In this document: in pieces, positions 1 through 64,000 of the stretch
How the letters are laid out: each line of letters starts with the position of its first letter
Position numbering within the stretch: position 1 is the first letter of the stretch
NCBI RefSeq assembly: GCF_964275005.1
Contig: NC_092701.1
Coordinates: 32,693,919-32,757,918, forward strand
DNA from: Diadema setosum
Lineage: Eukaryota > Echinodermata > Echinoidea > Diadematoida > Diadematidae
Direction: 5' to 3'
Length of the DNA stretch: 64,000 nucleotides
Position numbers and translations under genes: made by a program
The notes under the pieces: generated by a model
Database searches by the model: none
What the model was told of the DNA's origin: nothing
The model's input: the letters and a program-made list of their open reading frames with translations, nothing else

Positions 1-1383
1 TATTTTTTTTTTGCGAATCCTATATGATTCAAATGATTTTTCTAAAGTCGTTACCAGACTTAATGGATAGTCTGTTTTCCCTTTGTCATGTAACAGAATG
101 ATATGTAATTTTTCTCTTTTCCCTTTGAAGTTCACTTCAGGCAGTATTTTCCTCGGGATTCATAACAAACATTAGCTCGGCAGTGGTTTCACATACTGGA
201 CCATATTTATTATTAAAAAAAAAACCCCAAAAACACTTTTATCTTTCTCTTCAAAAGTCTGCTACTGCTTTAGTTCACTTTTCACACATTTTTTTTTTTT
301 TTTTTGCACTATGTGCACACACCGAGTCCGAGACTTTTAGCATTCTGTATCATGCTTAATAACAAAATAAGCTTATACTTGTCCAGCGACATGTTTGAGA
401 AATTCTCATATGTGCGTGGGGCAATTTTGTCTATGAAGGAAAATACTTGGGGAAAAAATGACTTAACGAGACTCTCCTATTTAAATACGTAAGTGTTTTA
501 AGACTTAACAAACTCCACAGAAAATACTGATAATATTTCAAGACCCATTGCTCTGGGAGACAATTTCTCTTCCCAATATTCCCCAAACCAAATAGTCATG
601 TCATGTCCATTTCAAAAATAGAAACCATATACACATAATGGTTTATATAATGCGTAATCTAAAACCTGTAGAAATTAACAAATATAGCAATAATGAAAGA
701 CAGGAATTCATCAAACTTGTGTCGCGGCTATACTGGGAAATACAACAAAGAATGAAATAGCAACACTGAGCCCTGATTTCTAGCCATCAGATATACTGGT
801 ATTCGATTGTTTTTACGATAGATATTTTGATTTCATGAATTGCAGAATTATTGAATCACGTTTGATTAGTTTGATTGTATATAGGCCTACTCTAGTTTGT
901 TTCCTACAGTATCACATTGTCTATTCTTAATAACGAATCTGCACAATTATGCTCAAAATGTGACTGTGTTAAATTTCATGCAGTCACTCCTACTTGAAAA
1001 TAAGTGACATAACATTTTTTTCTAGAAAACAAATTTGAATCTCATAACAGATAGCAACATGCATTCCTCTGAAATTATGGTTGTGTTATGTATAACTATC
1101 AACTCCCTCCCTTTCTTTCATAAAAAGTACAATATCTGTAAAAACACGTAAAAATGGCTGTACTTCGACCCCGGGAATTTGGCAAAGTTGAAAAGTGGTT
1201 GTGAATGTCTTAGACCAGTATACCTGGCGGTCACAAAGGTGAAATGAATAAAATGCTTCATCACAATCACACCTTTACTTAAATTACTAAAACTGAATTT
1301 TGATATTGCGCAATTTTTCAAAAGAATCATCTGAGTATTTCAAACCAGAAGGAAGTCAAGACTTCTTTCGAAACAAAGTCCAA
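1..1383. other. AT-rich intergenic stretch, no gene seen
   Basis: The short open frames here are broken and lack coding character. The only notable structure is a poly-T run near 289-305. I see no repeat shared with the rest of the window and no convincing splice-bounded exon. Confidence 0.6.
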
Positions 1384-1760
1384 CCACTTCGTTTCGTTTC
1401 GTTTCGTTTATTTCATTTCTAACACATATGATTAGAACATTTGAATTACATTCTTATAATACAACAATGCAGTGAAAAACAAACAATGAACCATACTGCA
1501 TAATACAATTTTGTAATAATTTCAAGACCAGTACAGAAAAAGAAAATGTCTGGAAATGGAGGGAACTGCTAAAAAGCAGAGCTTGTAGTCTGCAGTCCCC
1601 TCATACAAAAAAGAAAAAACAACAACCTGTAGTTACAAAACTGATAAAACAATGCAAAGAAAGTAAAGTAAGACAGAGACGAAGTATACACACACAGACA
1701 CATTAACAAACACGAGACAGCTCTTCTGTAATGAGGGAAAGAGGAAAACTAAGTAAGTGT
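1384..1760 (-). mobile_element. 3' end of a non-LTR-type retroelement, minus strand
   Basis: On the minus strand the block ends in a polyadenylation-like AAATGAAATAAACGAAAC run followed by a short AAACG-type repeat tail, seen on + as GTTTC repeats near 1380-1400. A second, diverged copy lies at 59226-59590 in the same orientation. The two share GGAAATGGAGG and, further on, TGCAGTCCCCTC with similar spacing. A simple-repeat tail after a conserved 3' block is typical of LINE or SINE 3' ends. No reverse transcriptase frame is visible, so the family is not identified. Confidence 0.5.
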
Positions 1761-2028
1761 TCCATACAGTGAATGTCTTTACATGAATCAGTGTGCATTG
1801 AATAAGAAGGGAGATGTGAGTTGATCCTTTAATGGGGAAATTTGGCATAGTGCATTTTGATCCAATCTTTGATAGATGAGGCCGTTGATGAGAAACACGT
1901 TTGCTTGTTGTTTTCTTGAGGGGGGTGGAAATCGGGGAACAAGGCCCAAAAAGCAGATAGTAATGTAATATTTACAGCTACATCGCAGGCAACATGTCAA
2001 ATGACGTAGAGGAATAACGGACGGAATA

Positions 2029-2466
2029 CATAGGGTGTTAAATGTACTACTTTAGGCTCCCCTTTTTTTTATCCGGAAGTGGAAGTAGAAAAAAAAAAAA
2101 CCAGAATGAAACCTTTGAGCCCGATAAGGCCTATGTTTTTGCGCGGAAGACCTTTTTTTGTTTTGTTTTGTTTTGCTTTTTTGGGGGGCTTGTTAGTTCA
2201 TGAAACCCGGAAGGCCCCCCCCCCCCCTCCCCCGCACACCTATGTTGCATAGGACAACATAGGGTGTAAACATTTTGGGTCCCCACTTTTTCTTTCTTTT
2301 TTTTTTACCCCGGGAGTGGCAGTACAAAAAAAAAATAGAATGAATCCTTTGAGCCCGGTAAGGCCTTTTTTTAGCGCTAAAGACTTTTTTCGTTTTTTTT
2401 TTTTTGTTTTGCTTGATTTTTGCTTGTTAGCTCATGAAACCCGGAAGTGCCCCCCCCCCCCCTTTG
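2029..2466. repeat. two diverged tandem copies of a ~230 bp repeat
   Basis: Copy 1 starts with CATAGGGTGTTAAATG near 2030 and copy 2 with CATAGGGTGTAAAC near 2259. Both then carry a T-run, an A-run, a TTTGAGCCCG(A/G)TAAGGCC block, a TTTTGTTTTGCTT block and ATGAAACCCGGAAG before a poly-C run (about 2217-2227 and 2450-2462). They differ by many small changes, so the duplication is not recent. The array ends about 380 bp upstream of the TLR start codon and could form part of its upstream region. Confidence 0.7.
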
Positions 2467-2783
2467 AAAACGTGGCGTCGGCGGTAAACCTACAGACAAA
2501 ATGGAAAGCTGATACATTGGGTATGAACAAATCACTTTCGCTTCTCTCTATCTTTCTTTCTTGGGTTACTCATTTCTTCCTACTTGCTCCTTATGGGAGA
2601 GATATTGCTTTGTTTTCTTCCATTCTAATTGCACTTTTTCTCTGCAGCTCTCGATAATACGACTAGATGAAATTTCACGCACCTCTTTTGAAAGGTAGCT
2701 TTACAAAAGAACAAAAGTGAAAGAAAGGGATGAGGTATATTTTTTGCTCTTGCTCATTATGTAACCTAGACTCCTGGGAAAGG

Positions 2784-2790
2784 CATAAAA
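2784..2790 (+). promoter_or_regulatory. TATA-like box upstream of the TLR gene
   Basis: CATAAAA lies 57 bp before the TLR start codon and would place transcription start about 30 bp before the ATG. An alternative is a spliced leader: a pyrimidine-rich tract ending in TTTTTCTCTGCAG at 2635-2647 is a good 3' splice site and could begin an exon carrying the whole reading frame. Sequence alone does not choose between them. Confidence 0.3.
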
Positions 2791-2846
2791 AGTATTTCAT
2801 GCAGTACTGTAAAGTCAAAGTGTGATTCACTTCGCTGCTAACCACG

Positions 2847-5606
2847 ATGGCTGGAGGTACTGCTGTCACGGTTTTGACTGCCCTGATGACTTTGTCATGT
2901 ATTGCTGGTCACTGGATACAAACTCATCCCAAATGCTTCTTCTCTTACCCCAGTCCCTTACCGAATGCAGACTGCTCTCATCTCAACCTCTCCGCTGTCC
3001 CCCAGACTCTTCCAAGCAACCTCTACCAGCTGGACTTATCATACAACGACATTGTTACCATCACAGATGTTTCGTTTGTCAGATATCGCAAGATCCAAAT
3101 CTTGCTCTTGCCGCGGAATACCCTGAATCGGATCGACGGGAAATCGTTTGAGTTGCTCCGAGACTTGAGAGTGCTTTATATGAGTTACAACAACATCAGC
3201 CGACTTCCAGACGCTCTGTTTCATAAGAATGTCCGTCTCTCGCTCCTTGATCTGTCGCACAACAGACTGACCGAGATCCCAAACAACGCTCTTGGGTCTA
3301 TCAGAGCAATGCGGAACATCTCTTTCAGCGATAACCTTATCAAAACCATCAATTTTGCTAAGTTTTCTTCCTGTCAAAAATTATCAGACATCAATCTATC
3401 CAATAACAAGATCACGCATCTCCACCAAGAGAGTTTTGCTGCCCTCGGAAACTGTTCTTTTGACTACCTCAGTCTATCCTTCAACAAAGTCTCCGAACTT
3501 CCCCATGAAGTCTTTTTCCATTTACGTCACCTGAAATATCTCGATTTGAACAACAATAATCTCTGTACATTCGACGTTATGGCCTTCATGGGAAATTATA
3601 AAATCACTCACATATTCATCGAGAGAGCAAATATCCATACCATTACCCCCCTGACACACAGTGGCAAACGGGTTGACATTCCTCTCTTGAGACATATCAA
3701 TCTGAGGCAAAACGAACTCTCTCGGATACAGAGCAACGCATTCAGGGGGTTTAGAAACCTGCGTTATTTGAACCTTCGGGGAAACAAGTTAACCTCAATC
3801 ACTAACGCCTCATTCTGTGGATTGGATTCCCTCACCACCTTAAATTTGGCTTGGAACGGACTTTCACATTTGCCTCTTTTTGCGTTCGCTTGCACCAAGA
3901 ATCTAAAAACTCTCTGGCTGTCCAGCAATAAGATTACAGTGTTAAATCCGCTTGTGTTATATGGAGTTCCCTCTCTACAATATCTGGATCTTTACTTTAA
4001 TAATCTAGAGAATCTGGCAGGACCGTGGAATCTACATTCCTTACAGCTACTGCACCTGCAAAGAAACAGACTAGCTTCTTTGAATGAAACTGCGTTTGAA
4101 GGAATGCCCAATTTGCAGAAAGTTAATTTGACCGAAAATATAATCGCAAACATAGCTCAAGATACATTTCTCAGACTCAATTTTCTGGAATCTATTGATT
4201 TGTCTCGACAACCGTCACTAATTACACTAGATGGTATTTTTGCAAAATCGAAACAACTCAAGTACATAAATCTGAAGGAATCTCGGATTCAGTTTTCGTC
4301 ACTAAAAAATCAATTTACATATGCAAGCTCAATGAATATACTACTCATGTCAAAGGCAAAGTTAACTACCAATAACCTGGCAAGTAAGAGTCAAAATTTG
4401 TCTGTTTTCTCCGGGTTAGAGTCACTAAGAGTCCTCGATCTATGGGGAAATTACTTACCTGACTTGTACAAGTTTCCTTGGGTTTTTCAGCCGTTACGTA
4501 AACTGGAAGTAATTAACCTAAGTGGTAATGAAATCACTGTTTTGAAAGCAAGGATGTTCTATCACTTATCATCCCTAAAAAAACTAGATTTATATGCAAA
4601 CAAAATTCACACAATCCACCCACATACTTTCCATGGACTGGGAATCTTACAGGAATTGACTCTGAAAAATAATATAATATCTCTGTTTGACAGAAATCTA
4701 CTCAAAGACACGCCGAAACTCTTAACATTGTACCTTCGCGCAAATCATCTCACTACGATTTCTGCAGACACATTTATGCCAGAGACACTCGTGCGCCTTG
4801 ATATCTCCCGCAATCCTTTAACTTGCGACTGCAGCTTGGCGTGGTTCCGAAACTGGTTCCAAACGACCAACGTTAATATTTCCCCCGATAATGAAACCCT
4901 GTGCTCGCAAACTTCCTTCAAACAGCTTGTGAACGTGCCTCTTCAAGAATTCCATCCAGACGACTTTTGTGGAATCGACGTACAACTTATCCTTGGACTC
5001 ATCCTTGGCAGTATCATGGTTACCTGCATGGGACTTTTGATTTACCGGAAACGCTGGTGGCTGAACTATAAGATCTTCTTGCTAAAACTTTTTGTCCTAG
5101 GTTATAAGCAACAAGAAGAAGACAGACAGGCAGATGACTATGAGTATCAGCTTAACATCATGTGTCATGATGACGATGATGACTGGGTTCATAGTGTCCT
5201 GAGACCTGCATTTGAAGAGAGAATGCCCCATCTCCAACGGGTTGCCTATGGCGACGAGGCTCTCAGGGTGTCAATGTACTACATCGATGCTATCTACCAC
5301 ATCGTCGAGAACAGCTACAAGACTGTCTTGTTGCTTAGCAACCACTGTACTGATGATGCCTGGTTCATCACCAAGGTCAGAGTGGCTCTAGAGCATGTGA
5401 ATGAAACAGGACTTGACAAAGTCATCCTGGTATTTTTGGAGGACATACCCAGTGAGCGGCTGCCATACTTGGTAAGGCTCTTTTTGAGCAGAGACAGGCC
5501 TAACCTGCTCTGGACTGAGGACTGTGACGGTCAGGACTTGTTCTGGGCCCATTTTGAGAAGTGTATGAGGTCAAATCTACAGATCAATCATGCTCTTCCG
5601 ATTTGA
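2847..5606 (+). CDS. Toll-like receptor, single exon
   Basis: A 919 aa type I membrane receptor. Residues 1 to about 22 form a signal peptide. A cysteine-bearing N-cap (C30, C43) leads into about 24 leucine-rich repeats (roughly 55-652) with LxxLxLxxN cores and several N-glycosylation sites. An LRR C-cap with NPLTCDCSLAWF starts near 656. A single membrane helix lies near 711-733, followed by basic residues. The cytoplasmic TIR domain spans about 763-908. Box 3 is present (F899-W900). Box 1 is unusual (QLNIMCHDDDDDW), and the usual RDxxPG of box 2 is replaced by YGDEALRVSM, with no proline in the BB loop. Such receptors sense microbial ligands and signal through TIR adaptors. The start is the first ATG in frame with a signal peptide. 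One uninterrupted exon fits echinoderm TLR genes. The family call is secure; ligand and signalling partner are unknown. Confidence 0.95.
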   Translation: MAGGTAVTVLTALMTLSCIAGHWIQTHPKCFFSYPSPLPNADCSHLNLSAVPQTLPSNLYQLDLSYNDIVTITDVSFVRYRKIQILLLPRNTLNRIDGKSFELLRDLRVLYMSYNNISRLPDALFHKNVRLSLLDLSHNRLTEIPNNALGSIRAMRNISFSDNLIKTINFAKFSSCQKLSDINLSNNKITHLHQESFAALGNCSFDYLSLSFNKVSELPHEVFFHLRHLKYLDLNNNNLCTFDVMAFMGNYKITHIFIERANIHTITPLTHSGKRVDIPLLRHINLRQNELSRIQSNAFRGFRNLRYLNLRGNKLTSITNASFCGLDSLTTLNLAWNGLSHLPLFAFACTKNLKTLWLSSNKITVLNPLVLYGVPSLQYLDLYFNNLENLAGPWNLHSLQLLHLQRNRLASLNETAFEGMPNLQKVNLTENIIANIAQDTFLRLNFLESIDLSRQPSLITLDGIFAKSKQLKYINLKESRIQFSSLKNQFTYASSMNILLMSKAKLTTNNLASKSQNLSVFSGLESLRVLDLWGNYLPDLYKFPWVFQPLRKLEVINLSGNEITVLKARMFYHLSSLKKLDLYANKIHTIHPHTFHGLGILQELTLKNNIISLFDRNLLKDTPKLLTLYLRANHLTTISADTFMPETLVRLDISRNPLTCDCSLAWFRNWFQTTNVNISPDNETLCSQTSFKQLVNVPLQEFHPDDFCGIDVQLILGLILGSIMVTCMGLLIYRKRWWLNYKIFLLKLFVLGYKQQEEDRQADDYEYQLNIMCHDDDDDWVHSVLRPAFEERMPHLQRVAYGDEALRVSMYYIDAIYHIVENSYKTVLLLSNHCTDDAWFITKVRVALEHVNETGLDKVILVFLEDIPSERLPYLVRLFLSRDRPNLLWTEDCDGQDLFWAHFEKCMRSNLQINHALPI

Positions 5607-6006
5607 TTGGGATCAAAATATGACAATCCGTTATCTCCGTCTGTCGATCATTATAATAATTATAAGAAAAATTTGAACACAGAAGTTCTATCCCGCATGA
5701 AAGCGTTATACACTATAATAACTCAATCTAATGAATAGTGATGAGCTGCAAGATCAAAAGAAAAAAGACCATGTTATTTCATGTGCCAAGTTATGTCATT
5801 ATCTTTTCTAACTATGAAAAGACCACGCACAATAGAGAGTTACATATTGTGTACAACGTAATAAATACAACGAAATTTCTACCACTTCAGTGCTGTACTT
5901 AGAGAAATAGGACCGATATGAATTTGCTTCGTTATTATGATACCGAACAAAAAACAGAGCGCTGAGCTCCATACTCTTTAAAATCATTATTGTTCAGATA
6001 CACACA
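5607..6006 (+). other. TLR 3' flank
   Basis: AT-rich sequence after the TLR stop codon, with no further frame. It holds the polyadenylation hexamer listed separately and is most simply the 3' untranslated region and trailer. Confidence 0.5.
5860..5865 (+). promoter_or_regulatory. polyadenylation signal AATAAA for the TLR
   Basis: A canonical AATAAA hexamer 254 bp after the TLR stop codon, in AT-rich sequence; the first canonical hexamer downstream of the gene. Confidence 0.5.
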
Positions 6007-6539
6007 CACTGCAAAAAGTCCGGTGTTAAATAGTGAACACCGAGCTGGTGTTAAATTTTCGGTGCTCATTTATGGTGTTAAATTAACACCTACGGATGTC
6101 ATTTCCAAATTTTAAACTGTTTTTTGAAGAGTTTCTTAGTAACTGCACTTCTTGTTGATTTTTAATTTAAACAAGACGATCAAGAATTTTACATTAAAAT
6201 ACTAGATTTTTGAAAAAATGTGAAAATTTACATCAAAGTAACACCAGCTGGTGTGGTCCCTTATTGAAGCTGGACGGGTGTTAAACCATTGATATTAACA
6301 CCAGCAAATATCAAATCAACACCATGTGGTGTCATTTTTTTAATTAACACCAGTACAGTGTCAAAATAACACCAGGTACAGTGTCAAATTAACACCACGA
6401 AGTGTCAGGTGAACACGTCTTTTCAACACCATCACAGTGCATTCTTATAACATTTTGTGGGTGTGGTCCTTTATTGAAGTTTGATCGGTGTTAGATTTAA
6501 CACCCGTGGTCTTAAATCTAACACCGATTTTTTACAGTG
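6007..6539. mobile_element. foldback element with CACTGyAAAAA ends and GGTGTTAAA interior
   Basis: The ends are inverted copies: CACTGCAAAAAGTCCGGTG at 6007 and, on the other strand, CACTGTAAAAAATCGGTG at 6539. The interior holds more than ten copies of GGTGTTAAA, AACACC or near forms in both orientations, so it is largely built from its own end motif. No coding frame is present, which makes it a non-autonomous (MITE-like) DNA element. A CA on each side could be a 2 bp target duplication but is uninformative because the left flank is a CA repeat. Confidence 0.75.
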
Positions 6540-7267
6540 CATGAAGTTGTGAATGCATTGGAACTTTATACTAAACTGACAATAGAAAATGCTTTATTAT
6601 GCAATGTATCAAGAAATTTTTCAATTCACCTCCGGTTCTAAATATTAAAGGTAGGGGATACCTTTTACAGAACTCCCAAAATGCAGCAAAACATTAAATA
6701 TGAACCTCAGGGGACTTGTTTAGGCCACTGCTTAGAAATTTGGAAGTCAACAGTTATCTACAATTTGAATAATGCACAAAACCCAACTACTCAGTAGTTC
6801 TGTGTGTCAGCCACACTTAAGCCTTTTTGTTGCAGTCTTCTGTATTTTTTATCTATAAACACAAATCTAAAAGTATAAGAGCTGGTGTAATAACATATAG
6901 AGTGTGTGGCAAGAATGTATATAGAAATGTTTGTAAGTTTTGATTAAATTTATTCACAAAATATGCACGATGGACACACATGCAGTGCATGGGTCTGCAA
7001 AGGTAGCCTAGTAATGTACTGGAATTTACGGTGAGCCCCGAAAAGAATTCAATTCAAAATCTAACGGTCAAAAAAAAAAATGTACTCAATGTTACCTTCC
7101 ACTTTCAATATTTTATGGGAGTTTCTAAAATGATACTCTCTTCAACATACCACTGTGTTTATACAACTCTTCATTTAAGGCGTGCAAATGGGATTCCCTA
7201 CCTTTAAGACTCTCCTTACATCATTATTATCAAACGTTCGTTTCAGTATTTGTTTTTCATTGATATC
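6540..7267. other. intergenic, nothing recognised
   Basis: AT-rich sequence with only small stop-rich frames and no repeat that I can match elsewhere in the window. Confidence 0.5.
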
Positions 7268-7470
7268 TTTATAATGCATTAATATACAAATGATGCACAG
7301 GAGAGAGTGCGTTAGTGGAGATGTAGCGCACTCGAGGGTATTTACAATTGTGAAACATGCACGAGACGAAGCCGAGTGCATGTTGCACTACATTGTAAAT
7401 ACCCGAGAGTGAGCTGCATCTCCACTATCGCCACGAAATAATCCTGTGCATCATTTGTTTTATAAAATGG
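7268..7470. repeat. long palindrome with GAGACGAAGCCGAG centre
   Basis: The left arm (from ACAAATGATGCACAGGAG near 7285 to TATTTACAATTG near 7350) pairs with the right arm (from CATTGTAAATACCC near 7390 to GTGCATCATTTG near 7458). The centre near 7367 is CACGAGACGAAGCCGAGTG. An outer inverted pair, TTTATAAAATGGGT (7459-7472) and ACCCATTTTATAAA (7873-7887), may define a larger unit. It is non-coding and MITE-like, probably of the same type as the palindromes at 10.2 and 10.8 kb. Confidence 0.65.
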
Positions 7471-8343
7471 GTCGAAAACTAACAGCATTTTTCACGTACC
7501 TTTGTGGGTCAATACCAGTCAGCTACATGTAGCACTCGCTCAAGAGTCAAGATGTCAGACGATATTCGTCCCAAACATTTACGCACGTCGCACTCGGAAA
7601 TCCCGCACATATAAGTACTGTACGTAATAAGAGTATACGTACGCCACAGTCATGTTATGCTTATGCACACAAGAAAGGCCGGCTGGCAGCCCGAACTAGA
7701 AGTTGTTTACAGGATTGACAGCGCGTATAGTAGTGCGCGACGCACTTGTAACAACTGATTGAGTGCGCACTGCTAGTGTAAACATTGTGACGTCAGGCCG
7801 TGCACGTTAGTGAGAAATTAATACACGCACACGTGACTCATTTCAGCGCTTCCAATTGGCTACATTCTTGAACCCATTTTATAAATTATGTTATCACTGA
7901 CTGTATGTTCTGTATTCTTCCCCGTTTATCGCTATATGAGTTGTGTAAAGTTGTAGACAAGTGTGTTGTATATGATGCTCTCTATCACATGTTCTATCGT
8001 ATACTACTATATGGAAGAAGTGAGAAGAATGACACTGTTGTTGTCTTTCGATTTATTTTCAATATCTGATCATTTACTCAAAGACTTTAATGACTTAACA
8101 GAAGTCTACAAGAATCTTCAGCTTATTAAAAGAGGCACACTTAACCAGAAGAAGAAGTCCCGGGTGTGGAGGACGGAATGAGGCTTGTAGCCTCGCCCCG
8201 AGCCCTCACTCGCACTTTTTATTTTCTTCAAATAAAAAAAAAAAAAAAAGCCGGGGGGGGGGGGGGGGGTTGAGCATTGCAGCTTGACCCATCCACAAGA
8301 ACAGGAACTACACCACACACCACCCCAACCCCACCTCCACTCT
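7471..8343. other. flank of palindrome, then a purine/G-run region
   Basis: The sequence to about 7890 is enclosed by the outer inverted pair of the preceding palindrome. The rest has no gene. At about 8236-8269 an A-run is followed by GCC and a G-run of about 17, then a CA/CC-rich stretch up to the next element. Confidence 0.45.
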
Positions 8344-8588
8344 GTTACGGCACATTTTGGTAAATTGCACATTTTTGGTAAATTACCAAAATGTGCAGAG
8401 TTATCAAAATGTGCCGTAACATGTTACGGCACATTTTGGTAACTGCACATTTTTGTACATTAACCAAAATGTGCAGGACATTGACGGCACATTTTGGTAG
8501 CTTTCTGCCCCTCCACAATCATCACAAAAACAAATTGTAGGCCTAAGTGCAGTTGGTTTTGTCCCCACCGAATGAGTTTGGTAGCCTA

Positions 8589-9066
8589 AAGGCCGTGTCA
8601 CACCTTTCCGGGAAAGCTACGCGGGCTTGTTGCGAGCAAGGTTTTTCCAGCGCGTAGGAAAATGATCTCGCCCGTAGTTGCACGGAGCTGCGCACGCAAG
8701 TCCGATTTACCCGCAGCCAAGTTTTTGGCAGCACCTCGCAGGCAACTCCCACGCAGGCAATTCGCAGTCCCCGTATGCGGCCAGCGCGGCTAAGACAATG
8801 ATATTCTATCATTTCTGTTGGACTTATGCCATTCCTTCAGATGAATTTCTGAGTTGTCACCCCCCCCCCCCCCCCCCAACGTGCGCCTGGCACGCAGGTC
8901 ACACAGAACACCCGCAAGAAGAACATAAGTAGAACGCATGCAGCAAGTGAGACACATGCACAACTCGCCCAAATCCTTGTCCGCCCTCAGAAATTGTCCG
9001 GTATGCTGGAAAATCCTCACAAGCAACAAGCCCGCGTAGCTTGCCATGAACGGTGTGACAAGGCCT
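8589..9066. mobile_element. foldback element with AAGGCCGTGTCACACC ends
   Basis: AAGGCCGTGTCACACCTTT at 8589 is followed by GCTACGCGGGCTTGTTGCGAG. The inverted match (CAAGCCCGCGTAGC, then GTGTGACAAGGCCT) ends at 9066, so the arms are at least 60 bp. A poly-C run lies at about 8859-8877. No coding frame. It sits wholly inside the 8344-10091 block. Confidence 0.6.
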
Positions 9067-9074
9067 AAACATGG

Positions 9075-9735
9075 TTACGGGTAAAAAAGATTTGCGTGCG
9101 CACCTCCAGGCGACTACGGGTGAGATACGTGCTAGGTACTGTTATGTGCAGGTCATCTGCGGGGACCTCCGGGTAGTAAAAATTGTTCTTCGCAAGTCGC
9201 ATTCAAGGCTTGCCTAGAGAGATGTGACACGGCCTGTAAGGCCGCGTCACACCTTTGGCGGGCAAGCCATGCGGGCTTGTTGCGAGTAAGGATTTTCCAG
9301 CACGCAGAAAAATTTTCTGCGGGCATACAAGAATGTTTGCGAGTTTCGCGCTTGTGTATAATACCTGCTAGACGCGTGCTACTTACCTTCTACTTGCGTG
9401 TATTCCGTGTGACCTGCGTGAGAGCTTTGAAACCGGTCTATTTCTGTTACGAGCGACTTACGGGTACCTGCGTTTGAGTTGCCTGCAAGGTGCAGCCGGT
9501 AAGGGTCTCCTACTGGTGTTCTTCGTGTATCCCCGCGACTCATATTTTGAGCATGCTCTGAAAGGCCTTGTCATACCGTTACCAGTATCTGGGGAAGTTT
9601 TGCGGGTTGACTTGCGGGGAAGCACTACTCCGCAGTTGGTCCGCACCGGACAGTACCTAGCACGTATCTCACCCGTATTTGCCCGGAGGTGCGCAGGCAA
9701 GTCTGATTTACCCGCAGCCAAGTTTAGAGCATGAC
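9075..9735. repeat. related GC-rich inverted-repeat copies
   Basis: GGCCGCGTCACACCTTTGG at 9240 repeats the end of the preceding element, with GCGGGCTTGTTGCGAG after it. A segment near 9090-9150 (GCACCTCC, then TACGGGTGAGATACGTGCTAG) reappears inverted near 9655-9700. These look like diverged or rearranged copies of the same family nested together. No gene. Confidence 0.5.
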
Positions 9736-10235
9736 CAAAACTTTTTCCGGGTGAGTCGCGGGGATTGCTCCCAGAGGTACACGCAGAACGTCAGTAGGAG
9801 GCCCTTAGCGGCAGCACCTCGCAGGCAACTCCCACGCAGGTACTTCGCAGTCCCTGTATGCGGCCAAATTAATGACATTATGTGGGTTTTTAGTTCAGTT
9901 ACCAAAATGTGCAGATTGTCCAAAATGTGCAGGCAAATCCACTTTTAACTGCACATTTTGGTAAAAGTTGATCCCGTCTGGGATAGGTGCACTATCGGCA
10001 CATTTTGGTAACATTTTTTTTTTGTGTGTGTGTGTACCAAAATGTGCAGTAAATTGCACATTTTGGTAGTTTACCAAAAATGTGCCGTTACACACCCTCC
10101 CCCACCACACACACACACACATGAATTCCGCTGTCTCCTGATTAAAATCTCAACTTGTTTAGTGTACATGTAATTGTGTATAAATCATGAGGATTTGGTA
10201 AATCATTTTATATACTTAGAAATTAATATGGTTTT

Positions 10236-10420
10236 GGTAGTAAGCAAATAATCAATGTTGGTGAAGATGATGGGACAAACTACTACTTCCGAGGCGATCT
10301 GGATGTAGCTATCTTTCCGAAGCGCAGCTGAGGAAAGATAGCGTACACATTCAGATCGCCGAGGAAGTGATAGTTTGTCTCATTGCCTGAAACTAAAAGT
10401 TGATTATTTGCTTTATATTC
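10236..10420. repeat. palindrome with GAAGCGCAGCTGAGG centre
   Basis: GCAAATAATCAA near 10244 pairs with TTGATTATTTGC near 10402, GGACAAACTA with TAGTTTGTCTC, CCGAGGCGATCTG with CAGATCGCCGAGG, and GCTATCTTTCC with GGAAAGATAGC. The centre resembles the centres of the 7.3 and 10.9 kb palindromes. Non-coding. Confidence 0.65.
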
Positions 10421-10477
10421 CACATCTAGGGTCCTAGAAATTCCCATTTTATTCCATATCTGAAACAGTTTTAGCTG

Positions 10478-10800
10478 TCTTTATATAACGCCTGAAGAGA
10501 TCCTTGTCATTTGATTGGTTGTTTGACATTGATCATTTGGCCCATTTCACTATGACGTCATCACCCGTTCAATTGCGGCTCCATTTACCGTGCAATTTTG
10601 GATCCATACGATTTGCTCCATTGCACGCTCGCTGAGAGCCCGGCACACTACGCGTGTTAAACGCTTTGCGTATGCAGTGTGTGTATGCGACAGCGCGCTA
10701 GCGTAAAGCGCTCAGTGAGCACTCTCGCGATCTCAGATTCTCTCTTGTTTCTAAATTAATAAAACACCAAATGAGAAGGATCTATTCTAGGCGTCATATA
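10478..10800. repeat. inverted-repeat segment, GC-rich interior
   Basis: A left arm near 10482-10525 (TATAACGCCTGAAGAGATCC, then TCATTTG) is matched inverted at about 10765-10800 (CAAATGAGAAGGATC, then TAGGCGTCATATA). The interior is rich in CGC motifs (ACGCGTG, CGACAGCGCGCTAGCG). It lies between two palindromes, so this may be one nested complex. No frame. Confidence 0.5.
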
Positions 10801-10970
10801 AAACAAATAATAAATGTTTTTCATTCGTGCTATGGACAGAATATTTAATTCGGTGAAAGATGAAATGTAGATCCATTCAACGAGGCGCAGCCGAGTTGAA
10901 TGGATCATTATCTTTCACCTCATGAAATATTCTGTCCATTGCACTCATAAACATTCATTATTTGTATATC
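10800..10970. repeat. palindrome with CGAGGCGCAGCCGAG centre
   Basis: Arms read outwards from the centre at about 10890: ATCCATTCAA with TTGAATGGAT, GGTGAAAGAT with ATCTTTCACC, GGACAGAATATTT with AAATATTCTGTCC, and AAATAATAAATG with CATTCATTATTTG. Very regular, non-coding and MITE-like. Confidence 0.7.
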
Positions 10971-11479
10971 AGTCAGACCCCAACGCTGCTGTTAATGAGC
11001 TCAAATCAAAAATTTATCGTACGCGCAGGTTTTTGCGCATGTCCTTCTCAGCACCCGAGATTTTGCGAGATAATTCAGAGACAAAGTGCATGGTCTACGA
11101 GATTCACTTATTGACAACATGAAGATCTACTATCGGCGACTAATTGACATGGTTTGAGAATATTTGAAATAAATCACACCTTTTAATGCTTACATTATAT
11201 AAAATGAGCTTACGATACCATTATTCATATCTCTGCAATATATCGATATTTTCCAAACGACCCTGAGACAAATTAGAACAAGGCTTTCTATTTATTGCCA
11301 ACCCGTCCCGTTCATAGGTTGAATCACCACATGAATGATAGTCAACGTTTTAGATATACTTGTTATAATAGCACAGTAAGAACTGAATTGGGCCTTCGCT
11401 TAGAAAACAATAAAAATTGAAAGTCTCGTCGAGTAAAAATCATAGTGTGGCAATTTGAGATACATGAATGATCATGCGC
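10971..11479. other. intergenic, nothing recognised
   Basis: AT-rich, with short frames only and no matched repeat. Confidence 0.5.
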
Positions 11480-11766
11480 TTCCAAACCAATCAATATCAA
11501 TATTCTGGATATGACCTCATCTGTCAATCATTGCTAAAGTACTGAAATGTTTAACAAAAGACACTGGAAAGCACATTCCTCTCGACTCAGCATAACTTGC
11601 ATGTTTCTGTGATATTAATGTGACTAACAAAAGACATGGCGAGGGAACATGCAAGTTATGCTAAGTCGAGGGGAAGGTGCATTCCAATATCTTTTGTTAA
11701 ACATTTCAGTACTTTAGCAATGATTGACAGATGATGTCATCTCAAGAATTTTGGTTTGGAAGGATT
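11480..11766. repeat. long palindrome (arms ~110 bp)
   Basis: The left arm (TTCCAAACCAAT near 11490, CTGTCAATCATTGCTAAAG near 11520, TGTTTAACAAAAGA near 11550) matches the right arm inverted (TCTTTTGTTAAACA near 11690, CTTTAGCAATGATTGACAG near 11712, TTTGGTTTGGAA near 11752). The inner arms carry TCGACT(C/T)AGCATAACTTGCATG. The arms are well conserved, so it is fairly young. Non-coding. Confidence 0.7.
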
Positions 11767-12137
11767 TTTTGTGGGCGTTCCCAAATAATCTAGAGAAAAA
11801 TAGAAGAAAAAAAATCGTTGAAAATGTATGGAATGTTTCTAGATATTCGTTTCACCGCAAAAGTGATGTTGAGGGTATCATCAACACAAATCAACATGCA
11901 TTTGGATTTCAGGGCCCCTTTAACAGAAGTATAGAAGGCATTTTCCCAGAATACCGTGTTTGGGTGTGAAGATTCGCAATGACAATATAGGACCTGGAAT
12001 GGTAACATTTGTATCAATAGCGCTCGAACTGTTTGTCTCCAATAATGTGCTCGGAGTATACTTAAATGAGTTTGAAAACATCTGTCGACTATACCCGTTG
12101 GGCACATTGTACTGGGATTTTGTCTACTATGTTCAGG
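11767..12137. other. intergenic, nothing recognised
   Basis: Overlapping open frames exist on both strands, but none has coding character or a recognisable domain. Confidence 0.4.
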
Positions 12138-12475
12138 GGTGACGTTCGTTATTCCGAAGGTTCGTTGTTAATCCTAAAATGAGGTTCATTGATCTGAAAA
12201 TGAAAACAAGGAACTTAATAAAGAAACCTGAGGAATGACGAAACCTAATTTCTTTTTTTTTATTAATAAACTTTCTGATTTACAAACTCCAGGAATAACG
12301 AACTGTTATAAGAGCGGAAAACCCTCAAGACGTATGGGGTGATTTTCATCGTTACAGTTCGTTACTCCGAAGATTCACTAGTCCGAAAGTGAAGAAAAGG
12401 CTCGGTATTCTAAAGGTTTCTTAATCCGAAAATAATTCCGATGGTTCGTTAGCAGACACCGTCTGTTCGTTTTGA
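12138..12475. repeat. degenerate GTTCGTTATTCCGAA repeat block
   Basis: Repeats of GTTCGTTA(T/C)TCCGAA and (C/T)TTAATCCGAAAAT occur near 12145, 12350, 12415 and 12450, separated by diverged sequence. A single related fragment (ATTCCGAAGGTTCGTTAATC) lies at about 40866-40886. It looks like an old, eroded interspersed repeat. Confidence 0.5.
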
Positions 12476-13589
12476 TGTAGAATTTCTATGTAGGCGTACT
12501 TAACATCGCTGTTGCAGATGAAATAGAATAGGAATGGACCCGTAATGGAGAAACATTTTGTGAATCAGAGTAGGGCCTGAATTAGCATAGATTTGCCTTA
12601 TTTATCACTTCCAAAATTTTTGTAAAGCAGTCTTGATACAATCACCAAACATGTTCATGTACTGTTAAGTAAACGTTATGAAAGTTAGATGAAAGGTCAG
12701 ATTAAACTCACCATTTGGTCGATAGAGTATAGACAAAAGAAGTAAAATAACGCAAGCGAATTAAGCAGAAGAACAAAGAAGAATAAGGCATGCATCTGCA
12801 TAAAATTTGGAAAGTGCATGATATATCAATATATAATGTTTTTCACTTCCTGTTATCACTGTTGTGTGGTGGGGTCATGTGCATAGTACGTGCAGTGCCC
12901 TGTTTTCATTTATGAAGAGTTAAAATTGATTATATAGTTGATTTCAACGATAAGTCTATGGCAATATGTATGGAAAGGAAATTTACAATCGATTTTATCT
13001 TTTGCTAAAACGGGGCCCAGGAGTCGTGGCCTAAAGGGCGAGAAGAGTGCGAGATTATAATAGGGACACAGGGAGTCATCCCTGGAGACCGAAACCTAGT
13101 CAGTCATACGGTCCAATGAGATCCATGAGTCATACAGACCAATGGTCATACTGTCCATGAGCTCGACGCTATAGTCAAATAAGGGTAATGGGACTAGCAC
13201 TGGGCAACCGAAGCCCACAATTTCAAACAAGGCCCACGAGTTCGACTCCAAGAAAAAAAAAAAGATTGTTGTTGCTGAGAGTTGCAAATGCAATGAATAT
13301 AACGATTTGAGCCACAGAAGGGCATTTGAATGAAATCCATAATTTAGATTTATATGATTTAGTCCCTCAGCTCAAATTAGCATACAACAGTCACTTATGT
13401 ACGAGTAAGTGCACGTCCGTTGTAGTATATCTTCTGTCTTTTCTTTGTCTTTCGTTACTCTCCTTTATGCTTCTTTTTCTCTCCCCATCTGTTCCCACGT
13501 ATTTCTTCTCTCTTCCTCCTCCTCTCCGCTTCTATTTCTTTTTCAATGTTTTCTTACTTTGCCTTTATCTTTGTTTTTGGTTTTTGGGA

Positions 13590-13630
<41 letters not shown>

Positions 13631-14210
13631 TGCAAGAAGAAGATCTCTTTCTTGCTTGTACCCTACGATGTCTTTCCAAAATTGTTATGTAGTTTTGTTT
13701 TACGTGACTACAATTCACTTATTGTCACTTTAAACTTTTCACTTTTTTAACCATGTTTTCAATTGTTCTTCTCTCTCTCTCTCTCACTCTCTCTCTTCTT
13801 TCCCATTCTCTTTTCTGCATGAGAGCGATTTAGTTTTGGGATCTGTCTGAGTGTTTGTCTATTTGTTGTTGTTTTTTCATTCTTAATATGTGTAATTCGT
13901 TTTGTAATTCCAGTTTCATGTACAAAAACAGAAAATCAATGATAAAGGTATAACCGTTCTACTATGTTTGGGGGATGCACCCTACAATAATTAGGGTTTT
14001 TTAGCATTCCTTCCCCGTCTCCTGCATTTTCAGAACTTCAGACTGCTTTTTGTCGTTTTTTTACCTTATCAATGGTAAGTCCATAAAATTAATTTATCAT
14101 ATTTTGCAATGTTGACTTAATTATATACGCACTTATATCTTATGTTTAATATATGTATTTAAAAGTTACGTTGGAGATTGGGAAAATGAATGAATGAATG
14201 AAATGTCACG
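12476..14210. other. intergenic with microsatellites
   Basis: No gene. A GTT repeat runs at about 13589-13629 and a CT-rich repeat at about 13770-13800. The long frame through this area exists only because the GTT array reads as a poly-Cys or poly-Leu run. Confidence 0.55.
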
Positions 14211-14705
14211 CCTTCTTAAAGAACAAGATCCCCTTCATATACCAGTACACGTGGATTGATTAATGCAGTAAAACACATCAGTGAAAGTTGACGAAAATCG
14301 GACAATCCGTTCAAAAGTTATCTGGTTATGAATATTTGAAGTTTCAGTGCGGCCATCGCTGGATGATAAGACTTCTACAGTTTGTGATGTCGCAGAAGGT
14401 AAAACGATATTTAAAAAAGAAAAGTATAGAGAAAATCAAACATAATTACTTTCACTTTTCTCGCATAATAAAAGAGCACTTAACTTCCCTCCTTCAGTAG
14501 GCCTGTGGAATAATATTACCCTTACCATACGTCTTTAACAAGTCGAGGGAATCCATACTTTTCAAAAAAAGTAAGAAATTTTATGAAATTCTCTTATACA
14601 TATTTGCTAAATATCGCAAATTGTAGTAGTCTTCTCATCCAGCATTAACTGCACAGAAAATTCCAAAATGCATAACTTTTTGAGCATGACTTTAAGTTTT
14701 CAGTA
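14211..14705. mobile_element. TTAAAGGACAAG-family palindromic element, truncated on the right
   Basis: Matches the complete copy at 15697-16286: TTAAAGAACAAGATCC at the left end, then CACATCAGTGAAAGTT, AATCGGACAATCCGTTC, GCATAATAAAAGAGCACTT, TAGTCTTCTCATCCAGC and CATAACTTTTTGAGC. The outer part of the right arm, which should mirror the left end, is missing. Non-coding. Confidence 0.75.
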
Positions 14706-14928
14706 CCCGTTCGGGATGTAAAAGAGATACACTTCCCAGGTGTTAGTGTGCATTAAAAGTTCGACAAGATTACCAACACACATATCCAAATTAGATATGG
14801 TTTAATGTTCGTATGTTGACAGTGTCTGCAGTTCAAAGGTCATTCTCAAAGAGAGTCATATTATTATGGTTACTCTGAAAAGGCAGATACTTAAAGCAAT
14901 CAAGCGTGAGCTATTGTAAATGTTTCCA

Positions 14929-15090
14929 GGGCCCTGTTGCATAAAAAGATTCAATCAAATATATATCAGACAATCAGACGTAAGTCAGGAATTAACCGAT
15001 CAGAATTGAGTATTCAGAGACTTCTGTTTGATTTTCTGACTTATGTCTGATCTCAACTTTTTCTTCTTTTTTTTTTTTTGCAACAGGGCC
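14929..15090. mobile_element. small MITE with GGGCCCTGTTGCA ends
   Basis: The left end GGGCCCTGTTGCATAAAAAG is mirrored by TTTTTGCAACAGGGCC at the right. The arms also pair around CAGACGTAAGTCAG and CTGACTTATGTCTG. At 162 bp, essentially all palindrome, it is a typical non-autonomous DNA element. Confidence 0.75.
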
Positions 15091-15696
15091 TTGGCAACGC
15101 ACTGAGGGCAGTGTTAGTTATTACGTTATCGTGGTCGAGAGTTATGAACTGACGCCCTCATTGTTCGCATAATGCACAGACTAGTATATACTTCAGTTTG
15201 TCAAGGTGTATTCGAGGTGGACGTCAGCACAAAGCCAAGTACCAACTGTGCAATTTGCGCCTTGCGATCTAGAGAGATCTTGCAGGAGCGGGAGCGATCT
15301 CCTGCGATTTGTGGTGAAGTCGGCACCCCACGGTCACACCTGCTCACAGGAGCCTGCTTCCACAATGGTGAGGTCGCTAGCGGTCGCCAGGTTTTGGACA
15401 TGTTAATAATAAAGATAATTTTAAATAAGCGTGTTGCGACCTCCGACCTCGGTCTGGCGCACTCGCAAGCAGATCGCATAGTAATCACCCTAAGATCGAC
15501 ATCGATCGCAGGTCGGGCCGGATCGCACAGGTATGTTTGTTGATGCTGTCTGTGTGTTGGACGGTTGTAGAAGCAATCAATCAAACCAATGCCTAATATT
15601 TGCATAGCCTCTAGTTGTCCTCTCTGAGCTTAGCTGTGATTTACGGGCTCAACTCAAAGCTTACATAGGAGTCAAGAAGGTTTTCTGCTTCCTGCT
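15091..15696. repeat. GATCGC-rich region, possible old element
   Basis: From about 15250 to 15540 the sequence is GC-richer than its surroundings and carries many GATCGCA, GATCTCCTGCGAT and GCAGGTCGG motifs on both strands. Similar motifs recur at about 16980-17125, so the two blocks may be diverged parts of one repeat family. Overlapping frames on both strands look like repeat read-through. Confidence 0.35.
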
Positions 15697-16286
15697 TTAA
15701 AGGACAAGTTCACCTTCATAAACATAAGGATTGAGAGAATGCAACGATATCAGTAGAACACATCAGTGAAAGTTTGAGGAAAATTGGACAATCGATGCAA
15801 AAGTTATGAATGCAAAAAATTATGAAAATTTTTGTGTTGGAACCGTTGGATGAGGAGACTACTACAGCTTGTGAGTCATATGCGTACAACAGTATAAAGA
15901 AAATGTAAAAGAAAATTCAACATATTTTCACTTTTTTCGCATAATAAAAGAGCACTTGACTTGCCTCTTTCTAAAGGCAGGGGGAATAATATTACCCATA
16001 ACATTTGTCGGTAACGAGTCAGGGGAATGTGTACTTTTTTCAAAAGATGGAATTTTGTGAAATTCTCTTTATATTTTCCTTATAGTTATTGTTGTACGCA
16101 TGTGACATCTAAGTTATTCATACACTGCAGTAGTCTTCTCATCCTGCGGTTACTGCACAAAAACTTCAAAAATTCATAACTATTGAACGGATTGTCTGAT
16201 TTTCCTCAAACTTTCAATGATGTGTTCTACTAATATTGCTACATTCTCTCAATCCTTATGTTTATGAAGGTAAACTTGTCCTTTAA
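15697..16286. mobile_element. TTAAAGGACAAG-family palindromic element, complete
   Basis: Both ends are intact. TTTAAAGGACAAGTTCACC at the left is mirrored by GGTAAACTTGTCCTTTAA at the right, with arms of about 200 bp and TTAA at both edges. The interior holds GCATAATAAAAGAGCACTTG. There is no frame, so it is non-autonomous. TTAA target duplication is known for piggyBac and Kolobok DNA transposons; the family here is inferred only from the ends. Confidence 0.8.
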
Positions 16287-18281
16287 TTGATCGAAAAAAT
16301 ATATATTTGTAACGTTTGGGAATGCCGACGTGGATGGGAAATAAAACTTTATTTCAATTCAATCTATTTGCATATTTCTCCAAAAAAAAAAAAAAAAGAG
16401 AAGCAAAAAATGCTATAGCAAAATAGAATGATGCATGCTCTCCAGCTTGGAAGTGCAATAAAACATTACGAACATACCTATTATAGAACATGGACAATCT
16501 ATGAAAATTTCAATCTAAGTAAAATAAAGAAAAAGTGTGGGTTCAGGAAGAAACCATATGTGAAGAACACGAATACAACCCAGGAAAGAACTAAGGGGGA
16601 AAACGGCTAGAAGATAAATTCTTCTCAAATATGATTACAGGAGAGCAAATAATCTCCATACTTTATGCGATAGAAAGTGTAATATTGACATAAGTGTATT
16701 AACATATCCCTGGTGCAATTGAGACATTTACAAAACTATGCATTTTGGTTATTAGAAGAAAAAGGGGAAGTATTTGGAAAACAAAGACTTAAAAGCAAGA
16801 CAAATTAGTTGACTTGCATCGCTGAAAACCTCTACCCTCCCCCACAAAAAGAATCCAACAGCATATGCTATATAATATTAGATATAAAAAAAACCAAGAG
16901 TAACACATTCTTAGCGGTATTTTTTGACGCATGCGTGGGGATGGGGCCCAACAAGGCACTTCCCATGGGAAGTTGCCTTGAAATCGGAAGGAGATCGCGC
17001 AGTGGACATTAAACAGACAATCGGACTGACTCGCGGCGATCTGGTGCGATTCACAGGAGATCCCGAGGTGGTCGCAGCTATCAACTCACACCAAGTCGCA
17101 GGCTCGGATCGCACAGTGATGGGCATTTGGCTACAGGGTATTATTTGTGAGCATTGCCTCCCTCGTTTCCCTTTGGTGCTGTTATCGGCAGAACTTAAAT
17201 TTGATCTGACATTTCAATCTTCAGGAAGGACAAAGGAATGTGAACGGCAATGGAAATGGAAACCCTAGTTCAATTGTAGTTAGTCTACTCTGTGAAGCGA
17301 AAACATGTTTTCGTTTTTGTTTTGTGTTTTGTGTTTGTGTTTTTGTGTTTGTTTTTGTTCTTGTCATATGGAACAGTCAAAATTCCCTGTGTTAAGTAAA
17401 CCAAGGTTATCATGTCTGGCAAGAAAGACCCACGAATAAAATATGTTCTATACGAACATCTTGAAAGAAGAAAGACTCATTTCTAATACTGAATTTTCAC
17501 AACATTGAATTTAGCGTTTATTTTGCAATTTTTCTCCACACTTGCGATGACAACTCATAATGACAACAGTGAAACTCGACGGTTATTATCAACACTGTGG
17601 AAACATGACAACAATGACAATATGCCATTTTGTTTAAGATGTTAGAACATTAACATCAATAGCATCTAAAGAGATCAGCAAAGACCCATGTTAATTATTG
17701 TAATACATGAGATGTACTGCTTTATTCTCTCCCTCTGTCTCTTTCCCTAACCCTCCTTTTTTCTTGAATACACATTTGTGAGATTCAGTCGCAGATGTTA
17801 AAAACGCATGGGGAGGGTTGATATCTTATTCAGGTAGAAACTTCAAATAAAACGATAACTTTCCTGTATGAAATCGATTCATTGGATGGGCGCTGTGTTA
17901 CGTCACATGAAACAATCAAATTGGTAGAGTGATGGTGAAGATGGGGGAGTGTTAATTGATTTGGGTGCTAACCTCTGTTCATAGGCGCCAACCTGTTTTC
18001 ATAAATAAAGTGTCTATAATGTGTGAGGATTTAATGGAATGCTGATGCTCGTTTTCAGATTTTATCAGTTTTGTACGTATGTATATCTGCTTGTACGTTT
18101 GCTATAGGGACGAATATCTTTGACCCGTTGTTTTACCTAGATAAGTAGAAATCTTGAATTTCACCTGACTGTTACTCTGATTCCAGTTATGGGAGAGCCC
18201 ATTATCGGTTTGTTTATCAATAAGATGATACACGCCAACTAGACGCTGGTTTAGTAATTTGATGGTCCTCGTAAGTCCAGC
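16287..18281. other. intergenic between foldback element and unrecognised gene
   Basis: AT-rich flanks with a GATCGC-rich block at about 16930-17130 that includes a short palindrome around TTCCCATGGGAA. A GT/TTTTG-rich stretch lies near 17305-17365. This would be the 3' side of the minus-strand gene at 18282-21321, but no clear minus-strand AATAAA lies close to its stop codon. Confidence 0.45.
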
Positions 18282-21200
18282 TCATTCTTGAAGAAATATA
18301 GGGGGAATTTCAATCTTTTTGATATTATGAGAATGATTTGAAGTCTTGCCCCCATAAAGTCTTTCAACTGTGCGTTCCTTTTGGCCGAGTGTAGAGGTAA
18401 AACTTCTCGTTCGCGTCGAGCTGTACTCCTCGGGATATCTAGCGTGTCTCGGCAGTTCTCTCTCTATTGGGTTACTAGTGTTGCTCTTTTGTACCGCGGG
18501 ACGGACCGGCAGCGAATCCGGTCGCTTCCTGTAAAATAGCGCGCATCCTGTTTGACCGCTGCGCGCCGACAGCGGCAGGACTTCTCGACAGAACTGGCAG
18601 GCGGTACTGCGAGGCGACAATGGAGACACCAGACCTGAGGGCGCTGTGCCAAGATAGGCTGGACCCGATCGCAATGAGGAATAAACCCCACGTTCAGCCT
18701 GCCGAAATGGCGGCGATGAAGCCGACGTGTATTTCTCCGAGATTCGTTCACCTGACGGTGAACGACCGACGGTTAACGGCGATGAAATGATAGGTGATAG
18801 TGAACATGAGCTGGCGTAGGCGTCCGGTGATGATGGCACCTCACCGAAGTCGAAAATCCGGCCATTGTTATCGTTGGGTACCTGAGGTGGTAAGCCGTCT
18901 ATCGGTGCGTCGGTGGGCAAGGGAGGTAAGGGCATGTGTCTTCGAATGCTGTCTTTGTCCCATAATCGACGGTTGGAGAAGCGCCGCGATGAACGCTAGA
19001 AGTTAGTCAAACAAACAGAAAGACGTGTACAATAATTATAACAGTGCTTCAGCTAATAACGTCATAAAGTGAACTTGATTCATCTTCAGACATGCTTTAC
19101 GAAATGCAAACTAATTGAAACGTATTGGACAACAATCCCCATAATGTAAGGCAAGGAAGTCAGAGAGCTCGATAAAATGAAACTACCAACTGGATTTCAG
19201 TTCATTTTTTTTTTCATTTGAATCAAAATTATTTGACATGTTTCTTAAAGCAGATAAGAATAATACCATAACCTTTACCACAGCATCTGATTACTTTTGG
19301 TAAAAGTCTTTAATATATCCTAGCTGCAGCATCATTATTTGTACTATTAAATTCCATCTTAAAGTCAAATGATTTCATTTTGCTTTTAAAATGAAGCATA
19401 CGTTGATACTTTGACCAAAGAACTTCTCAAAAAAAAAATCAATTTTAATGTACAAGACCAACCCCCCCCCCCCACCCAAAAAAAAGGCATTCTTAAAACG
19501 ACTTACTGCTAGTGGTTTTGTGGTGGGCGTTGAGCAGCAACTGTTTGACCCATCGATGTCATCTAGGAAAGTCTCGTAAAACGGACTGTCAGAGGCAGAA
19601 CTGCTTTGGTGTGGAAGTGCCGCCGCGGACCCACTGTCTTTGCAGGCGTGCCAGCTGCTCGCGTTGGATTCACGCGGAACTCCGGGCGGTGAGTGGCAAA
19701 GTTCAAAGGTCAAAGGCAACAGGTGCGGTGGATTCATGTCAGCTTCAAAAGTCATGTAAATGTTCTCATCATTGTCCCGTGTCGAGGGTGTCGGGGCCGA
19801 CGACATTTCCTGGCTGGCATCGCCCGAATCTGGCCTCATGTGCCGAATGTGTTCCCGGTTGAAGTTTCTGGAGACTACGTTTGGGTCTATGTAGACACAG
19901 GTACCGCTTTCTTCTGAGATCTTTCGTCTATGCTCCCTCGTGCTGCCTTGGTAGAAGAAGCCGCATGCCGTCTGCCGTTTCTGAGATTTGTCGAAGAGCT
20001 TTTCGTCGGATCTCAGTCTCCAGGGCCGCCTCTGCCTAGACGGAGAATCTGATCCTCTCAAATCTGGGACACTCTTACAATGCTGGGGATTATCCTTCTT
20101 CAACTTCATCAAACTCAAACGATGCAGTTTACCGAGAAGGCTGGAAAATGCATTCCTTTTAGCAGACTTATCGTTGAAATCTCTCGCATCATTGACACAA
20201 TTCTGGCGATGTGACTGAGCAGCAGCAAAGTTTCTATCGATCATTTTGTGTTCTCGCTCTCTGCGCTTCATCCTCAAGTTTCTTCCCACGGAGCGAAGTG
20301 TGTATGAATCTGAAAGAGACCGTCGTCTCATGTTGTCCGAGGGGGTGGTACCAAGATTCTCGTGAGTCGGTGTGGACTGGCTCTGAGTTCGGGAGGCAGC
20401 TCCGCGCAACCCCGTTGTATTGTTGTAAGCATTAGGATCAATTCGCATTGGTTCCGCGAACGGATGGTCCGAAAACGTTTCAAAGGAATTTGTCGAGCTA
20501 CTGCTCGTTGTGGATAAGTGTCCTCGATTCGGTCGAGAAGGCAAGATAGAAGACGGGGCGAACTGTCCATGGTAGGGTTCCGTCATGGGGAATTTCCTGT
20601 CAGTTACAAACCGTGATCCCTTATAGCTATAAATATTCTCCACATGATCGGTCCCACGCTGTAATTGTGGGTCAGAGTGGCATATTGATTCGCGCCTTTT
20701 AAGTTCTGTTGGGAGCCACTGCCTGGTTATATATGGGTTGGTCTGCGCGCATGAACGGGAAAGTGATGTGTCTGCAATAGTTGTAATTTGCCGAGAGCCA
20801 ATTGCTGTATCTATAGCACTATCATCTCCAAGTTGTCGCAAGGGAGGTAAATAAGGAATGGGGTCTGTTTGGACTGTAGAATCACGAGTTACAAGAGTCG
20901 GTCGTGGGGCCGGCATGCTATCACCGCCGTGAGCCTTGCTTTCGGCGTCTCGAGAATTCAACTCTGGTATTCTTCTGGCTTGATCAGATTTGCATACGGT
21001 ATACTCCGAAGGAAGGGAGCCATCGCACGTTATCGAGCACGTGGTGCACGCGCTGCTCCAGTCGTTGGTATCCGGCATGAAAATGCGATCAGTATTGTGC
21101 GACTTTGCAAATTGGCAACGCCTGAAATTGGCAGAGGGACATCCTTTGGAGGAATAGACATTTATATTCTTGTTTGAATCACAGCAGGCGTTCAGCGGTT

Positions 21201-21321
21201 TTACCTTCTCGTGATCAAGTTCATCCTGAAAGGTACAATTCTTGCTCTTCTGACTACGCTGAGGTCTTATTCGCCGTAAGATTTTCGTGAGGAGCACGGC
21301 GGTCGTGTGTCTGTTATCCAT
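18282..21321 (-). CDS. unrecognised Ser/Arg/Pro-rich protein, two coding exons
   Basis: Exon 1 (21321-19507) ends in ...TTKPLA at GCA/GTAAGT. Exon 2 starts at 18995 after GACTAACTTCTAG, which has a good branch site and 3' splice site, and runs to a stop at 18282. Both junctions are phase 0, the intron is 511 bp and the product is 842 aa. Exon 1 alone would otherwise run on through a poly-Gly and poly-Phe tail, which argues for the splice. An in-frame stop lies upstream of the ATG. A strong 3' splice site (CATCCTTCACCTGCAG, near 21385) suggests a further non-coding 5' exon. The product lacks a signal peptide and membrane segment. It is rich in Ser, Arg and Pro, and has a basic Leu stretch (FSSLLGKLHRLSLMKLKK), an acidic ENIYMTFEADMN stretch and a PLPPLP motif that could bind SH3 domains. 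Probably a disordered adaptor or regulator; no family recognised. Confidence 0.7.
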
Positions 21322-21483
21322 GATTGTTGTTACAGCCGCGGTGAGATCAAATGCTACACGAAACGTCCTCGACAGTTAGAAATCTGCAGGTGAAGGATGA
21401 AACAAACAAATGGATTTTGATGAAGGCATGTACATGTAGTAATCAACTATTAAAAGCTTAAAGTACGCACACTAGTCTCGAAC

Positions 21484-21642
21484 GGCGAGTTTTAGATCTG
21501 CTACGCGAACGCTAAGACGACGCTGATTAGTTAAAAAAAAAAAAAGAATGGTGCTCTGCACACGAGCGAGACAGCTGTTTCAATTGTCTAACCAAGGAGG
21601 CTGCGTCGTCTTAGCGTTCGCATCACAGATCTCAAGCTCGCT
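21484..21642. repeat. foldback element upstream of the minus-strand gene
   Basis: The left arm 21484-21523 (GGCGAGTTTTAGATCTG, then GCGAACGCTAAGACGACGC) is mirrored at 21603-21642 (GCGTCGTCTTAGCGTTCGC, then CAGATCTCAAGCTCGC). The arms are about 40 bp around an 80 bp loop. It lies about 160 bp upstream of the start codon of the 842 aa gene, just outside the proposed splice acceptor, so it would be intronic or promoter-proximal. Non-coding. Confidence 0.7.
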
Positions 21643-23195
21643 ACTGTTTGTACAAAATGAAGTTGACCTGCACGATTCGAAGGAAAAGATGATTGAACAC
21701 ACTTTTTTCCTAATTAGCAACATCTTGTACACCTGTCTTATCTTATTTTAACAGAACTTTACTCAAACACTTTTTTTTTATGCGTGAATTTATATTGCCG
21801 GGGAGAGACGCGAAATGGAAGCACGTGTTTTGATATTCTACATCAGAGGGGACACTGCCTTTAAAAATAGATACATTGATTTATTGACTTATTGACTTAT
21901 TTAATGCATTGACAGTGTTGTGTATGATTTTATAATGCGAAGTAAATAAAAGTGCACAGAGTTGATAGGCAGGCAGGAGTTGATTTTAACAAATGTTGTT
22001 AAGACAAAATTGAAGATAAAACCCGATCTATTGCAGCCAATGACACATACTCACTCCAGGACAAATACAACATGAGGAGTGCAAGAAGATTCGAACCCAT
22101 CAGAGCAAGAACATGAACATGAACAATATTGCACTCACAGTTTACATAATATACCAAGATACACCAATATGTTGATGATCGATTTTCAATGTTGGTGCAA
22201 GATATGTTGAATAACATTTTCTGCGTTTTGCAATGTTGACAAAAATAATGTTTTTCAAATGTTTTTTACGTGTCATTTGAATGTTGTTAGTGTTTTAGTA
22301 TTTTAGTATTTTAGTATTTTATTTTCTGTAGAAAGCATGTACACAAAACAAATATCCTAATATGCACAATAAATGATTGAATCGAATTACATTTCTTCAG
22401 TATTATATAGTATCACATCGATAATTATAATTATTGAATTTCCCTGCGATATTACTATAGAGAAGCATTACTTTAATATGGTGATGTATTAATTTCTTTA
22501 ATCTAACGTGCTCAATTGAGTTCGACAGAACTGATGTAAGGGGCCCGAGCCGATTCCTCTTTAAACACTTGTCTTTTCAACTTTGTAACTTTGCAGTTAC
22601 ACCTACCAAAGCACTATTCATTGACAAAACCTGTGAGTATTAGCGTTGTTGCCTTAGGGACTGCTGCGACATGTAATGTATAGTGAGACTTGCATAACAT
22701 CTCGACGAAAATAGTTACTGCCCCTGATTCTCGGTTAAACTGTAGGCCTATATCATTTTAAGTCAATTTCGGATAACTTTTACGATTATGTGATATCACA
22801 GTGATGGAATTAAGAGACTCATAAGTGACAGATAGATAAACAAGTTGAGCGATGCAATGTACGTCTAATGTATTCCAACAAACTTCCAGATGGTTGAATG
22901 TTCCATGTTCATATTTCCATCGCAATTACCAACCAACTTGTACTATGATTTATGTTATACGTGTGGTTTTCCCAGTTCATGAAAACCTGTCTTTTGTGTA
23001 AGAGTTTGTTACATGTGCCTATTGAGAAAAAACAAAAACAAAAACAAATATATATATATATATATATATATGTATTGTTGATGGATGTTAAATTATTTCT
23101 TTTCAATCTAATGTAGATGTCATGTCATCCGATGTGGCACTTAAATTAGAGCTTGTTGTAGTTGTGACAGTCACGTCATAATGACGTCACTAATG
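21643..23195. other. intergenic, AT-rich
   Basis: No gene. A short TTTTAGTA repeat lies at about 22290-22320 and a TA repeat at about 23047-23071. Frames are short and stop-rich. Confidence 0.5.
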
Positions 23196-23378
23196 TTAAG
23201 GCTTGCTTGATGGTAGATAGCCTTTTGACAAGGCCTCTTGGCTGATGATACTAACTCGCCACACCGAGCACTGCTAGAAACGAGACCGAGTGGCGCCGCT
23301 CGGTCTCGCGTTCTCTCGCAGTTAGTCTCTTTTTCAGCCACGAGGCCTTGCCAAAAGGCTTGGTGGTAGAAGGCTTAA
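23196..23378. mobile_element. palindromic element flanked by TTAA
   Basis: TTAA at 23196-23199 and at 23375-23378 flank an imperfect palindrome. CCTTTTGACAAGGCCTC pairs with GAGGCCTTGCCAAAAGG, GGCTGATGA with TCAGCC, and the centre is GACCGAGTGGCGCCGCTCGGTCTCG-like near 23290-23305. About 175 bp, non-coding. The TTAA flanks link it by target preference to the TTTAAAGG elements. Confidence 0.6.
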
Positions 23379-24505
23379 CGGTGGGTACGTAATGTGGCCC
23401 TGAAAGAGGACCTACCCACTCCCGACGTTTCGGTAAACATGTTCCTGACATTTTTAAGAAAATCATCATTGTAGTTGAACAGAGATATAGCAACTGCTAT
23501 ATGATATGATGTAAAGCGCTGTGAATTAAAACAATAATTTACAGTTTGTAAGAGATCTATACAAATGTAAGTACGAGTGTATTGGATTGTAATGTATTCC
23601 TCTTTGATTAAATGCTGGATATGGACCCTCCCTGTCTTTTTTTTTTTCCTGTGTGTGTGTGTGTGGGTTTTTGTTTTTTTTAAGCAGCTTGAAGTGTCTT
23701 TACGCATTTAAAGTGCATTTTACAGGAACAAATTTAAACCCCGAAGTAAAAACCCCTGTCTTTTGCCAATTAGTGTGCTGGAAGTTTTATGTAAAATTTG
23801 AACAGCGTCCCACTGTTCTTTTCTTTAAAAAAAAACAAACAAAAACAAAAACAAACATAGAAACCAAGTAAAAACAGGTGCCCCACATTTATTTTTTTTT
23901 CTTCTTGCATGTTATGGCTAAGTGCCATAGGCACAAAAGGGTGTTCAGAAGTTGAATGACATGGCTTCTCAACGCATTCTCTGGCCCCCATGCACCTCAC
24001 CGTGCCCCCCTGATGCTGTCGGAGTACTCGAGGAAACCAAAAGGACGGAAAAACACGAGTCTGAAGTGAGAGCTTGTCACGCCATTATACTCCGTTCTCT
24101 TCATCTGCGATTCCGGCTTTTCTTTCCCCATGCTGTTGACAGTCTCTGACAAGACCGTTGTATTTCCTTGAGCAGAATACGATCTTCTTTTACTGTTGTT
24201 GTTGTTGTTGTTGTTGTTGACGCGTTTCTTACCTCAAGACATATTTTACTCCCCGGTGACTGCATTTGTATACCTAATTTTCGCAAGGGGACGCGATTGC
24301 CCGTTGGTAGGGCAAAGAAACACCCGCAGAAAATATGCGAAGGTCTTGACTGATGAAAAGGTTCACATGATTATGTCTTGTGTAAGTACTCAAGAGAGAC
24401 CCACCTAAAAATGCTATAAATATCACCATCTAAATTCAATCTGTTTAGATCCATTCGATCTTGAAACACCATGATATAATGTATATAAATGTCTCATCTG
24501 CTAGC
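23379..24505. other. intergenic with a GTT microsatellite
   Basis: No gene. GT and T runs near 23640-23680 and a GTT repeat at about 24193-24220. The frames here are produced by these simple repeats. Confidence 0.5.
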
Positions 24506-24867
24506 AAGGGGATGGATAGTAACTGATCAGTGGGAATCAGTGGGAATGCTGGGGATAATTGTTCCAATCCTTGTGGCATTCATTTAAGAGTACATTATGT
24601 CTATTGTTGTGTGAAAATTATTTGCTTCAAAATGGTCTCATATTCAAGTAATGTGCAGTTTAATGTTTCCAAGTTAGCATGCCTGTACAGTGACGCGGCA
24701 TTAAACTGCACATTACTTAAATATGAGACCGTTCTGAAGCAAACAATTTTCACACAACAATAGATGAATGATGTACTCTTAACCAATGAATCTCACAAGA
24801 ATTGGAACAATCATTTCCCAGCATTCCCACTTATTCCCACTGATCAGTTAATAGCCATCTCCTTTAA
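24506..24867. mobile_element. palindromic element, GGGATGG/ACTGATCAGTGGG family
   Basis: AGGGGATGGATAGTAACTG at the left is mirrored by CAGTTAATAGCCATCTCCTTTAA at the right edge. Both arms carry AGTGGGAATGCTGGG, GAAAATTATTTGCTTC and ATGTGCAGTTTAATG or their complements. A second copy lies at 42675-43019. Only the right edge keeps TTTAA. Open frames on both strands are the two arms read through and are not genes. Confidence 0.75.
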
Positions 24868-27286
24868 CTGAATATTTTTGATAGTATACATATTGATATA
24901 TGTACACAAACATGTACATAAACATACATACCTATATGGCGAGAAATACTTGTATAGTATGGGTGCGTTCCTGCTTAGTCTCAGTGCGTGCCTGTGTTTG
25001 ATAGTATTTCACTGACAGTCGCTATCAATACAACAGTCTTTCTGTGTGCTGCGAAAACCATGTGATTACATGTGACTTATTTACAAAACACACAGTGCCT
25101 AAGGCTGTATGGTGTGACTGACAGTGAATAGAATCCAGGGAGGGGGACAATTGAGTTTACGAGTACTCAATACCCATCAAAATGTGTTAAGTCCCTTTCG
25201 TATAAATATCTTAAATAACTCTCACTCGTAACGAGCACACCATCCAAAAGTGTTATTGTTAGTTCTTTAAGATACACCCACGTATACAACAGCTAGCATT
25301 AAATAAATTGCAATTTGATCTTATAGGCTTTTTTTTACGTTTTGTGTCCGTCTATCTGTCTGTAAGTCTCTGTAATCCTAGGTTTGGAGATGGCTAAACC
25401 TATTGCAAGACTTTAAAGCAAGCGACAACTAGACAAAAGCGCCGAAGAAAATTCATCATAGTGATTGATTGCAGTGATACTGAAAGCAGTGAAACGACAA
25501 TGTCAAACTATGGTGGAGGAATGCACGGCAAATGTGATAATCAGAAGAAACACGACCAACAATAGACAGACATGTAAGAGCCAGAGAGCCCTTTGGGAAA
25601 ATTCGGCAGCGTTCTCAAGATCGTAAACAACCGTCAAAATGGGGCAAAAAAGTTCGTTTGCATCGTGTGAGCCAAAGCGCATGCGCAATTTCTCTTTAAT
25701 CCTTAAGTAGACAAGGAACAGCTGGTATTCGTGCAGGACGAAAAAAAAAAAAAGAAAAGAAAAAAATGACCGGTAACCTGACACGTGCAGGGCTCTGAGC
25801 ATGCTATCTTCTCTATCCCATATACCCTCGCGGGTCAAAAAGTCAACGAAGCCAACACACAGCTTTCATTTTCTTTACGGCTTGTTTTTATTACTAACAT
25901 TTGGACTTCTATGAAGATTAAGCTGCCTGCTGAGGATCGAAAAGCAAAAACACCCAAGACGAAAAACAGGAGAAAAGTATCATCTGCATGGGAAATCTAT
26001 GCCTCCTTTACAAATGTAATCACCCCCCCCCCCCCCAAAAAAAAAAAAAAAAATGAAGAATAAAATGCACAAATACCTGTCGGAGAACAAAGTGAATGAT
26101 TACATTCATCAAATATTTGAGTTCTCTCGACAACAGTTCCATAGACCATTCAAATACGACAAGAATTGCCCTCCACTGACTTGCTGTTTACACAGACAAA
26201 ATATTACATCCTACGGTTATTCTCAAAGGAGGTGATTACCAATTCCAGTATCACCCAATCAGACAAGAAAGGATGCTCATATAGCAAGAGACATTGAGAA
26301 AGATAATGGAAGACAGAAAATGAGGGGCGGGAAGGGAGAGGGGGAGAGGGGGGATGTAGAAGCGAGAGAGGGAGAGAGAAAGAGAGAATTGGGTGGGAGG
26401 CACAAGGCATATATTATTGTGAATGCAGAGTGCATATAGTCGGTTCTAAGAAAACCTGGGCCATTAAAACTACCATGACTACAGGAAAACCAAAGCTCAC
26501 GCAATTCTGCATGAACAGCAACATTGGCTAACTCATATTGTTGTTTTCCCCTCCCCCATCCCACCCCACCCCCGTCAGATTTACCAAATACATCATCAGG
26601 GAACAGCTCGACACTATAGGTTAGTGATGTCAACATTTTGTAACGAGGCAAATAATTGGAACAAATCTCCAACAGGCTTTAATCGTCAGTCAATCGCTAG
26701 CACTTTTCGTCCACAAGAAGGTTTGGCGTCCTGATTATGACGCAATACATATATCGCAATACTTAATGGGGAAAACAAAATCATCACAGTCATTGAAGTC
26801 ATTGTCACAAAGTCATTGAACAAATGCAAGATAACACATGTGTTCGTTCTGTTTCTGCAGTTTTATCTTTTCACATTAGTTTAGGATTTCAGGGTGATCA
26901 TCTTTTAAAACAGGTCTTGTCGGCAGATTATGAACAGTCTAATGCTCATTGTGCGGTGTCTATTATGTCGTCATAATATATGGAGCATTACGCCTGGACA
27001 CGCAATCGATTACACATGGCGTCCAAAGATACAGTGTATAGTCTATATAGGAAAAAACCCACAAGTTTCCCCGAATATCATCCCATGTGAGATGAAAACA
27101 TACAGGATTCCGTTCCGTTAGATACCTTCTTTGACACACAGACCAACCTTCGTGTTCGTAATAAGCAAATTCGATTTTGCTGCCTGCTTTCAGCTTGATA
27201 AATCGTCTCCCCATGAGCCTCAATACTGCCATGATGTGACATAAAATCAAACTACAAAATGTATGTAAAATTGTCCATTAAAATCG
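24868..27286. other. intergenic, no confident gene
   Basis: A-run near 25741-25767; a C-run followed directly by an A-run at about 26022-26053; a purine-rich AG tract at about 26318-26395. A 95-codon minus-strand frame at 26963-27250 has fairly balanced composition (it includes FHLTWDDIRGNLWVFSYIDY) but no domain I recognise and no convincing splice context. It is left uncalled. Confidence 0.45.
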
Positions 27287-27638
27287 AGGGCGTTGAGTTG
27301 GCTCAGTCGGTAGCGCGTCTGCCTCACGATCCTAAGGGCCCGGGTTCGAACCCGAGTCTTGACTGAGCAATGTTGTGTGTAATCATACCGTCCCCTCTTC
27401 GCATAGCAAGAGGCAAAACACTCTGTCCCTCGGATAGGACATAAAATGGAGGTCCCGTGTATGCGTAACAACTCATGCACGTAAAAGATCCCGCTTCATT
27501 CATTCACCGCAAAGAGCAGGGTGTTTAACCTGGTGAAGTGGTCCCACCTCACATCCAACTGAACCCCATGGAAGACCAGCTGAATATGGGCTATCGAGCC
27601 ATCTTCTCAGATGGAAATGAACAAACAAGCAAAACAAG
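27287..27638 (+). mobile_element. tRNA-derived SINE, full length
   Basis: The head is tRNA-like with an A box (TTGGCTCAGTCGG) and B box (GGTTCGAACCC), followed by about 230 bp of body including AAGAGCAGGGTGTTTAACC, GAAGTGGTCCCACCTCACAT and CATGGAAGACCAGCTGAAT, and a short AAACAAACAAGC-type tail. A second copy lies reversed at 31954-32319. The two boxes are an internal RNA polymerase III promoter; mobility would depend on a LINE partner. Target duplications are not obvious. Confidence 0.85.
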
Positions 27639-27700
27639 TATTTTCTAGGATGAAGAGCATAACTCCTCCATAAAGAGGTGACTTGTCTCGCAACACTTAC

Positions 27701-28071
27701 ATCGACGTAGATAAGCACTGACTTGATCAGTGTTTTAGTAGTAGCCATGAAAAAAAATATATATATATATTTTTTAAATCATGGGTTTACATGCTCGGGG
27801 CAGGATTCGAACCCACGACCTCCTGATCTCAACTCGACGGAAGAATTCAATGAAATTGATCAATGTACGCGGTACCCGCAGCAACTATATACAAGGATTA
27901 GAACCTGCACAGGCTGTCGGACGAAGCTCGGTGGTCTAGTGAACAAGACGCCTGTCCAGAGATCAGGAGGTCGTAGGTTCGAATCCTGCCCGAGTATGTA
28001 AGCCCATGATTTCTTTTGCCATGGCTTCTATTAAAACACTGATCAATTCAGTGCGTATATACGTCGACGTA
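27701..28071. mobile_element. inverted-repeat element with tRNA-like arms
   Basis: CGACGTAGATAAGCACTGA near 27703, then GATCAGTGTTTTAGTAG, is mirrored by CACTGATCAATTCAGTGCG and ACGTCGACGTAGG near 28066. Within the right arm, 27927-27996 resembles a tRNA: GTGGTCTAGTGAAC as A box, GGTTCGAATCC as B box and short T- and anticodon-like stems. The left arm carries the complement of the B-box half (GGATTCGAACCCACGACC). A weaker copy lies at about 50365-50640. This is not a working tRNA gene: the acceptor stem pairs poorly. Confidence 0.65.
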
Positions 28072-29304
28072 GGGCAATTTGTTAATCAGTTGCAATAACA
28101 GCTTCATATCTTAGGTAGATAGCAACGATATGGATATGTCGGACTGTGGTGCATATAGACATAGTTGTGTCATGATCCGACAGCACATTATCAGATTATC
28201 TTCGTTATAGTTTTGTGGGCTTGATTTAATGTTTGCTCAATATTGCAACATTTTAATGACTTGGCAACTCTCCAGCCCCCTCTCCCGACTTTGTACATTA
28301 TTCTTAAAAGAAAAAGAGATAATAAATGAATAAAAAATATATAGGCAAGTAGATAAACTCTACGCATAGCTCATTTTCGTACTTGGCACCATTTATTCAA
28401 ATATTTTTTAAGGCTTCATGACATTGTGATTGTTTATCATTTGTGTTTTTGTTTTTGTTTTGTTATGCTTAATTGCTTTCACCAATGCTGATCCATTTTA
28501 TCCCCGCACAATGTCTCGACAGTAGAATACATGAAACGCGGCTTTCAAACACGAATTCCAGGAACCAATACCGGTATTGATGCTCTGCACATCACACTAT
28601 GTTAGAGCGGTGCGTTTTGTGTAATGTATCGGCAATCATATGCTAAACGACAGATTCATAATTGAGCAAACCGTATACAGAGAGGACGGCTACGTCATTA
28701 CTGTTGATTTTTGGTTTTTTTTCGAGAGCCCCCAAGAAGTGCACTTTGCGCGGCTAATGAGACGCTGGAGAATGTTGAGGTACTGTAATTACCTGGTTTA
28801 AAGCTTCTCTTTGCTTTATGGATGCGCCTCGCGATCTCATATACACACTTTATATATCATATTTATCATTCATATAATCTTCTGGGTTTCATCAATTTCT
28901 TTCTGTTTTGTTTCGGAGGGGAAAATGATTGGTTCAAGACCTAGTATAAGATGATAGTTGTATACATTTTAACGTCAGATTTCCACTCAAGATAATGCCT
29001 GTTTATAAGGCTAATATTTGTTCTCTCTCTCTCGCTCTCTCTCTCTCTCTTGCCCAACATATGTCTTTATAAGATGCAACACGGTTACAAATCTTTCGCG
29101 ATCTTGTGTATCTGTTTTCTTTTTCTTTTTCTTATAAACTTTACAATACAAATACAGGACTGCACATAAACCAGAAAGTCAACAATTGTAATAACACGTA
29201 GAGAGCAGTATTGTAATCACGATGATTATAAGTAACATCACGGTTACCTGAATACTAGTGAGGAAAAAAAAAAACAACTGCAAAAAAAAAATCGTTTACC
29301 TTAC
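28072..29304. other. intergenic, nothing recognised
   Basis: AT-rich, with a TC repeat near 29020-29050. No exon with good borders seen. Confidence 0.5.
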
Positions 29305-29746
29305 CTTTGTCCAATACTCTCAGCATCGCGTTCATTCAGAGATGAAATTGTATCTCTTGCAGATGGCTGTGAGCTAGAGAACCATAACCTGCCCCGAAGT
29401 CCCTAGATATCAGATGAATTCTTTGCTGATGAAACTCGGCCGCGTGAAAGGAATGTCTGCCACGATGGCAAGAAAACACTCTTTGAGTAGGGACTGGCGC
29501 GTCTTGAGTGCTTCAGAATATTCGAGAAGAGTCAACCTCTTCTAGCGGAGAGCTAAAACATCAATACATTAAGGCCCACGATACGCGTCGCCTCCTCCCA
29601 GAGCCGAGTACGTTACACCGACTCATGAAATGAATTTGAACCTCACTGTTTCGGACGTTGAATCAATCTGAGATGCGGCGACTAGACTGGCGCAGGGGTG
29701 TCTGTTTCTTTCGCATTGCGCAGTTCGCGCATTTTTCTTATAAGCA
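29305..29746 (-). other. candidate 5' exon and promoter, minus strand
   Basis: Read on minus, CTTATAAGAAAAA (about 29735-29746) could be a TATA box. A GC-richer segment without long frames follows, ending in GGACAAAG/GTAAGG at 29305, a strong 5' splice site. A short frame beginning ATGAACGCGATG sits just before it. The nearest minus-strand exon with a matching 3' splice site is the unrecognised gene near 21385, so this could be its non-coding first exon across an 8 kb intron. It is inference from splice signals only. Confidence 0.25.
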
Positions 29747-30531
29747 GCTCACATGCGTTTCGGCGAGTTTGTCGTGTAAATTATGCTAATGCTAATGAGG
29801 TGTTTACTGAGTACTGCATTAAATGCCGAGTGGTCTCCATCCCACTTACTTTGTTCAGTCTCGACGCTGACAGGGCAAGTTAGTCTCAGCTACAAAACGC
29901 AACTCGATTTTTTTTTCTTTTGTTCGTTCTCGCTCTCTGCCACAGGACACAGTACTCGCTGATCCGACTTCTCAGCTTGCTCACGTTGCAGTATATGGAT
30001 GCAAGTGGGTAGTAAAAGTGGGCGACGTGGATGCTCGTGTGGCCGAGGAAAGGTAGTGGCAGTTGAATGGAGACAGACAGGGATGGAGGGAGAAAGGGGA
30101 TAGACGGGGAGAGACTGTGACAGGGGGAGAAATAAAGCGAAGAGAGAAAGAAAGAAGAGCGAGAAAAGGAGAGGGATAGAGTGAAGCAATAGGGCAGATA
30201 TGTAGAAAGAATCCGATTCAGAAACAAACTACGAAGAGTGACGTATGACTGATGCAATAGGCGAGTTACGTTTCATACAAACATTATCATCCACAGGCTT
30301 AAGTATGACCACCAATACCATTCTCTATGTACTCCCAAGAGATATTTTCTCCTCATATCCTATCGCGTACTTTGATCTGATCGAAGGTCGATGATGTTTG
30401 CTGCTTTTCTCCTGCAAACATTATAAGAGACGAAGAAAAAGAAGAAAAAAAACTAATTTCTCCTGGCTGATGCTTAAGTGGATAATTAATGTCCTGATTT
30501 ACAACACAGATTCATGAATACTTTGGACGCC
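29747..30531. other. intergenic with purine-rich tract
   Basis: At about 30068-30185 the + strand is almost all A and G (GGAGAAAGGGG, then GAGAGAAAGAAAG types). The pyrimidine-rich frames on the other strand come from this tract. No gene. Confidence 0.5.
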
Positions 30532-30940
30532 TTAAAGGGATAGCGCAGTTTCGGTTGAAATGGCACTTCACCTTTCCAACTGTTTTACCAGGTAATGAGT
30601 AACCATTTATAAAGCATGAAAGAGCAAAAAATTCAAATATGAATTCAAAGTTTATTTGATGAAAATTGGTTTTGAAATTAATTAGATATCCAAAAACAAA
30701 GTGGTCCCAATAAAAATTGGATGCAGATTTTATTAGGACCACTTTGTTTTACTTTGTTTTTGGATATCTCAGCCATTTCAAAACCGATTTTCATCAAATC
30801 AACTTTTAATTCAGACACGTGTTATGTAGAATATTGTACGCTTTCGTGTAGGCCTACTTCATAAGAAGTTTTTCATTATCTCACAAGAAAAGTTGTAAAC
30901 CTGAATCCAAATCTCAACCAAATATATACCATCCCTTTAA
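30532..30940. mobile_element. TTAAAGGGAT-family palindromic element
   Basis: CTTAAAGGGATAGCGCAGTT at the left and ATATACCATCCCTTTAA at the right. The middle mirrors around ACAAAGTGGTCC and GGACCACTTTGT, with ATGAAAATTGGTTTTGAAAT against ATTTCAAAACCGATTTTCAT. Related copies lie at 41871-42234, 42229-42624 and 43084-43463. Non-coding and probably a TTAA-targeting DNA element. Confidence 0.75.
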
Positions 30941-31690
30941 TCGTTCTTGGTGCAGCTTGTAGTTTGCGATTGGATCTAAGGGTAGAAAGATGAGCGGTAC
31001 GTATTGGTACAGACACAGGGATACGCGAATAAAAATTTTGATGAAAACTAGTTTCATTGACAAATTGATATAATAGAAATCAATATCATTCGACTTTAAA
31101 TGTCTTTACATTGATATGACATATGACTGAATAAAGAACTATATTTGAACACTTTCCATATTAGTTTCACTTTCGGAAGTGATCAGAAAAAGGACAAATC
31201 GGCTGTCCGGTCAAGGGACACTTTCAAATATTTTTTTTTAAATATACATCTCAGATTTGCACTTTTGCACACATTTCTGGATTCTATTTACTTTAGTTTC
31301 GTATGCTCTATCTTAAGGTGAAATTTCATTTCATTTAGTAAATAAACAAGCAAATTATAACCGACATTACGTAATGCTGCGTGTAGGCCATGTTCCGGCA
31401 ACCACGGCAGCCCCGTTTGCCCGAAACGTAGTACACCGTGGGTAGATTGGATATTCTCCTGATTTTTCCCTTCCTTATTCTAGTCTTGTAGTCTAGTCCT
31501 TATTCTAGTCATGTAGTTATCAGACGCCGTTTTCATGGCATCTGGTCAGTTTAGACTAAACAATTTGTTTGTTTGTTTTTTAATAGTATTTATTTTCCGT
31601 TGCGTCCCACGGGTGCTGTCAAGATTTGTTGCGTTCACCCTGTTTTATTACGGCCCACAAGGCTCCTCATTAGCACCGGGACTGCCGTGG

Positions 31691-31729
<39 letters not shown>

Positions 31730-31953
31730 GTTTAAAGATCTGCCACAGCACCCACGGCAATCATGACCTGTCACATTTGCCCATCCTGTCCCACCACGTT
31801 GTCTCACGTCAATCCCGGTTTTTTTTTTTTCCAAGATGGCCTGAAACGTGATTGCCGTGGCCGCCGGGATCATGGTGTACACGCAGCATGCGTTCAAGAT
31901 GAATGTTGGCATCGGCCCCGATCAGCCAAGGTAAAAAATGCACCTGTAGAATT
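30941..31953. other. intergenic with poly-T run
   Basis: A poly-T run of about 30 lies at 31696-31726. On both sides are fragments with GCCACGGCA or TGCCGTGG motifs (near 31685, 31750 and 31850), perhaps an old inverted repeat. No gene. Confidence 0.4.
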
Positions 31954-32319
31954 CGTTTGTTTGTTTGTTTATTTGTTCGTTTCCATCTGAGTAGATGGCT
32001 GCATAGCCCATATTCAGCTACGTTAAACTGGTCTTCCATGGGGTCCAGTTGGATGTGAGGTGGGACCACTTCACCGGGTTAAACACCCTGCTCTTTATGA
32101 TGAATGAATGAAGTGGGATCTTTTACGTGTATGAGTTGTGACTCTCTCATACACGGGACCTCCATTTTTTGTCCTATCCGAGGGACAGAGTGTTTTGCCT
32201 CTTGCTAGCGGGGATGGTATGATTAGACACAACATTGCTCAGTCCAGACTTGGGTTCGAACACGGGCCCTTAGGATCGCGAGGCAGACGCGCTACCGACT
32301 GAGCCAACTCACCGCCCTT
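31954..32319 (-). mobile_element. tRNA-derived SINE, minus-strand copy
   Basis: Reverse-orientation copy of the SINE at 27287-27638. Read on minus it has GAGTTGGCTCAGTCGGTAGC and GGGTTCGAACCC-like boxes, then the shared body (ATAGGACAAAAAATGGAGG; AAGTGGTCCCACCTCAC; CATGGAAGACCAG) and a long (AAAC)n tail, seen on + as TTTG repeats at 31954-31980. Compared with the other copy it has small indels, for example in the segment after CTCATACAC. Confidence 0.85.
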
Positions 32320-33914
32320 TTGAACCCAACAGCCGTGTGACACCCGGCCGGAACTCCTTGAGAGTAGCAATTCAAATGTAAAGAGAAATGTTATCATTGT
32401 CTTTTTTTTTATTTCTTGCTTTGTTTCCTTCAGCCCCCCCAGCACCGAAATTTTGAAATTTGAAAATCACTGTCATTTCATTTTCTACGTCATGGTATGA
32501 GAACAGTTATCACTGATCGTGCCAAAATTGGTATTGATTAACATTTCAGTATTGCTTTTCTTCTATACATTTTGGGCGTGTTTATATCTAAACTCTACCT
32601 GGAAAACCAAAACAAGACAAAAAAGTCCGGTCATACGACCAAGTGTTTGTTACTGTTTAGATGACAATACAATGCAATACGCAATACGCAAAAGAGGTCT
32701 TAACGCAAAAAGGGCTTATCTCCATCCGATGAGATTATATTCATGTTCTCTTAATATTCAAAATAAGACGTAATCTTACAAAATGGGCACACAGTTCATG
32801 ATTTATCACAAGCCCCTCCCCCCCCCCCCCCCAAAAAAAAAAAATGCAGAGTCACTTACTGTATCAATTTATCTTTCAAAAAATGATAGTAATTCATGCA
32901 AATGTTCTCACATGCATTTAGTCGACATTTATTATAGACTTTTAACTGATTGCTTTTCTGCTAAAGTCGGGTCTTGCGTCAGATTAGAATCAACACGACG
33001 GAGTCATAGAAGGTGATGAATCAGCTGATTGCATCATGCTGGTGTGGAGGGGGGGGTCCTCAACTTAATATAGAGCCCAATTTTTTAACAAGTTCTAAGT
33101 GGTTCCTAACTTAAAAATCAAACGCAATTTTGTTTCATTTTAAAGATTTCTCCCAGACTGATTCTGTCTAGCACCTTAATCTTAATATCTTATTTGTATA
33201 TTATATATTGATATCTTAACCTGATGGGATGGTAATCATTATCGTTTTCATCATCTTTACTGTCATTATTATCATTAACATTATCATTTTCTGGATTGTT
33301 ATCGTCATTATCACAGCGCCATCTTCACTGATTAAGATGGTCAATGCGCAGAATGAGTTTATTAACATGGGTGTGGCCCAAGTACAGGCAGTATATGTGA
33401 TTCAAAAGAAAGTATTAGTTAGACATTTTTATACATGTGTACTCTTTAATTATTAAACTACAGAGTGATATGACATTTATGAGATGACGACATCTGATTG
33501 CTACCAAATTCAGTATTTGGTGAAGTTACCCCCATTAAGCATTTCAGGACTCTTTTGTTGTTGTTGTTGCGGGGTTGTTTTGTTTGTTTGTTTTTGCGTG
33601 AAACGTATATCTTACTCTCTTTCTATTTTCATTTTTTTTTTTTGGGTCCTATCTAAAATTATGCGTAGGTAATTGGTCAAAAGGTTGAAAGACTCAATTC
33701 TCGCCAATGTTGGGTCTAGTTTTCTTCTGTTGTCTCCATATTGCTATAATAATGCATGACTCTCTCATTTTTTCTTCTCTGTTCCTCTTCATGTTGTCTT
33801 GTTCACAGCTAATGCCACCAGGCCTGACGAGGTTCTTTTTTTCTTTCTTAGGGAGATGTCAAAATATTACATGAGACAGTGAAGCACCACAACATGATGA
33901 CGCGATATGTTTGC
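32320..33914. other. intergenic with simple repeats
   Basis: A C-run followed directly by an A-run at about 32817-32843, an ATC/ATT-rich stretch at about 33227-33315, and GTT/GTTT repeats near 33556-33595. No gene. Confidence 0.5.
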
Positions 33915-34504
33915 TTAAAGACTAACTATACACAGCCCAATCGCTGTAAAAAAGCGACAGGGCTGTGACCAGGGTAGCCGGGGCACAACAACAAAGCGAA
34001 CACAAAGCGCACATGGCGATCGCGTTGAGTTTTGATACTTGAAATCATTTTTTGTCACCTCAAACTTAGTAAAGACAATCTTCATTAATTCTATGTTATC
34101 GACATTGACATACACAATTCACAACTTACGGAAAACGGAAATTGTATACAGCGTGTGCTGCACATGAAAGTGCAGCTCTGATCGCGTGAACTCCCGATTA
34201 TTCAAAATGGCCGTCAGTGAAGACGATGTATCGTTCGCACACGCTGCCTAATAATCTTCGTTTTCGGGAAGTTGTGAATTGTATATGTCAATATCGATAA
34301 CATAGAAATGAAGTCTAATTAATGAAGATTGTCTTTACTGAGTTTGAGGTAAAAAAAAAATGATGTCAAGTATCAGAACTCGACGCGATCGCCATGTTCG
34401 TTTTGTGTTCGCTTTTTTGTCGTGCACCACCCTGGTACAGCCCCGTCGCTTTTTTTTTTTTTTTTTTTTTTTTTACAGCGACTGAGCTGTGTATAGTTGC
34501 TTAA
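33915..34504. mobile_element. foldback element flanked by TTAA, ACTATACACAGC ends
   Basis: TTAA at 33915-33918 and at 34501-34504. The left end AGACTAACTATACACAGCCC is mirrored by GCTGTGTATAGTTGC. The arms continue for about 200 bp: CATGGCGATCGCGTTGAGTT against AACTCGACGCGATCGCCATG, and TCTATGTTATCGA against TCGATAACATAGA. A poly-T run lies at about 34450-34474. Non-coding. The TTAA duplication suggests the same kind of transposase as the TTTAAAGG elements. Confidence 0.75.
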
Positions 34505-34544
34505 TAATACAAGGAAAAGTAGAAATTAGGCGGTGCGTAATATA

Positions 34545-35768
34545 TGTCCCCGCCGGAAGTAGCATTTAGTAGCAAAATGTACAATATAGGTAAAAAGATC
34601 AAGGACAAAGGTCAAAGAAGTCAAAGGTCAAAATTCTATGTAGAAGTTTTGAAACCCTCACCTAGTGCCATCGCATAAAGCAAACGGAATCGAAATCGCG
34701 TTAGAAATAGCGAAGGAGTAGCATTTTGTAGGCAATGTAGCTGTAACATTTATCCAATTACACATACTGTCGTACATGCTTTGAATTGATTGTAAGCGCT
34801 TTGGGCCTTGCGGGAAAAGCGCACTATAAATAATAGTAATAATAATAATAATGTACAATGTAGGTCAAAAATCAAGGTCAAAGGTCAAAGAAGTCAAAGG
34901 TCAAAATTCTGTGTAGAAGTTTTGAAGCCCTCACCTAGTGCCATCACATAAAGCAAATGGAATCGAAATTGGGTTAGAAATGGCGAAGGAGTAGCATTTG
35001 ATAGCAAAATGTACAATACAGGTCAAAAATCAAGGTCAGAGGTAAAAAATCAAGGTCAGAGGTCAAAGAAGTCAAAGGTCAAAATTCTGTGTAGAAGTTT
35101 TGAAGAGCTCATCTAGTGCCATCACTTAAAGCAAACGGAATTGAAATCGGGTTACAAATGGCGAAGGAGTAGCATTTTCTAGCAAAATGTACAATATAGG
35201 TCAAAAATCAAGGTCAAAGGTCAAAGAAGTCAAAGGTCAAAATTCTGTGTAGAAGTTTTGAAGCCCTAACCTAGTGCCATCACATAAAGCAAACGGAATC
35301 GAAATCGGGTTAGAAATGGCGAAGGAGTAGCATTTTGTAGGCAATGTACAATATAGGTCAAAAATCAAGGTCAAAGGTCAAAATTCTGTGTAGAAGTTTT
35401 GAAGCCCTCACCTAGTGTCATCATATAAAGCAAACGGAATCAAAATCTGGTTAGAAATGGCGAAGGAGTAGCATTTAACAAGCAAAATGTACAATATAGA
35501 GCAAAGGTCAAGGTCAAAGGTCACAACTGAAATTCTGTGTAGAAGTTTCAAAGCTCCCATGTAGTGCTATCATATAAAGCAAACAGAATCAAAATCGGGT
35601 TAGAAATTGCGAAGTAGTAGCATTTTGAACATTTTGATCACACACGGACGCACAGACGGACGGACGGACGGACAGACGGACGGACGCACAGACGGACGGA
35701 CACACAGACACACACACGTACGGAGCCCGTTTCATAGTCCCCTGCTCGAACTCGTTCGGCGGGGACAA
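34545..35768. mobile_element. transposon-like unit with internal tandem repeat array
   Basis: The ends are inverted: TGTCCCCGCCGGAAG near 34544 and TTCGGCGGGGACA near 35768. Inside are six copies of a roughly 140-180 bp repeat starting at ATGTACAAT(A/G)TAGG (about 34577, 34853, 35009, 35188, 35346, 35487). Each contains TCAAGGTCAAAGGTCAAAG-type sequence, AATTCTGTGTAGAAGTTTTG, CTAGTGCCATCA and AAATGGCGAAGGAGTAGC. After the last copy comes an ACGG/ACGC simple repeat (about 35640-35715). No frame. It resembles non-autonomous elements that carry satellite arrays. Confidence 0.75.
34722..34851 (+). mobile_element. short retroelement 3' tail inserted in the array
   Basis: The array copy that should read GTAGGCAATGTACAATATAGG (as at 35338) is interrupted. 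Between the two halves lies GTAAGCGCTTTGGGCC, then AAAGCGCACTATAAATAAT and a short AAT repeat tail. That ending is a common 3' tail of LINE and SINE elements. About 125 bp is inserted, with AATGTA on both sides as a probable target duplication. Confidence 0.65.
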
Positions 35769-37714
35769 TGACAATAAGATCCATTTACAAAGTCAGTGAA
35801 ACTAACGATAAAAAGCAAATAAAAAGTGAGTTATTGGATATTCAAATTGGTCGTGTGATAGCGAATTATTGATTGTCATAATAGCCTTTGAGCAGCAACA
35901 CATCTTGGGATTTTTTTTTTCATGGGATAACAATTTCACATTAACGACATTTTGAAAAACTTCTTTTTTTTCCTGAAATTTGAAAGAGAAATGACAAACA
36001 AATGACAAACATTTGTAAATATGACCCTGCGTCAGGAAACCAACAAATAGTCGCCAAACATTTTTGATTCCGAAAGAGCTAAGACTCTCAGCTTTGAAAT
36101 GATGTATAACGCAATCAAAATGGACTCTTCTAACCTATCTAAATATTGGGAAGAAAACACTCGTGAAAAGTATGAACTGAGAAAAGAGGCCCTGAAGTAC
36201 AGGGTCCATACATGTATACTGAAGTGGCACTAACTGTGCGATGAATGGGAAAACAAACAGGATGTAAACCCCCGCAGCAACAACGATGAAGAAATTATAA
36301 ACTAAGGTTAATTTAGCGTGCTCTATTAACACATTCGGTCCATGATTAATGTCAACTTTCAAAGCAGTGACACTATCCTGTCAAAAGTTGTTAGAGTTGA
36401 AAGTGAGGAGTGCGTAAAGGTTCTTAAGGAAATGAAAAGGAACCTCCAATCACACTTTAAACTGTGCCAAAAAAGGTAGTAGAAAACTGCCTAAAACACA
36501 CTTTTCCATTCGTTTTATGATCCCACACTCAAGAATGTTGTAGAAAAAGAATAGCTCTTTCAGGAAAAATGTAAAACTCAACATCAACTTGGTTGACCCA
36601 TTTCACCTTTTTTTCACTCTTCACATAAAATCAAATGGTGCGGCTTTTTGTTGGTTTTGTGATGCACGGCCACAGTTTGTATAGATTGATGTAGCGCATT
36701 CGTCCGAGTGTTAGTCGTAACCCGAGCAACTCTCATACGTCGTGTATGCGGAAGTGTCATTCCTATAGCTTTCACTCCTACCAAGATTTCTTAATTTGAA
36801 ACAGCACTGGAATAGTGTTTCAAATTATGTATTCTTGCCGTGTGAATGAAAACTGGAATCGATGAGGGTGATTTGAAACTTAATTGTGTTTCAACTGACG
36901 GTCCGGAGGTGTTTTTCAATCACGTTTTGACAAAATTAAGGATCGAAACGATCGTGTGAACATTCCAATCGTGTTTTCATGGTTTTGTGGGGCGGAGATT
37001 ACTTCCAGCCAATCCCGCAGAAAGAAGGTTCAAGATTGATATAAAAGCTGCCGAAACAAGAAAATAAGATTGTGTGCGCTTGAGGTGCAACATCCGTCTG
37101 TGAAGATGGTTTTTTCAAGGAAAACAGGAGGGGGCATCTAATTGAACGTATGTATTCTTTAAATGTCATCAGTAAACCCGCATATAGAATTATTGTTATT
37201 TCATAATGATGATTTTATTTTCCTTCAGGTTTGAAATGCAACTTCTGGGGTTTGTAGTGAGACCCAAATAGCATTTCAAACCCTTTGGATGTAACAATGT
37301 CCTCTCTCAAAGTCATCGGTATGATGATATCTCATTCGTGTTCATTTTTTTTTTTTTTTAATGGGAAAATGGCTTCGGTCATCTTAGAAAGTTGGTCATT
37401 TTGTTTTTTACAGACCTATGAAAGTGTAATCTCGATTATTGAATCAAATTTCCTGATCCAAACGAGCAGCGCTCTTAAATAAATTTACTCCACTCCACTG
37501 AGGTACAGTTTATTTTGGTCAATTGGTAGGAGCAATGTGTTACCCCGCATCTTCTCCTTAAAAAAAAAATGTATATATAGTATTATGTGTATGTATGTAA
37601 ACCACAAAATTGTCAGGATCAGAAGAAAACACATACATGACATATATGTTATCATGAAATTTCCCTAAAAAGTTCAAAAATAATGCTAATTTTGGAACCG
37701 TCGACTGGTGATTG
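35769..37714. other. intergenic with a fragment shared with the 53.6 kb element
   Basis: 36790-37060 carries TTAATTTGAAACAGCAC, ACGGTCCGGAGGTGTTTTT and TGTGGGGCGGAG, which recur at 53700-55100, plus GATATAAAAGCTGCC near 37039. Two short plus-strand frames at 36097-36234 and 36341-36479 have coding-like composition (KYWEENTREKYELRKEALKY; VVRVESEECVKVLKEMKRN). They have no recognisable domain or splice sites and may be remnants of something larger. Confidence 0.4.
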
Positions 37715-38276
37715 TTTAAAGGACAGGTCTCCCTTCATATACATGTTGATCGAGTGAATGCAGTAATATTAGTAAAGCACATCAGTGAAAGTTTGGGCAA
37801 AATCGGACAATCCGTTCAGCTGGATGAGAAGACTATAATGTACAGTGTATGATGTCACATGCGTACAACGATATAAGGAAAATATAAAGAGAATTTCACA
37901 AAATTTTGTTCTTTGAAAAAAAGTGCACATTTCCTCGCCTTGTTACTAATGTATGTTAATGGTAATAATATAATTCCCCATGTCTTCTGAAAGAGGCAAG
38001 TCAAGTGTTTTTTTTTTTTATTACGCGAGAAAATTGAAATTATGTTGATTTTTGAAAACACTTTCTTTATAATATTATGGTTCTACAGATATGACATCAC
38101 AAGCTGTAGTAGTCTTCTCATCCAGCAGTGACTGAGTAGAAACTTCAAAAATTCATAATTTTCAAGCGGCTTGTCCGATTTTCCTAAAACTCTTACTCAT
38201 TGTTTTCTACTAATATTGTATACTAATAATGTATTCACTCAATCCACATGTCTATGACGGTGAACTTGTCCTTTAA
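37715..38276. mobile_element. TTAAAGGACAAG-family palindromic element, complete
   Basis: TTTAAAGGACAGGTCTCCC at the left and GGTGAACTTGTCCTTTAA at the right. It shares ACATCAGTGAAAGTTTG, AATCGGACAATCCGTTCA, TAGTCTTCTCATCCAGCAG and the arm structure with 15697-16286. Non-coding. Confidence 0.8.
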
Positions 38277-38975
38277 TGTTTTAATCGACGTGTATATGGA
38301 AACAATTTATCATACACCCTGCATAATTATGTTATTATGACTCTACTAGAACAAGAAGTACCCATTAACAGGAAGTACCCATCAAATTCTTTAAATTTGC
38401 TGGTATGTAATCATATCAAACCGCTCATGAATTCACTCAGTCGGCAGCAATGCTGTCTGTCTTCTGTATAATAAAAACGATAACAACAAATAAAAAGATG
38501 AAACCATGGAAGAATTTGTGCAACCCCTCAAGTAATTATTGTTCTGAAGGAACGATGGATGACATCTGAAGACTGGATGAAGACGAGCGTTCCCGCTCTA
38601 CGTTTGTCAAGACAATGAAGTATAGGGATTCGTCCGATCTGCGTCAGCTCTTGCCAATTAAGAATGTTGGAGTGTACCACCGCTCTGCGCGTCGACATGT
38701 ATGACTTCATTTGACCCTGTTTGATGAAGGTGAGGCACAAACCATACATTCAGCTTGACAAAAACAGACAAACAGTTTTGCAGTTCATCTCCTCTTACCG
38801 AACCCACGTCCGTCTCCCTTGCCACGCCAATTTCACCGGCGAGTAATTATGTTCAAAATTTTGACCCTAAAAAAATTCTGTTTAGGTAAAACACGCCATT
38901 ACAAAATGTTCGGATAACGAACATCATCCAAACTCGTAATTCCTAACTTCCCATGACAAGTGCATCCTACCACTG
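38277..38975. other. intergenic with ambiguous open segment
   Basis: Between 38569 and 38740 both strands are open over about 45-60 codons with balanced composition. The plus reading includes DEDERSRSTFVKTMKYRDSS and the minus reading NWQELTQIGRIPILHCLDK. A plus-strand GAAG/GTGAGG donor near 38731 and a minus-strand TTCATCAAACAG acceptor near 38720 also conflict. It may be an exon, but strand and frame cannot be decided. Confidence 0.3.
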
Positions 38976-40451
38976 ATGGTTCGAGTACTCTTTAGTCGCC
39001 TCAAAGCTGAAACAATGCGTACCAACTCTGGTTGGCCGTCATTACGCACAAATAATCCGTCATCCCTCCCACACCTGCACACAAAGTTATCTCAAGATTT
39101 CACGTACATTTCCACGTTACACATTCAACCCACAGTGGAAGAAGTCACTGCATCTTTCGAAGAGTTACATCATGCAGTCATGCAAGCATTGGAGCAAAAC
39201 ATGCAAAACGGCGGGAGTTTCTCGTGAGTATCCCACCGTCTTTCTTTACAACAATAATCGTCATTATTGCATTTAGAAGGCTTCTCGTCACACGGAGGAG
39301 CTGCACAATATCATCTATAATAGCAAGGATCAGGGTAGTACAGTGGTGGAGTATCAGTGTCTGCTGCCGCTGGAGTTGAGAGTGATCCACGGAAAATAAA
39401 ACCAATTAGTATCGTTATATATATCAATATATGAAACATAGATGCAAAATATGTTGCGCCAACCTTTAAAAATTCATGATGAAGGCCTACAGGGCAGAAA
39501 ACTTGAATTGAATATCACCATGGAAACAAAAAGCAGAATCTACGTCTGGACCTGTGGAATACTATTTATGATATAAATATATATCTGTCTCTCTCTCTCT
39601 CTGTGCGTGCGTGTGTGTGTGTGTGTGTGTGTGCGTGTGTGTGTGTGTGTGTGTATGTGTTGATCGATGCTTGGGATGAATTTAATTCCACTTCTAGATC
39701 TATTCACATAATTGCAATTCCTTCGTTTTTAAATTCATCTGTAAGACTTTTAAGAGAGAGACAACATTTGTTTCTTTTTTTACAAACTCTTGGAAATAAG
39801 TGTTCTTACCGCATGTTATATTTGATAAAGTAGTAACTTACATCGCTAATGTATACTGTAAAAATATAGGTAGAAGAAATCAGCTTGATTTTGTCTCCTC
39901 TTTGCGGTTTGGCGAATTCTTGAACATGTTAGATATGGGACATTCGTAATCATAACTTGAAGAATATTCATTGTAATGTGACAAGTGATGTATCACATTT
40001 TTTGTCCTATCTTGTGAAGGACCTTACTTTGAAATGTTTAAAAACGGCGTTAAACCGGTTTTGTAACATTCAACATCGTATATGTCCCCCCCCCCCCCCT
40101 CTCTCTCTCTCTCTGTATCGTGTGTTTTATTTTTTATTGTAACTTTCCTCTTGTTTTGATTTGTTCAGTGTGCGGGGGTTTGGCAGTTTATTTGCGCGTT
40201 TTGCCGAAATATCGAAACAAATATTTTGCAAATCGAAAAAGGCGTTGGCACGGCACTCGAAGGCCATTCGGCCAAATACGAAAAGAGCTCATCGCAACGA
40301 GATCGCCGCATTCAATTTACTTAATTGTGCTCCGTTGTCCTTCCACAGCCCCCTGGTCACCTCTGATGAGGATTTCTCTCGAAAATTCACACACGGAGGG
40401 AAACACAAGACGATTTGCCGGGAGGAAACTCTATACGATGGCGCTATTTAA
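38976..40451 (+). CDS. candidate two-exon gene, function unknown
   Basis: Exon 1 (38976-39223) ends TTTCTC/GTGAGT, and exon 2 begins at 40169 after a strong pyrimidine tract ending TTTGTTCAG. The junction is phase 2 on both sides (TC + T = Ser), giving ...NGGSFS-VRGFGSLFARF... and an uninterrupted frame to a stop at 40451, 176 aa in all. The intron is 945 bp. Supporting points are the phase match, the good acceptor and the balanced composition of the exon 1 segment DFTYISTLHIQPTVEEVTAS. Against it: no recognised domain, a competing open frame across exon 2, an uncertain start (a TTCCCATGACAAG acceptor near 38960 could extend it), and no close polyadenylation hexamer. Treat as a prediction. 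Confidence 0.35.
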
Positions 40452-41870
40452 TGACAAACTTGATCTCCAGTCCCATACAGAGAACATTTTAATAGACTTT
40501 GACAATGTGTACGTGCAGCATCGCATGAAATATATTTTCTATCCTTCGTCTTTTAGGGAGAATTCTCTTAGGGTGTAAAGCGCATGAAAGGAACACCAGT
40601 TGTGAGCTTCGAAATTTAAAAAGTAGAAACAATAGATAAAGGAGATGAATGAAAATTTGACAAATTTGACCCGACGAGTGGATTAAGGTCAGTAGATCAT
40701 TCAACATGACATTGGATGTATAAAGAAAAAGATTCGAGATTTCTTCTTCTTCTTCCTCTTCCTCTTCCTCTTCTTCTATTATTATTTCCTTCTGCCTGCT
40801 TTTTATCATAATTCTATTCCCTTTACAGCGCACAAAGATGTCGTACGGACTGGTGATGTTCCTCATTCCGAAGGTTCGTTAATCAGAAAATAAGATAAAT
40901 TATGTATGTAAAGCACAAGCATGCACTGAATAGTCGGTTTTTTTTTTTTCTCTCTCTCTCTCTCTCTCAGTTTAAGGTGTGTACGAAGCGCTTTCACAAC
41001 GGGTTGAAAATATACAGCATTTCAGTAACTTATATATCGTGTTTGGATAACTTATGCAAACGAATGCTAAACATGTTGCCGGCGTTCATCTCTTATGACT
41101 AATGACAGTCTAACTTATTGAAAGCGCGCGACAAAGTATCGTCAACTATTACGTGTCATGCATAAGTCTATGAAAAGACTGCCGTTATTAAAATAAAAGT
41201 GATTAAAACCGTAACCGCACTGGACATTGCAGTACCAATTCACATTGCTCACCTTCCCATTCATACTGGCTGAAATGCGACAATTTTACAAAATATTGGT
41301 ATGTCAATGTACACACAGGCATACAATACTATACAACGGTGCAACGGAAATATGAGCATATATGTATAGTATGAACTGTGTGATTTTATATTTTGTTTTG
41401 TCTTTGCGGATGAATGAATACTATATAGGTGCACATGGGTTGATATCTGCACATGCACTAATGTATCAGCAAGAACAAACAGAAACAATGATTGAAAATG
41501 TTATATTTTCCTATTTTTGTCTTTGAAGTCGATGCATCTTTTGTTGACAGCTCAATCTTCCCAATATATATACAATCAACCGACAATCAAACCATTATTA
41601 TGTTCATCCTGGCCAAGGTTGCCGTGTTGACATTTTGTGACTAATTGGCTAAAGAATGTCTTGGATTCACACACTCACAAACAATGAGCAATAAACATCC
41701 TGGTGTGAATGGAGATCTTTGTCACCCCTGTGTTATCATTTTTATCTAGACATATTTGAATGAGATCTGATTTGCGCTGATATCTGATTCCATCGAAGCA
41801 AAGTCGAAATGAGTTATATCTAGGCTGAGTTCTTTCACAAAGGATGGCGGAAATAGAACTTAACGCAGAC
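40452..41870. other. intergenic, simple repeats
   Basis: CTT-type repeat at about 40741-40776; a T-run then CT repeat at about 40938-40969; an ATTCCGAAGGTTCGTTAATC fragment at about 40866-40886 matching the 12.1 kb repeat. No gene. Confidence 0.5.
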
Positions 41871-42234
41871 TTTAAAGGGATCGTATAGTTTTGGGTGAGA
41901 CCTGATTTCAGGTTTCTAATATTTTTTGGTGAGATAATGAGAACCTCATGAAATATGAAAGAGCATGTAATTCCATGAGGAATAGTTGAAATGGCCGAGA
42001 TATCCAAAACAGAGCGATTCTAATAAAGTGTGGGACCCACCTTTTATTCCGATTGCTTTGTTTTACTTTGTTTTTGGATGTTTCAGTCACTCCAGACCCG
42101 ATTTTCATCAAATTAACTTTGAATTCATCTTAAAATGGTATGCTCTGTAATATGTCATAAGTGGTTTCTTTATATCTCGCAAAAAGTTGAAAGCCCAGTT
42201 CTAATCTCCACCAATACTGTACTATCCCTTTAAA
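41871..42234. mobile_element. TTTAAAGGGAT-family palindromic element C1
   Basis: Starts TTTAAAGGGATCGTATAG and ends TGTACTATCCCTTTAA. The interior has ATATGAAAGAGCATGTAATTCC and the mirrored TTTTTGGATGTTTCAG and GATTTTCATCAAA segments. It abuts the next element with no spacer. Confidence 0.75.
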
Positions 42235-42624
42235 GGGATGGTGCAGTTTTGGTGGAGATGGGGCTTGAATTTGTTTTGAGATGATTTTTTTTTTTTTAGC
42301 TAATGAAAAACCTCTTATAACATATGAAAAAGCATATAATACTACAAGGAATTTAAAGTTTATTTGATGAAAATCGGTTTTGAATGGCTGAGAGATCTAA
42401 AATAAGGTGGTCCTAATAAAACGTTGGATCCACCTTCTATTAGGTTTATTGTTCTACTTGTTTTTTGATATGTCAGCCATTTCAAAACCGATTTTCATCA
42501 AATAAACTTTAAATTCCTGTTAGAATTGTATTCTTTTTAATATTTTGTACGACGGTTTCTAAGTATCTCACAAAAAATTAAAAGCTGAATTCTCACCTCG
42601 GCCAATACTATACCATCCCTTTAA
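42229..42624. mobile_element. TTTAAAGGGAT-family palindromic element C2
   Basis: Begins in the same TTTAAAGGGATGG that ends C1 and finishes CTATACCATCCCTTTAA near 42624. GAAAATCGGTTTTGAATGGC on the left is mirrored by GCCATTTCAAAACCGATTTTC on the right. Closer to the 30.5 kb copy than to C1. Confidence 0.75.
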
Positions 42625-42674
42625 ACTCAAATTCGGTGGAATTAATCTGGAAAGTGAGATGACCACCTCCTTGA

Positions 42675-43019
42675 TTAAAGGGGATGGCTAGTAACTGATC
42701 AGTGGGAATCAGTGGGAATGCTGGGGGATGATTGTTGGGATTCATTTAAGAGTACATTATAACTGTGTGAAAATTATTTGCTTCAGAACGGTCTCATATT
42801 CAAGTAATGTGCAGTTTAATGCCCCGTCACTGTACAGGCATGCTAACCTGGAAACATTAAACTGCATATATCTTGAATATGAGACCATTCTGAAGCAAAT
42901 AATTTTCACACAACAATAGATATGTAATGTACTCTTATATGAATCCACAAGGATTGAAACAATCATCCCCCAGCATTCCCACTGATTCCCACTGATCAGG
43001 TACTAGCCATCCCCTTTAA
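42675..43019. mobile_element. palindromic element, GGGATGG/ACTGATCAGTGGG family, second copy
   Basis: TTAAAGGGGATGGCTAGTAAC at the left (42675) and GTACTAGCCATCCCCTTTAA at the right (43019). The arms mirror through CTGATCAGTGGGAATCAGTG and GAAAATTATTTGCTTCAGA. Matches 24506-24867 closely but keeps both TTAA-bearing ends. Confidence 0.8.
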
Positions 43020-43083
43020 GTGAATTTCGTCTGTCTGTGTAGAATCGGCAAAAGAATAGAGTACGTCACTCTTGCGCAAGTAT

Positions 43084-43463
43084 CTAAAGGAATCGTATAG
43101 TTTTCGTTGAGACCTAACTTCAGGTTTCTAACATTCTTTGGTGAGTTAACGAGAAACCTCTTATGAAATATGAAAGAGCATGTGATTCCAAAAGGAATTC
43201 ACCGTTTATTTGATGAAAATTGGTTCGGAAATTGCTGAGATATCCAAAACAGAGTGATCCTAACAAAAGGTGGGACCCAACTTTTATTACGATCTCTTTG
43301 TTTCATTTTGTTTTTAGATGTCTCAGCCATCCCAATACCGATTTTCATCAAATAAACTCTGAATTCCATTAGAATGATATGCTCTTTAGCCTCTTTACTA
43401 TTATATGAGTGATTTCTTGATATCTAGCAAAAAGTTAAAAACCCAATCCTCATCTCCACCAAC
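43084..43463. mobile_element. TTTAAAGGGAT-family palindromic element C3, right end lost
   Basis: CTAAAGGAATCGTATAGTTTT at the left matches C1 closely (GAGACCTAACTTCAGGTTTC; AATATGAAAGAGCATGTGATT). The right arm stops at CTCATCTCCACCAA without the terminal CCCTTTAA. Fourth element in a 1.6 kb cluster. Confidence 0.7.
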
Positions 43464-44199
43464 AAGGGAAATATCTCCTGAATCAGATTATCATAATGAC
43501 TTATCAAAAGATATTCGCGCCATTGAGAAATCGCGAGTTAAAACTGGTCAATTCACTTCACCGATTTTCGCCCCTGAACAGCCGTCTTTTTCGAGCCCTG
43601 AATTATGACGTCACGAAAGGCTCAAACCCTTTACGAGTGCCGCGGGACATTGAGGCCGTCATTCATGAAGCACGTATTTCCAGGCGAGTAGATGTAATAT
43701 CTGGCCTGTCTTTCTTCGCATCGGCTTTCTCGGCTGAGCCATTAAAACGTCCAATTCTTACCTCACATTGTGCGGAAAGACTTTGAGTTTGATGTGCAGG
43801 GTGAATTGAGTGATGGCAGTAACAGGACACTGAGCGCAACAGCGACGAAGTCGGGTAGGTAGTAGTCTAGCTTCTGGACTCTTTACTCGTAGGGGTGATT
43901 CAGTGTACGCGACAAGCCGTATGAGGGCGTGACACCCGAAGATTGCGATACGCCGAGAACTGCGATACCCGAGAACGCGTTGGGCGCGCAGTCTCTCGAT
44001 TATCGCAATCAGAAAATTTGCGCCCTCTCTTGGTCGCACCAAGGAAAAGGGGACGGAGCCCAGAACCGACTAGGTAGGTAGAGGAAGCAAGGGCAATGCG
44101 ATGACCGAGCTACGAGCACGGTGATTAGATTTGCTTGTTTTGCTTTTATGTTCATGTTGATATCTGCGGGCTTCACAGCTGCAGTGCGCATTGAACTGT
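43464..44199. other. GC-richer intergenic region
   Basis: Several overlapping frames on both strands, none convincing. CGCGAGTTAAAACTGG, CGACGAAGTCGGG and GATTGCGATACGCCGAG-like short motifs suggest old repeats. No identified element borders. Confidence 0.35.
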
Positions 44200-44236
44200 T
44201 ATGCGTTTACACCGGGCACGCGACGGGCGGCGCCGG

Positions 44237-44272
<36 letters not shown>

Positions 44273-44520
44273 ACTATGGTGCGCGAAAAGGAACCATGTC
44301 TGGTTCTGTAACAATATCACTTCCATGCTAATAATTTTGTTACAAATTTAAACGTCTACAGGTGATTGATTGTTGATGTTGATTCCGACATAAGAATAAC
44401 ATTTTGGGTGATTTTGTGCCGAAATACTTTTCTTAACAGAACCAGACATGATTCCCTATGGCGCACTATAGCAAAAATCATGACGATTGCCCTTACCGTG
44501 CTCGGTGTAAACGCGCTCTC
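44200..44520. mobile_element. foldback element with GCGTTTACACCG ends
   Basis: GCGTTTACACCGGGCACGCG at the left is mirrored by CGTGCTCGGTGTAAACGCG at the right. Inner arms: ACCATGTCTGGTTCTG against CAGAACCAGACATG, and GCTACTATGGTGCGC against GCGCACTATAGC. A poly-T run of about 30 lies at 44242-44270. Non-coding. Confidence 0.7.
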
Positions 44521-45247
44521 ACTACCATCTCTCATGTAGGCCTACGTGTAGTACACGTACGAGCAGCTATAAAGTGTAGGGTTATGAGCGAGCACATACC
44601 TTACTACCAGCAGCTAGCCCATAAAGCTAGTTCAGTGGATGCATTCTAGCTGGCCGCCGATCGCCCGCCAGCAGCAATTACTTAGTACAGTACTAGTAAG
44701 CTAGCAGCAGAAGCCGTTTAGGACACAAGGTGTGTTTTAGACGCAGGGCCCACGTCTCACAAAAGTATCGGAAGATTCGGAACTGTTTACTCTAGAACTC
44801 TGCAGTAGGTAGACCTCGATTGACTGAGAGATCGGTCTGCACTTGGTCGTCGGGGATATGGTCCGCGGAGACTGCGTCTGGCTTCACGGATCCCCGAGGA
44901 GAGCGATAACATCAAAAAATAAAAATAGATTTTAAAAAAAACTAGACTCCTCCGGACAGAAGGATCTTTCTGTCTAGTAGACTTCTAGACCTCTAAAGTC
45001 TAATTTAAATCTCCATACAGACACACTTTTACGGACTAGAGCCAAACCCAAGGTAAGTTATCCATATCTGGGATCCGGATCTGATCTGTTAGCTAAAATC
45101 CTGAAATTTTCACGGTTCATGATCAGAGGGTGTCTTAGGAGCACTTTTTTTAGGACTCTAGGAGTAGGACTAATGTTAGTATAGATCTCTAACGGTGGTA
45201 GCTTTATCTAAAGATGTAACATGTTATTGTTAGATCTACAGACGAAG
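44521..45247 (+). other. possible promoter and non-coding exon
   Basis: The sequence from about 44700 to 45052 is GC-richer and ends CCAAACCCAAG/GTAAGT, a consensus 5' splice site at 45053. A matching 3' splice site (TGTTAGATCTACAG) ends at 45241, giving a 189 bp intron. This could be the leader of the small frame at 45248; the evidence is splice signals only. Confidence 0.25.
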
Positions 45248-45370
45248 ATGGATGTGCAAAATTTCAAGGGAATTACCAGCCCGACCGCGCCCGACCAGAC
45301 GCCGTCCCGTCGTGTTAGCAGGTACCGACTGTTCGAGAGTCAAGACTATAAGGCACAAAAGCAAAAGTAA
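45248..45370 (+). CDS. candidate short coding exon
   Basis: Directly after the proposed 3' splice site comes ACGAAGATGG, a good start context. The frame reads MDVQNFKGITSPTAPDQTPS and continues to a stop at 45370 (40 aa). A possible donor (AGCAG/GTACCG at about 45322) could continue it into an exon I cannot find before the tandem duplication begins. No family recognised. It may be a broken or partial gene, or chance. Confidence 0.2.
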   Translation: MDVQNFKGITSPTAPDQTPSRRVSRYRLFESQDYKAQKQK

Positions 45371-45592
45371 AAAGTCTAAAAAGACAGCTGTATTCTTATT
45401 TCTAAGCAAGATAGATTTAATAAGTAAAAATCTACGAAAATTATATGTAACAAAGTTCACGTACCTCCTTTTTTAAGATACCTCGCTGAAATGTGCCTGC
45501 GGATCATGCAGTATTCACGCTTTGAACCACGGCGCTATGTACTGTAGCAACAGCGCATCAGCGAGCGCAGGGCCGGCTCGTTCGTTCCTTGC

Positions 45593-46752
45593 GTGACGTC
45601 ATAATTTCGGTCCCCGAAATTTCGCCGTCAGATCGGGCTCTGGTGGTCAGAAAAGGGTCTCAAAACATCATCTATAATCCATCGTTCTAGAGACGTTTTG
45701 ACCTTCTGAAACTTAATTATTCATATTCCTAGAGACTTAAGCTTTCCAGAAATGTATATGATTCACCTTACTTATGAATATTGAGCTATTCATCTCGTTC
45801 ATTGTACTTTAAGGATAGAAACAAGATTAGAAAAAAGGGAGCAATCTCATAGCAAATCAAAATTACTTATATTTCACTCAGCAGAATAATTTACCTTTTG
45901 TAAATTCCTTGTGAAAAATGAACACATTTTGCAATTGATTTTCTTGGAGTATTTTGGGACAAGATTCAATTTTTTTTAATGTTTTTGTTTTATATCTGGG
46001 GGATTTTTGTAAACAGGCGGAGGATTTCTGTACCATGTTTTGGTGTTTTGTGCTTGTTAAATCTTTTGCTAACCCTTCAATTCTCCCGTCTTTTTGAAAA
46101 ACAACTAAATTGTTTTCTTTTGGACCAAGGTTATCTTGTTTTATAAACTTTGTCACGGACCAATATAATGCATAACAAAAAGAAACTTTACCAAAACGAA
46201 GCAGTAAATAAGAGATAAGCATCTTGATATGAACATCTGAAGGAGGAGAAAATAATCCCTTTGCAATATAAGTTCCATCTAAACATGCTATTTGTAAGTT
46301 TATCTCAAGACGTCAGCAAATCTTACATTGTTTTCTCTTATAAAATATATTTTGGTAATGTATTTATGATGTGCATCTTTCTTATTCCTTGCTCAGAAGA
46401 TTTTTTTGTTAAGGAGTAAGACAATGAACTTTGATATCTTAGAGTTTGAAGTCAGTGACTGCTTTTTATTGATTCTTTGATATCCCTAAAAAGTTTGCAA
46501 ACAAACATCTATTTCTTTTGGACCGAGGTTGTCGTGTTGATGTTTTGTGCCTACCTATGGCTATATTTTATTTTGGACCTATCTTTTTGCACAAAGAAAA
46601 CGAGCAAAACAACAATAAGGAAGTATTAAAAAAAGTAAGCTCAAGGGGAGTGTTTTATCCCACAGCAAGACGAAGTTTGTCATTGCTTGTCAAGGTCTTA
46701 GAAATAGAGGTCCTTAACAAGGATAGATTCAATTCAATTTTGTTGTTCATAT
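45593..46752. repeat. tandem duplication, unit 1 (1160 bp)
   Basis: The unit from GTGACGTCATAATTTCGG to TTTTGTTGTTCATAT is repeated immediately at 46753. The encoded 114-codon minus frame (45878-46222 and 47038-47382) is the same in both, and I find no difference between the two copies where I compared lines. The frames inside have no recognisable domain and are not called as genes. The duplication is very recent or an assembly artefact. Confidence 0.9.
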
Positions 46753-47912
46753 GTGACGTCATAATTTCGGTCCCCGAAATTTCGCCGTCAGATCGGGCTC
46801 TGGTGGTCAGAAAAGGGTCTCAAAACATCATCTATAATCCATCGTTCTAGAGACGTTTTGACCTTCTGAAACTTAATTATTCATATTCCTAGAGACTTAA
46901 GCTTTCCAGAAATGTATATGATTCACCTTACTTATGAATATTGAGCTATTCATCTCGTTCATTGTACTTTAAGGATAGAAACAAGATTAGAAAAAAGGGA
47001 GCAATCTCATAGCAAATCAAAATTACTTATATTTCACTCAGCAGAATAATTTACCTTTTGTAAATTCCTTGTGAAAAATGAACACATTTTGCAATTGATT
47101 TTCTTGGAGTATTTTGGGACAAGATTCAATTTTTTTTAATGTTTTTGTTTTATATCTGGGGGATTTTTGTAAACAGGCGGAGGATTTCTGTACCATGTTT
47201 TGGTGTTTTGTGCTTGTTAAATCTTTTGCTAACCCTTCAATTCTCCCGTCTTTTTGAAAAACAACTAAATTGTTTTCTTTTGGACCAAGGTTATCTTGTT
47301 TTATAAACTTTGTCACGGACCAATATAATGCATAACAAAAAGAAACTTTACCAAAACGAAGCAGTAAATAAGAGATAAGCATCTTGATATGAACATCTGA
47401 AGGAGGAGAAAATAATCCCTTTGCAATATAAGTTCCATCTAAACATGCTATTTGTAAGTTTATCTCAAGACGTCAGCAAATCTTACATTGTTTTCTCTTA
47501 TAAAATATATTTTGGTAATGTATTTATGATGTGCATCTTTCTTATTCCTTGCTCAGAAGATTTTTTTGTTAAGGAGTAAGACAATGAACTTTGATATCTT
47601 AGAGTTTGAAGTCAGTGACTGCTTTTTATTGATTCTTTGATATCCCTAAAAAGTTTGCAAACAAACATCTATTTCTTTTGGACCGAGGTTGTCGTGTTGA
47701 TGTTTTGTGCCTACCTATGGCTATATTTTATTTTGGACCTATCTTTTTGCACAAAGAAAACGAGCAAAACAACAATAAGGAAGTATTAAAAAAAGTAAGC
47801 TCAAGGGGAGTGTTTTATCCCACAGCAAGACGAAGTTTGTCATTGCTTGTCAAGGTCTTAGAAATAGAGGTCCTTAACAAGGATAGATTCAATTCAATTT
47901 TGTTGTTCATAT
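46753..47912. repeat. tandem duplication, unit 2 (1160 bp)
   Basis: Second copy, offset exactly 1160 bp. The trinucleotide GTG occurs at the start of unit 1 (45593), at the junction (46753) and just after unit 2 (47913), so the breakpoints show 3 bp of microhomology. After 47915 the sequence departs (GTGGAGGTAGAGG). Confidence 0.9.
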
Positions 47913-48834
47913 GTGGAGGTAGAGGACGACTGTTTTTCTTTTATATATATAGTTTTGCATACTTTCATATATAGAGGGAATTGGAAGAGCTTAAAGGTCT
48001 TGTTTACCTTTGGGAGCAGTGATCTAAAAAATGTTCAAGATATCACTTTTGATGCATAGACGTGTATGTCAGTTGGATCACAAAGCAACCTACCATATGA
48101 AATTTTCGCAATTAAGCCTAAAATGTATGGAGATATTACTATTTTTCTCAATAAATCATAATTGTAGACATTTTAGTCTCGATTATTTTTAATTATAACT
48201 ATTGTATATATTTTGTGTATTAAACTGATTAAAATGTATACATTGGTTGTTTCTATCCCTAACTCACATTCTAAAACTATTTCGAAACACTGTAGCTGGG
48301 TTTTTGTTTCATCTGCAAATGGTAAATTATGCCTTTAATGACAGCCGCGCGATTAGGATTCTTGCGAACAGAAGGTCTTCGCGACGGTCATGGGAGAAGC
48401 CACATTGTAGACCTACATTGTTCCGTACCGTCACAGCCTTGTGCGTGCAATGCAAGGAACTCAAGGATTAATTCATCTCCTATAGACTGCCGGCGAGCCA
48501 TGTAACTGTCTCACGAGAATCATGAGGTAACGGTTTAAAATGGCTGAACCTGACCATTCTCGTTGCATGGCATGCCTCCCTTCTTACCCTATTATGGAAT
48601 TTCTTCTATGAAATGAAATCATACCAGAAAAACAAGGTGGTGAAATAATATTGCTTATACAAATATCATGATGAGGTATATATACTCATGATTCGTTTGT
48701 CCACGCCCGAGTTCAGTTTGCAGCATAAGACTCTAACTAGTCGTGTGGACCATTAAGAAGGACACAGTTATAAATCGGTCAGGACAAAACAAAAGCAAAA
48801 CTAAACAAAACAAAAATTGGCCGATGACGTCCCT
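47913..48834. other. intergenic, nothing recognised
   Basis: AT-rich, with a short GC-richer patch at about 48340-48440. No exon or repeat match. Confidence 0.5.
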
Positions 48835-49066
48835 ACTGGAAAGTACACAGTGTTCCACAGTGTATCCCACTATGTGAAAAACGCTCGAATTTAACAGTGT
48901 GAAGATTATTTCCCATTGTGTGGTTTTCACAGAGTGCTATGGTGTGTTTCAAACTGTTAAAACGCCCGAATTTAACAGGTGAAGAATTTCACACTGTGTT
49001 CACACTGTGTTCACGCTGTGTTTGTCACACTGTCACGACTGTGGGACACTGTGTTCTTTCCGGGGA
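48835..49066. mobile_element. foldback element with GGAAAGNACACAGTG ends
   Basis: TGGAAAGTACACAGTGTTCC at the left is mirrored by CACTGTGTTCTTTCCGG at the right. The interior is mostly CACTGTG or CACAGTG motifs, including TTCACACTGTG repeats at 48989-49015, with CGCCCGAATTTAACAG twice. Non-coding. It has the same plan as the elements at 6007 and 52293: the interior is built from the end motif. Confidence 0.7.
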
Positions 49067-50364
49067 TGAGAACAAACAAACGTTGCGAAAGGAGACAGAT
49101 GACATTCAGTCTTAGCGGATGTAGACCGATGATTATTATATGCCACTATGTGAACAGTGCATATCTATGATAATAAGAACCAATCCACTTCAAACACTTA
49201 AAAGTATCTTCGATCCATGTATTAAGCAACATCTCCCTCATTACGTCAATTAGATCACCTTTTTTCAGCTACTCCTGGTTTTTAAACTTTCGAAACAACC
49301 ATCACGCACTTCCGACAAAGGAACAAATCAAGTGCCACTAGTTCGTCTGAAAGTTTGGCTTGTAAATCTATAGTCTATTAGCAAAACTCCCCGGGATGTC
49401 AGTTTGGCCCTTATTTTTTCCATTTTCTTTTTTTTTTTACCAAAGAAAAAAAAAATAAGTATGCTTATCCAAAAGTTTGCCCAAATCAATTGATGTCTTT
49501 CAGGTATCATAGCGTGCATTGTGAAAGAGCCAGGAGTCCGTAAAGATAGAACTTGAACGAATAGCAATTAGAAATGGATGACAATAGCCAATCCTTTTCC
49601 ACGCCATGCAGTCTACTTTGAGGCTGGATATCTAACCAAATCGAGGGGGTTTGTTTCGGTTTAAATTCCAGAAACTAAGGGTAATTTTAGGGAGAGACAG
49701 TATCTATCAAGGAAGGCTTAGAAACGTTTGTTTGGTGGCAGGTTGGATTTTTTTTTTTTATTATGGAGGAGTGGTCTATTTTTTTTTCCAGAAGCCACCC
49801 CCTCTCCAGACCATGTAAACTCACCATTGATGTAAATCAGTATGAACTTTTAATTTTGTATACCATTCATTTCAAAAGCCCTTGCAAATAATAACACATG
49901 ATTTATTCATGTATACTTAGTATTTGTATCGCTTTTCAGTGGATTAAAAAAAAACTCACTTGAATTGAATTTAATTTAATTTAATTTAATCAAATTTAAT
50001 TCAATTTAATTTGATAAAATTCAGTTTGATTTAATTGAAATGAATTGAAATGAGCCAAATTGATTTGAATAAAACCGACTTCTTTTTCGGCCGGATGATA
50101 TTCACTGCTGAATCATTTCACAATTTCATACTTCAAAATATGTACAGATAGCAGGAAGGACTGAAACCGGAAATGAAAACGAAATGGTCTATTCCTGCAT
50201 GACCCTATTTTACGTGCAAGGGTGATTCTAGCCTATCGACAGATGTGACCACGAAGTGCCATATTAAGCTGATAAGAAAGGCAAAATGTGGCGGTTTTCG
50301 TGTAACCTTGTATATAGTAGTGCTCGTTGTTTACGACCTCAATCTAGTTAGTAGCTTGGTTTGT
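49067..50364. other. intergenic with AATTTAATTT simple repeat
   Basis: A TTTAATTTAATT-type repeat at about 49966-50045, A/T runs at 49429-49458. No gene. Confidence 0.5.
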
Positions 50365-50640
50365 CAAATCATGGTCGTACACACCCGGATGGACTCGAAC
50401 CAACGACCTACTGATTACTGTAGACAGGCGTCACATCCACTATTATAGACCATGTAGACTACCCGGATTATGCCCCCGATAGCCGGGCAGGTGATGATCT
50501 GATCCCTCTAATAGCTTCGGGTACCGCGATACTTGGGTCGAGTTGGTTTGACTCCAACCCTCCTTTGCATGCCCATGATTTCTATCATGGCTACTATACT
50601 AAAACACTGAATAATCGGTGGTTATTTACGTCACTTTGTC
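50365..50640. mobile_element. diverged copy of the tRNA-like inverted element
   Basis: CAAATCATGGTCGTACACACC and GGATGGACTCGAACCAACGAC match the layout of the left arm at 27.78 kb, and TATCATGGCTACTATACTAAA then ACACTGAATAATC matches the right arm at 28.02 kb. The B-box-like part (read on minus: GGTTCGAGTCC) is retained. More eroded than the 27.7 kb copy, and the outer left arm is not found. Confidence 0.5.
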
Positions 50641-51460
50641 CATCACCTACAATATAAATAACTGGACGCATGAATCATTAATTTGAACAATACAGCTGTA
50701 AAATCTCGTTTTGTGATGCTGTATTAACGCTTGGTAAGCAAATGATGTATAAAGGTTATGATAAAAAGGCTATGCTTATAAAGGCTATGACGTGAGAGTC
50801 TATAGTAAGGAGGTTGGTGAAGGGATCCTGCGTTATGTTTCCTTGATGCCTTTGTATTTATTGTAGATGACATTTTCACGCTTAGATTTGAAATTAGGAA
50901 CGGAAACAGAGAGAAATTCGAGAGAGAAAGATTCGAGGGTTTCCTTTAGGGAGAAGAGTGAAAAAAAAAATGTAAGCAGTTGGCGAGTTGGGAAAAATCC
51001 AAGGGGAAAACAAAGACTGCGTGGATATACAAGAAAATTCCACATAAAACAAGGTTACTCTACCATGTATTTTCGTATATCTAATGAGCAGAAAGTCTAC
51101 ACCTTCACATGTAAACATGTACTAAAGAAGTCTAATCGGAGCGGTCTCTTTGCTTATGTAAGTAACAGGACCGGTTTTTTTTTTTTTTGTGTGTGTGTTT
51201 TTTTTCAGTGAAAGGGCACCAGTTTCTGGGACAAAAGACGCGGGTGGAGACATTTTTGATGACAGTTGCAACTACCAAATTCGGCTTACAAACGTCACAT
51301 TTATTTTTATGACACTCCTCTAACATGTAAAAGAAATAGGGAATCAAAGATAACAAAGTGGGAGACAGAGTGAGAGGAGGGAGATATAGGCGTGCATCTG
51401 TGACCAGTGTATTTAGATGTAAACACACCTTGTGGCCCAGCCAGGACGCAGTAAACGACC
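50641..51460. other. intergenic, nothing recognised
   Basis: Open frames on both strands at 50833-51211 overlap each other and have no domain. Their composition follows the purine bias of the strand. A T-run then GT run lies at 51175-51205. Confidence 0.45.
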
Positions 51461-53069
51461 GGACCGGATGTCTCCTATCGTGTTTGTCATTTCGATCTGA
51501 CTTCGACCGGGCAAAGCAGCCGGATGAAATGGTAATTAACACTCCATGTAATTGGAATTAACCACAATACAAATTGTAAAACAGGAAACAAAACAAAACA
51601 GGATGTCAACTAGCTGGAATGTCAGAAGTGATATTGAAAGCTGATAGCCGTATAAAGTTTGGATATATCTTCCACAGTGTTACGGTATATCCTGTAAGGC
51701 AATTTGACCTCTGCACGACAATCGCGTTTTGGGGCGATATAATAGCAGACACAGGTGCCGTCTACCTTTCAAGCCACATTACTACAATCCTGTAACTATG
51801 TAATAGCATAGTGCGAATCATTAATATGATTTATCATTTTTCATGCACTTCACGAATGGAATACTCAGATACTAATTTCTGCGCGTATGAGTGAGAAATT
51901 TGGAGATGATCATGTCACGACCTCCAGCTTCCAGTTTGCGTAAATATGTGGCTCTGACCAATAGCAATACTTTTTGAAAACACGTGACATCTTGAAATAA
52001 AGTCAGAATTTTAAAAGTGCTTGAGTGAAACTTTTAACTTTCTATTTCTTTGATCAGACTTGATTTGATTTGATTTGATTTATCCACAAAATACATATAC
52101 CTATACATTAAACACAAATATATAAATTGTTTGTACATGGAAATATGTCATATACATTTTGTGTGGAACGTCGTATTATAAGCTATGATTTAAAGCTTGA
52201 CGGGAACGTTCAATAGATATAACTTACACAAATATGGATATAGAAGAGGGTATAATGCGCGTTCAGTATGTTTCATGGCTAGAAATACGGTACTCTAAAA
52301 AAAAAATCGAGGGAAGATATTCACTCTTAAAGGAGTGAATTAAAAAAGAGTGAATTTAGAGTGAAATTGGAGTGAGTTTTGAGTGAAAATATTCATTTTC
52401 ACACATTTTAGAGTGACCTCAGGGATCACTTCAAAATCTTCGAGTGATCCTTGAGGTCACTCCAAAATGAGTGAAAATGAACATTTTCACTTTAAATTCA
52501 CTCCTTTAAGAGTGAATATTTTCACTCGATTTTTTTTTAAGAGTAGAAGGAGAGAGAACGGAAGAGAAATCGGGAGAATTGGAAGAAGGGTACTCCACAT
52601 CATGATAGTCTAATAAGGTATGCAAATTTGATTTGGCATTTCCTTATAATTCCTGTCACCTTCTACAGAGGATGAATGTAACCCAAGGGCATTGCTAGAT
52701 AGAGATCACAGAACAGAATAAATGAGAGGTTACACACGTGTTCGTCATATCATAAAACTATGTGTTAATTTTCAATCAAACTATCAGGATTTTTATATAA
52801 TCCACTCTTCCTCCCTATTCTCTCTGATCCAGAATTGCATGAGGTTGTAATGTCTCCTAGGACCACTTTCTAAGGCAGCAAAAAATAAAATATGTGATCG
52901 TTGATTTCTTGCAAAAAAAAAAAAAAAAATGAATGGAGAAAGTGACACGAAGAACTGTCATAGGCGTACTCCTCATGATAGGTACATCCTGCAGGAAATA
53001 GACAAAAACATATGATGCCTGTCAGAAATAATAAGTTATCTGAAATAATCATGCTGTTTCAGTGTGGCC
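51461..53069. repeat. duplicated segment, copy 1
   Basis: Matches 62659-63993 from GGACCGGAT to CAGTGTGGCC in the same order and orientation, with substitutions and small indels. Shared landmarks: TCGACCGGGCAAAGCAGCC-like block, GGTAATTAACACTCCATG, GGATGTCAACTAGCTGGAAT, a TTGATT repeat with TTTGTACATG, ACATCATGATAGTCTAATAA, GGACCACTTTCTAAGGCAGC. The TTGATTT repeat followed by AT-rich sequence resembles a minus-strand retroelement tail. It holds the inserted element 52293-52543. No gene. Confidence 0.85.
52293..52543. mobile_element. 251 bp foldback element with TA target duplication
   Basis: The left 48 bp (CTCTAAAAAAAAAATCGAG, then ATATTCACTCTTAAAGGAGT) is mirrored at the right (ACTCCTTTAAGAGTGAATAT, then CTCGATTTTTTTTTAAGAG). 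The interior is copies of GAGTGAAAT or TTTCACTC and GTGACCTCA. TA occurs on both sides (52291-52292, 52544-52545). The homologous segment at 63419-63427 reads AATACGATAGAAGG with a single TA and no insert, which fixes the borders. Non-coding. Confidence 0.9.
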
Positions 53070-53584
53070 GCTCGAACACGCATGTGATAACAAAGTTTAT
53101 TCCCATAAGCATCCGGAAGTGAGCGCTCGGCGTGTATTTGCGCGGTTTGTAGGAAGCTCTTTACGTACGTATGCCCTCCTGGTTGCATGCAAAGTACATT
53201 ATACACCGAAACAATCTGCTCTGTTGACTGTCACGTTTAAAGGTGCATAGTCCCGGTAGTGTAGAGGGCGCTGTTGATGATACTGCCGATCACCCTTAAC
53301 TTTTATACGAAGATTACCGAAGTTGAGCTGTTATCAAGAGTAAAGTGCGTAGGTGTTGCTAAGTAACATTACCTGGCGTTGTCTTCTCTGCACATCACGC
53401 AGTCTGCAGTAATGCCAGGGTGCGTGCATATGTGCTTCTTATTATGACATCACAAAAGAAGTTTGCTAAAGCTGTCATCCCCCTCAGCCGAATCATGAGC
53501 CGAACAGCTGTGATCGGACCACTGACTACAGTGGATCGGACTTCTTCGGACTCAGGGAAGTGGGTCAAAGCGTAAGTGCTAAAC
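53070..53584. other. intergenic, moderately GC-rich
   Basis: Short frames only. Nothing matched elsewhere in the window. Confidence 0.4.
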
Positions 53585-53805
53585 CGGGCATTCACACGTA
53601 CCGAGTTTGCGTAATTTGAATTAATTCTCTAATTAAGCAATGGCAAATGGAGTATTTTCTAATTACGCAAATTTGCCAATGGAAACTGGAAACGCGTACC
53701 TTCATTTGAAACTTAATTACAATTAAGTTTCAAATGACGGTCCGGAGGTGTTTTTGAATGAAGTTTTGCCAAAACAGTTTTACGAAAGTAGAACGTGATT
53801 GACCT

Positions 53806-55054
53806 CAAATTAGGTGATCCGAGTATCCTCTCGGATCACCTTCTGTATCTGTACGGATTCTTTCTTCTTCTTCTTTCTTTCTTTATTTCTCCTCAAAAGT
53901 TGTGTAGAGGTTAGCTCAGAAAGTCCTCTGCCTATCAATTTCAAAATTATACCATAATTATGTCTCAAAGACGACAGATCTAATAAAATCATTGTGATCA
54001 GTCGACCGTGACGTCACTATGACGTCATTTATATGAAATCACATTTTCATTCATATCTCATTAATGGAATGAAATTTCTCAATGAAATTTACGTCTCATG
54101 TAGTTCAAGTCAAGCTCTTTCTACTCATATTCTCAAAATTCATCTTTACACTTAAAACGTACGCGTACGCGCACGTTGAAATGTAAACATGCTCCAATCG
54201 AGCTCAAAATTTTTTGCACACGTTTCAGATCATTTAGAGCATTTTTCAAAAAAATAGAAAAAATGGACGGACGCGTACGCGCGCGCGCATATACGCACGC
54301 ACAGCTCATATGCAATAGAAATTTCCCGTTTTTCACACGGATCAGATGTCTGAAATGTCAAGGAATAATTCTACCAAGTTTCAAGTCAATCCGGCTCAAT
54401 ATGATGTCATATGGGCCCGTCAAAGTTGAAATTCCGCGCGCGCGTGAGACTTTGGGCTATCTTCCATGTGCTCCATTTTTTATTAGAAGTCCGGATTACG
54501 TCCAAAAACCTGGTTGAAATTGACGCTTAGCTTCAATGTCGGGAGATATGTCTTTCTTTCTCTGACTTTCTTTGCAATAGCTCAAGAAAAACACGCCCTT
54601 TAACCCCCATATTTTGCACATGTTTAGTTCATTTCAAGTACACCATTTCATAAAATAACAACTACTTCATCAGACACTGTAAGACAGGTAAATCAGGGTC
54701 AAAGGTCATAAATGTTTCATCCCGCATCTTGAATACCTGTCCTACCTTTGCCATGTTTTGCACACGCATAGACGGTGTCACAAGAATCATTTCACAAAAT
54801 AACCACTTTTTGCTCAGATGCCATCTTGGGTGTGCAAAGTGGGGTCAAAGGTCAAATATACTTCATTCTGTATCATCGTTATAGTGTATACGGAATTTGG
54901 TACCAAAGATGGCAGATCTGACTCCCTTTTCAAAATGAGAATCCAAACATCACACGGCCAATGTCCCTAAACACAGATGAAACCTGTATGGTCATGCCTA
55001 TTGGGATCAGGACTCATATCATTGATTTCCGAATAGATCGGATCACCTAATTTG
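53806..55054. mobile_element. nested element with CAAATTAGGTGATCCGA ends
   Basis: CAAATTAGGTGATCCGAG at the left is mirrored by CGGATCACCTAATTTG at the right. About 1.25 kb. Interior: a second GGATCACC near 53833, GTGACGTCACTATGACGTCA, two GGGTCAAAGGTCA motifs (near 54706 and 54843) and CGTACGCGCGCGCGC. Frames are short; probably non-autonomous. Confidence 0.65.
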
Positions 55055-55211
55055 TCAGTGTTGACAAAATTCCAAGTCTAGTTAAGTTTTTGGGGCGGAG
55101 CTTACGTGAAACCTTCAACCACTTCCGGAGAAAACCCGCGCTACTTTACACCGGCAAGAGTGATTGACGGGAACTTGGCAAGAAGCCACGCCTCCCCTCC
55201 TCGCTCTCGTA

Positions 55212-55777
55212 AGGGCTTTTTACACTTGTGTTTCTTAACCCCGGACTTTCTCTGACCCAGGACTATCGTTAGTCCCGTACCAATTTTTTCAGCTTTTTAC
55301 ACTCGCCAATTAGTCCCGTACTATCTCTTGTCCGGGGCTAAGGAGAAAACTGACCTTTTTACACTCGTCTTTCTTAGCCCCGGACTTTCCAAACCACATG
55401 AATATTCATAATTACGCTGTGTACTGTACACGTACACGCACGCACCGGCAGCACTTGATTACCTCGTTTCTGATTGGTCAGTGAGGGTCGCACTTCGTCT
55501 CCGTCGCTTAGCCCAGGATTATTTTTTCGTTCTGTTTACACTCACTTGCTTGGCACCGCAATTGCGGTGCTAGCACCGCAATTGCGGTGCTAACCCCTGC
55601 TATTTTGCAGGGCCAGATAGTACCGTACTATCGGTGGGGCTAGCCCACTTTGGCAAAAACGAGTGTAAACAGAAAGTGGGCTAAGGATAGTCCCGTACTA
55701 TCGGTGGGGCTAAGGCCCCCCCTTAGCCCCACCGATAGTCCGGGGCTAAGCAAAAATTTACAAGTGTAAAAAGCCCT
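55212..55777. mobile_element. nested element with AGGGCTTTTTACACTTGT ends
   Basis: AGGGCTTTTTACACTTGTG at the left is mirrored by ACAAGTGTAAAAAGCCCT at the right. Interior: many AGTCCCGTACTATC, CCCCGGACTTTC and GTCCGGGGCTAAG motifs in both orientations and a perfect CACCGCAATTGCGGTG palindrome twice near 55555-55595. Non-coding. Confidence 0.75.
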
Positions 55778-56067
55778 AAAGTCAAAATCGCAGGATCCGC
55801 GAAGCGTCTTTGTGCTTGTGAACGGACCGTGATTTGAAAGTTAATTAGAAGCAATTTTCAAATTAAGTTTCTAATTACGCAAACGCGGTACGTGTGAAAA
55901 GGCCCGAAGAGGAGTCGATAGCGTAGGTCTCTATAGGAAACTTGCGCCGTGCGCCCGCGTACGCATTCGACTAAACCACCAGGACCATGTGCCTTTAAAG
56001 CCTGTGCCGCGTGTTCTTTTTTGCGAGAACATCAGGAAGAAACCCTTTGAGTTTCATCTGTGCCAAG

Positions 56068-58028
56068 ATGTCGCCGACCCGCCAAACTGTGTGCGCCCTG
56101 TTGATTCTGGTAGCTGCAGTAGAGTTCCGTTCGACCGCTGCCTCTTGCTGCTGCCCTGCGATGTGGACTGCCTTCGGGAATCACTGCTACAGGTATGAAG
56201 TTGTACCTACGGGAAGCTTTTACGAACTGCTACGAACGCCGTACGAACGATTTTTACACACTTTCATAAGATTTTCTGTTAAATATGGGACCAAAAGGGG
56301 TTAATCAAATGGAAAAGAGGGAAGGGGAAGAAAAGAAAAGAGGGAGATGAGGAGGAAGGAGCGAGAGGGGGAGAGTTGGAGCAACAACCTCCTCCTCCTC
56401 TACTTGTAGATGCAGCTACAGTTGTAGTCTCCATGGCACTACAGTCATCTTGAAGTATAAAACATTCAACTGTTACAGAACTTTCGACAGGACACGGCAG
56501 CGTCTTTTTAACAACCCGACAAAATATACAAAAAAAAATTCGTATATCTTCTTACGAATGACTTGAGAGTGTCGTGAGTTGCACGTACCACCATCTCACG
56601 ACAAAAAGAAATCGTAAGATAGCTGTAAGTTTGACGAAAGAATAACTCAAGGCGTTCTTACGAAAAACATACGAATGCTAGAGCCATAAATCATTTCGTT
56701 TCTCTAAAAGGTCTTGAGTTAGTTGTTCTTGTGAAATAAACATCGTTCTTACGAAATTCGTAAGAAGGCCGTATAAGAATCTGTGCCCCATCTACGAATC
56801 CCTACGAACTCCAGAATTCGTACGAACGCATCGTTCGTATGAACCTTTGTGACCGTAGCTTTGCGTGATGTGGCGGGAGGTAACTTGTTGAAATTGACGG
56901 TGCTTTATTTAGAAACGGGATGCGCGAAGGCACGAATGCGACATATAAAAACTCTGCAAGAAGCTACTTAGACGCCAAGACGCCTACCGCAGAGTTTTGA
57001 GTAGTTTCTCTCATATCTTTCTCATGATGGCATGTATAGGAGAGCTATAAACGAATTGCCACCGCTGATCTCTGTATAGGAAGTACCTGGATATCTCATT
57101 GACCAAATTCACTCTGTACAAACGAGTGAAGCCGCCGCGCCGCAATGTCACCAGCCTTGCATCGCATTTGTTTGTAGGCACAAACCATTGTTGGTCGTAA
57201 AGGAGTCCAGGACTACTGTACAGCATTCACCACTGGCACTGTGCCATAGGCGGCCCGTACTGGAGCACCTATGGAGGGAATATGAAAGAGATGCTTCTCC
57301 ACAGACTCCTTTACGACCATCAAGGAAATGTGCCTGTCAATTAGCACCATGCCTTGCACGCATTTTTTTTTTTTTTTTTTTTTTTTTTTTAGCACAGAGT
57401 GTCAACAAGATCACGTACAAAAATACGGCTCGATCTACAGAGGGCGTCTATGAGAGTTTGAACATGCCATCTTCCGTCATATTTTTGTCTTTTCATTGGC
57501 ATTTTGGTACTCTGTACTACCATATTTCCCTGATGTTTCAAAGCCAGTGCTATCACAACACTGGCAACACGATTTTGGTCTATGTTATAGTCGCTATCAT
57601 TGTTAATATCAGCATAAGATTCAATCTGTGCGCAATGTGTTTATTATGTTCAGTGACAAGAAAATGGTCCCATGGAAGGTCACATGTTACTCCGTGAATG
57701 GGTTACGAGTCGATGTGAATAGTAAGATAAAATCAAATGAGCATTAATCAATCAGTCGATCAATCATATCTTAATCAATTACTACCAGTACTAAATTAGA
57801 ATCCCGTGATTACACGGCAGGTTCTTCAGCTACTCTCGCTCGTGGTTTGAGGCGGAGGGCCACTGCCGGTCCTTCACCTCTCCGTCCGTCGGCTCGGGGC
57901 AGGGCAGCCCCTCGACTCTCGCCCACCTCGCCTCCATCCACTCTCAGGCCGAAAACGACTTTCTGCACGCTTTCTTCGAGACATCCAGAGCGAGGGATGA
58001 CTCACAGGTGAGTAATTCAGTTGTATCG

Positions 58029-58077
<49 letters not shown>

Positions 58078-59975
58078 TATACATATAAATATATATAACT
58101 ATACATATATGTAATCACATATATGCTAACGAGGGCAGCCATGTACATACCAGTAAGTCATTGTTAAGAAAAAAGCTTGGAAATAAACTACATTATTATA
58201 CGTTGAACTAGCTACGTCCGAAAATGCCCTTATCTTCTCGCACTGAATAAATAATGAAGGAGCTACACTGGTTCTGTACAAGGCCGGGACCACTTCTCAC
58301 ACTCTATCATATTTGTTTCGTATTTATTATATTATATACATCATAATTTATATATATCATATACATGATATGAATATACCGTATGTCAAAAAAAAAACTC
58401 ACACACACAACAGTACCCTTTGCAACGATAAAGAATAGTGAATCAATCCAAATGCAATTTCACAGTATGAAACTATAACTTATTACCCACATCTTACAGA
58501 AAACCCCATCCGAATTGCTTCTGAGGTCAAAGAGAAATGAGAATCTTTGTAGAGCATTTCAGGAATCCCTTCCCTCCAAGATCTGTCGCTTGGGTTCACA
58601 CATTAATCATGTTATTATGCAGTTCCAAGAGAACCAAGCGCTAAACTTAGAAATAACAGACCCGTGACATGTTTTACAACGATCCACATTTCTTTTTAAA
58701 CATAAGAAAAAAAAAAACTGAATCGGGTATTCTGCAAAATATAGGTAAGCTGTTAGATTTTTATACCTTGAAATAGCATTCATACAGTTTGATTATGTTG
58801 AAAGTTATTAATGCGGAAATTCGATTGTATTTTTGGGACGAAATGTAAATGTATGTATATACAGGGTGGCCCCAAAAAAACGGAACACCTAAGATTTTTA
58901 ATTTTAGCAATATTGTTGCTAATATGTCATTATTTTGCATACTATTGGAAAGCGCTTATGGTATATTATGATTATTACGAATATCTAATCATGTTTGCAA
59001 AATACTTCATTCTTCCAACATTATGTTATGTTCGTATGTTAATTCTATGTTTTTGAAACCTTTATTTTTTCATATGCAATATATCACATTTCCTATTCAA
59101 CTCCGTTTTGGTTTATTTCTTTATCACTCCATGTATGTGTTGCGACAAATTTCTACAAAATAATCTTGAATCCTGTGACATTCTTTGTCGTCAGTCTGAG
59201 ATATCTGAGATATAGTTTTTTTTTTCTCATTTTCATTCATTTCGTTTATTTCATTTCCAACAACGCAAAACATATTCATACACAAAATAACACAATATCT
59301 ATACAATGTAGTAGCAAAGAAAGATACATGAAGTTAACAATACTACGCATCACAAAAGCAAATGCAAATTGAATTAAAAATTAAGTCGCAGGAAATGGAG
59401 GAGACATGCTGAAAAGCTAAGCTTGTATTTTGCAGTCCCCTCGCGGACAAAAAGACTAAATAACATCAAGGAAGCAAGTTGCTAGATATAATATAAAAGG
59501 TGCACAACACATACAGGCCTATACAAACAAACAGACGGAGAAACAAACACAAGTAACCTCTCTTGTTAAAGAGAAAGATAGAGAGAAAAAAGAACACAGT
59601 GAAGGAAAAAGAGTCAGTAAAGGAAATGGTTCAAAACATTCAACCCAATTCGTTCACTGCACAGGTATGTATTATTAGAGTGCAATCTCCAAACAACTCG
59701 ACTTGTTTTGTTATTCCTGATGCCTACAGCCTCTAGGAAACTACGCAACGTTGTGGATCGGGCTGCACGACTTGGAGGAGGAAGGGGTCTTCGTCTGGTC
59801 CGATGAAACGCCGGTCGATTTCGAAAACTGGGGCATTAACCAGCCCAACAACACAGGCACGGGACCCAATTCGGACTGCGTGCATCTCTTTGGGGGCTAC
59901 AGCGGCAGGTGGCGCGATCGTGGGTGCCGCACTTTAACGAAGCAGTACATTTGTAAGATGCCGTATGTCTACTAG
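56068..59975 (+). CDS. secreted C-type lectin, three exons
   Basis: Exons 56068-56192, 57821-58007 and 59730-59975; donors AG/GTATGA and CAG/GTGAGT, acceptors CACGGCAG and CCTACAG. Phases match (2, then 0), giving 185 aa. Residues 1-26 are a signal peptide (core VCALLILVAAVEF). The rest is one long-form CTLD: N-terminal CPAMWTAFGNHCY, C57 pairing with C179, C154 with C170, and a WIGL motif at 113-116. The sugar and calcium site reads Q142-P143-N144 instead of EPN or QPD, and W165-R166-D167 instead of WND, so calcium-dependent sugar binding is plausible but specificity is unclear. No other domain and no membrane segment, so it is likely a soluble lectin used in pathogen binding or as a matrix protein. 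Its start lies 160 bp after a transposable element. Small single-CTLD lectins of this kind are common in echinoderms. Confidence 0.88.
56193..57820 (+). other. lectin intron 1
   Basis: 1628 bp. 56200-56860 is rich in TACGAAC or GTTCGTA motifs in both orientations, with CGTACGAACG near both ends, perhaps an old foldback element. A purine-rich tract lies at about 56310-56380. A hairpin GGTCGTAAAGGAGTC with GACTCCTTTACGACC spans 57194-57318. A poly-T run lies at 57362-57390. The long frame across the poly-T is not a gene. Confidence 0.6.
58008..59729 (+). other. lectin intron 2
   Basis: 1722 bp. An AT microsatellite runs at about 58032-58072. CAGGGTGGCCCCAAAAAAAC near 58862 resembles one end of a mariner or Tc1-type element, but no partner end was found. 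A retroelement tail (next entry) fills the 3' third. Confidence 0.6.
59226..59590 (-). mobile_element. retroelement 3' end, minus strand, in lectin intron 2
   Basis: Diverged copy of 1384-1760. TTCGTTTATTTCATTTCCAAC at its left matches the other copy, followed by the same order of an A-rich segment, GGAAATGGAGGAGACATGCTG and TGCAGTCCCCTC. It lies on the opposite strand to the lectin, as is tolerated in introns. No coding frame. Confidence 0.5.
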
Positions 59976-60708
59976 GGTTATAAACTGTAGCCGACATGGG
60001 GCAATGTCTACATAATCCCTCCAGTTATGTTTAGCCTCCCTATACGATTATAGCACAGGTACATCCACCAGGATTGCAATATCCCTTTCCGTGAGCCACA
60101 GTCCTAAAATCCCATTTATTGTACATACATAATTCATCTTGCACACGGGACTGTGCAATGATGTGGCTAACTGAAAGCCCCAAATAGCAAGTTGGAGTAC
60201 CAACGATACCTCGTATGGACAGGCAATCGTCTTTGTCAGACCTCGGAGGTAGCCTATAGTACCTCCTTGGTCAGACTGGGGGGAGGGAGTTGGACCTGAC
60301 CGGTCCGGGTATAAGATGGTTCAGGGGGTAACGTAGTCCACTTCCTGGACTGTATGTAGCATCCATGCATGCAGTGTGCCTACCACGGAAGTTTATGACG
60401 TCTGAATTACACAACATTACCGTTCCTGATGTAAATATATATATATATATATTTTTTTTTTTTTTCCCCGGGAAGTACCAGTAGATGGTCGCTATCAGCC
60501 GCTTTGGCGCGTTGAGTGTGGGGTGAATGCATGTATGCGTGTATTAGTGTGGGGAATGCGGGCAGTATCTGGAGGAGGGGTAACGCCATCTTACAGACCC
60601 GGTAGCTTAGGGACTTATGGGTAGACTGATTCATTCTCTGCCCACCGGGTACATTCGAAAACCACGGATTTCAACGGTCTGCGAATATGTGCATCGAACC
60701 GTATGCTA
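59976..60708. other. lectin 3' flank
   Basis: No canonical AATAAA occurs soon after the lectin stop codon. A TA repeat then T-run lies at 60436-60464. The minus-strand frame at 60407-60634 starts in this repeat and is not credible. Confidence 0.45.
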
Positions 60709-60916
60709 CTGTACGAGCTGAAATTTTCGCGTACAGATATTTTCGCGAATTGCTACTCGGAGGACATTTTCGCGTGTTGTTAATTTCGCGGTTGCGAGGG
60801 TCTAACTGAACTAAATTTGCGCGTTGTTATTTTCGCGTGTTGTTATTTTCGCGGCTCAAAGGCGATTTGCGAAATTCGTGAAAATAAAACCACCGCGAAA
60901 ATTTCAGCTCGTACAG
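60709..60916. mobile_element. MITE with CTGTACGAGCTGAAATTTTCGCG ends
   Basis: CTGTACGAGCTGAAATTTTC at the left is mirrored by GAAAATTTCAGCTCGTACAG at the right. The interior consists of ATTTTCGCG motifs (about eight). At 208 bp and without a frame, it is another element whose interior repeats its end motif. No clear target duplication. Confidence 0.8.
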
Positions 60917-61885
60917 GCAGTAATTGGCAACGATTGACTCTAGTCGGGATTGACCGGATGCGTGTGTGAGAGTGATAACGCTGTACACAATTCGTTACGA
61001 GGATTCTCGTATAATATCCGAGCTTGGCAAGCCTTCGCACTATTATACATGGTATACCCACACTACCCGGTTTTTAACAAAATGTCCCCGCCCCCTTTAT
61101 CTTTGGAGCGGCATCCCCAAACGTTTTTTAGGGGTTTGTCAGATTTAGTATCATCTCTTAAGTATCATTTTGTTAACGGAAGGCCCTTTGACTTTACGCC
61201 GTTGTATTTTTTTAATGCTTTTATTTCAATTTCATGGTAATACATGTGTGCTTGCATGTTTATCTTCATTAAGTCACCTTTGAGATTTCATCATCGCAAT
61301 TTTCACATGCACTCTATTATTCTGCACAAAGTTTAGCAGGAACAGGGAACATGGTAAGGAGGGGGAGGGGTGAAAAGAGTGTTCCGTTTCAAGATTCTTC
61401 CCTACCAACGAAGTAGGGAGCTATAAGGGAAGTATTGTAACCCTTGAACCAACCAAGAGTTCTACCCGACCCTGAATAATTACACTTAATAGCCTTGGTG
61501 GATTAAACATTGGACTTTTCTCACAATTCTTGCAGGTATCACGTGTGTTGTGTTGAAAGCTCCCTGTTATTATTGTTTCCGATTTATAATCATGTCTGTG
61601 TGTTGGGTTGCATGCCTGTTCTTTATAGGTGATGAACTTCTGTCACAGGGCAACTATGCGTGTCTCTGCCTGAAACAAAAGAGAAATATGCAGAGATAAC
61701 TTCTGTTCAAAGTGATATTTAACAACTCATAATATCATAGACTGCAATATTCAGTGCATGGATAGTTACATGTGCCCTTATCACCGCAAGACATTGGAAA
61801 CTTTTATCAGCTCTCGTAGAAAATGAAGGCCACGCTATCCTGTACTTCGCATTGCTGAAAATTATTTTTTAAAGTGCGTAAGCTA
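60917..61885. other. intergenic, nothing recognised
   Basis: Short frames only; no repeat match. Confidence 0.5.
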
Positions 61886-62453
61886 TTGAGGGAAACAAAA
61901 CCCCACAGACAAATGTGGATTGAGTGAAAGCAGCAAAATTAGAACACATCAGTGAAAGTTTGAGGAAAATCGGAAAAGCGATGCAAAAGATAGGAATTTT
62001 TAAAGTTTTGGTGTTGGAATCGCTGGATGAGGAGACTACTTGAGTTTATGACATCATGTGTGGACAACAATTATAAAGAAAATATAAAGAAAATTCAACA
62101 TGCTATCACTTTTCTATCATAATGAAAAAGCACTTGACTAACCGCTTTCAGAAAGCAGGGGGAATAATTACTAATACTACTCTCATCTTATTTCAGTATC
62201 AAGTTGATGGAATGTATAATTTAATGAAAATGAATTTTATGGAATTCCCTTTATATTCTCTTTATAGTTATCCACACAAATACATGACGTCATAACCTGT
62301 AGTAGTCTCCTCATCCACCAAAACTTTACCAACTCACTTTAACTTTTGCATCGATTGTCCAAGTCTCCTCAAATTGCTTTCACTGATGTGTTCTACTAAT
62401 GTTACTGCTTTCACTCAATCCACATTTCTCTTTGGGTTTTGGTTTCCTTTAAT
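61886..62453. mobile_element. TTAAAGGACAAG-related palindromic element, diverged ends
   Basis: Shares GAACACATCAGTGAAAGTTT, GATGAGGAGACTACT and AAAGCACTTGACTAAC-like interior with 15697-16286. Its ends differ: GAGGGAAACAAAACCCC at the left mirrors GGGTTTTGGTTTCCTTTAA at the right, and CAAATGTGGATTGAGTGAAAG mirrors CTTTCACTCAATCCACATTT. A subfamily with altered termini. Confidence 0.75.
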
Positions 62454-62506
62454 CACAATAATTATGACGCAACAATCGGTTAAAGGCAAAAATCTGGTGT
62501 GTGACC

Positions 62507-62541
62507 ATATATATATATATGTATAATTTTTATATATGTAA

Positions 62542-62577
<36 letters not shown>
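62507..62577. repeat. TA microsatellite
   Basis: TA repeats at 62507-62521 and 62545-62577, interrupted by AT-rich sequence. It lies just before the second copy of the duplicated segment. Confidence 0.85.
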
Positions 62578-62578
<1 letters not shown>

Positions 62579-62658
62579 CAAATAAAATATTCATAAAACA
62601 AATTCACATGAAAGAGAATAAGGGTTGAAGATATAGAACGAGGAAAATAAGAAAAACT

Positions 62659-64000
62659 GGACCGGATATCTTGACAAGTCGTGTTTGTCATTTCGATCTG
62701 ACTTCGACCGGGCAAAGCAGCCGGATGAAATGGTAATTAACACTCCATGTTGGAATTAACCACAATACAAATTGTAAAACAGGAAACAAAACAAAACAAA
62801 AGAGGATGTCAACTAGCTGGAATGTCAGAAGTGATATTGAAAGCTGTACAGTAAATCCTGTAAGCTAATTTGACCTCCGTACGACAATCGCGTTTTTGAC
62901 CGATTATTGCAGCAGCTATAGCGCCGTCTATCTTTCAAGCCGTTTAATGAATTCCTGCAACTATGCAGTAAGTTGGTGCGAATATGATTTATATGATTTA
63001 TCATATTTAGTGCACTTCAAGAACGGAATACAAGCAAAAATTTCTGCTCTTTTTTTTTGTGTTTCTGCTCACAATATTTTGTGAAAACACGTGACATCTT
63101 GAAATAAAGATATTACTGTCTCCATCAAGTCAAACTTTAAACAGTGTTTAAGTGAAACTTGTGACGTTCTAAATTTCTGATTCTTTGATTTGATTTGATT
63201 TGATTTATTCACTACATACATATGCCAACATTATACACAAATATATAGATTTATTGTTTGTACATGAAATAAGTCATCTACTGTACATTTTGCGTGGAAT
63301 GTCACAAGCTATTTAAACTTTTACTGTAACATTCAGTAGATATAACTTACAAAAATATGTATAGAAACATTATACCAAAAAAAAGTCATAATGCATTTAG
63401 GTTTTATTGCGCAGAAATACGATAGAAGGAGAGGGAAAAGACGAGAAATCGAGAGGATAGGAAGAAGGGTACTTCACATCATGATAGTCTAATAAGGTAT
63501 GTACATTTGATTTGGCATATCTTTATAACTTCTTCTGTCGCCTTCTACAGAGTTTATAGGATATAAATAAAATGAAATAATGACAGCAATAATAAAAGCA
63601 TCCTGCTTGAAGGGCATTGCTTGATAGAGATCACAGAACAGATGAGAGGTTACACACGTGTTCGTCATCTCGTAACAGGTTATGTGTTAACTCTCAATTA
63701 AACTATCAGAGGATTTTTATGATTATGAACCATTCTTCCTCCCTGTTATGTCTGATCCATGCAGAATTGCATGATTTTTGTAATGTCTCCTCGGACCACT
63801 TTCTAAGGCAGCAAAAAAAAAAATGTGATCGTTGATTTCTTGCCAAAATGAACGGAGAAAGTGACAAGAAAAACTGCCATAAACATATAGTTCTCATGAT
63901 AGGTACATACTGCAAAAATGGACAAAAACACACGATGCCTATCGGAAATGATAAGTTATCTGAAATATCATATTATGCTGTTTCAGTGTGGCCTTTGGAA
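62659..64000. repeat. duplicated segment, copy 2
   Basis: Diverged copy of 51461-53069; matching is clear to 63993, close to the window edge. It lacks the 251 bp foldback insertion and keeps the simple TA at that site. Small differences include ATGTTGGAATTAACC against ATGTAATTGGAATTAACC. No gene. Confidence 0.85.

Follow-up and report, generated by a model that had tools for sequence, protein, structure and literature searches.

The window analysed here, a stretch of 64 kb, contains an uninterrupted frame of 926 codons on the forward strand (2826-5606, +) with leucine-rich repeats (LRR) and a TIR domain; compared with solved structures it comes closest to Toll-like receptor 3 and, judged by its sequence, it is a Toll-like receptor frame. 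By its gene content the window is probably animal DNA. An inverted pair of about 350 bp with 88% identity (27287-27633 / 31964-32318) includes what we take to be a stretch resembling the start of a tRNA, and is possibly a tRNA-derived SINE. A separate tRNA-Ser(AGA) was called at 27924-27998, where two inverted arms enclose it (27698-27760 / 28009-28071). At 34862-35627 a tandem array, for which units of about 158, 178 or 299 bp were reported, carries AGGTCA words in direct repeat, which we take to resemble nuclear-receptor half sites. The two copies of a 1163-bp tandem repeat (45593-46755 / 46753-47915) show zero differences; either the duplication is very recent or the assembly is at fault. 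The window also holds many other palindromes. TTAA stands exactly at both ends in four of the seven whose flanks were examined (15697-16286, 30532-30940, 37716-38276 and 42675-43019), and these four start with TTAAAGG; the one at 42675-43019 is nested in a larger inverted repeat (42327-43387), while a fifth palindrome (41868-42628) has TTAA four bases inside both ends.

The locus under study comprises a pair of paralogous segments, one carrying a palindromic element and the other an empty site, with the following features (position in the window, strand, description and type of evidence):

51461..53069, + strand: paralogous segment, copy bearing the element (BLAST; alignment)
52291..52292, no strand: left TA of the duplicated target (sequence read; flank comparison)
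52293..52543, no strand: putative palindromic non-autonomous element, core of 251 bp (absent in the paralogous copy; inverted repeats; fold)
52291..52430, + strand: left arm, 140 nt including TA, with seven exact modules (alignment to the right arm read in reverse complement)
52347..52387, + strand: tandem array in the left arm, 11-bp unit AGAGTGAATTT repeated 3.7 times (repeat analysis)
52431..52442, no strand: 12-nt stretch between the arms (inverted-repeat and fold analysis)
52443..52545, - strand: right arm, 103 nt including TA, with five exact modules and a sixth across its inner border (arm alignment; module count)
52544..52545, no strand: right TA of the duplicated target (sequence read; flank comparison)
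62659..63993, + strand: paralogous segment, copy lacking the element and reaching, on the right, close to the end of the window (BLAST; alignment)
63423..63424, no strand: empty site, a single TA, in the paralogous copy (sequence read; flank comparison)

A preliminary description of this DNA had placed the element at 52291..52545, and TA, 251 bp and TA are indeed read at 52291-52545, giving a net insertion of 253 bp relative to the paralogous copy (251 bp and the second TA). When the element is removed and its flanks are joined directly, the paralogs are identical at 1032 of 1234 aligned columns (84%). This is the figure to use for their divergence, as a global alignment with the element included (18 gaps in one row, 16 in the other) split the insertion into several gaps. 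Because of the 84% identity and the many gaps in both, the segment copies are, on their sequence, old paralogs. The two copies had been described as differing by one 251 bp insertion; the insertion is there, but with this identity and many other gaps it is not their sole difference. In the first part of the pair (~51478-51645 / ~62679-62846) there is a nearly unchanged stretch, in which 112 of 112 aligned columns are identical, small gaps aside, a figure taken from two consecutive 60-column windows of the paralog alignment. Each of the 12 frames read in the pair contains a stop, so that the stretch is perhaps conserved non-coding DNA or a product of gene conversion.

The empty site reported earlier in the paralogous copy was recovered as one TA at 63423-63424, with flank homology on both sides. 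On the right side 52 of 60 bases, counted from TA, are identical between the filled and the empty copy. On the left side AGAAATACGG-TA faces AGAAATACGA-TA in the empty copy, and nine of the last ten bases before TA agree. The anchored score of this left flank (27.0) was reached at six of 4349 TA sites, all within 52267-52318 (the site and its neighbourhood), in a scan that covered about 100-63300, the empty site itself lying outside it; five of 5000 randomly drawn places, of unlisted position, reached the same score. A filled and an empty site within one window define the ends of an element without the use of a repeat library, the question of TA or GTA as duplicated target aside.

With respect to that question, duplication lengths of 0-10 bp ending at TA and of 2-7 bp starting at TA were compared. 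Among the lengths from 0 to 10 only 0, 1 and 2 bp left no mismatch among the left, right and empty site. At 2 bp all three read TA, and the element ends match at 11 of 12 bases, including the first four (4/4). At 3 bp the left and right flanks read GTA and the empty site ATA, with 9 of 12 bases and one of the first four matching, and at 4 bp the flanks differ from each other (GGTA / AGTA), with matches at 10 of 12 and two of the first four; the 12-base measure of symmetry is weakened by the A-rich ends of the element. The flanks alone leave TA and GTA undecided, because the G/A difference before TA is one substitution either way, and TA is favoured over GTA because the symmetry of the element ends is best at 2 bp. 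The preliminary description had let the empty site fix the exact ends, which the flanks by themselves do not do, GTA fitting them too, and the choice is made by end symmetry. Its TA target duplication stands as the best-fitting one on the sequences compared, a single insertion site showing a duplication but no target preference.

Several other duplications were rejected. Lengths of 4-10 bp were discarded since the flanks disagree, and a TTAA-duplicating element since they read GGTA and AGTA. According to the available text of PMC4482050, the duplications are AT within AATT for ISL2EU, TWA for PIF/Harbinger, TNA for NuwaII, CWG for NuwaI and ANT for Pangu. ISL2EU was rejected on the flanks GGTA and AGTA, PIF/Harbinger and NuwaII on the 3-bp candidates, which are GTA/GTA or TAC/TAG, and NuwaI and Pangu since neither fits the candidate duplications TA and GTA.

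The core opens with CTCTAAAAAAAAAATCGAG, and from its far end the complementary strand opens with CTCTTAAAAAAAAATCGAG. Most of the element falls into two inverted pairs: an outer one at 52291-52345 / 52491-52545 (55 nt, 93%) and an inner one at 52369-52430 / 52443-52504 (62 nt, 89%). The element folds near its full length, almost end to end. Folded as DNA it reaches -87.2 kcal/mol, where shuffled sequences average -23.65 (sd 3.16; z = -20), and folded as RNA -135.1, where they average -51.32 (sd 4.16); in neither case was any of 200 shuffles as good. No ORF of at least 110 aa overlaps it and, with its 251 bp and 55-nt ends of 93% identity, the element has the short length, the inverted ends and the lack of coding capacity of a MITE.

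The two arms are identical at 95 of 103 aligned bases (92%) outside an extra stretch of 37 bp, by which the left arm exceeds the right one. As aligned, this stretch (52345-52381) lies almost wholly inside the 11-bp array and contains three GAGTGA words. In total 13 exact GAGTGA/TCACTC words were counted in the core, seven in the left arm, five in the right arm and one lying across the latter's inner border. As controls, 251-base windows were taken at steps of 25 with the neighbourhood of the element excluded, together with 1000 first-order Markov-chain sequences; against the 13 words of the element, the maximum was two in 2528 other windows and three in the 1000 controls. We infer that the left arm may have lengthened as its GAGTGA modules were duplicated in tandem. 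The available text of PMC3573991 proposes that tandem repeats within the inverted ends of transposons, Galileo among them, hold secondary transposase binding sites, and by analogy the repeated GAGTGA modules may be extra binding places for a transposase. Such unequal modular arms suggest, in a concrete and checkable form, how an element that duplicates TA may come to have long inverted ends.

No second copy of the element was found within the 64-kb window: the best BLAST match (word 7) outside the element had E = 0.049 over 15 bases, and an nhmmer search of the window with the element masked returned 13 matches, the best with E = 1.2 and none convincing. With up to six mismatches, the 24-base end was found in the window only at the element's own two ends, five more places appearing at seven mismatches, while 12 additional places, a chance-like number, match its first ten bases (TACTCTTAAA) when one mismatch is allowed. 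The absence of a second copy from the window counts against the MITE reading. A transposase domain was found in none of the 30 ORFs scanned among the 35 of at least 110 aa in the window (E cut-offs of 0.001 or 0.1; five not scanned), the few sub-threshold matches at E 0.1 belonging to unrelated families. Three patterns from the element had no exact match in viral contigs, one had none in prokaryote genome contigs, and a phage comparison gave no match, but these collections are not meant for animal genomes, so that a null result is expected there and says little. Four stretches of the element had no occurrence in the text of published papers.

Taken together, the element is best explained as a putative palindromic MITE, non-coding and moved in trans, most likely by an IS630/Tc1/mariner transposase with duplication of TA, a reading to which we assign a probability of about 0.7. 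As a TA-flanked palindromic MITE it is an ordinary element of a known kind, and MITEs are common, with 5681 copies in 83 lineages given for one midge genome in the available text of PMC8504770. A transposase encoded elsewhere in the genome would act on the non-coding element in trans, cut it out at its ends and insert it at a TA, which would thereby become duplicated. The non-coding element, its symmetric ends, the duplicated TA and the clean empty paralog point to a trans-acting cut-and-paste transposase of this sort. For the IS630/Tc1/mariner group a common TA target and TA duplication are described in the available parts of PMC7325037 and PMC2170065, the latter reporting for ISY100 that 34 of 39 analysed products were inserted in TA with normal TA duplication. 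At our locus the duplication of TA on insertion was seen at one filled/empty pair, whose flanks GTA fits as well. A Tc1/mariner-type enzyme is the most likely mobiliser, with moderate confidence, given that a matching transposase was not encountered and that the element's termini are unlike those of Tc1 and Stowaway. Tc1 ends are CAGT and the Stowaway terminal sequence is CTCCCTCC; the ends here, CTCTAAAA and CTCTTAAA, do not show the latter.

These terminal bases also bear on the alternative that the MITE was moved by a superfamily other than Tc1/mariner, leaving a 2- or 3-bp duplication such as GTA, which we consider rather unlikely. The terminal CTCT matches the ends of neither Tc1 nor Stowaway, and a 3-bp duplication followed by a single substitution would account for GTA on both sides of the element and ATA at the empty site. 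Set against this, a 3-bp duplication costs end symmetry (one instead of four of the first four bases, nine instead of 11 of 12), and TA and GTA fit none of the families compared above, from ISL2EU to Pangu, as these are described in the available text of PMC4482050.

A second alternative dispenses with a transposon altogether and has a palindrome arise locally in one paralog, either through template switching or because GAGTGA units multiplied in tandem. The low-complexity arms, the tandem array and the single copy seen in the window are in line with such an origin, but it is made very unlikely by the symmetric ends, the duplicated TA and the clean empty site, and the empty paralog offers no GAGTGA-rich seed (at most two modules per window outside the neighbourhood of the element).

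The order of events can also be questioned, independently of the identity of the element. The preliminary description put the segment duplication first and the insertion after it, and by parsimony, the empty site being a single clean TA, the element was probably inserted by transposition after the duplication; this order is inferred from one pair. On the strength of that same dependence on one pair, the element could be older than the segment duplication and have been lost exactly from the other copy, which would be compatible with its identity as a MITE. When Tc1/mariner elements are excised by cut-and-paste, a few of their bases usually remain, and given such remnants the single TA of the empty site, with no extra bases, counts against exact loss. 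The identity of the arms (92%, 95/103) compared to that of the paralogs (84%) fits a younger insertion, weakly, since the arms were maybe never identical, and we regard exact loss as very improbable. Finally, descent from a classical foldback of the FB, TU, Tm1 or Galileo kind (superfamilies Mutator or P), with later decay of a long duplication, is scarcely credible, in spite of a tandem-repeat arm and unequal arms as described for Tm1 and Galileo in the available parts of PMC3169594 and PMC3573991, since the left and right flanks disagree at 3/7, 4/8 and 5/9 bases for 7, 8 and 9 bp (3 to 6 mismatches over 7-10 bp), yet over 7-9 bp the left flank differs from the empty site at a single base.

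Compared to the TTAA-flanked palindromic repeats of the same window, the putative MITE is likewise palindromic and hundreds of bases long, but the former have TTAAAGG ends and TTAA on both sides, and BLAST gave the element no match beyond its own limits better than E = 0.049. Tc1/mariner-group MITEs are small and non-coding and have inverted ends, like the element described here; TU, considered below among the foldbacks, has an 8-bp duplication and repeat arms. In TA-flanked IS630/Tc1/mariner MITEs, such as Stowaway in plants and mariner-linked MITEs in animals, TA is duplicated as in the present case, according to the available text of PMC7325037 and PMC2170065. The present element differs from them in its ends (CTCTAAAA / CTCTTAAA), which come without a matched autonomous element, and in consisting almost entirely of a GAGTGA-module palindrome with unequal arms. 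ISL2EU, of the PHIS superfamily, likewise has a 2-bp duplication, but of AT inside AATT instead of TA inside GGTA/AGTA (PMC4482050, in the text available).

In shape, the closest comparison is with foldback elements. Long inverted arms with internal repeats are described for Tetris, Tm1 and Galileo in the available parts of PMC4079207, PMC3169594 and PMC3573991, and in Tm1 and Galileo subfamily F the repeat number is unequal between the arms of one element (PMC3169594, PMC3573991), as it is here, with the 11-bp unit repeated 3.7 times in the left arm and arms of 140 and 103 nt. Tetris copies are without conserved ORFs in the portion of PMC4079207 at hand, which also cites TU as a sea urchin foldback, and our element is non-coding too. 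In contrast, the duplications given in these sources are 8-10 bp for Tetris, 9 bp for Tm1 and 7 bp for Galileo (PMC4079207, PMC3169594, PMC3573991), against 2 bp here. These elements are moreover assigned to Mutator or P, and some copies of Tm1 and Galileo carry a transposase, whereas none was seen here. The name foldback element, under which the locus was first described, is thus apt for its shape but not for the classical class, and because the duplication length differs we do not file it there. It is possible, if doubtful, that TA-duplicating machinery of the Tc1/mariner type has evolved a foldback architecture that is otherwise known from Mutator and P elements, with arms that are arrays of a short transposase-binding module (GAGTGA) and expand or contract independently on each side. 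If module numbers varied among further copies while the ends and the TA flanks stayed constant, the element would represent a further, convergent origin of the foldback structure.
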